Shown piece after piece: positions 1 to 64,000 of a DNA stretch of 64,000 nucleotides. Made by a program: the position numbers and the translations under genes. The stretch's first letter is position 1. Each line of letters starts with the position of its first letter. The notes beneath the pieces were generated by a model. It did not search any database and was not told the DNA's origin. It saw only the letters and a list, made by a program, of their open reading frames with translations. Source of the stretch: Heliocybe sulcata (taxonomy: Eukaryota > Basidiomycota > Agaricomycetes > Gloeophyllales > Gloeophyllaceae); the NCBI GenBank assembly GCA_004369045.1, contig ML213515.1, forward strand, positions 588,808-652,807, read 5' to 3'.

Positions 1-679
1 AGTATCTTGACATGCAGTGCGACTATATATCAGAAATACAGAGCTGCAGCGCTCGAGCCTCCATGAGAGAATGGTAGCACGGCATGCATCCTTGTCGGAC
101 TTCTGTCTTATCCGAGCCAGAGGTGCATGTGTATCCACGTAGGATAGGGCTTCTCAAGATACCAAGAAGTCGCGAAAGAGAAGTCCAGCTCCAGCCGAGT
201 TCCTCAGGTAGACCTGATATCTCAGAGGAAAATGGCCATGGTGGTAGAGATCATGATGGTACGTAGTCCGATCGTCGCGCCGAGGGTTTGCAGGCTGTGC
301 TAGCCACGTGCATCCCTGACGAGCCACTTTCGTTTCCGCGGCCTCCTCACGACTCACGACGCCTGCCAGCTGGGTCTTCGTCCTCCTTCAACTTCATGAG
401 CTCCTTGATGCTACCCTATACTGCATGATTATTTCATGAGATCTAGGACGGTCCGCGCAGATTACTGCTATGCATCTTGTTCCATAGAGGCGACAGGGTT
501 TTCTCTGCGCCGAGTCCGCCATCATGAGTGTTAGATTCAGAAGCAAGGTGGTTCCCGAAGAACATCGCCAATCAGGCCGCTTGGCCCGCTTGGTCGGGAT
601 CATGATTGTGGAAACTTACCTACCTGCCGTCAGGTATGCCAGCAGCTCTCTCTCTCCTTCGTTCATGACCGCATAGACC
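1..679. other. Intergenic, left edge
   Basis: I see no convincing gene here. Short open frames on both strands lack family resemblance and splice-linked partners. The last part presumably holds the promoter of the membrane-protein gene that starts at 680. Confidence 0.5.
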
Positions 680-1993
680 ATGTCCTCTTCAACGCCCGAC
701 ACGGACCTCTGGCTAGAACGATCGCGTCTCAATGGCATGCTCCTTGGGGCCGTTTCTTATGGTATGTTTTCAGCTCATTTGCCTGTAAAGGTCCACTCAC
801 GATGGATTTTAGGTATCTTGTTGACCTTGACGCTGCAATGCATAAAGATCCTCTCGCAGAGGCCCAAAACAGAGCGCTGCAGAGCGTTCATCAATCGGCG
901 CTGGATACTCGGCGCATACGTCCTTGCTACCTTCGTCCTCGCGACACTCGGGTTTGCCGCGAATGCAAAATACACGCAGACAATCTGGATTGATGAACGC
1001 AATGCCCCGGGTGGACCCGCGGCGCTCATTGAGCTGGAGCTTAACGACAAGATTAATATGTTGGCTTTGGCTTGGTACGTCCTCCCCTACCCGACTGTTG
1101 AATGCGGACATGCACTGATAATTGCAGTTATTATGTTATGAGTTGGTTTATGGATGCGCTCTTGGTCAGTCTTCTTCCTGGATTTTGAGTAATGTCGTAA
1201 TCTCACGCAGGCCGGAAGCTGCATCGCTGTTGTACGATTTGGGGCTGGCGATGGTTCGTGGTTGCGATCATGAGCTTACTTTTCCTCGGCGACATAGGTA
1301 CGCCTCCCTTCCATCCTCCTCCCCAATGCCGCACCATAACTTTGATATCGATCCCATTTTTAGCCGCCTGCATTCTGGTTCTAGAACGCTCAGGCAAAGG
1401 CGCCGTCTTCTACTCCAACAACATCCAACTTGCGTACCTCTGCATCTCCGTCTCCCTGAACATCGTCTACACCTTCCTCGTCGTCGGACGTCTGCTCGCA
1501 ATGCGCAGCCAGATACGTGCTGTTCTCGGCGACGAGCACTCGAAAACGTATACATCGATTGCGGCTATGATCGTCGAGTCAGCGTCGATGTACACTGTGC
1601 TTGGGATACTGTTCATTGCTGCCTTCGCGAAGGGGAGCAATATCACTAATTTGATATTTCTCTCAATTAGTCATGTGCAGGTGCGTTGCAACCTAGTTCG
1701 ATGGTTCGTATGATAATAACGTTGTGTTGCAGGGCATCGCGCAGCTGCTTATTATCCGGCGGGTAGCCACTGGTCGCGCGTACTCCGAAGACATAACAGG
1801 CACAGCAGCGACGGGATCAATGTCCTTTGAGGTTGCTCAAGGTCGAACGACTTCCACAGACACCGGCGCGGGTGGGGACGAGGCAATACCTATTTCGTAT
1901 CTAAGTCCAGACGCCGGGGCCAAAGACCAAGGCACGATTCGGACAACGAAATCGGAGGCTTCCTCGAGCAAGCACCGTAATGACCTCCCGTAA
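680..1993 (+). CDS. Multi-pass integral membrane protein, basidiomycete type
   Basis: About six exons join into one frame: start at 680, first donor GTATGT at 762, second exon from 813 (reading YGILLTLTLQCI), later exons around 1129-1165, 1211-1299, 1363-1680 and 1734-1993. The product has roughly seven hydrophobic segments, including LGAYVLATFVLATLGFAA, a central AYLCISVSLNIVYTFLV and a last one in MYTVLGILFIAAFA, followed by the motif QGIAQLLIIRRVATGRA and a hydrophilic Ser/Thr/Gly-rich cytoplasmic tail. This layout (short N-terminus, seven helices, GIAQLLIIxRVA near the end) is common in uncharacterised basidiomycete membrane proteins. The role is unknown; a receptor- or sensor-like function is only a guess. 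Exon 4 is the least certain. Confidence 0.75.
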
Positions 1994-2196
1994 CGTCCAG
2001 AGTTGGCGGGAGACTTAGATGTACTTACGAGTGATTTTGTATATGATTTAGGCCGACATGACAGGCAGTATAATTCATAATTCATGCTTATGTTCCCATG
2101 TTACAGTGAAGTGTTTCTTGATGTCATAAAGGCATGTCTAGTCATACAATTGCAATGCTCTCTCCATCTTCCGGTGTGGTGTATTAATACAAGTGT

Positions 2197-2912
2197 TTAG
2201 TACTTCGTCAACTTGGCATGGGCAACCTTGATGTCGGCGATCTGGAGGACACCAGCGAGCACCTTGGCGGCCTCCTCGGTCCTCTCCTCGCGAACCTTCT
2301 GGTGAGCCTAAACCCCACATCAGCCATGTATCCTTTTGAGACGCGTTCAAAGGCAAGGAACCCACTTCGACTGAGGACCAGCCGACAATCATTATGAAAG
2401 AGCCGGGCTTCTCAACGACGGGGCCATACGCAGACGCGGACGCGCCGGGCAGCTCCATCTTCGATCCCTGCTCGAGGAACGCCGTGATGTCGACCTCCGA
2501 TTTGCCCTCCTTGAGAGTAACCGTGACGACCTCAGTGGCGGGCGCGTTGAGCGCCTCCAGCGGGTCCTTGTTGAACTTGACGTGCACCATCTCGAACTCG
2601 CCGGCGAGGCAGGGCTTCATGGACGCGATGAGGTCGGGGTAGGTGGGCGAGTCCATCAGAGCTTTGTGCGCATCGAGGCTCTCCCAGCGGACCCAGAGGT
2701 AGCCCTTTGTCGGGTCCTCGACCCCGGGGCCGTGCCAGGTGCTGTGAATAATGTTAGGGGGTGGCTACAGGAGAAAATGCATGAATGTACGCGATTTTGC
2801 CGTCGGTCTTGTTGAGGACGTCGACGAGGCCCTGGGCGGCCTTGTTGTCCTTCTGGTAGGCCTCGGAGGCGTCGAAGACGACAAGCTCAGTAACGTAGGA
2901 TGTCGTCGACAT
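2197..2912 (-). CDS. ABM-like dimeric alpha/beta-barrel protein
   Basis: Three exons. The start codon lies at 2912; the first exon reads MSTTSYVTELVVFDASEAY, a donor within ATCGC|GTACAT joins to ACCTGGCACGGCCCC, and the last exon ends KVAHAKLTKY. The product seems to contain two similar ferredoxin-like halves: one around YLWVRWESLDAHKALMDSP, the other around FIMIVGWSSVEAHQKVREE, as in tandem antibiotic-biosynthesis-monooxygenase or stress-responsive A/B-barrel proteins. No signal peptide, so cytosolic. Such proteins can be small cofactor-free oxygenases or ligand-binding barrels; nothing here decides the substrate. A TATA-like box lies about 55 bases upstream. Confidence 0.7.
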
Positions 2913-2964
2913 GTTGATGGAGGTGAAGGAAGATAGTGAGTCCAGTAAGGGTAGACTTGTCGAG

Positions 2965-2971
2965 CTTTATA
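2965..2971 (-). promoter_or_regulatory. TATA-like box of the ABM-like gene
   Basis: TATAAAG on the minus strand, 53-59 bases upstream of the start codon at 2912. Confidence 0.45.
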
Positions 2972-3226
2972 CCGGTGTTAGCCGCTGTCTAGTCTAAGCA
3001 GTACGGAGATGCTCGCGGATGCTCAGGAATTTCTGAACAGAGCGATGCGCCCGCATCAGGCAGGATCGGTTTGAAGGCGAAGCGGCCGCCATAATAATGG
3101 AAACTCTTATCCAGTTATCGAGAGCCTTCTTGTGGCGGGCTGACAGCAGACTTGCTGCTTCCTTCTCATCTGATGGCGGCTCCCACACCGCGTCGATCCG
3201 CTTGCTAACACTTGACCTCTGCGATC

Positions 3227-3637
3227 ATGTCGGACAACAAGCCTACATACATCTACAAGATCGTCCCGCCCTCGGCGGCGCCGCCTGACCCGTTGCCGGA
3301 CGTCCTCCCTCTCAGCGAGCTCGACGCGAAATCAGGCTTCATCCATTTCTCGACCGCCCCGCAGATCCTGAACACGCTCAGATGGTTCTTCAAGGACGAG
3401 TCCAAGGTCTACTTGCTAAGGGTGATGTACGATAATGTGGACAAGGATATTAGGTGGGAGGATCCGAAGGCGGAGGTTTGTGGGCCGAGAGGCGGGGAGG
3501 GCATGTTCCCGCATTTGTATAATGGTCCGAAGCTGGGGAAGAATGAGGTGGAGAGTGTCAAGGCTTTAGATAAGTTGGAGGGCGGGTGGGAGGAGGCGGT
3601 ACAGAAGGCGCAGCTCGAAGGATGGTTAGTGTACTGA
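3227..3637 (+). CDS. DUF952 family protein
   Basis: Intronless 136-residue protein starting MSDNKPTYIYKIV. An in-frame ATG five codons earlier (3212) is possible, but the conserved family start is YIYKI close to the N-terminus. Family landmarks are LDAKSGFIHFSTAPQI (the DUF952 core GFIHFST), followed by the Arg/Glu-containing strand VYLLRVMYDN and the FPHLYNGPKL stretch near the C-terminus. DUF952 proteins are small cytosolic proteins of unknown biochemical role. The length agrees with fungal members. Confidence 0.88.
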   Translation: MSDNKPTYIYKIVPPSAAPPDPLPDVLPLSELDAKSGFIHFSTAPQILNTLRWFFKDESKVYLLRVMYDNVDKDIRWEDPKAEVCGPRGGEGMFPHLYNGPKLGKNEVESVKALDKLEGGWEEAVQKAQLEGWLVY

Positions 3638-3985
3638 TGTGTTGTGAAGATGGCGAGGTGCGTATACAACATGACTGCAATCTTTTCATTTACAGCAAAC
3701 CGTCTGATTGTCAGGGCAGGTCTAGCGGGAAAACGGGGTGCTTTTGACAAGTGCTCATCTCATTCAGTGGCAGTTGTCCCGAGCCAGCGATGGTCGGGAG
3801 TAGTGGAGCGAACAGTTTGGCATTTCCCTGCGAGTTGGAGGAACCACCCATGTCTGATGAACTTACTGAGTATCCACATTCTCGAATATTGTTATTCATA
3901 CACTGTAACGACAGAAATGACTGCCTCAATGAAGCGCAGCTAAAGAGCGAAAACCAGCAGACCAAGTGATGACCCCAGAATGTCG

Positions 3986-5247
3986 TCAAATCCAGTTACC
4001 TTCCGGTCGGTGTAATGGCACCGGCGCCGGAATCACTACTACGAAACCAATACAGATCAACATCTGGTCATGACACTGCCTCACTAGCAAAGAGACTCAC
4101 CGTCCGATCTTCGGTCCTCGTAATCCGGTGGCGGCAAGTTCTGCAGCTCCCACAGCATCTCCTGCTGTTCCTCTCTCAGCCGCTCTACCTCCTGTTGCAA
4201 GAACTCCATCCGGTCCTGATTCCTTCGCAGGCGCTCGACCTCCATCTGCATCATCTCCATCCTGCTGCAATCCTCCCGGAGACTCCGCACCTCGCTCTGC
4301 AGCTCGTCCACTTGCGTCTGTTCCGTCTTGAGCCGCACGATCTCGTGCTGCAGCTCGTCCATCTGCCCTCTCTCCTGCCGTAATGTCTCCATCTCGCGCT
4401 TGAGGACTTTGAGCTGGGCGCGGAGTTCTGGGGTGTGAGCGCGGCTGTATGTGAGCGTCGATGCGGACCGTTTGTGGGTTGCGCTGCGGTTGACTCTGGT
4501 GGGATCTTGCTCTGAAGCTGGGGTAGGCGGTAGTGGGGGCACACTACACTGCTCGGCACGGATGGGGTTCTCACTTGCTGCAGGATCGCCTTGGGCGTTC
4601 AAGAACTCGTCTCTGCCACCGTCTGCGCGTCCCATCTCGGGGCGGGTATCTTCAGCAAGCGCGTCAGACTTGTTGTCGCCTGCATTGACGGGATCGGGCT
4701 TTTGCAGCCCAGCAGCGCCACTGTACTCCGGATCTCGCGGCGTATCATGCGACGCTCGCGGGTTCGCAACGAGCGTCATGCTCGAACCACTCGCTGAAGG
4801 AAAGCGCGGCCGTGGTAAAGAGGCACTCCTCCTATGCGCCAGGGGCGGCCGGGTCCGCTCACCTGCATCATCTTTGGTTTCTAGGACTCGACTTCTACTC
4901 CCATTTTCCCGGATGCGACTGCTCGCCCCGCTTTCCAGAGAGCGACTGCCATAATGCTTTCGCGTTCGCCTGTCTAGGCGGTAGAGAAGGACGGTGCAGG
5001 TTATGAAGAACACGCCGACTATTGCTGCGATGATGACGATCTTTGTGTCGGTTGAGCTGAGGGTTGAAGAGGATGAGGGTGTAGGTGACGGTGTGGGTGA
5101 GGGCGTAAATGACGGCATGGATGAGGGTGTAGGCGACGGTGTGGATGTGGGCGTAAATGACGGTATGTTTGAGGACGTATAGAAGGACATGGGGTATGTC
5201 ATATAAAGGGTGGTGACGGGGCCATCCGTGAATCCTACAGTGGTCAT
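3986..5247 (-). CDS. Single-pass membrane protein, Ser/Thr/Pro ectodomain, coiled-coil tail
   Basis: The main exon (4100-5247) encodes a short Ser/Thr/Pro-rich N-terminal segment made of PSPTPS-type repeats, one transmembrane helix (about residues 69-91, IVIIAAIVGVFFITCTVLL), a basic/Ser-rich linker, a long heptad coiled coil (about residues 275-370, many EVERLR/ELQ repeats) and then LPPPDYED. The open frame would stop at 4084, but a strong donor (GACG|GTGAGT) sits at about 4099 and a short last exon ending at 3986 restores a frame; this 3' exon is tentative. The PPDY sequence fits a PPxY ligand for WW-domain ubiquitin ligases. Topology resembles wall-stress sensors, but there is no WSC domain. 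No classical signal peptide is seen, so an upstream exon may be missing. Confidence 0.6.
5066..5168. repeat. Minisatellite encoding the Ser/Thr/Pro ectodomain
   Basis: A block of imperfect repeats built on GGGTGTAGGTGACGGTGTGG and GGGCGTAAATGACGGCATGG-like units. On the minus strand it encodes the alternating PSPTPS and PSFTPS sequences of the single-pass membrane protein, so copy number would change ectodomain length. Confidence 0.65.
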
Positions 5248-7440
5248 GGTACTGGGTGGGAGGTGCTGGAGGGAGGCAGGGTAGGGGATCTAGGCATGGT
5301 AGGTGCGTCCTAGGAGCAGAGTTCCTCATTTTAGGCCCTTTCCGTGGAGACGAACAGTTCTGAGCCATATCTGACAGATGTAAAATGTCGTTCTTCCCAA
5401 GGGGAGAGGCATCTATGCATACAGGCGGTCTTAGCTTCTTATAGCTCACTGCTCCCGACTCAATCATCAGCATCATAAATACCAGATGAGACGGTCAGAA
5501 GAGAACTTTCTCTGTTACGAATGTGCCGGAGTCCGAATCACGGATACGTCTATGCGCTAGGTAGTATTCCTATGCCATTGAAGACGTCCGCATTGCAAGT
5601 GGCAGGATCCGCCATCTCTGTCTCTTCTCACACAGATACTCTCGGATATTCAGCAATCTGGTTCCTTTCTATCGCCGAGATCGCCAAAGGTAAGATGCGT
5701 ATCGATCCTAAGTATCCCAGGGGTCGGAGAACAGCAGATGTGTCCGGTGAACAGAGTAGGAGACTTCTGATAGGATGGTTGCTAGGACCTTTGGATATAT
5801 CACAGCAACCAAATGTCGAAGAATCACCCGCAGAATACGAAGAACGCTCCCTTCGCCTCGCACCAGACGCCAGCCAGTCGGTGATCCCTTGTGCCTTACC
5901 GGCGGCCCACGATATCCTGTGACTGGAAGCCTCTGTCAATGTATCTGTGGAAAGGAAAAGAAGACGGAATCAGGCAAACAATGTATGTGGCAGATGTGGT
6001 GATGCATCATAGATGGAACAATCATCTGATATAGCGCTTGACAGCTCTGGGATGACCATACTAATAGCACTATGCCACCTAGATGATAGGAACGTCCAAT
6101 AGATGAGCTCGTGGCCGGGTCGTGGCCGAACGATTCGGATGAGAAGATGCGGCTCCGAATATCTATGGCCTAACAGTCCTGAAAATCAGCTGAAGTGGAA
6201 TGGAGAAATCAGCAGCAATTGAACAAGAGCTTCAGGTAAAATAACTCACAAACTGCGTGGTGCACGGGACGCACTTCGGGGCAAGTGCTGAAACCTCACA
6301 TCTCCATGACAAACTCGAAAACTAAAGAGTGAACAAGCCCGAGGACCTGATTGCGTCAGCTACGATGTAAGCATCCCTGTCTATAAGCTTAGCGGGGATG
6401 ATAGAGCTCTTCTCTGACAAGCTGTCAGTTTCAGTCGATGAAACATGGACCGACAGTCAAGGGTGTCGAACGGCCGATACCCAGGGAAGCTTGCCAGCTA
6501 AGGGGCGAGCTCACTACTGGAAGCAAATAGGTGGTTACATGAAAAAATGGACCTGTCAACTGGTCTCCCACTGTTGATGCTGTCGGTCGCAAACAATGTC
6601 AGATCGGACGAGTGTCTAAGTTTGGAGTAGAGGCATCCTACCAATCTTGTCGTCAGCTGAAGTGCGATATAGTGCTTGATTGCAACGAGGCAACTGGAGC
6701 TTGCGTGGTACTTCAGCAGCCGTGCGCCCGGCTCCGTCCTCCTCCCATTAACCATTACAGCTACTGGAGGTAGCAGCACTGCCGCACCCTGCTTGATGGC
6801 GGACAGCTCGGGTTATGTGGCACAACTGTTTAGTCTTCAAGTTGACAGACTGACACGTACGCGGTGTCCAGCCGACTGCTTGAGCGCATTTGCTAATTCG
6901 GTCTGATCACTGAGGCAAAGAATTGGTCAAGGCTGCACGCCTTGCCACTGGGACTTTTGTGGAAGTCACTGGGCGAGCATGCCACACCGCTATATATTGC
7001 CGGCAAGGCCCGGCAGAGACGCGAAGCCACTTACATATGGGGATACACATGTTGGGCGCCTCCTCCATTCCTCGGTCGGCGACTGCTCTGACAAAGATGC
7101 ATATTCTCGCTTACTCGTGCTATTCTTAATAGGATGCTGACCAGGTCGTCCAATCAAAGGGATTGAGCGTCGTTCACGTTGCTCTACGGAGAATCATTCT
7201 GGTCAGTAACCGCTTGCGTGCAGCACTTGTTTTGAGCTTGCGGCTACCTTCCGTCAATGCGATATCGCCGGAGAAGATCTATGCCCATAGGCTTTGCATC
7301 TGGCGCTTCATTGGAGTCCCGAACTTTTAACCAAGCGACGACGCTTAACCTCGCGGACTTATAAGATCCAGTTCGCACTCATTAATCTTGAAGATCCCAC
7401 AGCGCTCACCCCATTTGCTCCCTCTGCGCTGCCCACCGAG
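5248..7440. other. Long intergenic stretch
   Basis: About 2.2 kb without a gene I can support. Frames of up to 133 codons (for example 5521-5922 plus) show no family motif and no splice-linked continuation. It must contain the promoters of the flanking genes; a hidden micro-exon gene like the next one cannot be excluded by eye. Confidence 0.45.
7360..7366 (+). promoter_or_regulatory. TATA-like box of the DUF6534 gene
   Basis: TATAAGA, 75-81 bases upstream of the ATG at 7441. Confidence 0.4.
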
Positions 7441-9243
7441 ATGGCCACCCTCGGGCCTGCATTGATCGGGGCGACGATCTCGAGTATGTATGTAGCCAAG
7501 ATCCGACTAGGGCCATGTGATAAGTCGTTGACGCGGTATGGAAGGTTGTATGGGGTGACAACAGCTCAGGTCGTCAAGTATTACACGACCTACGATGATG
7601 GACTGGCAATGAGATGCTTCGTGAGTGACTAAAGTCGAGACTATATAGAGAATATACACTTAGTTTCCAGTAGATAGGTTGTATATGGGCGGTGCGCATT
7701 CTTCAACCCGCCCTGACCAACTGTTTAACCCGATTCCGTCCGCAGATGGACACCTTACAACAGTGCCTTGTCACCCACGTACTCTGGTGGTACCTAGTGG
7801 CCAGATGCTACGGGAATGCGGTGGCATGCGTGGAAGTGGTCTGGTATGATTCGACGATTGAGGTCTTCGCAATGTTAATCTAATCAAACCGTGTTGACAG
7901 GAGCTTATTTGTATGCGAATCTCTCGCATTTTATTCTTCAGTTTTTTCTTGACAATTGTATCCATTTAAAGGCTACAGGTATACCAACGGTGCGTGCCTA
8001 GGCCGACTTGCAGCGGTCGAGAATTTACGTGATGACACCACTTGCAGGAAGTATCCTCATTCATAGTCGAATGGTTCGTAGCCCTCGCAATATATAGTTA
8101 CGACTGACTGACACGTAACTTACAAGCTTCTTCATTTGGCGAATATGGAAGTGTACGGCTATCCGCCTTATGCGCTAATGACATGCTGATGAGATTATTT
8201 CAGTTCAAGGAAGGAAATCCGTTTTCCTACTGGTGAGCATCATCAATCCCGCGATATTCTTGTGGTCCCTAAAGTCCCGCAGGTCATACCAGCAATATTG
8301 GGGCCGTGTAAGTTATGGGTAGATCTGGATCCCTTGTGCTCTGCTGACTTTACCCGTCAATATTGTCAGTACTTTCCCTGAGTAAGCGCTTTGCCCTTCT
8401 TTTCTAATCCACTTTTAACACCGGATATCGCAGTATATCTCATAGACTGGTACGCACGTGCGGCATCTGACGTGGATCACTATTGATGGAGACGGGGCAG
8501 CATACAAGGCGGCGGATTCTTCGCCTTCCGTACGAAGTATGATGTCGCAGAGGCGAGTATCCTTGGATCGCCTACATGCTTCGTGGGCTGACAATAGTAC
8601 AGACTCTGACGTGCCTGAGCGCAAGCTTTTACATATTCACAGACGTCGCGATCACTGCGACGATGTCCTATTGCCTCTACAAATCACAGGAAGGGGGTCT
8701 AGCTGTATCGAAGTAAGCGCATTGCAAGATACGTCGGTATGAGGCTGAAGTCGCCGACCTCTGCGCAGGTGGCTGACAGGCGTTGTCCTGAAGTACACAG
8801 TAACCACAGGCTTGTTATCATGGTAATGTCATCTTCTTTCCGGAGATTACAACGATCTAAGCTTGTATTTTCCAGTATTATACAGGTTATATATTTGATT
8901 ACAGTGCGTGTCCAGGATTCCAGACGTACTTCCAGTGATTGATGGCGCAATTCTAGGTTGTAGCGAGCTGGGCAACGGGTTCTGGGAAGGATATATATAT
9001 TGGTATATACTTCGTGACAGCGAAGGGTGAGTGCCTCACTATCTCTTTAGCCTTGCGACCTCTCGCTGATGCAATGGTAGTGTATATTAATTGCATGCTG
9101 GCGTCGTGAGTCTGCTTACCTAGCTCTGCACATGGCGTATACGTTGGAAACTAACGATCTACTCCCAACTCAGATTAAACAGTCGCCAGTCTCTGCGAGC
9201 ACGTTTAGACCGGGAATTTGTGCGAGAAGTGAATACAATATGA
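7441..9243 (+). CDS. DUF6534 multi-pass membrane protein, 19 exons
   Basis: Reconstructed by hand from splice signals. Exons: 7441-7487, 7545-7620, 7674-7691, 7746-7843, 7901-7910, 7972-7989, 8048-8073, 8127-8152, 8204-8232, 8283-8307, 8370-8381, 8434-8449, 8501-8529, 8598-8712, 8769-8822, 8876-8903, 8957-9026, 9081-9105 and 9174-9243. They sum to 792 bases, an exact multiple of three, giving 263 residues with one terminal stop. The spliced protein shows the family pattern: N-terminal MATLGPALIGATISSMLYGV, then WAMDTLQQCLVTHVLWWYLV, FFIWRIWKF, SFYIFTDVAITATMSYCLYK, KYTVTTGLLS and a C-terminal VYINCMLASLNSRQSLRAR. Seven membrane segments are expected. DUF6534 proteins are abundant in mushrooms and have no known function. 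The least certain junction is the one at 8529/8598. Confidence 0.82.
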
Positions 9244-9519
9244 AGGAACATAGACAGGTTGCCATTGTGCTGGTCGGTGGATGTACTCTAATCGTAATCT
9301 ACGGTTTTATAGTTGGGTAAATACATGCGCAGTAATGTTGTCAACTGCAATGTGGCCACTATGTGACGTTACTACGATGTGACTTGACGCGTCCAATTCG
9401 ACACGGCGCGCGTCTCGCATGCCCTGTTAAGTCACCTGGTGTCGATCCAGTCTGTGCAGCATATCCACTCGCGGAGACGATCCTTGGACTTACTATTCGA
9501 CAACGATTCTTGTTTCGCG

Positions 9520-12516
9520 ATGCCTCAAGCGCCGGAAGCTCACACTCCTCGCCGTTCCAGGCGGTACCAGCCGATACTGACAGCACCCCCAGTACGAGTC
9601 GACTTGGACGAGGACTACACCTATTCCTGGTGCTCGGATCCTGTGCATATACGGACTTCCGAATACGAGGACGCTGGGGAAGAAGAGGGATTGTTCGAAG
9701 ATAAAGCCCAAGCGCAGACTGTGTTCTACGATTCGTTTACGCGACGCCAAGCGCCAGAGGTAGCGAAGACTGCAGGTCGCGGAAGAGCGAGAGGTAAAGG
9801 AAAGGCGAAGGAAGTTGAAGGCCAAGCTGAGACGTTCAGCGTCGGCGACACTGTTCTCATTGCTACGAATGCGAAGAAACCAAGCGTTGGGGTCATTGTT
9901 GCGATGTGGCAAGTACAAGCTGGTGAAGAGGAGGTAGAAAGAGAGGATGATGACGAGCAAGGAGGTGAGGGGAAGATGAAGGTGAAAGTTCACTGGTTTT
10001 TGAGACCTACGGAGCTCGCTGGAGTGCGTGCTAAGAGAGATCATCTTGAGGTGCGTGCCGTGCTACTCGTTGTGCTCCGCTTGCAATCTCACACCAAACC
10101 TTATAGAACGAGATTTACTTCTCTCTATCGTCATGTGGAATCACCACCCCTTCCAAGGTCCTGTCCAAGTGCAATGTCACCAGTCAAGCACCAGAGGATG
10201 CCGAGTCCAAGAGTGCGCTGGCCTGGTCTGCCTCGCCTTCGAAACGCCGCAAGGTCTCTGTCAAGGCAACCTTACGTGTAAACTCTGACGATATCTTCTA
10301 CTGTGGTTCTGCGATCGACGCCCGACGTGGGCTCTACTACATCTTTGACTGGGAAAGGCACAAAGAGGCTGCACTTGCGATTGTTACTGACGATCCTACT
10401 AACACGTCGCATTGGGACGTTGCGGTCGATGATACTGATATTCTGCATGCCAATAACACGTCCACGTCGAAGCGCAATGCTCCTACACGGAGTCGCGGCA
10501 GTCCAAAGAAATGGAACACCAGAGCGGACGTGCCTAGTAAGGCAGACGACGAAGACGTTGTCCCGGAGACTGACCAGGAGTCTGCACGGAATTCTCCCGC
10601 TCCTGCTAACCGGCGTGGTAGACCCAAGAAGCGCAAGGCTAAAACAGACGATTTCGTGGAGAGAGAGGAGTCAGAGAGCGAGGACAATTATCAAGTCGAC
10701 GACGTCAAAGCCGAAAGCGCATCTGAAGAAGAGCATGAAGAGGAGGAGCCTCTGGAAGAAGATCTGCCCAAGACACCGTCCAAGAAGCGGCAACGCACTG
10801 CCCCATCGGCACCTCGTACGCCACGGACGCCCAAAACCCCGAAGCGCAGAGCAGATGCGACCCAGAAACTAGCGGCGCCGACTCCGCACTCCAAGGCTGC
10901 CCTGCGCGCAAGGGCGCGGAGGAAGTCGGCTGTAGCTGTGCGGCCTCCGCCTCCTGAGGCGACCCAATCCCTAGCTACGGCACTGAGGAAGATAGGCAAG
11001 GATCCCTGGCTGCGGGCTATGCACGTTCTGCATGTCGCCTCCCGTCCGGACGAACTAGTTTGCAGGGAAGACGAGTACAAGAAGGTCCTGAGAAGTGTGG
11101 AGGAGTTGGTAGAAGAAGGCAGCGGCGGATGCGTCTGTATGTGTGATTCTTTTCCGCGTGTATGTCATCTCAATATCTTTGCAGATATATCCGGAGTTCC
11201 CGGAACCGGGAAGACCGCTACTGTTCACGCCATTGTGCGGGAGCTCAAACAAATGGCGGAGAGTGGTGTAAGTTCATCGTCAATCCTTCATAGGTCCTTC
11301 TTTAACACATCGGCACAGGAAACGAACCCATTTACCTATGTCGAAATTAATGGCCTGAAAATTCCTGAACCGTCTGCGGCATACGGGCTGCTCTGGGAAG
11401 CAGTCTCTGGCCATGATGTTGCCACTGATGGGCACATGAAAATTAGTTCAAAGGAAGCGCTACGAAATCTGACGCGGTACTTCAACAGTGGCGGGAACTC
11501 TGGTCCAGGCGGACATGCATGGTAAGTTACGGCTGGTTAACTCCTTTCCATGAAACGTTGTCGACGGTATAAATGGCAGCGTGGTACTCATGGACGAGCT
11601 GGACCAGCTGGTGACGACCAAGCAAGACGTTGTGTACAACTTTTTTAATTGGCCCACATTAGTGGGATCCAAGTTGGTCGTTATCGCGGTGGCGAATACT
11701 ATGGATCTACCAGAGCGGGTCATGTCCGGAAGAGTGCGTAGTCGTCTTGGTAAGTGAACGCCATCTCCTTTCGTGCTATGCCTCTGACTTCATAACTTCC
11801 TTTTGTTGCAGGTATGGTTCGGATCAACTTCCAACCCTACACGACCCCGCAGCTGGAGAAGATTGTTCATTCACGACTGCTGACCGCCAAGGAAGGCTTG
11901 ACTGGGAAGGTCCCGGACGTGATAACGGCGGACGGTGTCAAATTCGCTGCCATGAAAGTGTCGAGTATTAGCGGGGACGCCAGACGCGTGTTAGACATCT
12001 GCCGGTGAGCATACCGGATCAAGTAGTGTTACAGAACGTTCTTGAACTCACATATCTTGCTTTAGACGCACTGTAGAGCTCGTGCATCCTCGCCAACGCA
12101 GTGCCCGGACCGACGACGTCAAGGAAGTCATCAAAGTCATGCAGAACAGCCCCACTGCCGCATACCTACGCGACTGCAGCCTGCACGAGCGTCTGCTCCT
12201 CGCCGCGCTGCTGAAATGCATGAGGAACGAGGGGTTTGAGGAGATCAAGTGGGGAGACGTGCAGTACCAGCACATAATCTTTCTCCAGGTGTTCACTTCC
12301 ACCGATGACTCGTCGAGGAAACCCGGTCGGGATGAGCTGGGCCTCGTGTTGGAAAGTTTGCTGGCAACTAGGGTGTTGCTGATGGAGGACGGTGCTGGGG
12401 CTGCGAGGAAGCCGGAGGATGAGAGGAGGTTGGTGCTGAATATGGAGGTCACGGAGGTCGAAAGGGTACTAGGGGATGTCGGCGGCGACAGGTGGAAGAA
12501 CGCATTGAGTGCTTAA
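9520..12516 (+). CDS. ORC1: Origin recognition complex subunit 1
   Basis: Multi-exon gene for the largest ORC subunit, which binds replication origins and, with CDC6, loads the MCM helicase. The N-terminal part carries a BAH domain ([13 protein letters not shown] through YYIFDWERH), then a long acidic/basic linker rich in Pro-Lys and Glu repeats, then the AAA+ ATPase: Walker A GVPGTGKT, Walker [11 protein letters not shown], sensor-1 region [19 protein letters not shown], and sensor-2 [15 protein letters not shown]-terminal winged-helix part ends with RWKNALSA. Introns lie near 10050, 11137, 11268, 11522, 11751 and 12005. The ATG at 9520 ([15 protein letters not shown]) is the first in frame; the frame is open upstream only through non-ATG codons. 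Confidence 0.95.
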
Positions 12517-12658
12517 ACTCTTCGCTGATTGAGATAGCTGTCGGCCATACTTTTAAATGTAGCATAGCAAGCTTTTCATACATAAATGTTGTACAACCTT
12601 TCCGTGGCTGCTGCTAAGTAGATTAATTGCGCATCCCACCTTCCTTTGTTTTACATCA

Positions 12659-14683
12659 TTAGGCCTGCACGTCTCCACTCGGGGTCTTATAATAGATGTC
12701 GGCCTTCACCCAGTTATTGTACACCTCGCCGTTGCCCGCGATGAGCGTGTCGAAGCCGTCGCGCACGGTCTCGGGGTGGAGCCATGCGGCCAAGGGAGAG
12801 TGGAATTCCAGGAATGCGGCGGCTGTAGATTGGCATTAGTTAGCAGGAAGAAGGCAGTGGATCCTGGTCCCGTGGAAACGTACAGGCAGTGCCGTATCCC
12901 TCACCCTCCCCTTCAACGCCGCTGCCACCGTGGATCTTCTTGCGCGGGAAAGTTGTCGAGCCGTAGTTGTTAGTGTAAAATTGGACACCAGATTCTGTGC
13001 GATGAGTTAGCTTTCTACTAAGTTCGCGTATGACTGATGCCGGTGGAACAATGAGTGCAGGGACCTTAACCCAAGCGTCAAGATCTGCCCTGCTTCGTGA
13101 CGGGATCTGCCTGATCCTTCATTCAGACGGAAGCAGAGCGTAGCAGTAGGGCTAGGCCGCACCCACTCGCAACTGAGTATCATGTAAACTTTGACCCCCG
13201 TGCCGCATCGAGATAAAGTAGCATCGCATCTCGAGAGATACTCGACACTCACGATTGCTCCCAAACACGATTTTCACGCCGCTCGCCTCACTGCCCAGCT
13301 CTACTTTCGCCTCATCGCCCTCCAGCTTCTTCTCCACAACCTCCTTGACAACGTTCTTCTTCGTTCCAGCTGGGAGGCGGTGGTCGATAGTCGACGCGAC
13401 AGGAGGGAAAGAGTAGTACCAGTCTAGTTATGTGAAAGTTACAGTCAGCAAGTGGCTGACAGCCTGGTCGAGTACAAACTGAAGCCCGCACCGTATCCGC
13501 CAGGTCCGTTCTCCTGGGTAGGCCACTGACTTCCGATGGTCCGAGTCGTGCGGAAGTCGTGGTATGTCCCTGCGACGTCGAGAAGTTTGCCGGTGGACAG
13601 GCCGACTGTGTCAAGCTCAAGTGTCTTGTCTGCCTACAAGATTTTTGGAGTCAGCAGTGGGATGTGTAGGAACGGAAGACGAGCCTTACTTTCATTGTGA
13701 GCTGGTGTGATTTTACTGAGACAGAGTTGGCGGCATCTTTTAGCGAAGCAGTGAGGTTGAATCCCCAGTGCTACAGATATCCTGACTAAGATATCATGGA
13801 AGTACCCGGATCGACAAAACCCACCTGCGTCAAGTTCAGCGGTGTGACCTTGCCCTCGTCCAACATTTTCGCGCGGTAGACAATGACGACACTGCCCATC
13901 AGGTACTCCGGGTCCTTTGCTATGGAGGACGGTTTCGAGGGCGACAACAACCCGACTAGAACCTTAAGAATATAATGAGATGCATCTATGACGCGAGCTA
14001 CAACATACGTACTTCGGTATGCAGCGTCCCGTCGAACCCATTCTCTCCATCCTTACTCGTGTAGGTCCACAGCGTGCTCGCACCGAGGTCAGAGCTGATG
14101 GTTGCGATTTCTTCAGACGAGAATAGCTTGCTCTCCGACGACTTGAGCGGCGTCCAGGGCACGTAGTCGAAGCCGTTTGTCCCGCCATGCAATGACACCG
14201 TCGGAGATTCTTCGGGTATGTGATTAATCTCGCCGTCTGAGCCTGGGTAAGTACACGAACCATTGGATATCGGCTTGACTGTTCCCTTTGCTCCGTCCCT
14301 TTCAAGGCTGAACTCGCCGACGGGCAAGCGGTTTGCGTACCGACCGATAATGGTGTTGACATATTTCTTCTTGAGATGGTCACGGTGATCTTCGGGACCA
14401 ATCAGGAGATCATGCGTCTAGGAGATACAGGTATTAATGACGGGACTTCTTGATCGCAGTGACGATGCCCGTGAAGATTGCGAGTATTTGGCATGGACGT
14501 GGCCGAGTGGCTCTCCATCCCGCATACACATGCAAAACTCAAATCTGAATGACGGCTCACCTTTCCATCCGCCTGAACGAACAGTCTGTGCATTAGCAAC
14601 CCATTGGGTATCAACTCCAGCGCGAGGCTTGGAGTCAGACTCGGAAGGGTGAGCAGAACAGGTTGGAAAGGGTCTGTCGACAT
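12659..14683 (-). CDS. Aldose 1-epimerase (galactose mutarotase-like)
   Basis: About seven exons, start at 14683 (MSTDPFQPVLLTLPSL). It interconverts alpha and beta anomers of aldoses. Family landmarks in order: IIGRYANRLPVGEF (the GRYANRI-type motif), SLHGGTNGFDYVPW (catalytic HGG region), LTQHWGFNLTAS (the second histidine, usually NHxxFNL), SGVQFYTNNYG, and TAFLEFHSPLAAW, where the Glu takes the place of the family's general base. No signal peptide, so cytosolic. A frame continues upstream of 14683 on the same strand, but it is Arg-rich and unlike the family, so I take it as 5' untranslated. Exons are split by 50-100-base introns, and the last exon ends KTPSGDVQA. Confidence 0.88.
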
Positions 14684-14954
14684 GGCTGCGGTTGTATGGG
14701 GAGAGATGCGGGATGTCAAATGCCCGAGCGGCCTAGCTGATATAGGTCGAGAGGAGGGAAGACGATGGAGGTGCGAGACAGAGCGACGAACAAAGCTACT
14801 GCCCATCGATCGATGACGAGGGGTCGGGCCGGGTCTGGGGATTTTATCTATGCGGGGGATCTTATCACCCCGCCTCCGTCTCCGGGGTTTGTCCGATATT
14901 GGGAGGTCTCGCCGTCGTCGCGACCATCCGGACACAGGCGAGTACGAGTCCAGC

Positions 14955-14961
14955 TATAAAA
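14955..14961 (+). promoter_or_regulatory. TATA box ahead of a small open frame
   Basis: TATAAAA, 47-53 bases upstream of the ATG at 15008. It is on the opposite strand to the flanking genes and belongs to no other gene I can place. Confidence 0.35.
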
Positions 14962-15007
14962 TGAAGTACTCCCTTAGGCCAGTTCGAGCCTAATACTGAC
15001 CGTCACA

Positions 15008-15136
15008 ATGACCGTGGACATCCTTTGCCCTAGTGGATTGGATCCAAAGGAGAAGGACAATCTGCTGACAATGATCGGCGTGGCCTCCGCGGCGACCCAC
15101 ACATTCTTGAGCGACTGCAAGCAGACTATCCTTTGA
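15008..15136 (+). CDS. Possible 42-residue small protein
   Basis: A short plus-strand frame begins MTVDILCPSGLDPKEKDN and ends FLSDCKQTIL. It follows a TATAAAA box by about 50 bases and has a purine (A) at -3 of the ATG. It sits between two minus-strand genes. There is no CaaX end, so it is not an obvious mating pheromone precursor, and no signal peptide. It could be chance or the first exon of something I cannot trace. Confidence 0.25.
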   Translation: MTVDILCPSGLDPKEKDNLLTMIGVASAATHTFLSDCKQTIL

Positions 15137-15232
15137 AGAACAGATATCAGAACCATCACGGATGCGGAATTTCAGAGTCGAGATCAGACTACTCAATAAC
15201 ATACAAGAAAATCACCAAAACCAATCCCATCA

Positions 15233-16559
15233 CTAACTCGTCAAGTTCGTTCTCTTCCCCGCCTTCTTCTTGCCCTTCCCTCCAGCCTTTTTCTTCCCAC
15301 CTGCAGGCTTCTTCCCCCCCGTCCCGGTCTTCTTCTTGGGCTTGGGCTTTGGTGGAACGCCGCCGCCGCCGCCGCCAAGAGCGCCGTCATCTCCAGAGTC
15401 GTCACCGGGGTCCGGGCTGGCTGGGCGGGAGTTGTCTGGACTAGGGGATGCAGGAGGTGAACCTCCAGGAGAGTAACCCCCTCCACCACCGATGTAACCG
15501 CCTCCCGGTGGACCATAGCCACCGCCTCCTCCACCATATCCGGGCCCAAAGCCGCCGATCAGCTAGGATGATCGAATAAGTGTTTTTGTGAGCGCCACAG
15601 TAATTGCTGTACTAAGCAGCAAATTCCTTACCCTGCCTACCAGAGCTGATATCCTGGGTTCAGATAATATCTAAGTGAGACTAAAAATCATCACTGAGCG
15701 CGCAGTACTCACATTTGCTGCTGCCATGCATTGTTCGCAGCTACCTGCTGCAGGAGCTGGTTGTTCGCATCTATTAACTGCTGGGTAGCAGGATCCACCT
15801 GCGGCTTGGGTGTAGGGGTCGGCTTCGGCTTGATAACAGCGCCACCTTTGCCCTTCCCTCCGTCTTTAATTCCACCACCTCCTTTGTTCTTTCCCCCACC
15901 GCCCTTCCCCTTCCCTCCACCCTTGTTGGGAAGAGATCGCTGGTACGAGAACTTCCAGTACTGCCTGTCATCACTCTTGCGCTGAGACGTCAGTGCTGCC
16001 TGCGTCATCTACCATCAGCGACAATCGGACGCTGGAACAAAACAGGTCGCGCAGACCTTGTATCTGCCGTTGCTCCGCTTCTTAGCGACGACGTACGTCC
16101 TTTCAGGACGGTCTGAGATGCTATAGGATACACGTTACTAACGACAGTCTTCCAGTAAGCAACGATTCTCTTACCGATACTGCTTCAGTGGGCTCGAGAC
16201 TGGGATCAGATGAAGCGTAAACGGAGACTTGGATACCACCGGGACGTCTTTTTTCTGCTATTCGTGTCTGCATCAAAGTGATACGAGTCGGGTGACAATG
16301 ACGCACGTCCGAGATGCGAGCGCTCATGCCGTTATGAACGGCAACGAGAGTATACTTGCGACCGCCCTGACCTTCGACACGAAATTCCTGTAAGTGTTTC
16401 TAAGCCTCCTAGCGTTTCTGGGACTCGCGAAAGACTTACACTCCATGTAGTAATTCGGTCCCTGAGCTTGAGCTCCGACCCACTATCAGCATCAGCCCCA
16501 ATGCCCAACGCCTGTTTGGTGTGCACATTGGTGATCTGGTAGATCCCGTCCTTGGGCAT
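15233..16559 (-). CDS. Ricin-B-like lectin domain with Gly- and Lys-rich tail
   Basis: Start at 16559, MPKDGIYQITNVHTKQALGI; the following exons read TTWEFRVEGQGGRKYTLVAV, then VYASSDPSLEPTEAV, then RTYVVAKKRSNGRYK and YWKFSYQ. The GIYQI opening and the WEF and YWKF motifs fit a beta-trefoil carbohydrate-binding (ricin-B-like) domain; only the lectin fold is present, with no enzymatic chain. It is followed by a Gly/Lys linker (KGGGKGKGGGGKNK), a Gln/Asn stretch, a GYGGGGGGYGPPGGGY-type segment and a strongly basic end (KKKAGGKGKKKAGKR). No signal peptide, as usual for fungal cytosolic lectins. At least six introns; the exon at about 16119-16270 is least certain. Confidence 0.68.
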
Positions 16560-17141
16560 GGTCGAAGGTCGTTCTAGGACGCAGGGATGGAAAGAGAGGA
16601 TATTTATCAGTCCCCCCTCTAAGCAGTCGAGGCGATGCTTACCTGATACTTTCAGCGCCGGATACTCGCAGTGTGGAATTATGTTCCATTCAATGAATTG
16701 AACCTTGTCTTATCTTGACATGACCGTGGACACTGCGGAACGTAGGCGCCCTCGGAAGACATCGGCGGAATGAGATGTCCGATGATTCATTGAATAGAAG
16801 GAGGTGCTTAGGCTTAAAGGATTGATAATACCCAGGAGTGGGCGCCCGTCAAGCGCAGCACCTTCGCAGGGTGAACATATGACAAGGCTGCAGTTGCAGA
16901 GAAATGGCATAAATCGTCCAAAAGAGCGATATGCGGCTGTCACGACATAGAATGGAAGCGAATCTAAGCGCTGCATTTATGATCATGGGGATGGCCTAAG
17001 GGCAATGCTTGATAGAGAACACTGACAACTGAGAAATATCATCGTAAGCAAGTGTCAACCAGAGATAAGGACTCTTTATCACCGCTCATATTTACTGTAT
17101 CCCTAGTTTTCCTGAATCTCCCTCCATCGAGTGTCTATCCG
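16560..17141. other. Divergent promoter region
   Basis: About 580 bases between the starts of the lectin gene (minus) and NAP1 (plus). I see no gene in it; it must hold both promoters. Confidence 0.5.
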
Positions 17142-18317
17142 ATGTCATCCTCTCAGCAGTTGGACGATGAAGATGACTATTACGAGGGCCTGCCAGTCGA
17201 CGTCAAGCGGGCCATACAGGGCTTACGAGGGCTGCAAGTAGCTCAAGTCGGTATCCAGAAGGAATTTCAGAAAGAAATCCTGGCGCTAGAGCGGAAGGTA
17301 TGAGTCAAGGAGACAAATCGCGCTCGCACACAACGACTTACCACGACCATGCTAGTATTCCAAGAGCATGCAAGTACTGTACGAGCGTCGCAAGCAAGTT
17401 CTACTGGGTAAAATCGGAGTAAGCAAAGAAGAAATCATACTTGGAGAGGTGCAAAGCCTCAAGGAAGACGAAGACTACCGCAATCTGCCGGCGCTCCCAG
17501 TCAATACCACGACTTCGCGGCCTGCGAAGGTCGAAGGGTTTTGGCTAAGAGTGCTGAAAGGTCAACCTGACATCGAAAACATGATACAAGAGACAGACGA
17601 ACCTGCACTTTATCACCTTACGGACATGACTGTCTCCTATCCGACTAAGCTGAGCGGACCCGGAGACCCGTCCTTGGCCTTCTCCGTTAACTTCTATTTC
17701 TCCCCCAACGAGTTCTTCTCGAACTCGGTCCTAACCAAGACATACGTGTACAAGGCATGTTGGTTTCTTCATTGCATGCCGACCGTCCTAATAGCCCCGC
17801 AGGACGAGATCGGTTTCTTCGGTCAACTCTTGTATAGCCATGTCACTGCAGATACCATTCGATGGAAGAGTGGCAAGGACCTCATAAAGGTAGCCGAGGA
17901 GGAAGCAAAGAAACTCAAGGATGATTCGGACGAAGAAGACTCAGACTCCGACAAGGATGATGATGGTGACGACGACGACGACATGGCGTCCTTTTTCAAA
18001 TTCTTTTGTCCTTCGTCGCGCATTACGAGACCTGAAGACGACGCTAAAGTCAATGTTACTGGTGCAAGCGAGGAGGACGACAGAGACGTTCTGCTCGAGG
18101 AGGATTTCGACATCGGCGAGGCTCTCAAAGACCAGGCACGTATGCTCCGACCAGCCTTCGGTGCAGCGACTAACGAGGGCAACAGGTCGTTCCCAGGGCA
18201 ATTGACTACTTCACCGGAGATGCACTTTTCTATGAGCTGGATGACGACGACGACGACGACACGGACGATGACGACGAGGAGGGTGAGTCAGAGCATGACG
18301 AAAAGGAAGACGACTAG
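17142..18317 (+). CDS. NAP1: Nucleosome assembly protein 1
   Basis: Histone H2A-H2B chaperone that shuttles histones to chromatin. Start at 17142 (MSSSQQLDDEDDYYEGLPVD). Conserved NAP features: a dimerisation helix around LQVAQVGIQKEFQKEILALE, EGFWLRVLKG, YPTKLSGPGDPSLAF, FYFSPNEFFSNSVLTKTYVY, IRWKSGKDL, SFFKFF, and after the last intron VVPRAIDYFTGDALFYEL followed by an Asp/Glu tail. Introns: about 17300-17353, about 17757-17802, and 18136-18185. The last one opens with GC (CAG|GCACGT) rather than GT; no GT donor nearby keeps the frame. The open frame that runs through this intron gives a Thr/Arg-rich C-terminus unlike NAP1. Confidence 0.93.
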
Positions 18318-18911
18318 CGGCAAAGGCGGATGAACGTACGATTATAGTGCATGTTATTACCGCGGCATCTCATCTCTTCTTATCGTGGTATTCGCGCAAG
18401 CATGAGTTACCTAGGCACAGATGTAGGGACATACGAAGGCCAGTTCAAGTACGATCATGGTTGAGAACCTACGGTTAGCCAGCGTGCTCACTCACCAAAA
18501 CTCGTTCCGACCATGTAAACGGCACCTATTCATCATCGAAGTACCATTTTACTAGCATCTCGTTCTCAGTCATTCGCAATGAATGCAGACGGATGTCGGT
18601 TGTATACGGAGGATGGTCAAGGACTATGTCGCGCCCTGGTCAATAACCAACGCAGTCCAGGTGAGTTATATTGACACTTCAGTTGCAGCTGATGCATTTG
18701 ATGGCGCATGATGCACGATGCCTAGGGCACGCTGACAGAGTGTGGTGGAGAATGGAAAGACCAAGAATTGGATCGGAGGAAGACTTGATACTAGGCGTGA
18801 GAGACTAGCATCGGAGTATGCCGTGTCCGGTTCACAGGATTCCATGCCCACTGGTCCCCACAATTATTCATGAGCGACCCGTATGTCTACATAGCAACAC
18901 ATTTTCAGAGG
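18318..18911. other. Intergenic stretch holding half of a repeat pair
   Basis: No gene is seen between NAP1 and the first P450, which converge here. Bases 18640-18850 resemble, in inverted orientation, 32655-32850. Confidence 0.5.
18640..18850 (-). repeat. Diverged inverted repeat, copy 1
   Basis: On the minus strand it matches 32655-32850 (plus), with shared runs such as GAACCGGACAC, AGTATCAAGTCTTCCTCCGAT and GCAACTGAAG. Each copy lies just beyond the 3' end of a P450 gene. Confidence 0.65.
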
Positions 18912-21191
18912 CTACTCGGCTGGCGCGGGAGAGACACGCAATGGCGCAGATGCTCCTTCCAACTCCTTCCCGTCCATAACCGGATATGTAAGATTGTCTC
19001 CGAATTGGAGGATAGTCCTCCCTGGGTATGCGACTCCGAACTCAAAGTGGTTGACTAGCTCCACGAGGAAAATTTGCATCTTCGCCATGCTGGATAATCA
19101 ATGTCAGTCTGAGTTCCGCTCAGCAATACTGCAGGTCTTACGCAAACCTCCAACCGATGCATCCCCTGGGCCCGCTGAGGAAGCTCATCCTGTGCAATGC
19201 ATTGTGAGTATGAGTCGCGTGGACAGTATGTGACCACCACGCACAGGTTACCAGTTAACCCTAGCGAAGTCGCCTGTCTTTCGGCCTCCCCTCGCTTGAG
19301 CCATCGCTCCGGCTTGAAGTCGTCAGCATCTTCACCCCATATACCCTTGTCCCTAGAGGAAATATATTCAGAATGGGTGGCTCTGATAGGAAATAGCTCG
19401 TACCTATTATAGCACCCAATTGCGATGAAGACCTCTGTGCCTTTCGGTACGTGGATTTGTTGGACACGCTCGCCGGAGGTGATCTCAATTGGGGTGGAAA
19501 GTGGGACGACATCGTCCTTTCGGGCCATGCGAGAAGTATGGAATACAATGGGATAACGACGCAGGACCTCCTGAGGAAGGGGATTAACGTCAGTGACTTG
19601 CTAATCTCTACAAAGTCAACGAAGCGACCTTCAAGAACGCTTGGAGGTACTCAATGTTCTCAATATCGTTCAATGTCATAGCAGGTCTGCCGCGTTGCCG
19701 AGAAGCGGCCTGAGCAGCTCTGATGTCGGTGCGAAGGCGAGCTTGCATATCGGGCCGGCGAGCTAGCTCGCATAGTGCGAAACTGAGTGTATTTGCTGTC
19801 GTATCATGTCCCGCAACGAAGATTGAGCTGTAATCAAGCATGATCGCATGCACTCCTCCTTAGTCATGGTAATACATACCTCATCTGCGCATAAACCTCC
19901 TCGTCAGCCATTCTACTGTTGCTGTCGCCCGATGCATTGGCTTTGACTAGTGACCAAGCACATCCGTGAGTATGCTAGCCACCAACCCAACGTGGACTAA
20001 CGTACGAAGTAAGCTGAAGACATCCCGCTGGCCTCTCCCTTCGCTAAGCTCCTGTCGCTTCTGCGCCACAAGCTCAGCAGCTATGTCGAACGCCACTTGC
20101 TTATGCTTCCGAAGCATGGCAACTTGCTTTACCGGCAAGGTATTAAAGATAGGTTCAACGAGAGCCGCAGGGAAGAAGTCTAGGAACGCATTGAGCAGCA
20201 CTTTACTAGGAGGGAACGCGTCGGCACTGATGAAAACGTCAGATCTACCATGATGTGAGGGAAGAGACTGGAATGGTCACTTGAAGTTGTGATAGACATC
20301 CAGTAACTGCCGGTTTCTCTCCTTTGTGTCTTCATTGTCCAGCCGGAAATCGAACGCAGCTAAGTCACACGTGAGTTAGAGGGCATCGAGTTTACAACGT
20401 TAAACCAATTACCGGAGCTGATAGCGTCCAGTGTAGCACCGCTTAATCCGACATGGACATCCATAACAGCAGCTTCATTTTCTCCGGATGCTACTATGAT
20501 ATCTTGCCATTTGGTGACCAGCTGATCATCAGAGACATTCATTCTCATAGCGTACCATGGTCATAGTACGAAAGTACTCACTCGTTCCGCAGCGGATTGG
20601 AACGCAGGACAGAGGGCCTTTGCCTCGGCAGCACCGAAAGCGGGTTGCATTATCTTTCTTTGCCTTCTATGCATGTCACCTACAGATCAAGTGTTATTCC
20701 GGCTCAGCGAAGCCATCTAGGAAAGCCTCAATACCTTCGGAGGATATGATATCCGGGCCATTAACTGCCCTGACGAAGCTCGTAAGCCAGGTCGGCTTTG
20801 GGTAATCATATGCTGAGACGTTGAGAATGTGCTGGAGCGCCTTTGGGTCGGAGATAATGAGTTTGCTTGTCTGTTCGTATGTTGGTTAGCGACACAGCTC
20901 AAAATAATTCTCAAGCGTTGCACTAACCCCAGCCAAGCTCTGATATCGGATTACGCCACCAAACTCCTCCTTCCACGCCGACATAACATCTACACTGTTC
21001 CCACGCATGAGCTGTCTCACATTCCCTTCGGAGCAGCACGTTGAGGACTTTATCGGGCAAGACTGCGTGTGGTAATAATGCTCACCAAAGAAAAACTCGG
21101 GCGGAGGTCCTCGTATGTGGGTGAGGGACGTTCCTCTGTACCATCGGTACGCGAAGACCAGGAGCAGCGATAACGCCAGGAGGGAGTACAT
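18912..21191 (-). CDS. Cytochrome P450 monooxygenase (first of three)
   Basis: Heme-thiolate monooxygenase with an N-terminal membrane anchor (MYSLLALSLLLVFAYRWYRG), so bound to the ER. All landmarks are present across about twelve exons: DMHRRQRKIMQPAFG (helix C region), helix I FVAGHDTTANTL, ExxR in EVLRRYPIVFHTSR, the PERW region DADDFKPERW, and the heme loop FLSGPRGCIGWRFA, split from the preceding exon by an intron at about 19193-19251. The last exon begins MAKMQIFLVELVNHFEF and ends APLRVSPAPAE with the stop at 18912. No frameshift or stop is seen. The substrate is unknown. It is a paralogue of the P450s at 22234 and 30012. Confidence 0.9.
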
Positions 21192-22233
21192 GACTTGTAA
21201 GGGACGGGTTCCAGGTGCACGACAGGGGAGTCATCCTTGGCCGCACAGAAGGGACGACATTTATGGAGTAGCACGTTTAGTGTCGCCGCAAGGACACGAT
21301 TTAGGAACGCCACAGAACAGTGATGCAAGTATGAGATAATGGTGCGGTGGGAGAACCAGGCATATGCATGGCGGCGGCCACGCCCAAGTTTCACTGGAAC
21401 TTGCCTACTGTATCAATCCGAGCACTAGAACGCACTCCGCTCTTTTCGGTGGGACGTCGTTGCGGGCTGTGTGATCATCACAAAGTTAATCGGATGGCAA
21501 ACATAGACGCCATGAAGGACCTCTGCTCACGGTTGTTCCAAAGCTTTTTCCGAGTTTGACCAATGGCATGATGCTCGCTGACTGCGTAAAGTATAGATAC
21601 AACCCTGAAAGATGTGGCGTCTATCAGGCCTTAATTAGGCAGAGAATGAACTGATAGTGGACGATGGCATAATACTTAACTCGAATGCCATTTATAATGG
21701 GACAGACTTACTGAAGAGCCTTATCCTCTACATACACTACTGCAAGCCTTTTGAACGAGGCAGCTGCATAAATATGAAGTCCTCAAAGCATCGAAACGCT
21801 TGAGTACTTGATACTTGAGTATCCGTCGGATGTCTAGAGAGTCGAAGCGACAGTCCGTATCGACATTAATATTGCAGAAGGAGACGCCGCAACGTCTCCG
21901 CGGATACCTCCTGTAGCAAAGGCGCGGAGGCCGAAAATCGTCAAGCTCGTCAAGCTCTGCAGATGTCATGAGATACCTAGAGACGTCCGCATCATGTACT
22001 ATTACTTACCAGCCCTTGCATTTAAATCTTTCCGTGCCGAGGCGCCCGTGACTCCAGACAATTTCCGTACAGTAGCAGATCCGGTATTCAAGCCGAATGC
22101 GAACGATGCTACCCATCTGCACTCCCAATAAGTACATGCATTAGTCATAAATAAACGCGTGATACAATTCTACAGCAACCCATGTAAACGTCGTGACCCT
22201 CATCCAAAGGTCGCTGCATTCCTCTTCCTGCAT
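21192..22233. other. Intergenic stretch between P450 genes
   Basis: About 1 kb with no gene I can support; it should contain the promoter of the first P450 and the terminator of the second. Confidence 0.5.
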
Positions 22234-24450
22234 CTAATCTCTCGGTACGATAGACACACGCAGCGGCATCTGAGGTCCCTTGTCTAATTCGCCGTCCACT
22301 AGAGGGTAGACTGCATTATCTCCCCAGGGCCGGACAGTCTTCGTCGGATCCTCGACGCGGAACTCGAAGTTGTTGATCATCTCCGCTGCGAGGCTTTGCA
22401 TCTCGAGCATCCTACAGAGATAAGTCAGCATACCCAGTCCACATGAGTATTGAGAAAGACTTACGCGAACCGCCAACCGATGCAGGCTCTCGTGCCGCTC
22501 AAGAATGCCAACCTGGAGGCCAAACATGATCAGCAAGTAGCACATCCTAGCAGACAACGAGGACGTACAGATTGCTGGTGACGCCAACGTTGGTACCATT
22601 CTTCGCCGCCTGCTCGCCGTTCAGCCACCTCTCGGGATTGAACTCGTCGGCATCCTCCCCCCAGACAGTCCTGTCTCGCTGGTAGGGACCAATCGCCACA
22701 ACAATCTCAGTACCCTTCGGCACATGTAACTGCTGGACGAGCTCGCCCGATGTCGTCTCAATAGGTTCGCTGAGAGGCAAGACGCTGTCCTTTGACGCGA
22801 TTCGGGAGCTTTGAAAGACAGGTGGACTCAGTCGCAAAGCCTCCTGTTGGACGCGCTGTCAGTCACAGAAAACCAAGCGAGAAAGATGCCTCAGATACGA
22901 ACCTTGACGACAGCCTGCAGATACGGAATACCCTCTATATCTTCCAACGTAAGGTCAGATCCACTCTGTGCTTGTGCTGCCCTGAGTTCGCTGCGAAGCT
23001 TGGTTTGAACGTCGACATTGTTGGCCAACATCCAGAGAAGCCATGTTAGTGTGCTAGCAGTGGTATCGTGGCCTGCGACGAATATAACACTAAACATCTG
23101 CGTTAGGCATTGGACATCCCTCAAGGGCCATGAAAGACGTACGCCATCTGAGCGAGCAATTCTTCGTCTGTAAGCTTGCTCTGACTGCCGTCGGCGGCCA
23201 TATTCGCCTTGACTGAACATGAGGCAGTCAGTATGCCTGGGATACCATGGGGCGATGGAGGATAATGCGGACCTAGTAAACTGAAAACATCCTTCGGCAC
23301 ATTCCCGCCCTCAATCTCTGCACGGCGCCTCCGGACAGCCTCCTCAGCGACCTTGTACACATGGACCTTATGCCTCTTGAGAAACTTCGCCTGGTGCGTT
23401 GGTGTGTACTTGAACATTGGCCCAACCAATGCCGTCGGTATGAGGTCCATGACACCAGCCATGATGGCGTTGCTTCGGGGAAATGCCTCCTCGCTGTGGC
23501 ACATGCGCGTGTTAGAATCGAGTCCTAGGGCGCTACCGAGGTGTATCCTTACTTGAAGTTCTCGTACATCTTGGCTAGCTCATTGTCTTCGCGCTCCATG
23601 TCAAAGTCGAAGGCAGCTAGGGCGCAAGGTAAACAGGAAAACGCAGATGCTCCAGGCCGGACACGTACCTTCGCTGATCGTGTTGAGAGTAACAGTATTC
23701 ATCCAGTGGTGGATATCAATGATGGTCGAACCGCCCTCTTTGACGTCCGCAAAGAGCTCATGCCAGCGGGATACGAGCTTCCAGAGCGCGATTTAGACGC
23801 AATGTTCCGTAATCAGGGGGACAGTACGTTTACCTTTTCAGAATGCGCCTTGAACACAGGGAACAGCGCCCGAGTCTCTCTGATGCCGAAAGCGGGGTTC
23901 ATAACCTTCCTCTGACGCTTGTGGAAGTCGCCTGCAAAACAAACTCGTATCGCTAGATAGTCCACCGGGAACGGGCAAGCCATACCTTCAGACCAGATCA
24001 GATTCGGACCGCTGAACCCTTCGACTAAAGCCCGCAGCCACTCCGGCTTAGGAAAATCGTACGAAGCCGAGTTTAGCACGTATTTGAGAGCTTTGGGATC
24101 CGATACCACGAGCTTGTCTTGCTACTCTCAAGCCGTCAGGTCTCCAAACCCTCGAGATAAACAGAAGAGGGCTCACTCCAAATAGACTTTTGTATCGGAA
24201 AACGGACCCAAACTGCTTCTTCCATCCAAGCATGAGTTCAACATTGTTCCCATTGAAGACCTGCCGAGTATTCCCTGATATTCCATTTTAACAACTTCAA
24301 CAAGTAGGATCAGTCGGATAGGTATTCACCGAAAATCGGCTCTGGAGTAGGGCCTCGCAAGTAGTGGAAGGAGGATTTTCGGAACCAGCGATACACTACA
24401 AGGAGGAGGAGCGCTGCTGCGACCGCGTAGTCCCTTGGCTGAATAGACAT
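22234..24450 (-). CDS. Cytochrome P450 monooxygenase (second of three)
   Basis: Same strand and family as the previous P450. It starts MSIQPRDYAVAAALLLLVVY (membrane anchor), followed by RGPTPEPIF. Landmarks: DFHKRQRKVMNPAFG, helix I VIFVAGHDTTASTL, ExxR in EALRLSPPVFQSSR, PERW in DADEFNPERW, and the heme loop FLSGTRACIGWRFA, where Thr replaces the usual Pro before Arg. The last exon ends PQMPLRVSIVPRD. About twelve exons with 50-60-base introns, no disruption seen. Its C-terminal exon resembles the third P450 (GDNAxYP, MPLR) more than the first. The substrate is unknown. Confidence 0.9.
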
Positions 24451-25555
24451 GACGGATGAGATTAATATAAGGGGAGAGTTGTATAGCTCCAGAAGTGTCT
24501 TGTGAGCGAGCCCAAATGTAGCGATGAGGCGCTATCAGGCGTAGCCTTATGAATATCGTTAGCTGGTATACTGTATCCTGGCATAAAACTCACCTCTGAT
24601 GAACGATATCCTAGATCCTCCAGCGAGCGGCGACGGGATGTTCGCGCACAAGGCATGATATTATATGTCGTAAGACAGTGTCAACGTCGTGCGGGCGGCG
24701 GGCAGATCACGGCCATTGACAGCTCCAGGCCATCAATACACTACTATTGAAGCCAATCAGGGCCACCATTTGAGCGCTCTGGATCGGAGGATCATTCGTT
24801 GGACGCAGGACATCTTGCGGGCTGTGCAGGTTGCGGCAAGCGGAGGAAACACGGAGCTTGCCGAATGCACACCTCGACGCCACATGCGAAGTTCGCGGAT
24901 ACTGCAAGCTAATGCACCAGGTGAAATGACTGGCAATTGGGGCAGAATGTCAGTCGGTAGTCTGAAGCCGAATAGCGTAGCTCTATATAGCAAAGGGTAG
25001 AAGGCCTGCCTCTACTGGTCCATAAAGACCCTACTTGCGCCCGCACGATTAGCACACACATCTCTTGATACCGGACCTGAAATGGAGGTTCCGAGCAAAG
25101 ACACGCTGTCTTTCCTCACCGCGATAATATGCAGTACTTATGGAAGGTTCAGTGAGTTCGACATACCAGGATCCGAGATACACAGATATGCCGAAACTCA
25201 TCGTCGACAACAAGAACTGACTCCCATGGAGGACATTACGGACAGAAGCACCGAACTTTAGGATTGAACATTATCATCTTCGAGTCTAGATCTTGCGGGA
25301 CGATATATCTTGTCGATGAACGCGACGGGAGGGCCACCTCAGGGAAGAGCGTATACATCGGTTCATTGGGAGTCACATGGACACCTGGATGCAACGAGGA
25401 AAGCGAAATGATGGATGCGATGCAAGGGACAGCAAAAGAATAAACATAGCACATAGCTAGGCATGACCTGCTCATACTCCATTTTGACTAGCACATGAAA
25501 GAGGGCGGAGCCCACCCCGACCCGCTCAGCAGCCAAACCACCATCATCGACTCGC
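24451..25555. other. Intergenic stretch
   Basis: About 1.1 kb between the second P450 and eS10. The short frames present carry no recognisable motif and I see no gene. Confidence 0.5.
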
Positions 25556-26112
25556 TTACTCTCTCGGTGCCCCCCGACCGACGCCAGCGAACTGGGGCCT
25601 GTACTCTCCAGGTGCGCTCTCCTTCTTCCTGTAGTCTTCCCGGTCGCCACGAGGAGCACGGTACGTGCCCTCGCCACCAGCACCCGGTCGGACATTGGCG
25701 GGCCGTGGGGCGCGGACAGCCTTCTTGTGCGTCTGGGGAACAATCTCGGCCGGCAGGTTGAGCCTTCGCGAGGGATAGGGTATTGATGAGGATGTAACCA
25801 GCTCTATGTGAAATCACTCACCATTCCCGCAGGTAGTCGACACCCTCAGGAGTCAGAACATAGTAGTACCATTGCCACGAGAACTGAGTCTTGACGTAGC
25901 CCTTGGAAGTGAGACTCTGCATGGCCTTGATGACCTCCAGGTTAGGGATCGCCTCGAGCTCCTCATGCTTTGGTGCATTATAGTCCTTCTTGGCGACCAT
26001 CACCCCCTCTATTTTCCAGATGCATAAACTCCAGCTGCAGGGCATAATGGTCGGACGCACCCTTGAAGAGGTTCTCGTAGATGACGCGCCTGTTCTGCTT
26101 CGAGATGATCAT
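25556..26112 (-). CDS. RPS10: 40S ribosomal protein eS10
   Basis: Three exons. The first is [17 protein letters not shown]; an intron (GTGCGT...AATAG) follows, and the second exon reads [20 protein letters not shown], then KALQ-like [16 protein letters not shown] and [15 protein letters not shown]. The third begins [14 protein letters not shown] and ends with an Arg/Gly tail ([13 protein letters not shown] ... GVGRGAPRE). This is the normal eS10 layout of a winged-helix domain plus a basic tail. The protein is part of the 40S head near the mRNA entry. Confidence 0.95.
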
Positions 26113-26577
26113 AGTGGGCGAAGTGGGTGTTTGGGTCGGAAGCTAGTTATTTGATATGATTAGCAACCTAAACACCACAGTAAACAGAGAGAGACATACT
26201 GCGAGTCGTCTGTCGCACTTGTTCCGGCTACCAAAATCCTCGTCAGACCCTGCTTCCTAGCCATCGTACATCCAGACCCGTCCATCACCATCCAATCCCT
26301 TCTATCCATCCAAATGACACCGGACAACTTCCACACCACCCAGAATGCCAGCAACAACAGATAGGGTACTCACTTTGCGTGGAGAGGGCGGCGAGTACCT
26401 CTGTTTTTCTTGCTGGCTTGGCTTGTCGTCGGCAACGATAGCGTTCGGTAAAGGCAGAGCGGAGTCTAAAGAGTGCCCAAATGAGGAAGCTGCGCCCACG
26501 TTGGTCTGTGGCGAGTCAACGACGCGCAAGTCTCCTCCGACCTCGAAGGTAACGGCTGCCAGAAGATCGCATTTCTG
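26113..26577. other. Divergent promoter region
   Basis: Shared upstream region of eS10 (minus) and the fucosyltransferase-like gene (plus). No gene is seen. Confidence 0.5.
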
Positions 26578-28484
26578 ATGCTTCGTCGACGTTCTCTGCA
26601 TAACCTCAGGTCAAGTGTCTACGCCTTAGATGGTATAGATGACAGGTCCGGATACCCACAGGATCGCAACTTCAGTTCATCTGAACTTGCTGTTCCCAGA
26701 GGGCGTCTTCATCTCTGTTCTCGCACACGCATCACCAGGAGGACAGCTTTCCTAATCATATGCCTCTGTTCTGTGACATTTGTTCTTGTGTTTTTGCTTT
26801 CTCAGTCTGATCAACCAAAGCACTCACAAAATGGCAAGAAGACTGATCCCGTTAATCTCAAAGTTACATCCTCTTCCGCTCTGGCAGTGACTCAATCTCC
26901 AAGGACGCTGGGAAGAATCGAAAAATTCCCTGTTGTCGACCGATCAATTTTGGATAAGCTGGACCGCCTTCAGTCGACCAAGGAGCTCGACTTCATTGAA
27001 TGCCTACTGTACGGTGGCCCTGATTACTCGAGTCAACGAACCTGGCCTCCTCTGGTCACGCATATACCCGAAGCTCGGAAGCCCGACCTTGCTCGTCGAG
27101 CTGATATGGATTTCTGTGGCTTCTCCCCTTGCCGGCTACTGCTTCCTGCACGCATCGCTGAACAGGAATCTAAAGCTCGTCAACATCTCTTGCAGCTTCT
27201 TCAACTGTCCCGCGCACTAAACCGTACTCTTGTGCTGCCTAATGTAGGGAAGAGTCGTCTCGGGGCTTGCATGAAGTTCGAATTCGGCGCATACTATGAC
27301 CTCGCTAGCTTTCAGTTGGCTCTGGAGAGTGTGGAGAGTCCGGATGGTCGGAGGCCTGGTACCTTGACCATGGACTCCTTCAAAGCTTGGCTATCTGCGA
27401 GAAGGCACTCTGTCACATCTCAGGTTGTCTTCATCGACACGAATGCGAAGTCCGGATTAGCTGGGAGTAAAACATTGCAACACGATGAACAGTTGGAAGT
27501 CCGACTTCATGACGACGATACCGTGGTCTACAAACGAGCTCCTTGCTTCAAAACCAAATATAAGCGCCTGTTTGCTTCTAGCCCATTCTTCCCGCTGTCC
27601 GTGCACCTTTCGAACAATCGCAGCGCAGCTAGCTCGCGTGTGGTGGACATGCTTTCGGATGACGATCTGAGATGGGCAGCATTCAAACCGAAGGCACAGG
27701 ATGTGGCTATATTCGAGCCGGACGTGCTCGCAGTGGACTGGGACTTGCGTCACCCGCTCTTCTTAGAGGACCTTACTCTCCTTGACGCGCCGAAATTGGA
27801 ATACGCAATACATCTCAAGCGCTCGGCTAACATGCTTTCTTCCTCGCTCCGTCCGTATCTTGCAATTCACTGGCGCCTTGAAAGTGTCCCCTTGAAATCT
27901 CTGCGCGAATGTGCATACTCGCTCGTAGACAGACTGGTAGACATCCTGTCCTCGTCGAATTCGGGCAACTTCTCCGGCGCTCAAGGAATCCGTACAGTCT
28001 GGATCGCCACCGACTACCCCTACCCGGTTACTCCTTCCTCCAGCCTCGATGGCTCCGGGAAACGATCCGGCACGTTCAAGACCATCTCGCCGGAACACGT
28101 AGAGGCCATCGGCGTGTTCAACGAGGCTTTCCGGGCTGGAGGCAGGCTACAAGCCTTTCGATTGACCGACCTGAACGGCCGCCTCAATGTACTTGAAGAG
28201 GACTTCGAAGCCAAAGGCGGCGACTCCGAAGATGCAAGGATATTCGAGGATGAAGGAGCAACAGGCATCTTAGACAAGCTGGTCGCAACGAACGCCGACC
28301 TATTTGTCAGCGGAGCCGAAGGATGTAGCCGGACTAGGTACGTGTAGTCGATCGATGTCGGTGAGCTCGGTGTCAACCATAGTGCCCTAGCTCTTTCACG
28401 AGACAAATTGTTGAGGCCCGGAAGGCAGGGATAGAAAACGGAGAACAGAGCTTGCGCAATATCGTGGAATTCTTTGGACGCTGA
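26578..28484 (+). CDS. O-fucosyltransferase-like type II membrane protein
   Basis: A long first exon (26578-28337) and a short second one (28391-28484) joined across a GTACGT...CCTAG intron; the second exon ends SLRNIVEFFGR. The product has a short cytosolic N-terminus, a single membrane anchor (TAFLIICLCSVTFVLVFLLS, about residues 55-74) and a luminal domain. FCGFSPCRLLLPARIAEQES, the LSRALNRTLVLPNVGKS segment and YLAIHWRLE recall GDP-fucose protein O-fucosyltransferase-like glycosyltransferases, where HWR contacts the donor. Golgi or ER location is inferred. The acceptor is unknown. Without the second exon the protein would end ten or so bases past the donor. Confidence 0.7.
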
Positions 28485-30011
28485 TACCAGGTACTTCTGA
28501 TTCGGGTGCGCAGCAATAAATATGGAGTCGTTCCTAAACCTTCTTCGAACTCGAGCTTTCATGCAGCAGCTAAACTGATACAGCAGCGTTTTGGTCTAGC
28601 GGCGCAATACGTGGCAGATACCGTCGGATTGCGACCTGTATCGTCCTATTCAGCCATATGAAAGGCAACCAAACCGGCGATCCCATCGATGCTAGGGGTT
28701 GAAGGTTTGACTGGACAAATATTTACCGGGTTGCGAAGGACTTCTTGGACGTGACAACCTTGCACTGCCGAATGCCAACTAGGTGAGCGGCTGTCCCACT
28801 CCAGTCAGGCCAAGGGATGAAGCTCCTCTTCGAATGGAGGATTGCCCTGTCCAGTCCAGCGTAGGCTGCCAGCGGGCGCACCCCACGCGGTCTGATATGA
28901 CAGATTGCAGTGCTCACGCATAGACAAGTACGGGACTCCTGATTTCAGGGCTGTCGATCGCCTGCTGAGGCTTGAAGCGCTGAACTTGCACGACGTGAGC
29001 CATCAATGCATCATGCATCATTAACTGATACGCCGCGTTAATACCGTCACCGCGGCATGCGGCGCTGTAGGTGCAACAAGTTCGCGGGGCTTCTTACTGC
29101 AGGACTGGTTCTAGCCAGTGGTGGTCTACCCTTCCCTTACGATGACGCGGCGTTTACAGTGGGCTACACCACAGCTCGGCATTCCTTGCCAGAGTACAGC
29201 GCCCCGAATTTGATCAAGTATCCAGCAAGGGACTGACAATCAACATGACCCCCCGGTGAATGTCAAAGTGGAAGGTTCGTCACCTGTTCCTTTGTGCCTC
29301 GACGCAGGCTCATTAGGCCATAATCTAGTATAAGGGTCAGGAGACAAGCCCATAGCTAAGGCCGTTTTCCACTACAGTATATAGTGTGTCTCAATCAGGA
29401 ATCAGCAACGATCCGACTTACGGCCTTCTCGGCGACATCCCCTACGATGACCACCTCCGAGAAAGGAAGAACTACCTGCACAAGTCGCGGCATTGATAGG
29501 CTTCTAGATGAGAAGGTTGTTCCCACAGATAACGAGCATATCACCCGTGAGTGTCCCATCATGGGTTGTCCGGTGATGCACTTATGTATAGACATTTCGC
29601 AGATCCCAGAGACTTAGTAGGTGTGATGCGGAGCTATTCCAGAAGCTCCGTCAATCGGCAGCCATGCTCGCTGTTGCTGGCGTCTATTCTGACGTGATGG
29701 GGATACGGCGCCATATGTCACCGATGAGTCTTGCGGATGCTACCGCAGCACTCTCTGTTTGCGTCTAACGCAGCTTTCCCTCGAGAGGTACGAACAATGC
29801 ATGACCGCACTACGATGCAACTAAACTGGTACGTACCCGGGTCTGACGTAAGTCAGACCATCTGCGGGGTGACTTCCAGCGGAACCCACTTCTGTTCGCA
29901 CGTAAGCTTGATTCTTTATGGACATTCTAGGGCCCGACTGACGACGGTATAGATAAGGATGAAAGGATGTATCCACGCCATTCTCTCTATCCATTCAAAC
30001 TCAAGTACACC
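28485..30011. other. Intergenic stretch
   Basis: About 1.5 kb between the fucosyltransferase-like gene and the third P450. Short frames (for example 29384-29617) show no family match, and I see no transposon ends, tRNA or conserved exon. Confidence 0.45.
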
Positions 30012-32298
30012 ATGACCATTGGGGCATTCTCTCTCTTGGCTTTGGCGGTGGTTCTTGCTGCATTGTATAGGCGGTCCAGAAAATCCTGGCTGTCCGACCT
30101 CCCAGGACCTGAATCGGAATTCATGCTTGGTAGGTTCCCTGACTTGAAGCTGGGTGTATGCTTTATCTATCTCCCGCTATCAAGGAAACGTTCGCCAGGT
30201 TCTGCGAGGGAATGTCATCGAACTGATGCTGGGCTGGAAAGAGGAGTTTGGTTCTGTCTTCCGGTATCAAAGTTTATTTGGGGTGAGCTCAACATAGTGA
30301 TGTTCATGACCTCTGCATATATCTTAATTTGTCTTTCTTAGCGGAACATACCTGTCATCTCCGATTCTAAAGCATTGCATCATATCCTCAACGTAGCGGC
30401 GTATGATTTCCCGCAACCCAATTGGCTGAGAGCTTTCATTATGGGTTTCAGTGGGCCAAATCTGGTCTGGGCGGAAGGTCTCCAGTATTCTGTCTCCGTC
30501 AATTGAACTGGAAGATTCATAGATTATGCAGGTGACACCCACAGAAGACAAAGAAGAGTTATGGCACCCGCATTTGGTGTTCGGGAGTCAAAGGGCCTGT
30601 TTCCCGTCTTCAGAGATCACGCGGCAAAAGTGCGTACTCTTCCCGCTTCTGCCGGAATACACGTTGTAAATTCCGGGTGCTTGTCCTTCAGTTGGCCTCT
30701 GATCTACAAGACGCGCTCCTTGGTGACGGTAACCGAGATTCGATAGTTATCGACTTCCATCCTATTCTACATACCGCTGCACTGGGAGCAATCAGTGAAG
30801 GTATGAGTGATCGCTGGGGTCCTCTTACGGCTCTCTCATAGTTCCCGTCGATCCTAGCTGCCTTTGACTTCCAGATTGACAAAGAACATACAGTGCTGAA
30901 CGAAGTCTACCGTAATTTCAAGTGAGATCCTCACTACGACTTCAATGTGGCACCCTCGATACTCATATGAACGTAGCGGCGATTCAATGCCTCCAAGCAA
31001 GGCTGTCTTGGACGCGCTCGTAGATTACGTCCCTCCGGCTCTCGTTCACGTATTATTCAAGATTCTACCGTTCAAACAGATCAAGTTCCTCAGAAAGCAT
31101 AAAGAGTACACTTATCAGGTTGCCAAGGAGCTGGTTGCGAACAAGTCCCGGGAAGATGTCAAAGCAAAGAAGCAGAGAGACGTCTTCAGCTTACTACGTG
31201 CGATTCCATGGTGTTAATTCTTCCAGGTAACTGATTGGTATCCGGCAGTGCAGGCGAATACGTCAGAGGAAAGCAAACACCGGCTTAGTGACGATGAGTT
31301 GTACGCCCAAATGAGGTGAACTCGCCCGCGAAACGATGGTGGGCTGGGTGCTGACTATATCTACCCAGCATTATCTTCGTAGCGGGTCAAGATACCACCT
31401 CCAACACTATGCTCTATACGCTTTGGGAACTGGCGAAGCACGATGACGTCCAAACCCGGCTACGCAACGAGATTCGACAAGTTCAATCTGACATCCGGGC
31501 TCAAGGAAAATCTGATGTTACTCTGAGCGACATGGAGAACATGGAGTATCTCCTGGCTGTGATCAAGGTCCGTTGATGTTCCGCTATGTCGCTCACAGGT
31601 ACTGAATCGCACTGTACCTATCTCAGGAAGGGTTGCGACTGTACCCTGTTGTCTTTCAGGTATCTCGGGTAGCAGAGAAGGATACCGTGCTGCCACTTAG
31701 CAGAGAGCTCAAGACTACGTCAGGCACGCAGCTACATTGCCTTCATATCCCGAAAGGCACGGAAGTAATCCTCGCTATCGGAGCCTACAACCGGTAGGCC
31801 CCGTCCGCTTTCACGTTAATGACATGCATTTATCTCTCATGGTACAGAGACAAGACTATCTGGGGTCAAGATGCTGACGAGTTCAAGCCGGAAAGATGGC
31901 TGAAAGATGGGCAAGCTACGAAAGACGTGCCTACTGTCGGCATTATGGGTAACCTGTAAGCGCCTAAACCGTACGAGGGTTACATTATCTGATCAACTCG
32001 GCCTTAGGTTGACATTCCTGAGCGGACCGCGGTCTTGCATCGGGTGGCGGTTCGCGTACGTATACACTCCAAAGTACTATGCAGTATGCAGCCTGATGTC
32101 GCTCACTTCCGATTGCCCAGCATGATGGAGATGCAATGTTTCCTTGCAGAACTCGTCGATATCTTTGAAATCCAGGTCGCCGATCCGAAGAAGGTTATGC
32201 GTTCGGAGGGCGACAACGCGATTTATCCTGTTATAAATGGCGAGGAAGAGAAAGGGGCTCAAATGCCCTTACGCATATCCTTGGCGTCGAGAGACTAG
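30012..32298 (+). CDS. Cytochrome P450 monooxygenase (third of three)
   Basis: Plus-strand paralogue of the two minus-strand P450s. I chose the ATG at 30012 (MTIGAFSLLALAVVLAALYR, a membrane anchor); one at 29967 is also in frame. Landmarks: GNVRQVLRGNVIELMLGW, GDTHRRQRRVMAPAFG, helix I FVAGQDTTSNTM (Gln where the paralogues have His), ExxR in EGLRLYPVVFQVSR, PERW in DADEFKPERW, and heme loop FLSGPRSCIGWRFA. The last exon ends QMPLRISLASRD. All exon junctions I checked keep the frame. ER-bound oxidase of unknown substrate; the FAD/FMN reductase partner is not in this window. Confidence 0.9.
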
Positions 32299-32949
32299 CA
32301 ATTGCCGAGGAAAGTTGTAATCACCGACGTATGTTTGGGCTTCGAGTCTTCCGGGTCTTCGCTAATACGTGTGGCCCACAGGATACGGAGCCAGTATGTA
32401 TAAATGCGAAGATTCGCAGTTGAAAATACGGAGCATACATTGTGATTGATCTGAAGCCTCTATGCTCTCACTTGTGCTAGCACTGCATCTGTGGCATTCT
32501 TCTGTTCTGTCCGTGTGAGAGACATCGATATGTTGATCCCAAGGCCGCACATTAGATTCGCGATGGTGACCTGAGCATGTACTGCTACAATGTAGGCACT
32601 CGTCCTATCAAGGACAGTACCTGGGAGAACTATGTGTCTAGAGCAATACTTCTTCGCCACGAACCGGACACAGCATACTCCGGTACTAGTCTCTCGCGTA
32701 GTATCAAGTCTTCCTCCGATCTGGTTCTTGTTCTTTCCATCCTCCACTATCCGGCTGTTTTACAATGGGCATCATACATCACGTGCCGTTAGATGCATCA
32801 ACTGCAACTGAAGCGCCAGCACAATGCACTTGGACTATCGCGACTGCATTAGCGTCAGGGAATGAGATGGTGCGAGTCATTCAGTCTGTGATATTATGTC
32901 TTCGCAGCTATAGTATAATTTACAGCTTTTTATGTACAGATCCTGGCCC
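32299..32949. other. Intergenic stretch holding half of a repeat pair
   Basis: No gene is seen between the third P450 and the first MDR reductase, which converge. Contains the second copy of the 18.6-kb repeat. Confidence 0.5.
32655..32850 (+). repeat. Diverged inverted repeat, copy 2
   Basis: Matches the minus strand of 18640-18850, sharing AGTATCAAGTCTTCCTCCGAT and flanking runs. It lies about 360 bases past the stop codon of the third P450. Confidence 0.65.
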
Positions 32950-34267
32950 TTACGCGTCAGCAACCTTGATAACCTTCTTCGCCTTGTTCGTGCCCTTCTG
33001 TACAGACAGGATCGCCTCGCCGACAGTCTCCAAACCGACACTGACGTCCTCGGTGTACTTGAGCTCGCCTTTGGCGATCTTATCGGGAACTACGCTGTAA
33101 AACTCCTCCTCGTACCTGGGCAGGAGGGAGAAGACGAGGAAGCCATGCAGGTGGAGTTCCTTCTCAAAGATAAGGTTGAGGTTCTTGACTCCGTAGTACT
33201 CGGCAGAATTATATCCGCTGATAAAGCCGCATTCCTGTGGCCAATGCGTTAGCATACTTGCGCGTGATAGATGCCATGGTCAACTCACGAGGAAGCGAGC
33301 GCCGATGTGCGCCGCTGCGAGGGCGGTTTCGAGAGTCTCGCCGCCGACGTTGTCCCAGTAGACGTCGATACCGCCCTCCTTCTCTAGAACCTCTTTTGTG
33401 GAGGTGGTCTTGTAGTTGAACGCGACATCCGCACCGAGGCTCTTGATGAACGCGACCTTCTCTTCCGAACCAGCGGAGGCAATGACCTTCATGCCTTCAA
33501 GCTTGGCGAGTTGAATGACAATACTACCAAGATGATTACAATCCGGTGTCCATCCAGCGAGACGAAATACGAGACTTACGATCCAACGGGCCCAGCACCG
33601 GCGGTTACGAAGGCCGTCTCGCCTTTCTTCGCATTGGAGTACTCCCTCCATGCGAGATAGGCAGTTTGGCCAGGCATGCCAGCCGCTCCGACGTAGACGC
33701 TCCATGGCAGACCCTCCTTATTCTCGATAAAACGGTACTTGCCCGCATCGGTGTCGATGAAATATTCTTGGAAGGCTATGGGAAAGTGACGTCAGAGGGG
33801 GACTGCAGTCCGGAAAGAAGACTCACGAAAGACGCCGTAGACGTGCTGGCCGGCTTTGAACTTGGAATTCTCGGAGCGTACGACGACGCCGATACCGAAG
33901 TTATTCAACGGCTGGCCGACGATGTACGGAGGCTAGCAGCGAAGAAGTTACAATATTCAGATGAACCCCGAAGGCAAACGTGCTGGTGCGCTACTTACCG
34001 AGTAACTCTTGATCGAGGGGTCGCGCATCTTTCCGCGCATGTACGGGTCGATGGAGAGGGCGAGCGTCTTGACAAGGAAACCACCGTTCAAAGGTACGGT
34101 ATCGGGGTCGATGGTCTCGCTGTCATCATAGACAGTCGTCTTGCCGGGTACAGGGTATCCTGGACAAGTCAATCTCAGAATGAGGACATTGTAAGGCAGC
34201 GGCAAGATGAGGAGGTACCGGTAGGGATTTCATTGAAGATGTGGCGACCGTTGGGAACTGGAGACAT
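32950..34267 (-). CDS. NADP-dependent MDR reductase (first of two)
   Basis: Zinc-free medium-chain dehydrogenase/reductase of the leukotriene-B4 12-hydroxydehydrogenase/alkenal double-bond reductase type. Start MSPVPNGRHIFNEIPT; later exons read GYPVPGKTTVYDDSE, ALSIDPYMRGKMRDPSIKSY (the family's DPYMRGRM motif), FGIGVVVRSENSKF, YVGAAGMPGQTAYLAW and the nucleotide-binding turn TAGAGPVGS, then DVYWDNVGGETLETAL and SVGLETVGEAILSVQ, ending KKVIKVADA. Cytosolic, likely reducing alpha,beta-unsaturated carbonyls with NADPH. Six or so exons, intact. The paralogue at 38503 is transcribed in the opposite direction. Confidence 0.9.
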
Positions 34268-34327
34268 TGCGAGTAGAAGTGAAAGTTGACAGAAACTGAT
34301 GATAGTCCAAGAGCATCATGCGGGCGG

Positions 34328-34334
34328 TTTTATA
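34328..34334 (-). promoter_or_regulatory. TATA box of the first MDR reductase gene
   Basis: TATAAAA on the minus strand, 61-67 bases upstream of the start codon at 34267. Confidence 0.45.
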
Positions 34335-35509
34335 CGTGCAGAGAACTTCGGTGCAAGGCGCGGCCTTGGTCATCTTCGGGTTATATTACAACAGACTCCC
34401 GAGGTTATGTGTTTCTTGCAGAAGCGTCACTAGTTGCAGCAGAAGTTCGCTGCGTCAGCCACCCACGACTGAGTCAAGGAGTGGCGCGACAGCTCGCGTG
34501 GGATGCCTTTTCTGGAAGGTACGAACCTTGCCGAAATGTCTTTCGCTCTTCTTCCGCTCTGATTCAACGCTTGTGAGGACGTTTACGGAACACGATCCGG
34601 AAATGTTTATAAAGTTGAATGAGATCCGAGGTTCTCCGAAAGGATGTGGTTGGACGATCTTGACTGACTCGGCTCGGCCATTTCCCCGCTGGGCTGACAG
34701 TACTACGGCCGTTGCCGAGAGCCAGTTCTGTGCTCATTAGAGCGTGCTCGCCAGCTAAGTTCCTCTTGCTAGGGTTAGCGGAACATACATCACTTCTTAC
34801 GGTTCTTAGTTTCTGATTGGCTTGCACATCCTTACCCTGAGTCATTCCCAGTAGCCAAGGTACTTCTTTACGTTGATCGCGAGCTGGTGGGCACTCGCAG
34901 CCGACATCCTCGCAGTCATATGGTACGCCGAGCGAATTCCAGCTGCAAAGACGGCAAGAAGGATTCACAGCTACACCGATAGTAACCGTGTTCTCCTTTT
35001 CCAAATTTGATAACACTGACGGAAAAGAATAATAGAAGGGACACGCGGGATCTCTATCCAGGCCAGAAGACTCAATTATAGGTCGTGTCTTGGAGCATCT
35101 GCCAATAACGGGACGATCTTGCCGGTAGTGGACTAGCAGAGCAAATAAGTCGCAGTACAACGGCGGCGTTAAGGTCAGGGAGCGGGAGTCTGCCCATAAC
35201 ATGCAAGTTTTTGTCCCCAGAGAAAGTCTTGACATGCCTCTAGTCGGATTTCTACCGGAACAGAGTTTTTACAACTCGAAAATTTGGCCGACCATCCCCG
35301 ACCATCCTCCTTCCTAGTCATACTGCTTCAAAGGTCGCTCTCGCTCGTATACTTGAACTCACTGTCTGATGTGCTCTTCGGCATCACGCAGTCATCGCGC
35401 ATGATTTGCCGCAGACATCCCTTCACTCGCCTCTAGGGACTACATTTGTTAGGCCGACGACTGCCCTAGACCCATTGTTGGCAATGGAATTCACCTTTTC
35501 GCTCGTGCG

Positions 35510-35805
35510 TCTTCTTATATCCGCGTCCGGGCGCCTTGCTGTCTCCATCTCGTATGCCCTCCATGAAGCTCAAGAGCCTGGTCAGCCACCGCAGGCTCGA
35601 ACACCCGGATTGTCTCGGCTTTGTTCTGCACGCGCGCTACGTCCTGGATAAGTCTCGCTTCCTGTTCTGGTCGCTCGGACATATACAAGCGATGACGTGC
35701 GGTTCTGATTACCGCAGAATAGGGCTCACGATTCAAGGCCAAGTTCACATTCAGCTGTATAACACGTTCTGTCTCGCAATCCGAGTTCCTGCGTGACATG
35801 TCTAT
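35510..35805 (-). repeat. Diverged repeat shared with 48.5 kb, copy 1
   Basis: The minus strand matches 48490-48785 (plus) in two blocks: one starting GAACTCGGATTGCGAGACAG, the other ending GCGCCCGGACGCGGATATA. The middle 150 or so bases are not similar. The outer blocks keep an open frame (ETERVIQL and GARTRI) in both copies. Confidence 0.65.
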
Positions 35806-36343
35806 GTTCGAGAATGTTGAGGGCACATGCGGACATGTACCAGCCGATCTGGTACGATATTAATCTCTTACTCAAGGCACTGACTGCACAATTCGCCCTC
35901 AGGCAGTATGAATCGCGAAGAGGAAGACAGACGGATGCGAGTCCGGCGTAATCATGGGAAGACGGGCAGTTTAGTTTCTCAATGTTGAGTGCAGATATTA
36001 CTGCCATCAATTAACGCAGAAATGTCTGGATAATAGGCGCTATAAGGGGGTTGCGGAGGAAGCCTCCGCAAAATGCCGCAAACATTATTGATCCGATCAA
36101 TTCATCTTTCGTGTGGCGTACGTAGCTTGCAGACTCTTCCACCGCTGCCGAGCATCGTCACTTTCATAGGGTCTGTAGTACGACACAGCCTGCACTCCTC
36201 CTTAAAGTGAAGATTCGATAATCGCGCACTAACTACATTGTTGTCGTAGAACTACAATTGATGGTATGTCCAAATGTCCATGACTACAGAAAAGAAAGGC
36301 GTCGTACTGCCGTAACCTAGGAAGGCATTATTCATCACGCTAT

Positions 36344-36703
36344 TCCTGATAAGTGAGTGCCTTATAATTGGGATTCATGGTCCACTAATGGATGAATACT
36401 CACAACAGCTACGTATATCGGTCTTGTATATGGCGACGGGTTTCTCGACACCCTTGTCTCTGCTTTCAGGGTCTATCACGATATGTGCCTGTCATTGGAT
36501 TGTAGTCAGACCCGCCGAGACATATCACCGGAGGAAAGTGATTGGGACTTACTGATAGACTCGAATCCCACTTGACGTACGTCGCCTTCACCCATCTGCC
36601 GTTGCATAATACTTCAACTAGCTCACCAGGCTAGGAAGCAGATCGTCAGTGACAACAGGCTGTTACGAGCATCAAGTCGTCAACTTACCTCGAAAGATGA
36701 CAT
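36344..36703 (-). CDS. Small Tudor/Agenet-like protein
   Basis: Three or four tiny exons read MSSFE, then PGELVEVLCNGRWVKATYVK (ending WDSSLS), then AHIVIDPESRDKGVEKPVAI followed by YKTDIRSC. The PGxxVEVxxNGRWxxAxV pattern is that of Tudor/Agenet-like beta-barrel folds. All three junctions have GTAAGT or GTGAGT donors and fit phase 0, 0 and 1. If the last intron ends at 36346, the codon across the splice is TGA and the protein is about 60 residues; a longer C-terminus is possible. Function unknown; methyl-lysine or peptide binding is only suggested by the fold. Confidence 0.5.
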
Positions 36704-38502
36704 ACTGACGTTGTATAATCGAGTGTGTGCCAGGGAGGGTGCTGTTTCTCTTTCGACGATAACAATTAGTGAGTTATTGCCGTCCCTCTCTCTCCACCTT
36801 AAATACTCAGCTGGCGTGGCGTCCCCGTATTTTGTTCTTCACAGCTTCTTGAGTGAAGAGTCTGAGGCTGGACAGGATGGAAACGAAACTCGTTGCTGTG
36901 CTCTCAACTGGCGTCTCTCGACCTCTGCTATCCTGCGCGCACTAGGCTCCGAGAGCCCTACGCGAATGGAAATTCTTCTGGTTTGATGTGATCGCCGTTC
37001 GATCTGCTCCCTACACGAGAGTCATCGCATCGAGTATTCGAGTCCGGAGGGGTGGCCTTTCCATGTTGGTCACAGCCAATGCTAGGAAAGCACATTGAGC
37101 GAGCGGACACATGTCATGCACACGATATCACACTCATCTGACGTACCTGCCATTATCCAACCGTGCCCAAGACTTGATGTCCATCGCGCCACACGACCAC
37201 GACCGGCGGTGTCATAGCGTCGGCTCCCATTACGGCACAGTGACACAGGATGCAGTGGACATGATTCGTTCACGGGCGTGCCTCGATGTCTGTTGTAATT
37301 TCCAGACAAGGAATGGCTGGTGAGGCAGGGGAGATTACTAGAAGGAAGAGAGATCTCGCGATGTCAGTACTACCCAAAGGTAAGCTTGTCGCTTGCTTGT
37401 TACCATGGAGCGTTCGCAGCATTGTAACATTGACACATCCCCTTGGGTCGAGGTCACGAAATGCCACTCTTGGCGTAGGTAACCATACCGGTGCGTCTGT
37501 CAGTCGAGCACATAGCTTGCCGTACACCAGTTCGTCTTCTCATCCTCTTCGCACAATCAAGAGAAATCCGGGCATGTCGCGGATACGCCTAGTCCTTCTC
37601 GAAATCAACGCAAAAACCTGTTCCTGACTAGCGACCTTTGACAGCACCATTCATCCCGAAGTGTGCAGTATGGTATTGAGAAGGAAACCTTGGAACGTTG
37701 ACGACTCACCTGCGGGTCTTGATGCAAGCGGTGGGTCGGTCCTGCTCGAAAATCTTTCATCAGCATTGTGTCCTGGTGAGCTTCTCGATATATATCCGGG
37801 CTATACCCTCAATATAGTGATTAAGGCTCCTACGATCTTCTCCAAGTTGACCCTGGTAGTGGAGGCGACCACAAGCCATAGCTGTGGTTAGTCCTCAAGT
37901 GTATGGCACGGGTGCTTATGGAGCCCCACGGAGAAGCCTGGTAAACTCATCGTTCGCAACGGGTTGGAGGGTGCCGTTAGTGGGCTGAGTTTGCTAGCGA
38001 GCGATGACTCAGGGTCCAGCGGTCCTAAACCAATCAGCGACCTCAATCGTCAAAATAACATTTTATGGCTAACCCTCTCCGGAGGAACTGAGCCGAGTAA
38101 TTCCAGTGAGCACACAAGACTCTCTCATAGGGTACCCGCAGCCCAACCACGTCCTGCGGAGCATGTCGGATTGCGTCCTTATCGGCATCCTTGCTTCTCG
38201 CCTCTCGTTCCGCGAATCTCCTCGCAGCGTTGCGCGAGTTTGAGTGCGACGAACAATATTGGGCGCTTGTGCTCCAAATTAGGCATCCCACGCGAGCTAT
38301 TGCAGCCGCCTGTGGCGCAGCAAAATTCTGCAAGAGTGACGACTTCCGGGAAAACGAAGCATCTGAAACGAAGCATCTGTAAGCTGCTCGAAGATGACCA
38401 AGCCTGCACTCCCCACCGAGCATTTGCGCTTCTACAAGAGCCCCATCCTTGCTCTCTACCTATCAGCACTTCCATCCTGAACAGCTTTCGCTTGTGTTCG
38501 CA
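36704..38502. other. Gene-poor stretch
   Basis: About 1.8 kb upstream of the second MDR reductase. Frames such as 37286-37627 and 37964-38596 (plus) carry no recognisable motif. I see no gene. Confidence 0.4.
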
Positions 38503-39831
38503 ATGGCTCCAGTTCGCAACGGCCGCCACCTCTTCAACGAGATTCCTACGGGTGAGTGGTTATTCCATCACTATTTTGTCGCGAGATCTTTATTAATGTG
38601 GAGATTAATTGGCCAGGTTACCCAGTGCCCGGAAAGACGACAGTGTACGATGGCAGCGAGACCATCGACCCTGATACTGTTCCCTTGAACGGTGGCTTTA
38701 TTGTTAAAACGCTTGCCCTCTCTATCGACCCGTACATGCGTGGTAAGATGCGCGACTCATCTATTAAGAGCTACACGGTAAGCGGCATGCATTATCTCCT
38801 GCGTCATGAACGCATCTAACTTTTTGTCGTGAGCCTGCGTATACCCTTGGCCAGCCGTTGTATAACTTCGGAATCGGCGTTGTCGTACGCTCCGACAATT
38901 CCCAGTTCAAAGCCGGCCAGCATGTTTACGGCGGTACCTTCCGTGAGTCTCCTCACCGGATTATATCGTCCACATCTGACGTCACTTTCTCACAGCCTTC
39001 CAGGAATACTTCGTCGATACCGATGCGGGCAAGTACCGTATTATCGAGAATAAGGAGGGTATTCCTTGGAGCGTCTACGTTGGCGCGGCTGGCATGCCTG
39101 GTCAAACGGCGTACTACGCGTGGAAGGAGTACTCCAACGGGAAGAAGGGCGAGACGGCGTTTGTAACCTCTGGAGCTGGGTCCGTCGGATCGTAAGTCTT
39201 GCCACACTCCTCACATTTCTACCACGGAAATATTCAGACTCTAATCCCCTGGCGCAGCTTCGTCGTTCAACTCGCTAAACTTGACGGCCTGAAGGTTATT
39301 GCCTCGGCTGGCTCGGATGAGAAGGTCGAGTTCCTCAAGAGCATAGGCGCGGACGTGGCGTTCAACTATAAGACCACTTCCACAAGCGAGGTGCTGGAAA
39401 AGGAGGGCGGTATCGACGTCTACTGGGACAACGTCGGCGGAGAGACCCTCGACGCTGCTATCGGGGCTGCGCACACCAACGCACGATTCATCGTAAGCCG
39501 CCAGTGCCCTCCATAGCGCTTCTTTGACCTGACGAGTTGCAACTAGGAATGCGGCATGATCAGTGGTTACAACGCCACTGAGCCTTATGGCGTCAAGAAC
39601 ATGATGCAGGTCGTCTCCAAGCAGCTCAAATTGTACGGCTTTATCGTCTTCGCCCTTGCGTCCAAGTACCAGGAGGAGTTCTACCGCCTTGTTCCGGGAA
39701 TGATCGCCAGGGGTGAGCTCAAGTACACTGAGGATGTTAGTGTAGGCCTTGAGACCGTCGGCGAGGCGATCCTCGCTGTTCAAAACGGTACCAATAAGGC
39801 GAAAAAGGTCATCAAGGTTGCCGATGCATAA
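38503..39831 (+). CDS. NADP-dependent MDR reductase (second of two)
   Basis: Close paralogue of the reductase at 32950-34267 with the same exon plan: MAPVRNGRHLFNEIPT, GYPVPGKTTVYDGSETIDPD, ALSIDPYMRGKMRDSSIKSY, FGIGVVVRSDNSQF, YVGAAGMPGQTAYYAW and TSGAGSVGS (Ser for Pro in the nucleotide-binding turn), DVYWDNVGGETLDAAI, SVGLETVGEAIL, ending KKVIKVADA. Predicted cytosolic NADPH-dependent reductase of activated double bonds. The two paralogues are divergent and separated by 4.2 kb. All junctions keep the frame. Confidence 0.9.
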
Positions 39832-41387
39832 TAGCTATGGTCGCATACCTAAAAGAGATGTGCATATAATTTGTACTATACACATGAAGTGTTTCTCAGT
39901 TCTGGTACCTCATGGCCCTTCCACGACAGTCGGATGCATTATCACAAGGGGCTGACTTTTGCTGAAGTTCTTGATGTCTTCTGCCCTGCAGAACTTTGCA
40001 AGGATGGATCGAGCGTCCCGACTGGGGCCTAGAGTACGACAGGATTATGCATACGTTGCATATTCGCGTAGTGATTTACATTCGAGATGGACCCAGAAAT
40101 CTGGTGTGGCAAGGTGCTGCACGCAACTTGACAGCGAGAGATCGTCGCCCACAATTCCAGGCGCTGAGACAGGGACAGCCCGTGAAGGTGCTTTACCTTT
40201 GACCTTGGGCCTCGAAAGAAGTCATCACCACCAAGAGCAAACTTCTTCTGTGATCAGACAAAGTCGCTCTCCAGAAGAAGCGCCAAGAAGAAATCCAACA
40301 ATAGCGAGAGAAAATCCGTGCGGGCTAACCTTGACATTCGAAGGCGTTGGTGATTCCCCAAACACGCACAGCGCAGACTTTACGGCGGTAGGGATCAATG
40401 TCACCTCGGATACAGTTAGAGTTACGTCCCGCCTGCTTGGACGGTAGTGGGCAACAACATTGTCGATTCCAGCGATCCGTAATCCTCGACGTTCAATCCC
40501 GCACCATACAAAAGAGCGGCTCCAACGGTACACCGATGAGACGAAAGGCGGCGAGACCCCGTATTCCGCATCGTAATGTTTCAAGAAGCTGAGAACCAGG
40601 AGCTATCACGTTCGCACCACGACAATTGGCAGCTTCTAGTGGGTGTGGCGAGTTGAGACAATTGTCGTGGAATATGAGGAGCGAACAAGCATAGGCTTCC
40701 CAGGAATCATTTCCGCGTGTTTCGATGCCAGGCATGAACTGGAGACAAGCGAGACAAGTGATGGCAGAACAGGTCGGTCAAGAACTGCCGGGGCGACGTG
40801 CAGAGGAGATCCGTGATGAAAAGCTCGGAAACAGATCCAGTCCATTCTCGGTTTATAGGCGCTTCATGACCGCGCCACCGACATTGCACTTCCGTATCTC
40901 CGCGCTCAGACTGCCTGCCTAGTACGCAACTCCCTTTGAGAGGACTGCAAGAGTGATGAGCAGGTGGTGGTTGTGGTAATTGTATCTGAGACGGTCAAAC
41001 ATGTACAAATCGACACTTCGGGAACGTTATGCAATCCCCGGCTTCTCGTCTTTTGTCTCTTGCTCTGGCGCGCGTTAAGGCGGGATCCTGTTTATTGTCT
41101 TGCCCTCTCTCCGAAGTTCTCCTCCAGATTGTTCCTAGGCGTCGGTTATCTTTGAATACAAAAGACCGTTTCATATTCCACTCGGTGCACTGTCAAGAGA
41201 CAAAAACCATCTCCGAGACTTTTGTCGTGCCGGGAAATTGCAGTGAAACATGGCCACACTCCTCCATACGATTATAGGTCTCCTAGGGGCCTATTTAATA
41301 GGCCACACAATGAGACGGGGGCCCCATCTCTCGCGACACAATACCTGAGTCGACAGCCTATTCATTGTCCGACCTCCTGTCTCACCA
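39832..41387. other. Intergenic stretch
   Basis: About 1.5 kb with frames up to 162 codons (39959-40447 plus) but no family features. A palindromic TATA-containing element lies near its right end. Confidence 0.45.
41288..41304. promoter_or_regulatory. Palindrome enclosing a TATA-like core
   Basis: GGCCTATTTAATAGGCC is a perfect 8-base inverted repeat around one central base, 84-100 bases upstream of the MYND gene's ATG. The TATTTAA core may act as a TATA box; the arms could bind a dimeric factor. Confidence 0.4.
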
Positions 41388-42362
41388 ATGGCCACCGCTT
41401 ACTACTCCCAGCCTGCTGCGGCGAACTATCACTCTCCCTCGTCCTCGCATCACAAGGAGAGGGGGTACCGTGTATGCGATACTTGCGGTGCTGCAGAGAC
41501 ACCCGCTACCGGACGCTTCCGGCTATGCGGCGGCTGCGTGAGTCTCTAGTGATTGTCTGTGAGCGAGAGAGACTAACGCCTATGCGATGTGTTACTAGAT
41601 GGCCACCCAATACTGCGTAAGTCCTACCGTGCTCCTGCCGACCGACCCGTATTCACCGTTTCCCAGTCACAGGACTGTCAAAAAGCCGACTGGGCGTCCC
41701 ACAAGGCAGTATGCCAACACACCGCCTCGACATTGTCGGCGGCGAAGCAGCAAACTGTGTCAGGCATCGCCGAGGAGAACATCGCCAAGTACCTGCGCAA
41801 ATTTACCTCGAGCTTCCAGGACCTCCTGAGCTGGGCGGGGTTCCAGGCGCTCCAGCTGAGGCGATGCCCGGCGAATATCCGGCAACAGGCGTTACTCATC
41901 GAGCTTGATTTCCACAACTCTAGTGACCCAATGCGTCGGTGCGTTTCATCTCGTCGCTCAAGTAGGTCTTGAGATCGGAAGATTGACTGGGGTTATTTAG
42001 GTTCACGATCAAAGGCACGCATATTGTACCGAAGACGTACGTGACGGGCTCGGACCCGCTCGTCGCGGCGGAGATGGAGCGCCGGGACGAGCGGTCGCGG
42101 CGTGCAGGCGGGATCGGGAGTGTTCTCATCATCATCCAGTGCGGGGCGATCAACCAGGTGATGCCCGTCGAGGTCGACTCGCCCGCCAAAATCTCGTGGG
42201 ACGAGCGGGGGGACTGGGCGGAGGTTCTGAACCAGTTCGTCCACTCTGGGCGGACAGACTTCAAGCCGATCTCCACGACGGCGAGAGGGTGAGTGGTCTC
42301 CATCTGGTAATTACTGGGCAGGTTCTGACGTCGGTGTTTCCGTCAGGATCGTCTATGGATAG
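41388..42362 (+). CDS. MYND zinc-finger protein
   Basis: Five exons. The first reads MATAYYSQPAAANYHSPSSS and ends in the first half of the finger (CDTCGAAETPATGRFRLCGG). A micro-exon MATQYC (18 bases) continues it, and the third exon begins SQDCQKADWASHKAVCQH, completing the Cys/His pattern of a MYND domain (C-x2-C, C-x2-C, YC-x3-C, H-x3-C). MYND domains bind proline-rich partners, often in transcriptional repression. The rest (LRKFTSSFQDLLSWAGFQAL, VPKTYVTGSDPLVAAEMER, KISWDERGDWAEVLNQFV) is typical of mushroom MYND proteins without a SET domain. The last exon encodes IVYG and the stop. Confidence 0.85.
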
Positions 42363-43315
42363 GCGCCCCCGATTTTTAGATTCGTGGGTTATCGGTGCTG
42401 CGCGCTGGTGACTTTTATGGACGCTGTGGTGATACCTTATTCGTCTTCGTCGTCTATATTTATTCGCTTTCGTGCTTTCTGTACTTTGTTCTACGACATC
42501 TTGGATAGCCTGCTGCTGGTTATTCTTGCTTAGCTGTATCAACACTACGAGTGGCTCTATGATAATGACAAGAATGATGATTTCATGCTATCGTGGCGGT
42601 TGTCATCGGTCTATGTAAGCCTTAAGGAATTCCCTATTCTGGAACTGCACTGCTCTGCGGCCTTTGATCAATGTTTTTGCGATCTGATCTGAACGTTGAC
42701 GTTCATCACCGCCTTCAAGTTCGATCTTTCAGTTTTATCTACTATCGACAACTAGGATGTGGCTCTATAGATATTTCCGAACTGAGGCTCCTCGGGGTGC
42801 TACGGTAATCTATCCGAACCTATCCGAATCGTCCGAGGCACGCTGAAAACGCGAAGCACACTGCTAGCGCTCAGACGGAGTTCCTGTTCTAAGATCTGCG
42901 CAGGCGATCCATTCTACCCCGCAGACTTTCCCTGCCGTAACGTTCCTCTCTGGTTAAAACACCTTACAGGCGTTGTCGTACACTCAATCCAACCGGAAAA
43001 GAGCAAGTGAAAGTCACTACGCGGGTGGGTGGCGAGAAGCGAATGTAAGGTTAATTGTGAGTCTTCTAGCTGCGAATCACGACCTCCATTAAGCCCTTCG
43101 TCGTTGTCTTCTACACCTCGTTTTTGTTCAAGCCAATCAGCGATAGGGATGGACACTTCGTTCTTGACTGCTCTCCTTCCTTCTCATGTGCTACGCGCCT
43201 CGCCCTCAGTTGCCAAGCGAACGTCGTACACCCTAGAGCAGATTCTGCAGGTATAAAAGTATGAGGATATGACTGCAGAGAGCTAGCCTCTTCCCGGTTC
43301 TGTTCTCTGGCTACT
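42363..43315. other. Intergenic stretch
   Basis: About 950 bases between the MYND and chitinase genes, no gene seen apart from the chitinase TATA box. Confidence 0.5.
43252..43258 (+). promoter_or_regulatory. TATA box of the chitinase gene
   Basis: TATAAAA, 58-64 bases upstream of the ATG at 43316. Confidence 0.5.
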
Positions 43316-44738
<1,423 letters not shown>

Positions 44739-45110
44739 CTATACCTGTTCCCTCGAGGGGTTTGTATTTGGTAGATGTACACTGTGCTTTTGGTATCACA
44801 TTTTTTATCTGGGCTTTTAACATGCATTGGGGCCGTGTATACTAACCTGCTGACCTTGTAAGTGACTTTTTTTAAAGTACCCTTGGAGTAACCTCAAAAG
44901 TCCACGTGGCAGCACAGAGTTCAATTACGTAAACGCTATGTCACCGTACATTACCCCGTTTTCTGGACCACCGTTCGCCCGCCCGACATTAACGTCTCGG
45001 CTTCCCTCGACCAACTATAAGAGGCCAGCGTGGCACGTCCTATCCTACCCTAGCTTTCTGATCACCGTCTCCTACATTGTCCACATAGTATCGCTCGAAT
45101 TCCTGTGGCC
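44739..45110. other. Intergenic stretch
   Basis: About 370 bases between the chitinase and YPI1 genes, holding the chitinase 3' end and the YPI1 promoter. Confidence 0.5.
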
Positions 45111-45728
45111 ATGGCATATGTGGCGACACAGCGCGCACCTGGGGCGTCGGCGCCCTCGGACGGGTCGAGGACTATCACCATTCACGACGTCCAGCCTCGA
45201 CCGGGCTCTAGTGGGGGAGGAGGAGGAGACACTGGGGATGTGGGGGACGGGGCGGGGGCTGTGGGGAGTTTGAGGCTTCGAGGAGGACCGAGGAGGACGA
45301 GGGAGCGCGTGCGGTGGACGGACGATGTGGTCGATAATGAGCATATGGGGAAGAAGAAGTCGAAGAGTGCGTTGTCTTTCCTCGCTTGGGAATTACTGAT
45401 TTTGAGGGTTGATGGGATGGCAGTATGTTGTATATACCATAAACCGCGCAAGTTTGACGAGTCGTCGTCGGAAGAGGACTCGGACTCGGACTCGGACTCG
45501 GATGATAGTGGGCCGTCGAGGAGTCAGAGGTATCGGCATAATAACCCGCATTGTCGGCATCATAGGCATCCGGAGGGCGAGGGCGAGGGCGGGACGGCGA
45601 GGCGGGACCCGAGCGAGGCGGCTGCGGTGGTTGTTCAGGAGCATGAGGGCGAAGACGGAGACGAGACGAACGCGTATGAACGCGGGCCTGGGAAGAGCTC
45701 GAAGAAGGGGAAGGGCAAGGCGGAGTAG
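45111..45728 (+). CDS. YPI1: Type 1 protein phosphatase inhibitor
   Basis: Two exons, start [20 protein letters not shown]. The first exon ends [20 protein letters not shown] and the second begins [20 protein letters not shown]; together they form the signature of the YPI1/PPP1R11 family (VRWxxxVVDNE, KKKSKICCI), including the RVxW-type PP1-binding element. The intron is GTGCGT...GGCAG. The rest is disordered: an acidic Asp/Ser run, a His-rich stretch and a Lys/Gly-rich tail. Nuclear regulator of PP1 (Glc7). Confidence 0.92.
45480..45503. repeat. Hexanucleotide microsatellite in YPI1
   Basis: Four tandem CGGACT-type units encode the Asp/Ser run of YPI1, so slippage here would change the acidic stretch in steps of two residues. 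Confidence 0.6.
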
Positions 45729-46602
45729 GCTTAGGCTGCTTGGTCGGGACCTGTGAGTGGAGGATCGTGTTTGCGAAGATTGTACGCTGACATGCGATAG
45801 CTTAATTGCGACTCGGAGTGTATCATATGTATTCTACAGTTACTGCGGACTGGCTGGGCAGGCGTTCGTACGTCTGAATAATATCGTCGTTTTAATGGAT
45901 TCTTCCTCTATCTTTGCCAAGGCAGCGCTGGGCTGGGTACTTGCAGTTTGCGTTGCTTACAGTTTGTGAGTGTCGAGCGTTACTCGAGACCCATCCGCTC
46001 CTCGTCGCAACTCCTGCCACGGCCATTGTCGTCCATCCTTCCTCCGCGGCGCTTTGTGGTACTTCCCATACCGCGACGTCGTTGTCAGCAAAAGGGCACA
46101 GAGTCCAGAACAGATGTGTTGATGCTGATGTTTGTCGTTACAGGCGCATATACTTACGCGTCTCTCGGAACCTGTGGTTCGTAATTAAGGCGTCCTTGCA
46201 GTTTACGGGCTTGTACGGGCTCGCCGCAATGACAAACATCAGCAAAGTCCCGAAATGCCCGATCGGTATGCTTGTTTACGCCTATCAAAGTAGAAGAAGG
46301 GACGCTTACTGATCAGAACATCACTTCTTGCTAACAGACATGTTCTCTCTCCCATAGATACCGAGTAGGTTGTACGTTGAACACCGCGCATGCCCGTCCA
46401 GCGCGCGCACGCCCAGGACAGTCTGATAAATGCTGCCCGGCGCATCCCGAATATTGCAGTCCTCTTCTGGTGTGCCCTGTCAGACGCCGTGCACGACCGG
46501 AAGCCTGCTTCAGAGCGATGTATTTAAGCGTCAGATTGTCGACGGTAGGCAGCATCGATCTCAACACTCTCACCTCACTTCAAAGCTCAGCACACCTTCA
46601 GA
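45729..46602. other. Intergenic stretch
   Basis: About 870 bases between YPI1 and the GST gene; no gene seen, only the TATA-like element at its right end. Confidence 0.5.
46521..46528 (+). promoter_or_regulatory. TATA-like box of the GST gene
   Basis: TATTTAAG, 75-82 bases upstream of the ATG at 46603. Confidence 0.4.
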
Positions 46603-47539
46603 ATGTCTCACGGAAAGCAGTTTACTCTCTACACTCACAAGGTATGTGAAATCTGCGCCGTCGTGATCTGCAGTAGGTGACCACGGTTGTTACATTAGGC
46701 AGGCCCCAATGGATGGAAGGTCGCCTACTTCCTGACGGAGCTCGGCCTCACGTACGAGTCTATTTACCTGGACTTCAACAAGGAGGAGCACAAGGCGCCC
46801 GCGTACACCGGCAAGTATAATCCGAACGGTCGCATCCCGACTCTGATCGACCACACGTATGTGTTTTCGATTGTTTATGTTCGCTTTTCCTTACTCCTAT
46901 AAACTAACAGGAACAATGACTTCATACTCTGGGAGTCGAACGCCATTCTGACCTACCTTGCCGACAAGTACGACACCGAGCACAAGTTCAGCGCCATTAC
47001 CGCCGATGACCAGGCAAGTTCTCCGCCACTTCTGATTCATCCCCATCTCATGCCCTTGCAGTACCGGCAGCTTCAGTGGCTCTTGTTCCAGGCCTCCGGT
47101 CAAGGCCCCTACTTTGGCCAGGCCGCCTGGTTTATCTTCTATCACCCCGAGAAGTAGGCATCAAATATCTTCTCATCGCCGACTGCGTACTCATGGCTTG
47201 CCGCAGGGTTCCCTCCGCGCTCGAGCGCTACCACAACGAGATCAAGCGCGTCTTCAAGGTTCTCGATGGCGAGCTCGCCAAGCGCGAGTGGCTCGTCGGC
47301 GACAAGTACTCCATCGCGGACCTGGTACGTCCCGTCCCTATCTGACTTGCAATGGTGCTAACGCTGCATGCGCAAAGTCGTTCATCTCGTGGAATGTGTT
47401 GGGCACCGGTCCCTTGGCTCCGCCCGACTACGACATTGCGAAGGAGGTCCCGCATTTCTGGGCGTGGTTCCAGAAGATGCAGGCCAGGCCGGCCATTGCG
47501 AAGGTGCACGCTGAGAAGGAGGCCGTTAACAAGCAGTGA
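46603..47539 (+). CDS. Glutathione S-transferase, Ure2p-like
   Basis: Six exons, start MSHGKQFTLYTHK. The N-terminal thioredoxin-fold domain reads GPNGWKVAYFLTELGLTYES, YNPNGRIPTLIDH and WESNAILTYLADKYD, with the NPNGRIP and ESNAI glutathione-site motifs of the Ure2p-like class. The all-helical C-terminal domain includes YRQLQWLLFQASGQGPYFGQ, KREWLVGDKYSIADL and FWAWFQKMQARPAI. Cytosolic; expected to conjugate glutathione to electrophiles or reduce peroxides and quinones. This class is expanded in wood-decay fungi that meet lignin products. Intact. Confidence 0.93.
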
Positions 47540-48886
47540 GCGCTGCAGGAGTATGGGATCTGTATGCAATGATGGCACTGCGAAACACGCTGAATGTATT
47601 ATGTCCAATGATATTATAATTCTTTCTTCCTAAAAAATATCAGAACAATGTCGGCCATGTGTAACACTGATGCTTTACAGGAGCTCAATCGAGGATTTGT
47701 ACACTTCTCATATCTCCGTATGCACTGGTGTAACTCGGGATAGTCTTTCAAGTAACGCCGGGTCACAATACACGTGATGTTGCATTTTGCTACAGTCAGA
47801 GTCTGGCACGATGCCGTCCTACTGCCTCCTACGACCAGGGCTCCTACGGTACGGGTATCAACCTCATTTTCATCCACGAGGCTTATAAGTCCCTCCGCAC
47901 AATTCTGTGCTCCAGTGCCTTTCAACGCTTGTGAAATCGTCAAATGGTGCGTGGTTTTGATCAGAGATATGACTGCATATAGTTCGCCAATGAAGCCAAA
48001 CCATCCATGATACAGACATGGATGAAGATGACCCTTTGCTGTGTGAACCGGGAGAGACATGTTAGCCGTCGAGGAACTCGTGACCAATAACCTGACTATC
48101 ACGAACCTGCTCGCGGGTTTAGGTAGAGTTGAATGGGTTCTATCAGCTTCTTGAGAAGCAAAAGCAGAGAATCCTGGAGTTCCAACACCGTGCCGACGAA
48201 CTTCGTACAATCGGACGATAGCGGTACAACATCGAGCCCGCCGTGCCACGCGCAACCGTGTTCCTACAGCCCTCACCACCCACGATGCTTATGCATACCA
48301 GCTCGAATACTCCAAGACACACCCCATTCCCGGGCGCGGACGTAGCGCCGTCGTCCAGGAGCTCAGATACCTCACGGCTGCCATGTGGGAGCGATTCTTC
48401 GCGACGGTGGGGGATGTCCTCGGGCCAGTGCGGCTGCCGTTGCCAATGCAGTTTGCCTGCAAGAGAAACTCGGCGTGGGCGGCCCTACGGAACGTCGAAG
48501 ACCATGCGGAACTCGGATGGCGAGACAGAACGCGATATACAGCTGGACTTGAACTTGACCTTGAATCGTGGCCCCTTTTCGGTGGCTACAGTTGCGGGTC
48601 GAGCCACGGAGAGGAAGCAAGAATGCAGGAATGTAAAGCCTGTGGTCTGGGAATGCGATCACCGGAGGGGGTGGTACGTACCCATGGCGCTCTGGCTGAC
48701 CAGGCGCTTGAGCTTAATGAAGGGCATACGAGGAGGAGACTGCAAGGCGCCCGGACGCGGATATAGGAAGACGCGTGATCGAAAAGGAGAGCGCAGTGAG
48801 TTCCATTGCTAATGATGTTATTCATTCCAAACCCGCACAAATGGGTCAAGCCCGACCTTGCACACCCAACACTCCAAACCCGAGTA
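47540..48886. other. Gene-poor stretch with a repeat fragment
   Basis: No supported gene. A 221-codon minus frame (47614-48279) lacks family features. A 75-base exon-like block (48147-48221) encodes a charged helix after an acceptor-like TATCAG. The second copy of the 35.5-kb repeat lies at 48490-48785. Confidence 0.4.
48490..48785 (+). repeat. Diverged repeat shared with 35.5 kb, copy 2
   Basis: Two conserved outer blocks (ETERDIQLDLN and LQGARTRI when read in frame) flank a divergent middle of about 150 bases. Inverted relative to copy 1. Confidence 0.65.
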
Positions 48887-49859
48887 CTAGTCAAACGGCC
48901 TCATCACCTCATTGCCCCTTACATCTTCCGCGAAATTGCTCCGTACTCCTTCCGTCCAACCCGGCACCTCGAACGTGGAGGTGTGGCACCACGGCTTCAG
49001 ACTCAGCTCCTTCTCGACTACCCGTGCGAAGTGCTCGGACCAGCCTTTGCGCGGGAAGGCGGCGGTCGTGGTCTTGATGAGGTCGGGGTTGATGAGGTTT
49101 GCGCGGCTGTGAGAAGGAGAAGGGAGGTGAGGTTAGGAAGGAATGAAGGGGGAGAGGAAGAGGGACGGAGCGTACAGGCCGACATTGTCTGGAGAGATTG
49201 TGAACAACGTGAAGAGCAGACACAGCGTGGTCGGACGTACCGAGGATGGTAGCAAGTTGCAAGATCTGGCCGATCAGCGTGATGTTCCCGCTATAGCGCA
49301 CGTCAGTACTCAGCCGGGTCCGGGAGCAAAACGCGCGCACCCCTTCACAAAAATATCCTGATGCCTGACAATCGCATCGCACACACTGTCCGCCTGGTCC
49401 TCAACGCCCCCTAAGCTCAGAATGAGGTCCCGCGCAACGATTGCGCCCTTGAACTCGAACGACATCTTGGTGGTGGCGAGGAAGCGATCGGCGGTGCCGA
49501 TGTCGTGCAGCAGGCACGCGAGGTAGTACGTCTCGGGGTCGTAGGACCAGCCAGGGAAGTGGGTCTTGACGAGCGCGGTGCCGTAGATGTAGACGCGGTT
49601 GCTATGGTTGAAGGTTTGTTCGTCTAGTTCTTTCTGGGTGCTCGTTAAGTGCGGCAAAACATGGACGGTAAAGAGACAGACATACTTGGACGAATGACTT
49701 AACTTCACGTACGAGAGGCGAGTCTGGCAGCGGGATGTCTTTGATTGTGAATGGATCCTGCTTGGGGCTGGGGCCAGTAGCGGTGGGATGATCCTTGAAC
49801 AGGACTTCAGGGTCTCTTGGGACGGGCGTGAAGCCGTAGAAGGTGACTGGGTCAGACAT
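48887..49859 (-). CDS. HD-domain cyanamide-hydratase-like enzyme
   Basis: Four or five exons, start MSDPVTFYGFTPVPRDPEVL. HD metal-ligand pattern: FNHSNRVYIYGTAL (His), YYLACLLHDIGTADRF (HD), AIVRHQDIF and ITLIGQILQLATILDNVG (distal Asp). The last exon reads RANLINPDLIKTTTAAFPRK and ends NEVMRPFD. This agrees with the fungal cyanamide hydratase/Ddi2-like family, which hydrates cyanamide to urea; activity on cyanamide here is inferred. Cytosolic. A TATATATA element lies about 70 bases upstream. The exon around 49190-49215 is short and its borders are approximate. Confidence 0.85.
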
Positions 49860-49925
49860 GGAAGCTAGGGTGGTCCTGTTGAAGAGAGCAAGTGCAGGCG
49901 ATATCGGCGTCGAGGGTGACCCAGG

Positions 49926-49933
49926 TATATATA
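49926..49933 (-). promoter_or_regulatory. TATA box of the cyanamide-hydratase-like gene
   Basis: TATATATA, 67-74 bases upstream of the start codon at 49859. Confidence 0.45.
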
Positions 49934-50659
49934 GCAGGAAGCGCTTGAGAACGTTCTCAGCCAGAGCGAGTGTACCGACCCACGGGGAAGGCGCTTCAAA
50001 TCCGGACTTGCGCTCGGGCCTGGGAAGAGGAGCATTCGACGCTGATCATTCATGGGATCAGCAGGGCAGCGCAGACCATGTGCCGGTAGCGTCAGTGCAA
50101 GCGCTAAGCTCGGAAACCAATATTATTGATCTAAAGTCTGGAGCTCTGTTGGGGTGGCGGTATATCCAAGCATAGACCACCAGTACACGCTTTCGAACTG
50201 GCTTTTGTCCAACTTTTGACGGCAGAAGCTGTCTGACTGGCGAGCGTCAACGAGTCCGAAGACGAAGCAGAGTCTCTAAAGCATCGGCCATCCGTACTGC
50301 TGATTCGGCCAGTATACTCGGGTTTGGTCAGCTTTTCAAAGCTTCAAGCTTCTGTAGTGGCGGCTCTATGGATCAGGTGCGAAGGAACAACCGACGGCAG
50401 AATCATGGGCCTGTGGCAAGGTGTGCGTACAGTGCTTGCCTCTTGGTATGGGTAGGGGAAGTACCCACAATAATGGCGAAGAAAAAGTACATCAGAGAGC
50501 CGAACGCTAGAAAATCTGCTGAGGAGGCGGAAGGAGTAGCTATAAGTTGTCGCTCACCATTCGGTAAATTAGTGCTTTGCCTCTGTTATATAAGCACGCC
50601 ACACGAGCGCTTATTGCAGTAGCAAGTCTCGCCACCTTGCATCTGCGACCTCTACCACC
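49934..50659. other. Divergent promoter region
   Basis: About 730 bases between the hydratase-like gene and CWC2, which diverge. No gene is seen. Confidence 0.5.
50587..50594 (+). promoter_or_regulatory. TATA box of CWC2
   Basis: TATATAAG, 66-73 bases upstream of the ATG at 50660. Confidence 0.45.
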
Positions 50660-51876
50660 ATGAGCACCGAAACCGAAACCGCCATTGTTATTCCGGAGGG
50701 CTACGCTGTCGGGGCACCCAAACCGAAGAAACCTAAAAAGCTAAAGCCGGCCAGGAAACAGGTCAAGCCCGGCCAGGTCGAGAAGAAAGAGGCACCGCAG
50801 ACCGGGCAGGTCTACAATATCTGGTACAACAAATGGGCGGGCGGAGATCGGGAGGATAACTACTCCAAGTGCGTGTCTTAGTGACTTTCATTATTGTAAC
50901 GGTCTCTGATACAGTTATAGCAAAACAAAGTCCCAGACGCGCTGCAATATTCACAAAGACGCCGGCCTCACGCGCGCCAACACGACCGGCATGAAATACT
51001 ACTGCCTCTTCTTCGCGCGCGGCTGCTGCCCCTACGGCTGGGAATGCGAGTACCTCCACCTCCTCCCCGACGAGACCACCGAGCTCCCGGATAACTCCAA
51101 GGACGTCTTCGCGAGAGACAAGTTCGCGGACTATCGCGACGACATGGGCGGTGTCGGGTCGTTCCAGCGGCAGAACCGTACTCTGTATATTGGGCGGATT
51201 AAGGAGACGGGCACGGGGGTGGAGACGGAGGAGGTCGTAAGGCGGCATTTCAGGGAGTGGGGCGAGATCGAAAAGAGTGCGTCCTTCCCTCCCTCCCTGC
51301 CAACTCATACTAACTTCCCCAGTCCGAGTCCTGCAATACCGCTCCGTCGCCTTCGTCACCTACGCGCTTGAGCAAAACGCGCAGTTCGCCAAAGAATCCA
51401 TGGCGTGCCAGTCCCTCGACAATGACGAGATCCTCAACGTCCGCTGGGCGACCGAGGACCCAAACCCCACGTCCAAAGTCTCGGAGAAGCGGCGGCTGGA
51501 GGAGATAGGGCAGAAGGCGATACAAGAAAAGATGGATCCCAGGATCGTGGACGCCATGCGGGCGATGCGGGCGTTGGAGGACGGGGATGGGGAGCCTGAG
51601 ACGAAGAGGAGGAGACTGGAGAATGGAAGCGATGGGGAGGAGAACGAGGAGGACATAGACTATGAGCAGGAGGCAGTGATCTTGCAGGCGGAGGCGGAGG
51701 CGGAGGCGCAGCAGCAGAAGGCGTCGGGCCTGCTCAGCTCAGATACGCTCGAGTCGCTCAAGTACTTTGCGCAGATACAGAAGCAGAACGGGGTCGCACC
51801 TGTGGCTAAGAGGCCTCCACCCGCTGCAGCGCCAGCGGGGCTAGGACTAGGAGATTACGATAGTGATGATGAGTAG
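50660..51876 (+). CDS. CWC2: Pre-mRNA splicing factor CWC2 (RBM22-like)
   Basis: Three exons. NTC-associated factor that contacts U6 snRNA and helps build the spliceosome active site. A basic N-terminus (PKPKKPKKLKPARK) is followed by the Torus region (VYNIWYNKWAGGDRED, TRCNIHKDAGLTRAN), a CCCH finger (YYCLFFARGCCPYGWECEYL), the connector ADYRDDMGGVGSFQRQNRTL and an RRM with RNP2 LYIGRI and RNP1-like RSVAFVTY, then LNVRWATEDPNP. The C-terminus is acidic and Gln-rich, ending GLGDYDSDDE. Introns at about 50870-50917 and 51277-51322. All domains are intact. Confidence 0.95.
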
Positions 51877-52014
51877 ATCGTGCTGTGCGTTTGTACATTG
51901 CAGCCTTACAATTGTTTAATATGCCCTCTACGCGCGGGTTCACGTCCACATAGCGTTAGTCCGTAGATCATGATATATACACATAGCTACAGGTAACATC
52001 TTGTCACCTTTGTT
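51877..52014. terminator. Convergent 3' region of CWC2 and TMA46
   Basis: Only 138 bases separate the two stop codons, so both transcripts must terminate here or overlap. No conserved signal beyond A/T-rich runs is visible. Confidence 0.35.
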
Positions 52015-53490
52015 TCATTCCCCACCCCCACCCCCACTCCCCTCCGCCTCATCACTCCCGTCATCCTCCTCTCCGTCAGGCTGCAACCCAAGCTCTCTCA
52101 GACGTCTCTCCTCATCCGCCAGATCCTCATCCTCCTTCATCTTCCTATACTGCTCTAAATCCCAATCATCATCATCGTCGTCCTCGTCCTCGTCATCGAA
52201 CCACTCGGGGTTGTATTGGAACTGCACAGACCACGATCATTAAAACCACACGAACATAAAAATACCGCGAGAAAGGAAGGGGAACGCACCAGATCTCGTC
52301 CACTCATGCCGTTCGACTTGCCCGCGGCAGCAGCGGTCGCCTTGGCCTTCTGCTTGGCCTCTTCCTCCGCCTGCTTCTTGTCCATCCTAGTCTGCTTCCA
52401 CTTGGCGAACGTCTCCGGCGTCACTGGTGTCAGGTTGCTGCCTAGCTTGTGTCGCTACATCACACCCACTGTCTTAGTACCGCACCGAATATGGAAATGA
52501 TGGGGTCAGGACGCACCTCAACTTCTAGGAAGTCTTCCAGACTAATCTCGTTTGCCTTTGCGGCGTCCTCCTCGCGCTTCCTCTGCGACTTGAGTACGAA
52601 ACCAGGCGGAAGCGCGTGGCGGTATTGGCAGTTCTCGCCGCCGTTCGGGCACTCCCAGAACCAACCAAACCTAAGCGTACCGTACTTAGTCAGTATAGTG
52701 AACCTACATGTGAGACAGGGGAGGGGAGATACGGACTTGCCGGATTCGATCGCTTCGATAAAGTATTTGCAGACTTTCTGTGGGGGTGGTTAGAAGGGGT
52801 AGAGAGGGACGGCGAGGAGTGGGCGTACATCCGTTGTCGTGCGTGGGTTGCCTTGCTTTGAGAGAACGACAGTCCGGAGCTTCTCCTCGTCCCACTTATC
52901 CATCGTATCTGCCCACACCCTGTTAACCCCGTTCACTAATATCCGCCCATCACGCGCACGCACCTTCCATCTTCTCCTCCCTCCCATCCGCATATATATT
53001 CCTCTTCTCCACCTTCCTCTCCACATCCAAATTATGCGAGAACTTGCACTTGCTCCCCTTCTCGCAGTTCCCCGCCTTGAAGAACGCGCAGAGCACAGTC
53101 TTGGGGTCCACGCCGAAGGGCACCTTCTGCGCCTGTACAGGCTTAAGCAACGCAGCCTCTTCCTTCTTCTTCTTCTCCGCTTCGAGCTTCTCCTTGGCGC
53201 GCAGGGCCTGCTCTTTCTCCTTGTCGAGCTGGGCGCGCGATTTGCCTGCTTGGGCTTGTTGCGCTTGGATCACGGCCACTTGTTTCTGGACCTTGGCGGA
53301 TTTGTTTTTCTGTGGGTCGAGTCAGACGCATTCTGCGGCTGGTGATTGATGAAGGTCCGCACATTTTTCATACCAAAGGTCTGATATTGTGTCTTCAGTG
53401 GATATCTGTCCATGGGTCCGTACAATTACGCACCTTGTCATCCTTGACCTTGGAGCCGCTCGCCTTCGGCTGCTGCTTCTTCGGAGGCAT
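52015..53490 (-). CDS. TMA46: CCCH protein TMA46 / DFRP1 (ZC3H15 homologue)
   Basis: Partner that stabilises the DRG-type GTPase (Rbg1) on ribosomes. About seven exons, start [20 protein letters not shown] Lys/Glu/Ala-rich coiled region ([20 protein letters not shown]) leads to two CCCH fingers: [20 protein letters not shown] and the later [18 protein letters not shown] continuing into [18 protein letters not shown]. The DFRP region follows ([30 protein letters not shown]), then [13 protein letters not shown] and an acidic tail ending GSGGGGGE. Domain order and length match fungal TMA46. Cytosolic. Confidence 0.93.
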
Positions 53491-54060
53491 CTTGAATTAT
53501 GCACGATGGATATGCAGTAGCAGAACGAGCCAGCAGGGAAGGATGAGACGAGGGGTGGACGCTAAGATCTAAGAAACGGCCTTGAAGTAAACTGCAGAGT
53601 CCGATTCCGGTGCCGTCATAGCTCAATCGGGTAGTAACGCCATGTGGCGATGTGGCTGAGGAGTGTGGCAACGTCTGGTAGCGGATGCGAACTTCAAAGG
53701 GGAGGAAAGCTTCTATGCGATTAGGCGGGGAATGATAGCGCAAAAATTACTGCCAGTTCAAACCGCTCTCAATAAGTTGGACTCTGGAGAGTCCGATACT
53801 TCGATCCCTGAGTTTCCAAGAACGCATCAATGCGATTGTCCAACCAGTACGTCTGTCAGTACATTCGTAACACATCATGCATCAAAGTTCGTAAGTCGTC
53901 GAGACATTCATCCGGATCATGTCCTTCATAAGGCATATGCATCCAATAGTGCTACCACCACTTCACAGCATACTGCATCCCGGTGGCATTTCACCTCCGC
54001 TAAAGGGCCCTGAGATAGACTCAGTACGACGCAGATGATTCAAAGGATTGGACGTACCGC
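53491..54060. other. Intergenic stretch
   Basis: About 570 bases between TMA46 and the cerato-platanin gene. A TAGCTCAATCGGG run near 53620 recalls a tRNA A box, but no B box or fold follows, so I call no tRNA. Confidence 0.45.
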
Positions 54061-54903
54061 TCAGAAACGAAAACGAAGGACGGGATTACCAGCAGCAGAT
54101 CCACCAGACTCAGCAGCAGGAGCAGGAGCACTGGACTCAGCAGCAGAAGCACTAGGTCCGGCAGCTGGAGCGATGGTTCCTGCAGCGGGTGCAGCAGCAA
54201 TGGAAGCAGTGGAAGGGATGAGGGAACCTCCACTTGCCAGGCCTGAGCCAGCACAAGCGTTAGATATCTGGCATGCCCCAGCGAAGGCGTTGGATGCCTG
54301 GGAAGAGCCGGCGCAACTGTTGGCGCCCTGGCATGCGCTGGCACCGCCGTTGGAACCCTGGCATGTCCCAGCACAAGCGTTGGACGCCTGGCAAGACCCG
54401 GCACAGGTATTAGTCCCCTGGCTGGATGCAGTGCCGGTGTTGGCTGCCTGAGAAGGCAACCCACAGTAGGACTGGTCAACTTGGACAACGTTCATCTGCA
54501 TTCCTCCGGTCTGCAGCGCCCCCATCTGCGCCCCCTGCCCATGTGTCAGCTCGTTCATAGCCTCCAAACCGACGCTCATCCCCGCACTAGCACTGTGGAT
54601 CGCGAGTATGCTGATTGTCACGTCGCCATTGGTGATGTTGTAGCAGCTGGCGCAGTTACCCTGAGAGCACGTGGAGGTGGCAGGGATGAAGGAGGTCGCG
54701 CCAATGTACGGGAAGCTGGGGAGGGATCCGAAGGTGCTGAACCCCATGGACATGAGGGTGGGCCCGCACGTGACGCTGGCGAGCGAGAGGCAGCTGTTGT
54801 CGTACGCACTGTTGTACGTGACGCTTTGCTGGGTGGTCTGCGCCTGTCCGAGGACGACGGGGACCAAGACAGCAAGAGCGGCGATGGTAGTCGTGAACTT
54901 CAT
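54061..54903 (-). CDS. Cerato-platanin with Cys-rich repeat tail
   Basis: Intronless, 280 residues. A signal peptide (MKFTTTIAALAVLVPVVLG) precedes a cerato-platanin domain, about residues 25-152: VTYNSAYDNSCLSLASVTC, MGFSTFGSLPSFPYIGA, NCASCYNI, AMNELTHGQG and VQVDQSYCGL. Cerato-platanins are small secreted, expansin-like, surface-active proteins that bind chitin oligomers and can elicit plant defence. Typical members end there (120-150 residues). This one continues with six ten-residue repeats (residues 164-223, unit SNACAGxCQx) and an Ala/Ser/Pro-rich tail ending NPVLRFRF. Besides the usual four Cys it has C38 and C79 in the domain, plus seven in the repeats. No GPI signal is seen. Confidence 0.85.
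   Translation of the reverse strand: MKFTTTIAALAVLVPVVLGQAQTTQQSVTYNSAYDNSCLSLASVTCGPTLMSMGFSTFGSLPSFPYIGATSFIPATSTCSQGNCASCYNITNGDVTISILAIHSASAGMSVGLEAMNELTHGQGAQMGALQTGGMQMNVVQVDQSYCGLPSQAANTGTASSQGTNTCAGSCQASNACAGTCQGSNGGASACQGANSCAGSSQASNAFAGACQISNACAGSGLASGGSLIPSTASIAAAPAAGTIAPAAGPSASAAESSAPAPAAESGGSAAGNPVLRFRF
54235..54414 (-). repeat. Six 30-base tandem repeats in the cerato-platanin tail
   Basis: Codes for residues 164-223. Unit 1 TNTCAGSCQA, unit 2 SNACAGTCQG, unit 3 SNGGASACQG, unit 4 ANSCAGSSQA, unit 5 SNAFAGACQI, unit 6 SNACAGSGLA. All units are in frame and diverged, so the array is not recent. Confidence 0.85.
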
Positions 54904-55655
54904 GTTAGGTGTTAGAGGAGAGAATGCTCGCAGAGATAAGATGGTTCGCGTGTCGACGGTTGGGGTGTCGATGAGGGCCAGTTACTTTGACATCCCTGCT
55001 TTTATAGCTGGCGCGATCGCGATGTCCGCTGCGCGAGCAGATGAACATGGGCCAACCTTCCAGTCATACGTGCGACTGAATGGCAACCAATTTGAAGGTA
55101 GCGCGTTCAGCGGTGTTCTATATTCATCTGAGCGATGGGGTTGAGGTCCACCATTAGGGCATCGTGTTGCATACTACGCCTGTGATTTCGAGTATGCTTC
55201 GAAGGCCACTATGGCTGCAACGGATTGGATATCTTGATTTTGGTTTTATAAGACAAATGACGTCTGGATTAGAAGAAGGATAGTCGAGTGAATAGACATA
55301 CAATCACAATCAAGAGAGCACCGAGCAATTCTGAGCAATTCAGCGCTTGATGTGGGGAACGTCCCAAGATTTTAGAAGGAGTTAATTGCAGAAGCATTCG
55401 AGTTGAAATTGAAAAACTTCGTTGCCAGACAATCCGTCCGGGCCGATAATGCGCGTCCAGTTTCTCCATACTGCGTCGGACCTGCTGACACAAAGGCGCC
55501 TACCGGTCATCCATTCAGACGAGACCTTGTTCCTCCAAGTTGTCATCATCACCCCAGAGCTATCCATTAGCATGAATATACAGTAAGGGACTAATGCCCT
55601 GAGGTACTAGAATAAGGGCTTGCGCAAGACCTAAACAGGCGGCGTTTGGTCCTGT
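54904..55655. other. Intergenic stretch
   Basis: About 750 bases between the cerato-platanin and DUF6534 genes. Apart from the TATA box near 55000 I see nothing in it. Confidence 0.5.
54999..55006 (-). promoter_or_regulatory. TATA box of the cerato-platanin gene
   Basis: TATAAAAG on the minus strand, 96-103 bases upstream of the start codon at 54903. Confidence 0.45.
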
Positions 55656-57436
55656 TCATGCGGCAGATGGACCCGCGAACATCACAGGCCATTTCGGTCT
55701 CGGAGTTGACTGTCGCAAACTTTCCTTCGCCATGTTTCTTAGTACATCTCTTGCGTTCAGCCTGGACGTCTACAGGTCAGTATGCTGAAGCAAGTACATT
55801 CAGTACGACGGCTCACCCGGCTAAGAGAGTGTTCACATGCACTGGAGGAGAATATCAGCGCGATGCAGCAGGGGGAGTGGGCGGTACAAACGTCTTCCGT
55901 AAACGTAGTATATCCCGATATAATACAGCTCCGAAGGCTTGGCGATCAGCTGTAAGCAATCAGCGCGGGACTCGTATAGGACCGTTCGAAGTGCCGTCGA
56001 CTTACAGCGGTAAGGTATCCAGCAGTAGCCACACTACCCGAATACCCGCATATTCAGTTTACACGGTAAATACGCAACTGATCCACTCACCTTGTGACCA
56101 ACCCCGTGGCCAACGCAAAGTCGGCGAGGACCGGGACGAACGAGCTGGGAACATCAGTTAACTCGCTCCGCGTAGTTCATTATTGAGAAGAGGTACGTGC
56201 CCCTTCCACATATCCCCAGACTTCATTCGAAGAATGGTGCACATTGCTACTGCGATGCCGATGTCTGTGAGTGCGCGGCATGCTGCTGCTGTTATGGGGA
56301 TCCACTATAGTATATATCAACTCACTGACAGGCATGGTATGGATGGGGAGTACTTACCTGGAGTTTACTGTCGTCATGGAAGGAGGGGAACCTATGACTG
56401 GGGCGCGTCAGGATCCTTTGGCATAACATCTGAGGGTAGGGAGGTTACCATTTCCAGATGTACGCTGCCCGATCATGTTCAGTTTACCAGAAGACTGGAT
56501 TGTTCATCGATGGAAGCTCACCTCCATCGGCGACTTATGGACAAAGCGGTTCAGAAGACAGCTCAATGTCGCAGTATAGAGCCTACCCGTGCCGGCTATG
56601 ATAGGCAGACTCTAAGACGGATAAGCAAAAACACCAGACAAGTCGGGACAGGACGTACGAAGAGGTACGTCCATTTGTTGCGCTCAGACACTGTGCTCAG
56701 CGTTTAATCGTCGTATTGCAGCAGAACAGTTGGTCTCACTGATCCATATTCTTCTGACGAAGACGCTGTGCGACTAGTTAACTATATTGAAAGTGGGTTA
56801 TGTAGCGTCGGACACGCACCATTGCACGATGACGACTGCTATCTCCTATAATGACAAGGTCGAAGGTTATCCGAGTAAGCGAGCACTAGGACGTACAGTA
56901 GGTATAACGTGGAACTGCCTCGATTGTCATTAGCATGAAATATTGTAAGTGATTGCGCTCACTATGACTGCCCTGATGCAGACCCTGGCAGTCAGTGGCT
57001 GATTTAGTACCACGATGGAGGATACGGACCAGTTTGCTGTTGAGAATGAAGACGTATCTCCGCCGCACCGGTATATTAGGTAGTACCATATAGTGTCCGT
57101 CATAAGAAATTGTTGTACTGTATCCATCTTTCAACGATGAGTTCAGCATTATGTATCATGAGAGAGCGCCTTCGCTCACAAGCCAGACGAACACGACCTT
57201 AGTGAGAAATAGTCAGGGCTGCGTCGGGAATAAATGGCATTTAAGCGACAAACCAAACTTGTCATCCCCAGCACGTCGCTGGAATATCTGCGGTAGTAGC
57301 AGATGACCTGCCCGCATGTGGTACCGTACAGTCTGTACAAGAGTGAGCAGGGCTTCATGAAGGGGTGAGGCGCGTAGGTGACTCACACAGTCGATATTAT
57401 AAAGCCTATAAAAACTGGGATGAATAGGAAAGTCAT
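55656..57436 (-). CDS. DUF6534 multi-pass membrane protein, micro-exon gene 2
   Basis: Second member of the family at 7441-9243, reconstructed by hand. It starts MTFLFIPVFIGFIISTVLYG (joined across the first intron), continues GQVICYYRRYSSDVLGM, an 18-base exon VVFVWL, then MDTVQQFLMTDTIWYYLIYR, an 18-base exon FHVIPT, EIAVVIVQC, VFVRRIWI, SERNKWTYLF, a 25-base exon with SLPIIAGT, a 12-base and a 16-base exon, ALTDIGIAVAMCTILRM, VLADFALATGLVT, IAKPSELYYIGIYYVYG, HVNTLLAG and finally LNARDVLRNMAKESL, ending FAGPSAA. Exon lengths and phases mirror gene 1. The junctions after NW and after LRM have more than one solution. Long plus-strand frames at 55646-56161 and 56183-56707 are shadows of it. 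Confidence 0.75.
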
Positions 57437-58059
57437 TAGGTCGTAATTTATGGGACAGATGATCAGGGTGTTTCAGGCAATGTGCGGGATGGTAGTCGAT
57501 GTTATAAGTGTGAAAGTAGCGTTATCGTGCAGCAGCGGTAAAAGCGGTGCAATGGCAACCACCATCTCTGGAGAGCCATTAGTGGCGATAAATTAATCAT
57601 GGATTCGTGGCTATCTCACTCAACATTACAACAATGAATACGATGATCATCGAAGTTACCTGCCTTCAGGTTGCAGGGAGACGGGGATGAACATAAGATC
57701 CGGCAGCTGGATGGGATCTTTAGCAACTGATGAATCACGAGCGAACAAAGTTGCCTACCTGAAGCACCTAGGCCATGACTCAGACCATAGTAGCAGCTAC
57801 CATTATATACATCTTCAAATCTGCCGTGAGTTATAAACTACTTACTGGTAGCTGCCTTGGATCCTGCGACGATAATTGTTCGGAAAGACGGATATCGTGC
57901 GAAATTGCACACCCTCGGATGGATTACATAATACAAACACATGACGGAACTACAGATACACGTGCACCAGCGCGTGCCCTGCCGCCAACGCGTCTCTTCC
58001 TTTGACCGTCGTCGTTCTCTTATTTCTGCCGCATTGATACTCCTTCAACGACGGTCACT
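57437..58059. other. Divergent promoter region
   Basis: About 620 bases between the DUF6534 gene (minus) and the KEN-box gene (plus). No gene is seen. Confidence 0.5.
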
Positions 58060-60133
58060 ATGACTGGGCCACGACCAAGTGTTCTGATTATGTTCGATCC
58101 CCTCAATTCCCCGTCTTCTTCCGCGCAGAACTCGTCAGACGACTCGAACAAGGAGAACGAAGAGCACAGTCAGGACGGGCTCACACTTACGGCCTTTTTT
58201 AACAAAACGTATAACAAGCAGGATGTACAGAAGGTGCCGTCGTTGTGGGACTATAATGGAAAGCTAGTGGACGTGGGGGACGTCAGCGTCGTTCAGGACC
58301 CACTGGAGGACGTGGGCGGCGAGATTGAGCCAGACAACGCGGGGAAAATTAGTCCTGCGGACGACGCAACAGGCGACGTTGATATCTTGTCTGGTCGCAC
58401 CGAGCATGTTGAGGACACAGCATCATCTTCTTGCCGGCCTTCGGAGGATATCGTCCAGCCGGACGAGTCAGATCACGGAGAGTTCACCGCTCTGTACTTC
58501 TGCAGGACTCGCACGGCTACGTCTTCTCATATTCCAAAACTTGATACTGTATCAGCCACTCCACCATCCGACACACAGCCCGCAGAGCGCAACCTTTCCT
58601 CTTCGGACCTAGACGCTATACGTCCTACCATAAGCCTCTCCCCCTCTCTCGAAGGGAACTGCTCCGGGGTGCCATTACTTGACTCGTCCACCGCGCACCT
58701 AATCCCGTCGACCACCTCCAACCTCCTAGTCAACGCGTCCCTCTCCTCCATCCCGTCCTCAGCCAGCGCATCGTCCGCAATCCCGCATCCGTCTCGCGAC
58801 CCACATGAAGCAGCTTCTAATGCTCAGCACACGGATACTCGCGATAGCCCTTCGTCGATTAAACGCAACTCTCTCGATCTAAAGACCACCTTTAGTATGC
58901 ATCTCGCAGCAGATTCGTCGTTTGATCTGCTCAAAGACAGGATCTCCTTCCTGGCTGATTCATCAGGAGAAGATCTTGATGTGGCGGCAGATGTGAAAGC
59001 TATTGAAGATATCATAACTAGGACGGAACTATCAGGTTCCGACAGCGGGGAGGAACTGCCCGGGCGACGGATGGACACTGAAGAGGATCTCGTGGCTGGT
59101 ATGCGATGTGATTACTCTCGACCGTGATGCAACTCATCATTCATCAGCCAAAGATGACAATGATGATCACTGTACTGTGCCGATTACTCCCCGTGGGCCG
59201 ATGAGATCCTTGGTCGACACCAGTGAGTGGCATATCTATTCCGCTCTCCAGCCAGAGTACCAGACTTGTCACCAAATAGCGCCAGAAAGCATTGCAGCGA
59301 TGATCCAAGCCAATTCCCACGAATCAAGTAAGTCCTTCCTCCTTTTACAGTGAGTCTTTAGCCGACTGGACCAAGGTTCTCAAGGCCGATCCCCCAAATG
59401 TACACCTCCGTCTCCATCCCCAAGCCCCAGATCTACCACGCACCGTGAGTCGCCTAAACGCTTACCCTCAACTGGATCTGACGAGACAGTCCTTGAAGAG
59501 CAACAAGGCACTCCGCTCGCTCAAAAACCAACGCGGCGGACAACGTTCGCAGGCAGCCCTTCGAAACGTGTCGCACAGCCTCTCAAGCCTGTGAACGCCT
59601 TGCGGATCGTGAAACGCACAGGGACGAAACCGGACGCTTCGACATCGGCCAACCCACGGGCTGCACCTCTCACCCGTCGGCGGTCTATAGTCGTCACCTC
59701 GAAAACGGAGGCTGCTGCTGCAGATGCGGACACGGGGAGTGGGCCAGCAAGACCTAGCGTGGCTCGCCGACCCTCCGTAGCGGTTCCGCCACCGAGGGCG
59801 GGCATCAAGGGCGTGCAGCGGCCCCCGCCAGGGTCCCGATTGAACTTAGCGCCTGCGGGCAAGCAGCCTGCGAGCGTGGTCAGGTCGACGACGGGGCCGG
59901 CACGTGTCGCGAGCGTGCAGCGCCCGCCTGTGAGGAGGAGTGTGACGACGACGGCTTCCGCCGGTGTGCAAAAGCAGCCTCCTGCGATGTCGGGGCTGCA
60001 GGCGCGTGCGGCGTCGATGCAGAAGTTGTCCGCACCGTCGGCGAGGGAGGGGGTGCCGCTGAAGAAAAGCGCGTCGGCGGCGTCGAAGTTGCCAGGGTAT
60101 GGGGTGAGGAGTAAGATTGCGCGGCCGTCGTAG
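58060..60133 (+). CDS. Large disordered protein with KEN box, function unknown
   Basis: Three exons: 58060 to about 59099 (ending DLVAG-type donor), about 59149-59329, and about 59353-60133. The first junction (G|GTATGC ... ATCAG|CC) gives AAKDDNDDHC, the second (TCAA|GTAAGT ... GTGAG|TC) gives ESIFSRLDQGSQ. The product is about 650 residues, acidic and Ser-rich in the N-terminal half, basic and Pro/Arg/Ala-rich in the last 200 residues. It has a KEN box (residues 31-33, DSNKENEE) and a possible folded stretch at FFNKTYNKQDVQKVPSLWDY and WHIYSALQPEYQTCHQIAPE. I recognise no family. Composition resembles cell-cycle-regulated microtubule or spindle proteins, but this is only a resemblance. Confidence 0.7.
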
Positions 60134-60134
60134 G

Positions 60135-60480
60135 GTGATGAAAGTGAGGGTATTCTTATCGCATCTTCTTTATTTGCATCACGAGGGTACATCATTCGCA
60201 AGGTACATACATAGCAGAGAACACAATCTTGTAGATCAGTTGTTGCATCACTTTTGCACTGCCCGTCAATCATATTACAGTTGGGTTTTGTCAGTTATTA
60301 CAGAGAGTGATGAAAGTGAGGGTATTCTTACTGCATTTTCTTTAAATTTGCAACGCCGACATTTGTGGCGCGAGGATACAGCATCCACAAGGCACATACA
60401 TAGCACAGGATGCAATCTTGTAGGTTGTTGTATCACTTTTGCACTGCCCGTCAATCATTGATTTTGTTAGTTGCTACAGA
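60135..60480. repeat. Tandem duplication of about 172 bases
   Basis: Two direct copies, 60135-60306 and 60307-60480, both starting GTGATGAAAGTGAGGGTATT and both containing ATCACTTTTGCACTGCCCGT. They begin two bases after the KEN-box gene's stop codon and fill nearly all the space to the COQ4 stop codon. Confidence 0.85.
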
Positions 60481-60503
60481 CGAAGATAAAGATATAACCG
60501 CGT

Positions 60504-61456
60504 TTAGACAACGGGCGCAGCGGCAGCTCTCCTCTCCGCAGCCGCCTTGGCTTCCTTCAGCGGTTTCGGCCACTTTGCCTCAGGCGCATCCCACAATCCC
60601 AGCTCCCGCTTCATCTCACCGACATCCTGCTCCCACCGCTTCTCCCAGTACACCGTGATCAAACTCCTGCAGCTCGCGCCGCACCGGAGCGCCCAGGGCA
60701 CGTACTCGGTGACGAGGCGGCGACGCTGCGGCCAGGAGAGACGGAGGGGCCCGAAGGCGGCGGAGATGGCGGCGACGGGGAGGCCGAGGTTGGCGAACTC
60801 GAAGAACTTGAGGGCGAGCTCGGAGGAGACGGAGACGGGGAGGTGGGTGATGCAGTGGTAGAAGTCGTGGCATTCGCGGTAACGCTGCATGACGTAGGCG
60901 AGCTCGGGGTCAGCGATGTAGTGCACCTGGGTGGATTCAAGAAGTCAGCGGGGGCGTCTCAGTGTAGGTGGAAGATACGCACGGGCTCGCGCGTGTCGGG
61001 GGTCACGCCGCAGCGTTCGAGCCAGGTAACGTAGGCATGCCCGAAGGTGCCCTCTGGGAGACGCGCGAGGGCGGTCATGTCCACGGTGTGCGTGTTCACT
61101 CGGGGTCTATCTTTGAGGATTTGGCGGCCTTCAGCGCTTTCAAGCATCAGGTCGCGCAGGCGGGGCAGCGCAGGGCCAGCGGTGGTCTCCCCGAGTGCTG
61201 CGATCATATCTGAAGAATAAATATGCATTGTAGTACTTCTCCAGTGAGAATTTGAGGCATGAGACGTACCGCCTCTTCGAGGGTCTGCGAGGGACATGAC
61301 AGCGGAGCCAACAGCGAGGAAAGCGTTCTCGAAAACGTTCAGAGGGATGTGTCCTTCGTATGCCGGCTTTGTCGTGACTGTACGGCGCGGAAACGCAGGC
61401 AGCAGGGTCGGTTTGCGGCAGGAGGCGCGTATGGCGCTCGTGAGGGCTTTCGACAT
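60504..61456 (-). CDS. COQ4: Ubiquinone biosynthesis protein COQ4
   Basis: Mitochondrial inner-membrane protein needed for the CoQ synthome; recent work on the family links it to C1 decarboxylation and hydroxylation of the ring. Start at 61456 (MSKALTSAIRASCRKPTLLP), an Arg-rich, mitochondrial-targeting-like N-terminus; an upstream in-frame ATG at 61507 is less likely. Conserved parts: YEGHIPLNVFENAFLAVGSA, ALGETTAGPALPRLRDLM, LPEGTFGHAYVTWL and the metal motif HDFYHCITHLPVSVSSELAL followed by KFFE (HDxxH-x11-E). The C-terminus reads PLRLSWPQRRRLVTEYVPWA and ends with an Ala/Lys-rich tail. Three exons. Confidence 0.94.
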
Positions 61457-61758
61457 GAAGGGAAGAGGAAGGCGTGGGAAGACGGTAAGATTGAGACGCC
61501 ACCTCAATTCGGCGACTTCAGGTTGTCTTCTGCCACAATCATTGGGCGCTTGCTTGACGCGACATCGACGAATTAGGGATTCACGACGCTATGAGGGCTG
61601 CAGGGCTACATAGAGCGTCTCCCAAGCACTTCTGCTTTGGCCTTTGGCATTGGGGCCCTTAGCAGCATGAACTGTCCCGCGCGACGCTTCGCTACCTCCT
61701 GCCTCGTATAAAGGATGTCTTCCTCTGTTCTGATAACGAAGTTGGAGCTACCCTTACC
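61457..61758. other. Divergent promoter region
   Basis: About 300 bases between COQ4 (minus) and the C2H2-finger gene (plus), with a TATA box for the latter. Confidence 0.5.
61707..61713 (+). promoter_or_regulatory. TATA box of the C2H2-finger gene
   Basis: TATAAAG, 46-52 bases upstream of the ATG at 61759. Confidence 0.5.
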
Positions 61759-62405
61759 ATGTCTACTCACGACGTCTATATGCTCTCATCGTCCTCGTAT
61801 GCCGCGGCCAGCCGAGGAAGGCCCTCGAGGTATCATCGACCCGACGCTGAGAGATACAGGAGAGAGCGGCAGTACGACGTCGTAGTGTATCCTGAAACGC
61901 CGTCTAGCTCCCGGCAAGACACTCAAGCCGGACCAGTGTTCTCGGCGCATATTCGAGAACATACTCGCAAGAGACGAAGATATCGGCCACGTGAATCGTT
62001 GAAGGCCCTGGGAGCGTCGTTGCCTAACGAGAGAATTGAATTAACTGTAACGAATAATGGATACACTATGCGGCACAATTATTGGCCTGTATCGGTTCCC
62101 CACAGTCCTCCTGCGCTAGCCGCGGAACTCGGAAATCCGAGGCCGCACCGAAGACGTTCAGTCAGAAAAGAATTGAGATCCGCGGTGCGCTTTCTATTGT
62201 AGTTCTCATCTTGTACCAACGGTACTTACGATGGAGACTCTAGATGGCTCAAGCAGATTGGATGACGGCGGAGTCGGGCATGAGATCCTATGGCTTACGA
62301 TGTCGACGACCAGGATGCGCCGCTGTTCTGGCAGACAAGCCAGCGCTCATTCGGCACCTCCACATTCATGACGTTGCGGATAGAGTCGACATGGAGTCTC
62401 GGTAG
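61759..62405 (+). CDS. Small basic protein with one C2H2 zinc finger
   Basis: Exon 1 (61759-62184) starts MSTHDVYMLSSSSYAAASRG and is rich in Arg, Ser and Tyr. A 59-base intron (GTGCGC ... CTCTAG, 62185-62243) joins it in phase to MAQADWMTAESGMRSYG and then CRRPGCAAVLADKPALIRHL with HIH after it, a C-x4-C-x12-H-x3-H finger. The frame ends at 62405, giving 195 residues. Without splicing exon 1 alone gives 147 residues and no finger. A later donor (CG|GTAGGC) could extend the gene towards 62660. A DNA-binding role is possible but unproven. Confidence 0.5.
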
Positions 62406-63557
62406 GCGGTTCGTGCTGCAGGCCTTTCAGTCCGCTTGACTCGGATATCTTGCAGAGCACAACGCGCGAGCGGTCCGTCTCGGAGATACTCGCGGCGCTG
62501 GAGAAGGTTTCGAGGTCTGTCATATCTCATGATACTGCTGAGACGATTAGACTGACTTGTGCTCTTTGTAGGCAACGCGCATCGTTGTATCTCAAGGACG
62601 CTAAGCAAGGTCTCGAAATGGCTCGCTCGCAACCGGTGACCGGATTTTGGTTTCTTCATTGATGACTGCCCGGACGATCCTGTAAGCTCCTTTCTGCTCA
62701 TACGTGGGTCAATCTTAAACATGAGTGGATAATCAACCAGGCGCAAGAAGTGCGGATACTATCATATAATGTCCCTGAGTCGGCCGTATACATCATATAT
62801 TTATGTCAACACTTGCATCTCTGTCAATATTGTCCCCGGCGTCCCCTAGCAGAGAAGGTCTCACTCTGTAACGCGAATAGTTTCTGCTTCAATCTTGTGC
62901 GGCTGTTTGCCGGACGTCACTCCTTCTCTACAATCCGTTCCAGATTCTCGGTGATTCTCCCCTGTATCTGTATTGCCGATGTTTACAGCGTTTAGCTCCT
63001 GAGTAAGCCACCTCTACGGCAACAGGGATATCTGACTCAGTCTGGAGTGATAGGATACAGGCATCGAATAGGGAGTCTACGAGCAGGAGAAGCCTGTCTA
63101 ACCGGATTTCTAGGTAATGAACGTCGCTGCGTCTGTGCCGCTCGAAAGTAGGTCTTCAATAGTCAGAAGTATTTGTTCTCTCTGATAGAGTTTCTGGGAG
63201 AGCGGACCACTCTCCTCCATGTCTGCAAGAGATAATCCACCGCCCAAGGTTGCTATATAACAAACTACCCATGCCTTCCGCGAATGTACACGCCTGTCTT
63301 GTTTCGCTCGGTGGAGGGTAAGCCCGCACAACCGCGCGCCTTTTCGGGAAGTGTCCCGAAATAGCCCGGGTACCTTGATCTTGATGTAATCTCGGCTTTC
63401 ACGTGCCGCGCCATGAGCAATTAATGCTAAGTCCGCCATGAGCATCGGAGACGGAAGCATATTTACTGTCTGTATATCGGCGTAGCATGCATAGCAAGCC
63501 GCAACCCAGCATAATATACTATAGAACAAGCATGTAGTTCTGTGATAGATACCAAAG
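62406..63557. other. Intergenic stretch or unresolved exons
   Basis: Possible further exons of the C2H2 gene near 62450-62660; after that I see nothing coding up to the 3' end of the right-edge gene. The 167-codon minus frame at 63110-63613 is probably chance. Confidence 0.4.
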
Positions 63558-64000
63558 TTAATTCCATCCGTGAGAGTTGTGCCGCTTCTGAGCCTTCTCG
63601 GGCGACGCGCCAATAATGTCCGGCATCCAGCTGCGTTTGGAAGATTGACTGCGCTGCTGAGAAGCCCGAGGCGGCATCACAGTCGCCGCCACGGCTGCTC
63701 CGTCCGTTGTATGAAATCCCGCAGTTGTTGTGCTGCCTGAACCGGAACTGGTCTCCCCAATCCAAACCCCGAGTATGTCGACGAACGGTTTAAGATTGTC
63801 GTGTATAGCCTTTGCATTTCGGCGGTCCTCAGGCTGCGGACTAACATCCTTAAGGTATTCCACCCACTCCCGGAATTTAGGCGCTATACGGGATACATCG
63901 AAGAAGACGCGGGCAACCGCCTGCGCATCTATCCCCGCCTTCGAACTTAAGGCTTTGCTTGCATCAAGGTAATGGAGTTCATCGTCGCTGCTGTCCGTGG
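63558..64000 (-). CDS. Incomplete gene at right edge, function unknown
   Basis: Open frame running in from beyond 64000 and ending at 63558. It reads DSSDDELHYLDASKALSSKA, then AQAVARVFFDVSRIAPKFRE, WVEYLKDVSPQPEDRRNAKA and HDNLKPFVDILGVWIGETSS, then a Ser/Thr/Gly linker and a basic tail ending AQKRHNSHGWN. The helical, evenly charged stretch looks like true coding sequence. The N-terminus is outside the window. I do not recognise the family. Confidence 0.55.
   Translation of the reverse strand, partial: TDSSDDELHYLDASKALSSKAGIDAQAVARVFFDVSRIAPKFREWVEYLKDVSPQPEDRRNAKAIHDNLKPFVDILGVWIGETSSGSGSTTTAGFHTTDGAAVAATVMPPRASQQRSQSSKRSWMPDIIGASPEKAQKRHNSHGWN

Follow-up and report, generated by a model that had tools for sequence, protein, structure and literature searches.

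The window analysed here, a stretch of 64,000 nt of Heliocybe sulcata DNA, raises a simple question: is a coding sequence divided into 19 exons, the shortest of 10 nt, a genuine gene, and does its layout belong to this gene alone or to a family? The answer that we favour, at a probability of roughly 0.85, is that the gene is intact and saturated with introns, belongs to a family of DUF6534 seven-helix paralogs, and carries an inherited micro-exon array that is spliced by ordinary intron definition.

A protein search with the product of a splicing made by eye returned 11 proteins, eight of them distant DUF6534 proteins and three close: P0001 (269 aa, encoded on a 931-base contig), P0002 (188 aa, from Neolentinus lepideus) and P0003 (215 aa, the public H. 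sulcata protein OE88DRAFT_375339). P0001 and P0002 made up the entire profile of a custom-written spliced profile aligner, whose splice consensus consists of generic fungal strings taken from general knowledge and not derived from the window gene. The resulting splice-aware alignment defined a gene of 19 exons at 7441-9243 on the plus strand, with 810 nt including the stop and 269 aa, and spans all 269 profile positions with no gap. The by-eye splicing itself (807 nt, 268 aa) was discarded, as its exon 8/9, exon 10 and exon 13/14 are contradicted by P0001 and P0002. The gene and its exons, with the evidence for each, are as follows.

7441-9243, +, DUF6534 gene, public protein OE88DRAFT_375339; spliced profile alignment, Pfam PF20152, exact mapping of the public protein
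7441-7487, +, exon 1, 47 nt; spliced alignment; followed by intron 1 (57 nt) with the weak acceptor GAAG
7545-7620, +, exon 2, 76 nt; spliced alignment
7674-7691, +, exon 3, micro-exon of 18 nt (IGCIWA); spliced alignment, masking
7746-7843, +, exon 4, 98 nt; spliced alignment
7901-7910, +, exon 5, micro-exon of 10 nt; alignment, masking, both flanking introns also from the public protein
7972-7989, +, exon 6, micro-exon of 18 nt; alignment, masking, public protein
8048-8073, +, exon 7, 26 nt; alignment, masking, public protein
8127-8152, +, exon 8, 26 nt; alignment, masking, public protein
8204-8232, +, exon 9, 29 nt; alignment, masking
8283-8307, +, exon 10, 25 nt; alignment, masking
8370-8381, +, exon 11, micro-exon of 12 nt; alignment, masking
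8434-8449, +, exon 12, micro-exon of 16 nt; alignment, masking
8501-8552, +, exon 13, 52 nt, followed by a GC-AG intron; alignment, public protein, homologs
8603-8712, +, exon 14, 110 nt, start of the Pfam DUF6534 match; alignment, Pfam, public protein
8769-8822, +, exon 15, 54 nt; alignment
8876-8903, +, exon 16, 28 nt; alignment, masking
8957-9026, +, exon 17, 70 nt; alignment, public protein
9081-9105, +, exon 18, 25 nt; alignment, masking, public protein
9174-9243, +, exon 19, 70 nt including the stop TGA; alignment

The 18 introns have a mean of 55 nt and a range of 50-68 nt, and together their 993 nt outweigh the 810 nt of coding sequence. Intron 13 (8553-8602) has a GC donor. We assigned it as GC-AG because the GT alternative adds three residues that are missing from P0001, P0002 and P0003, and because exon 14 then becomes 110 nt long, matching 8 of the 14 paralogs of group A (defined below). 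The sequence-only reading had proposed this position, strand and number of exons, the exons of 10, 12, 16, 18 and 18 nt between introns of 50-68 nt, the excess of intron over coding sequence and the consistency of the phases, and the spliced alignment upholds all of these; its figures of 792 nt and 263 aa were slightly off.

The 19-exon gene is real. Its alignment scores 654.8 bits and returned the identical 19 exons at five of five intron costs, while the same aligner gave at most 22.9 bits with 60 Markov-simulated copies, at most 22.8 bits with 46 stretches of 2.3 kb from elsewhere in the window (23 on each strand, those of the minus strand stopping short of a second gene at 55.7-57.4 kb) and 16.5 bits with the reverse complement of the gene. 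Eleven exons are no longer than 30 nt, and masking them singly cost between 21 and 61 bits each time. One result speaks against the model: a profile made of group A paralogs alone recovered 16 of the 18 introns but placed introns 12 and 13 differently. That the gene is instead decaying, or that its exons are an artefact of fitting to the family pattern, is hardly credible. Several splice sites do score poorly on the family matrix (the acceptors of introns 1, 5, 7, 12 and 17, and the donor of intron 15), and the public annotation is broken; against this, the phases are consistent and neither a stop nor a frameshift occurs across the 19 exons, no control exceeded 23 bits, and 11 of the introns are matched by P0003, an independently built model. 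Moreover, when the coding sequence of each of the 14 group A loci was joined up from the aligner's own predicted exons and aligned again, it was called as a single exon, so the aligner makes no cuts there when introns are absent.

The public protein also bears on the forecast that frame-based gene finding would miss or break such a gene. OE88DRAFT_375339 maps letter for letter onto the window DNA. As mapped by the aligner, it starts within exon 2 in another frame, retains intron 3, reads exons 3-9 in the wrong frame and does not contain exons 10 and 11, most of exon 12, the end of exon 15 or exon 16; 11 of the 18 introns are present in it with identical ends, including both that surround the 10-nt exon. 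P0002 ends in ..VSK, which is what read-through into intron 14 would produce in the window DNA. The broken P0003 model thus bears out the forecast. It was further expected that no single frame would expose the gene, and the gene is indeed missing from the 22 DUF6534 places returned by a six-frame Pfam search of the genome. P0003, wrong over its N-terminal half, illustrates how members of this family are mis-annotated: counts and alignments of DUF6534 proteins that are drawn from automatic models may miss or distort members, and splice-aware protein alignment would be a helpful route to their re-annotation.

The product of the window gene is a DUF6534 protein. In a Pfam search of the spliced product, which the sequence-only reading had proposed as its check, residues 163-253 match PF20152 with 56.7 bits (cut-off 28.2). 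P0001 is 74% identical to it over 100% of its length, and proteins of Pisolithus and Mycena that carry PF20152 show 24-29% identity over 94-96% of the product. On the homolog P0001, seven helices are predicted, and in the predicted fold these are transmembrane helices in the GPCR arrangement, suggesting that the product of the window gene is a receptor-like protein whose seven helices adopt a GPCR-type fold; in this GPCR-like model the micro-exons encode helices 3 and 4 plus the intervening loop. No Pfam GPCR family matched the product (E up to 1 for the by-eye model, E up to 0.001 for the corrected one), and its identity to the class D GPCR Ste2 (PDB 7ad3) is 10%. In a recent survey of fungi, DUF6534 (PF20152) forms the largest cluster of unclassified seven-helix proteins and is put forward as a GPCR class new to fungi, and a computed prediction of G-protein coupling is given for other DUF6534 proteins (PMC12842992). 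The window product resembles the proteins of that survey in having a domain match over the cut-off, seven predicted helices and an origin in the Agaricomycetes; the survey uses predicted proteins, and the word intron is absent from its main text.

Is the layout an oddity of one gene? The genome was searched in two ways, with Pfam in six frames (the 22 places above) and by protein search (23 places, 8 of them the window gene itself). From these, 34 other loci were taken in and all were compared; as one weak place (C4:1044985) was left out, the 34 are fewer than the whole family. Loci were aligned with a family profile, which in this first pass gave some spurious exons of 1-7 nt, and then with leave-one-out profiles. 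Groups A, B and C were set from the first-round exon series, ahead of any tree. In column and phase, every one of the 14 group A loci agrees with the window gene at 16-18 of its 18 introns, at 30-39% identity, and 8 of them agree at all 18; the 8 group B loci share 10-16 introns at 24-29% identity. Each of the 8 group C loci shares 3, L031 shares 9, and L017, L019 and L021 share none, the micro-exon architecture being absent from group C and from these last three loci in the common alignment. A circular-shift null gave means of 0.1-0.5 shared introns and never more than 4. Down to 24% identity, then, 22 paralogs agree with the window gene in intron position and phase.

One of these paralogs lies in the same window.

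55722-57418, -, second DUF6534 gene (L049), 19-exon series 79, 18, 98, 10, 18, 26, 26, 32, 25, 12, 16 and so on; leave-one-out spliced alignment, the ends being limits of the local alignment and not gene ends

L049 has 18 of 18 introns in common with the first gene at 32% identity, scores 55.5 bits in Pfam and is likewise absent from the six-frame Pfam listing of the genome. A third gene with the same architecture, L038 (C13:585772-587594), is located about 1.2-3 kb upstream of the start of the window; counting L028, L046 and both genes of the window, contig C13 carries five or more group A genes.

Exon lengths follow the same pattern. The window gene has exons of 47, 76, 18, 98, 10, 18, 26, 26, 29, 25, 12, 16, 52, 110, 54, 28, 70, 25 and 67 nt plus the stop; the series that recurs in group A is 18, 98, 10, 18, 26, 26, 29, 25, 12, 16, then about 110, 54, 28, 58, 25, and that of group B is 14, 99, 10, 18, 26, 26, 32-41, 25, 12, 16. 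Lengths within the array are nearly constant among paralogs, the exceptions being missing introns and exon 9, which varies in steps of three. The 10-nt exon is kept in 21 of the 22 group A and B loci; masking it cost at least 10 bits in 18 of 21 cases, and this support was lower for the exons of 12 nt (13/19) and 16 nt (14/18).

The impression of a one-off gene is contradicted by these results: the architecture is common to at least 22 paralogs, and since L022, L023 and L050 were called with 21, 22 and 20 exons, the window gene does not even hold the record. Cuts that are common to many diverged sister genes make the layout an inherited family trait. A burst of intron gain in the window gene alone, like that of the horizontally acquired alpha-amylase of basidiomycetes, is accordingly very improbable, given the positions and phases held in common by 22 paralogs and the many differences that are exact exon fusions (below). 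Massive gain in a single basidiomycete gene does have a published precedent, with 8-22 introns per alpha-amylase gene where basidiomycete genomes have means of 3.8-5.7 (PMC3584928), and a burst that preceded the split of the paralogs would fit the shared positions and the fusions alike. The two cases are alike in being very intron-rich, with short introns and exons; they differ in that the alpha-amylase gene was transferred horizontally and then gained introns, whereas the oldest state of the DUF6534 genes would already have been intron-rich, with much loss afterwards.

How would a 10-nt exon be spliced? The sequence-only reading considered such an exon demanding for intron definition. A study with worm and mouse data places the difficulty elsewhere: short introns are by default handled by intron definition, and it is exon definition for which micro-exons are too small (PMC8378409). 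We compared, across groups A, B and C (30 loci, with L017, L019, L021 and L031 left out), the 192 introns that lie beside exons of 18 nt or less with the 110 that have no neighbour of 30 nt or less. Neither intron length (p = 0.75) nor donor strength (p = 0.29) differed, acceptors beside micro-exons were slightly weaker (p = 0.009), and the CTRAY branch motif was present in 89 of 192 and 51 of 110 introns, respectively. Hence no stronger splice signals were found next to the micro-exons in this comparison, which fits a mechanism that recognises every short intron as a whole. With no compensating signals, and with the difficulty placed in exon definition by PMC8378409, the view that the exon burdens intron definition appears to be the wrong way round, except for the likely sequential removal of introns. 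Each intron of 50-68 nt would be recognised as a unit through its own 5' site, branch point and AG, in which case the size of the exon matters little; neighbouring introns would probably be excised one after another, because two spliceosomes cannot occupy a 10-nt exon together. GC donors were seen in 11 of the 467 introns called in groups A, B and C, despite the penalty that the aligner imposes on them.

A different proposal is that the array is kept for a function, with regulated skipping or intron retention tuning the receptor repertoire or feeding nonsense-mediated decay. We regard this as unlikely. The intron positions are very stable, the frame survives the skipping of exon 3, 6, 11 or 15 and is lost with each of the remaining 13 internal ones, and P0003 corresponds to skipped exons plus the retained intron 3; in Phanerochaete, two splice variants are described for a gene of the micro-exon-rich P450 family (PMC1184071). 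Yet the micro-exons are flanked by no special splice signals, several paralogs have dispensed with one or more introns of the array with the reading frame intact, and P0003 may be a mere wrong prediction. For the inherited array under ordinary intron definition, the 22 paralogs with the same intron positions around exons of 10, 12, 16 and 18 nt amount to a clean natural test of micro-exon splicing, and the exact single-intron fusions in some of them are built-in comparisons.

Earlier work on basidiomycetes had already described micro-exons flanked by short introns (PMC1184071, PMC2897884). The P450 genes of Phanerochaete chrysosporium are alike in having micro-exons down to 6 bp, frequent introns of 45-55 bp and a large superfamily, with intron number and position conserved in 10 of 16 tandem clusters; however, the P450 micro-exons are scattered over many families, whereas in DUF6534 eight successive exons of 10-29 nt recur in diverged paralogs at unchanged positions (PMC1184071). 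For Laccaria bicolor, dense introns and frequent exons for fewer than 10 amino acids are said to hamper gene models, a general statement with no family-wide array described in the available text (PMC2897884). Among the matches listed in the literature searched, we found no recognisable description of the conserved DUF6534 array.

To place the array in time, an IQ-TREE tree was built from 55 proteins, 20 of which were chosen from those found in searches (14 of these from 120 matches listed). Groups A and C each lie on one side of a branch, that of group A with 100/100, and group B does not. L050, of group B, joins 14 chosen proteins from other fungi with 100/100, which we take to represent Hymenochaetales, Corticiales, Boletales, Russulales, Polyporales, Agaricales and other orders. 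L050 has 16 of the 18 introns in common with the window gene, so that, if introns were not gained twice, the array is older than the point at which group A and the L050 lineage parted. On this tree, that split would precede the divergence of the species from which the 14 proteins come; the date can only be inferred, because the forks that separate the subfamilies are weak, the tree is midpoint-rooted, long branches lead to five of its rows and the gene structures are those of one species, H. sulcata. The array (10, 18, 26, 26, about 29, 25, 12 and 16 nt) would thus have been present in the common ancestor of the subfamilies. A more far-reaching version, in which the array is older than the main mushroom orders and has been retained as a functional splicing unit throughout the large receptor-like family, with hundreds of DUF6534 annotations possibly mis-modelled and expression possibly gated by splicing, seems to us doubtful.

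Later change would have been largely precise intron loss. Exact fusions are seen of 26+26 to 52 nt in L018, L024 and L029, of 35+25 to 60 in L018 and L020, of 12+16 to 28 and of 43+101 to 144 in L024, and of 10+18+26 to 54 in L040; by arithmetic, the 238-nt exon of L018 would fit 49+101+60+28. Joint loss of adjacent introns is a prediction of loss through reverse-transcribed mRNA. A few additional introns are called in L050, L022 and L023. An introner-type origin was rejected: among the 467 introns of the 30 loci, 59 of 108,811 pairs share at least four 8-mers, slightly above the 22-44 of 20 Markov simulations, with no repeat family seen and a largest sharing of eight 8-mers. The introns of the window gene share at most two 8-mers with one another and at most four with paralog introns.

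Other members of the family provided further observations. In L050 (C11:115900-120000), the exon that normally measures 60 nt is divided by an extra intron into pieces of 47 and 13 nt, and proteins similar to L050 at 49-70% identity are found across many further genera of mushrooms. P0014, a public protein of H. sulcata, fits L050 with exons of 14, 10, 12 and 16 nt and has a six-residue insertion that is absent from our L050 model; a profile from 16 other L050 orthologs gave the same exon series, without the P0014 insertion. The Neolentinus protein P0012 fits the entire series of L047, with 14 residues missing near its start. Group C (L025, L026, L030 and L032-L036) has a different intron set, in which 11-nt exons were called at five of the eight loci, four of these also having exons of 12 and 14 nt. 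Searches for RNA families gave zero matches within the window at gathering thresholds. The next gene downstream of the first window gene (9388-11525, +) has an N-terminal BAH match of 28.0 bits, under the Pfam cut-off of 30.8, and a P-loop-like stretch, and presumably resembles the replication-origin protein ORC1.
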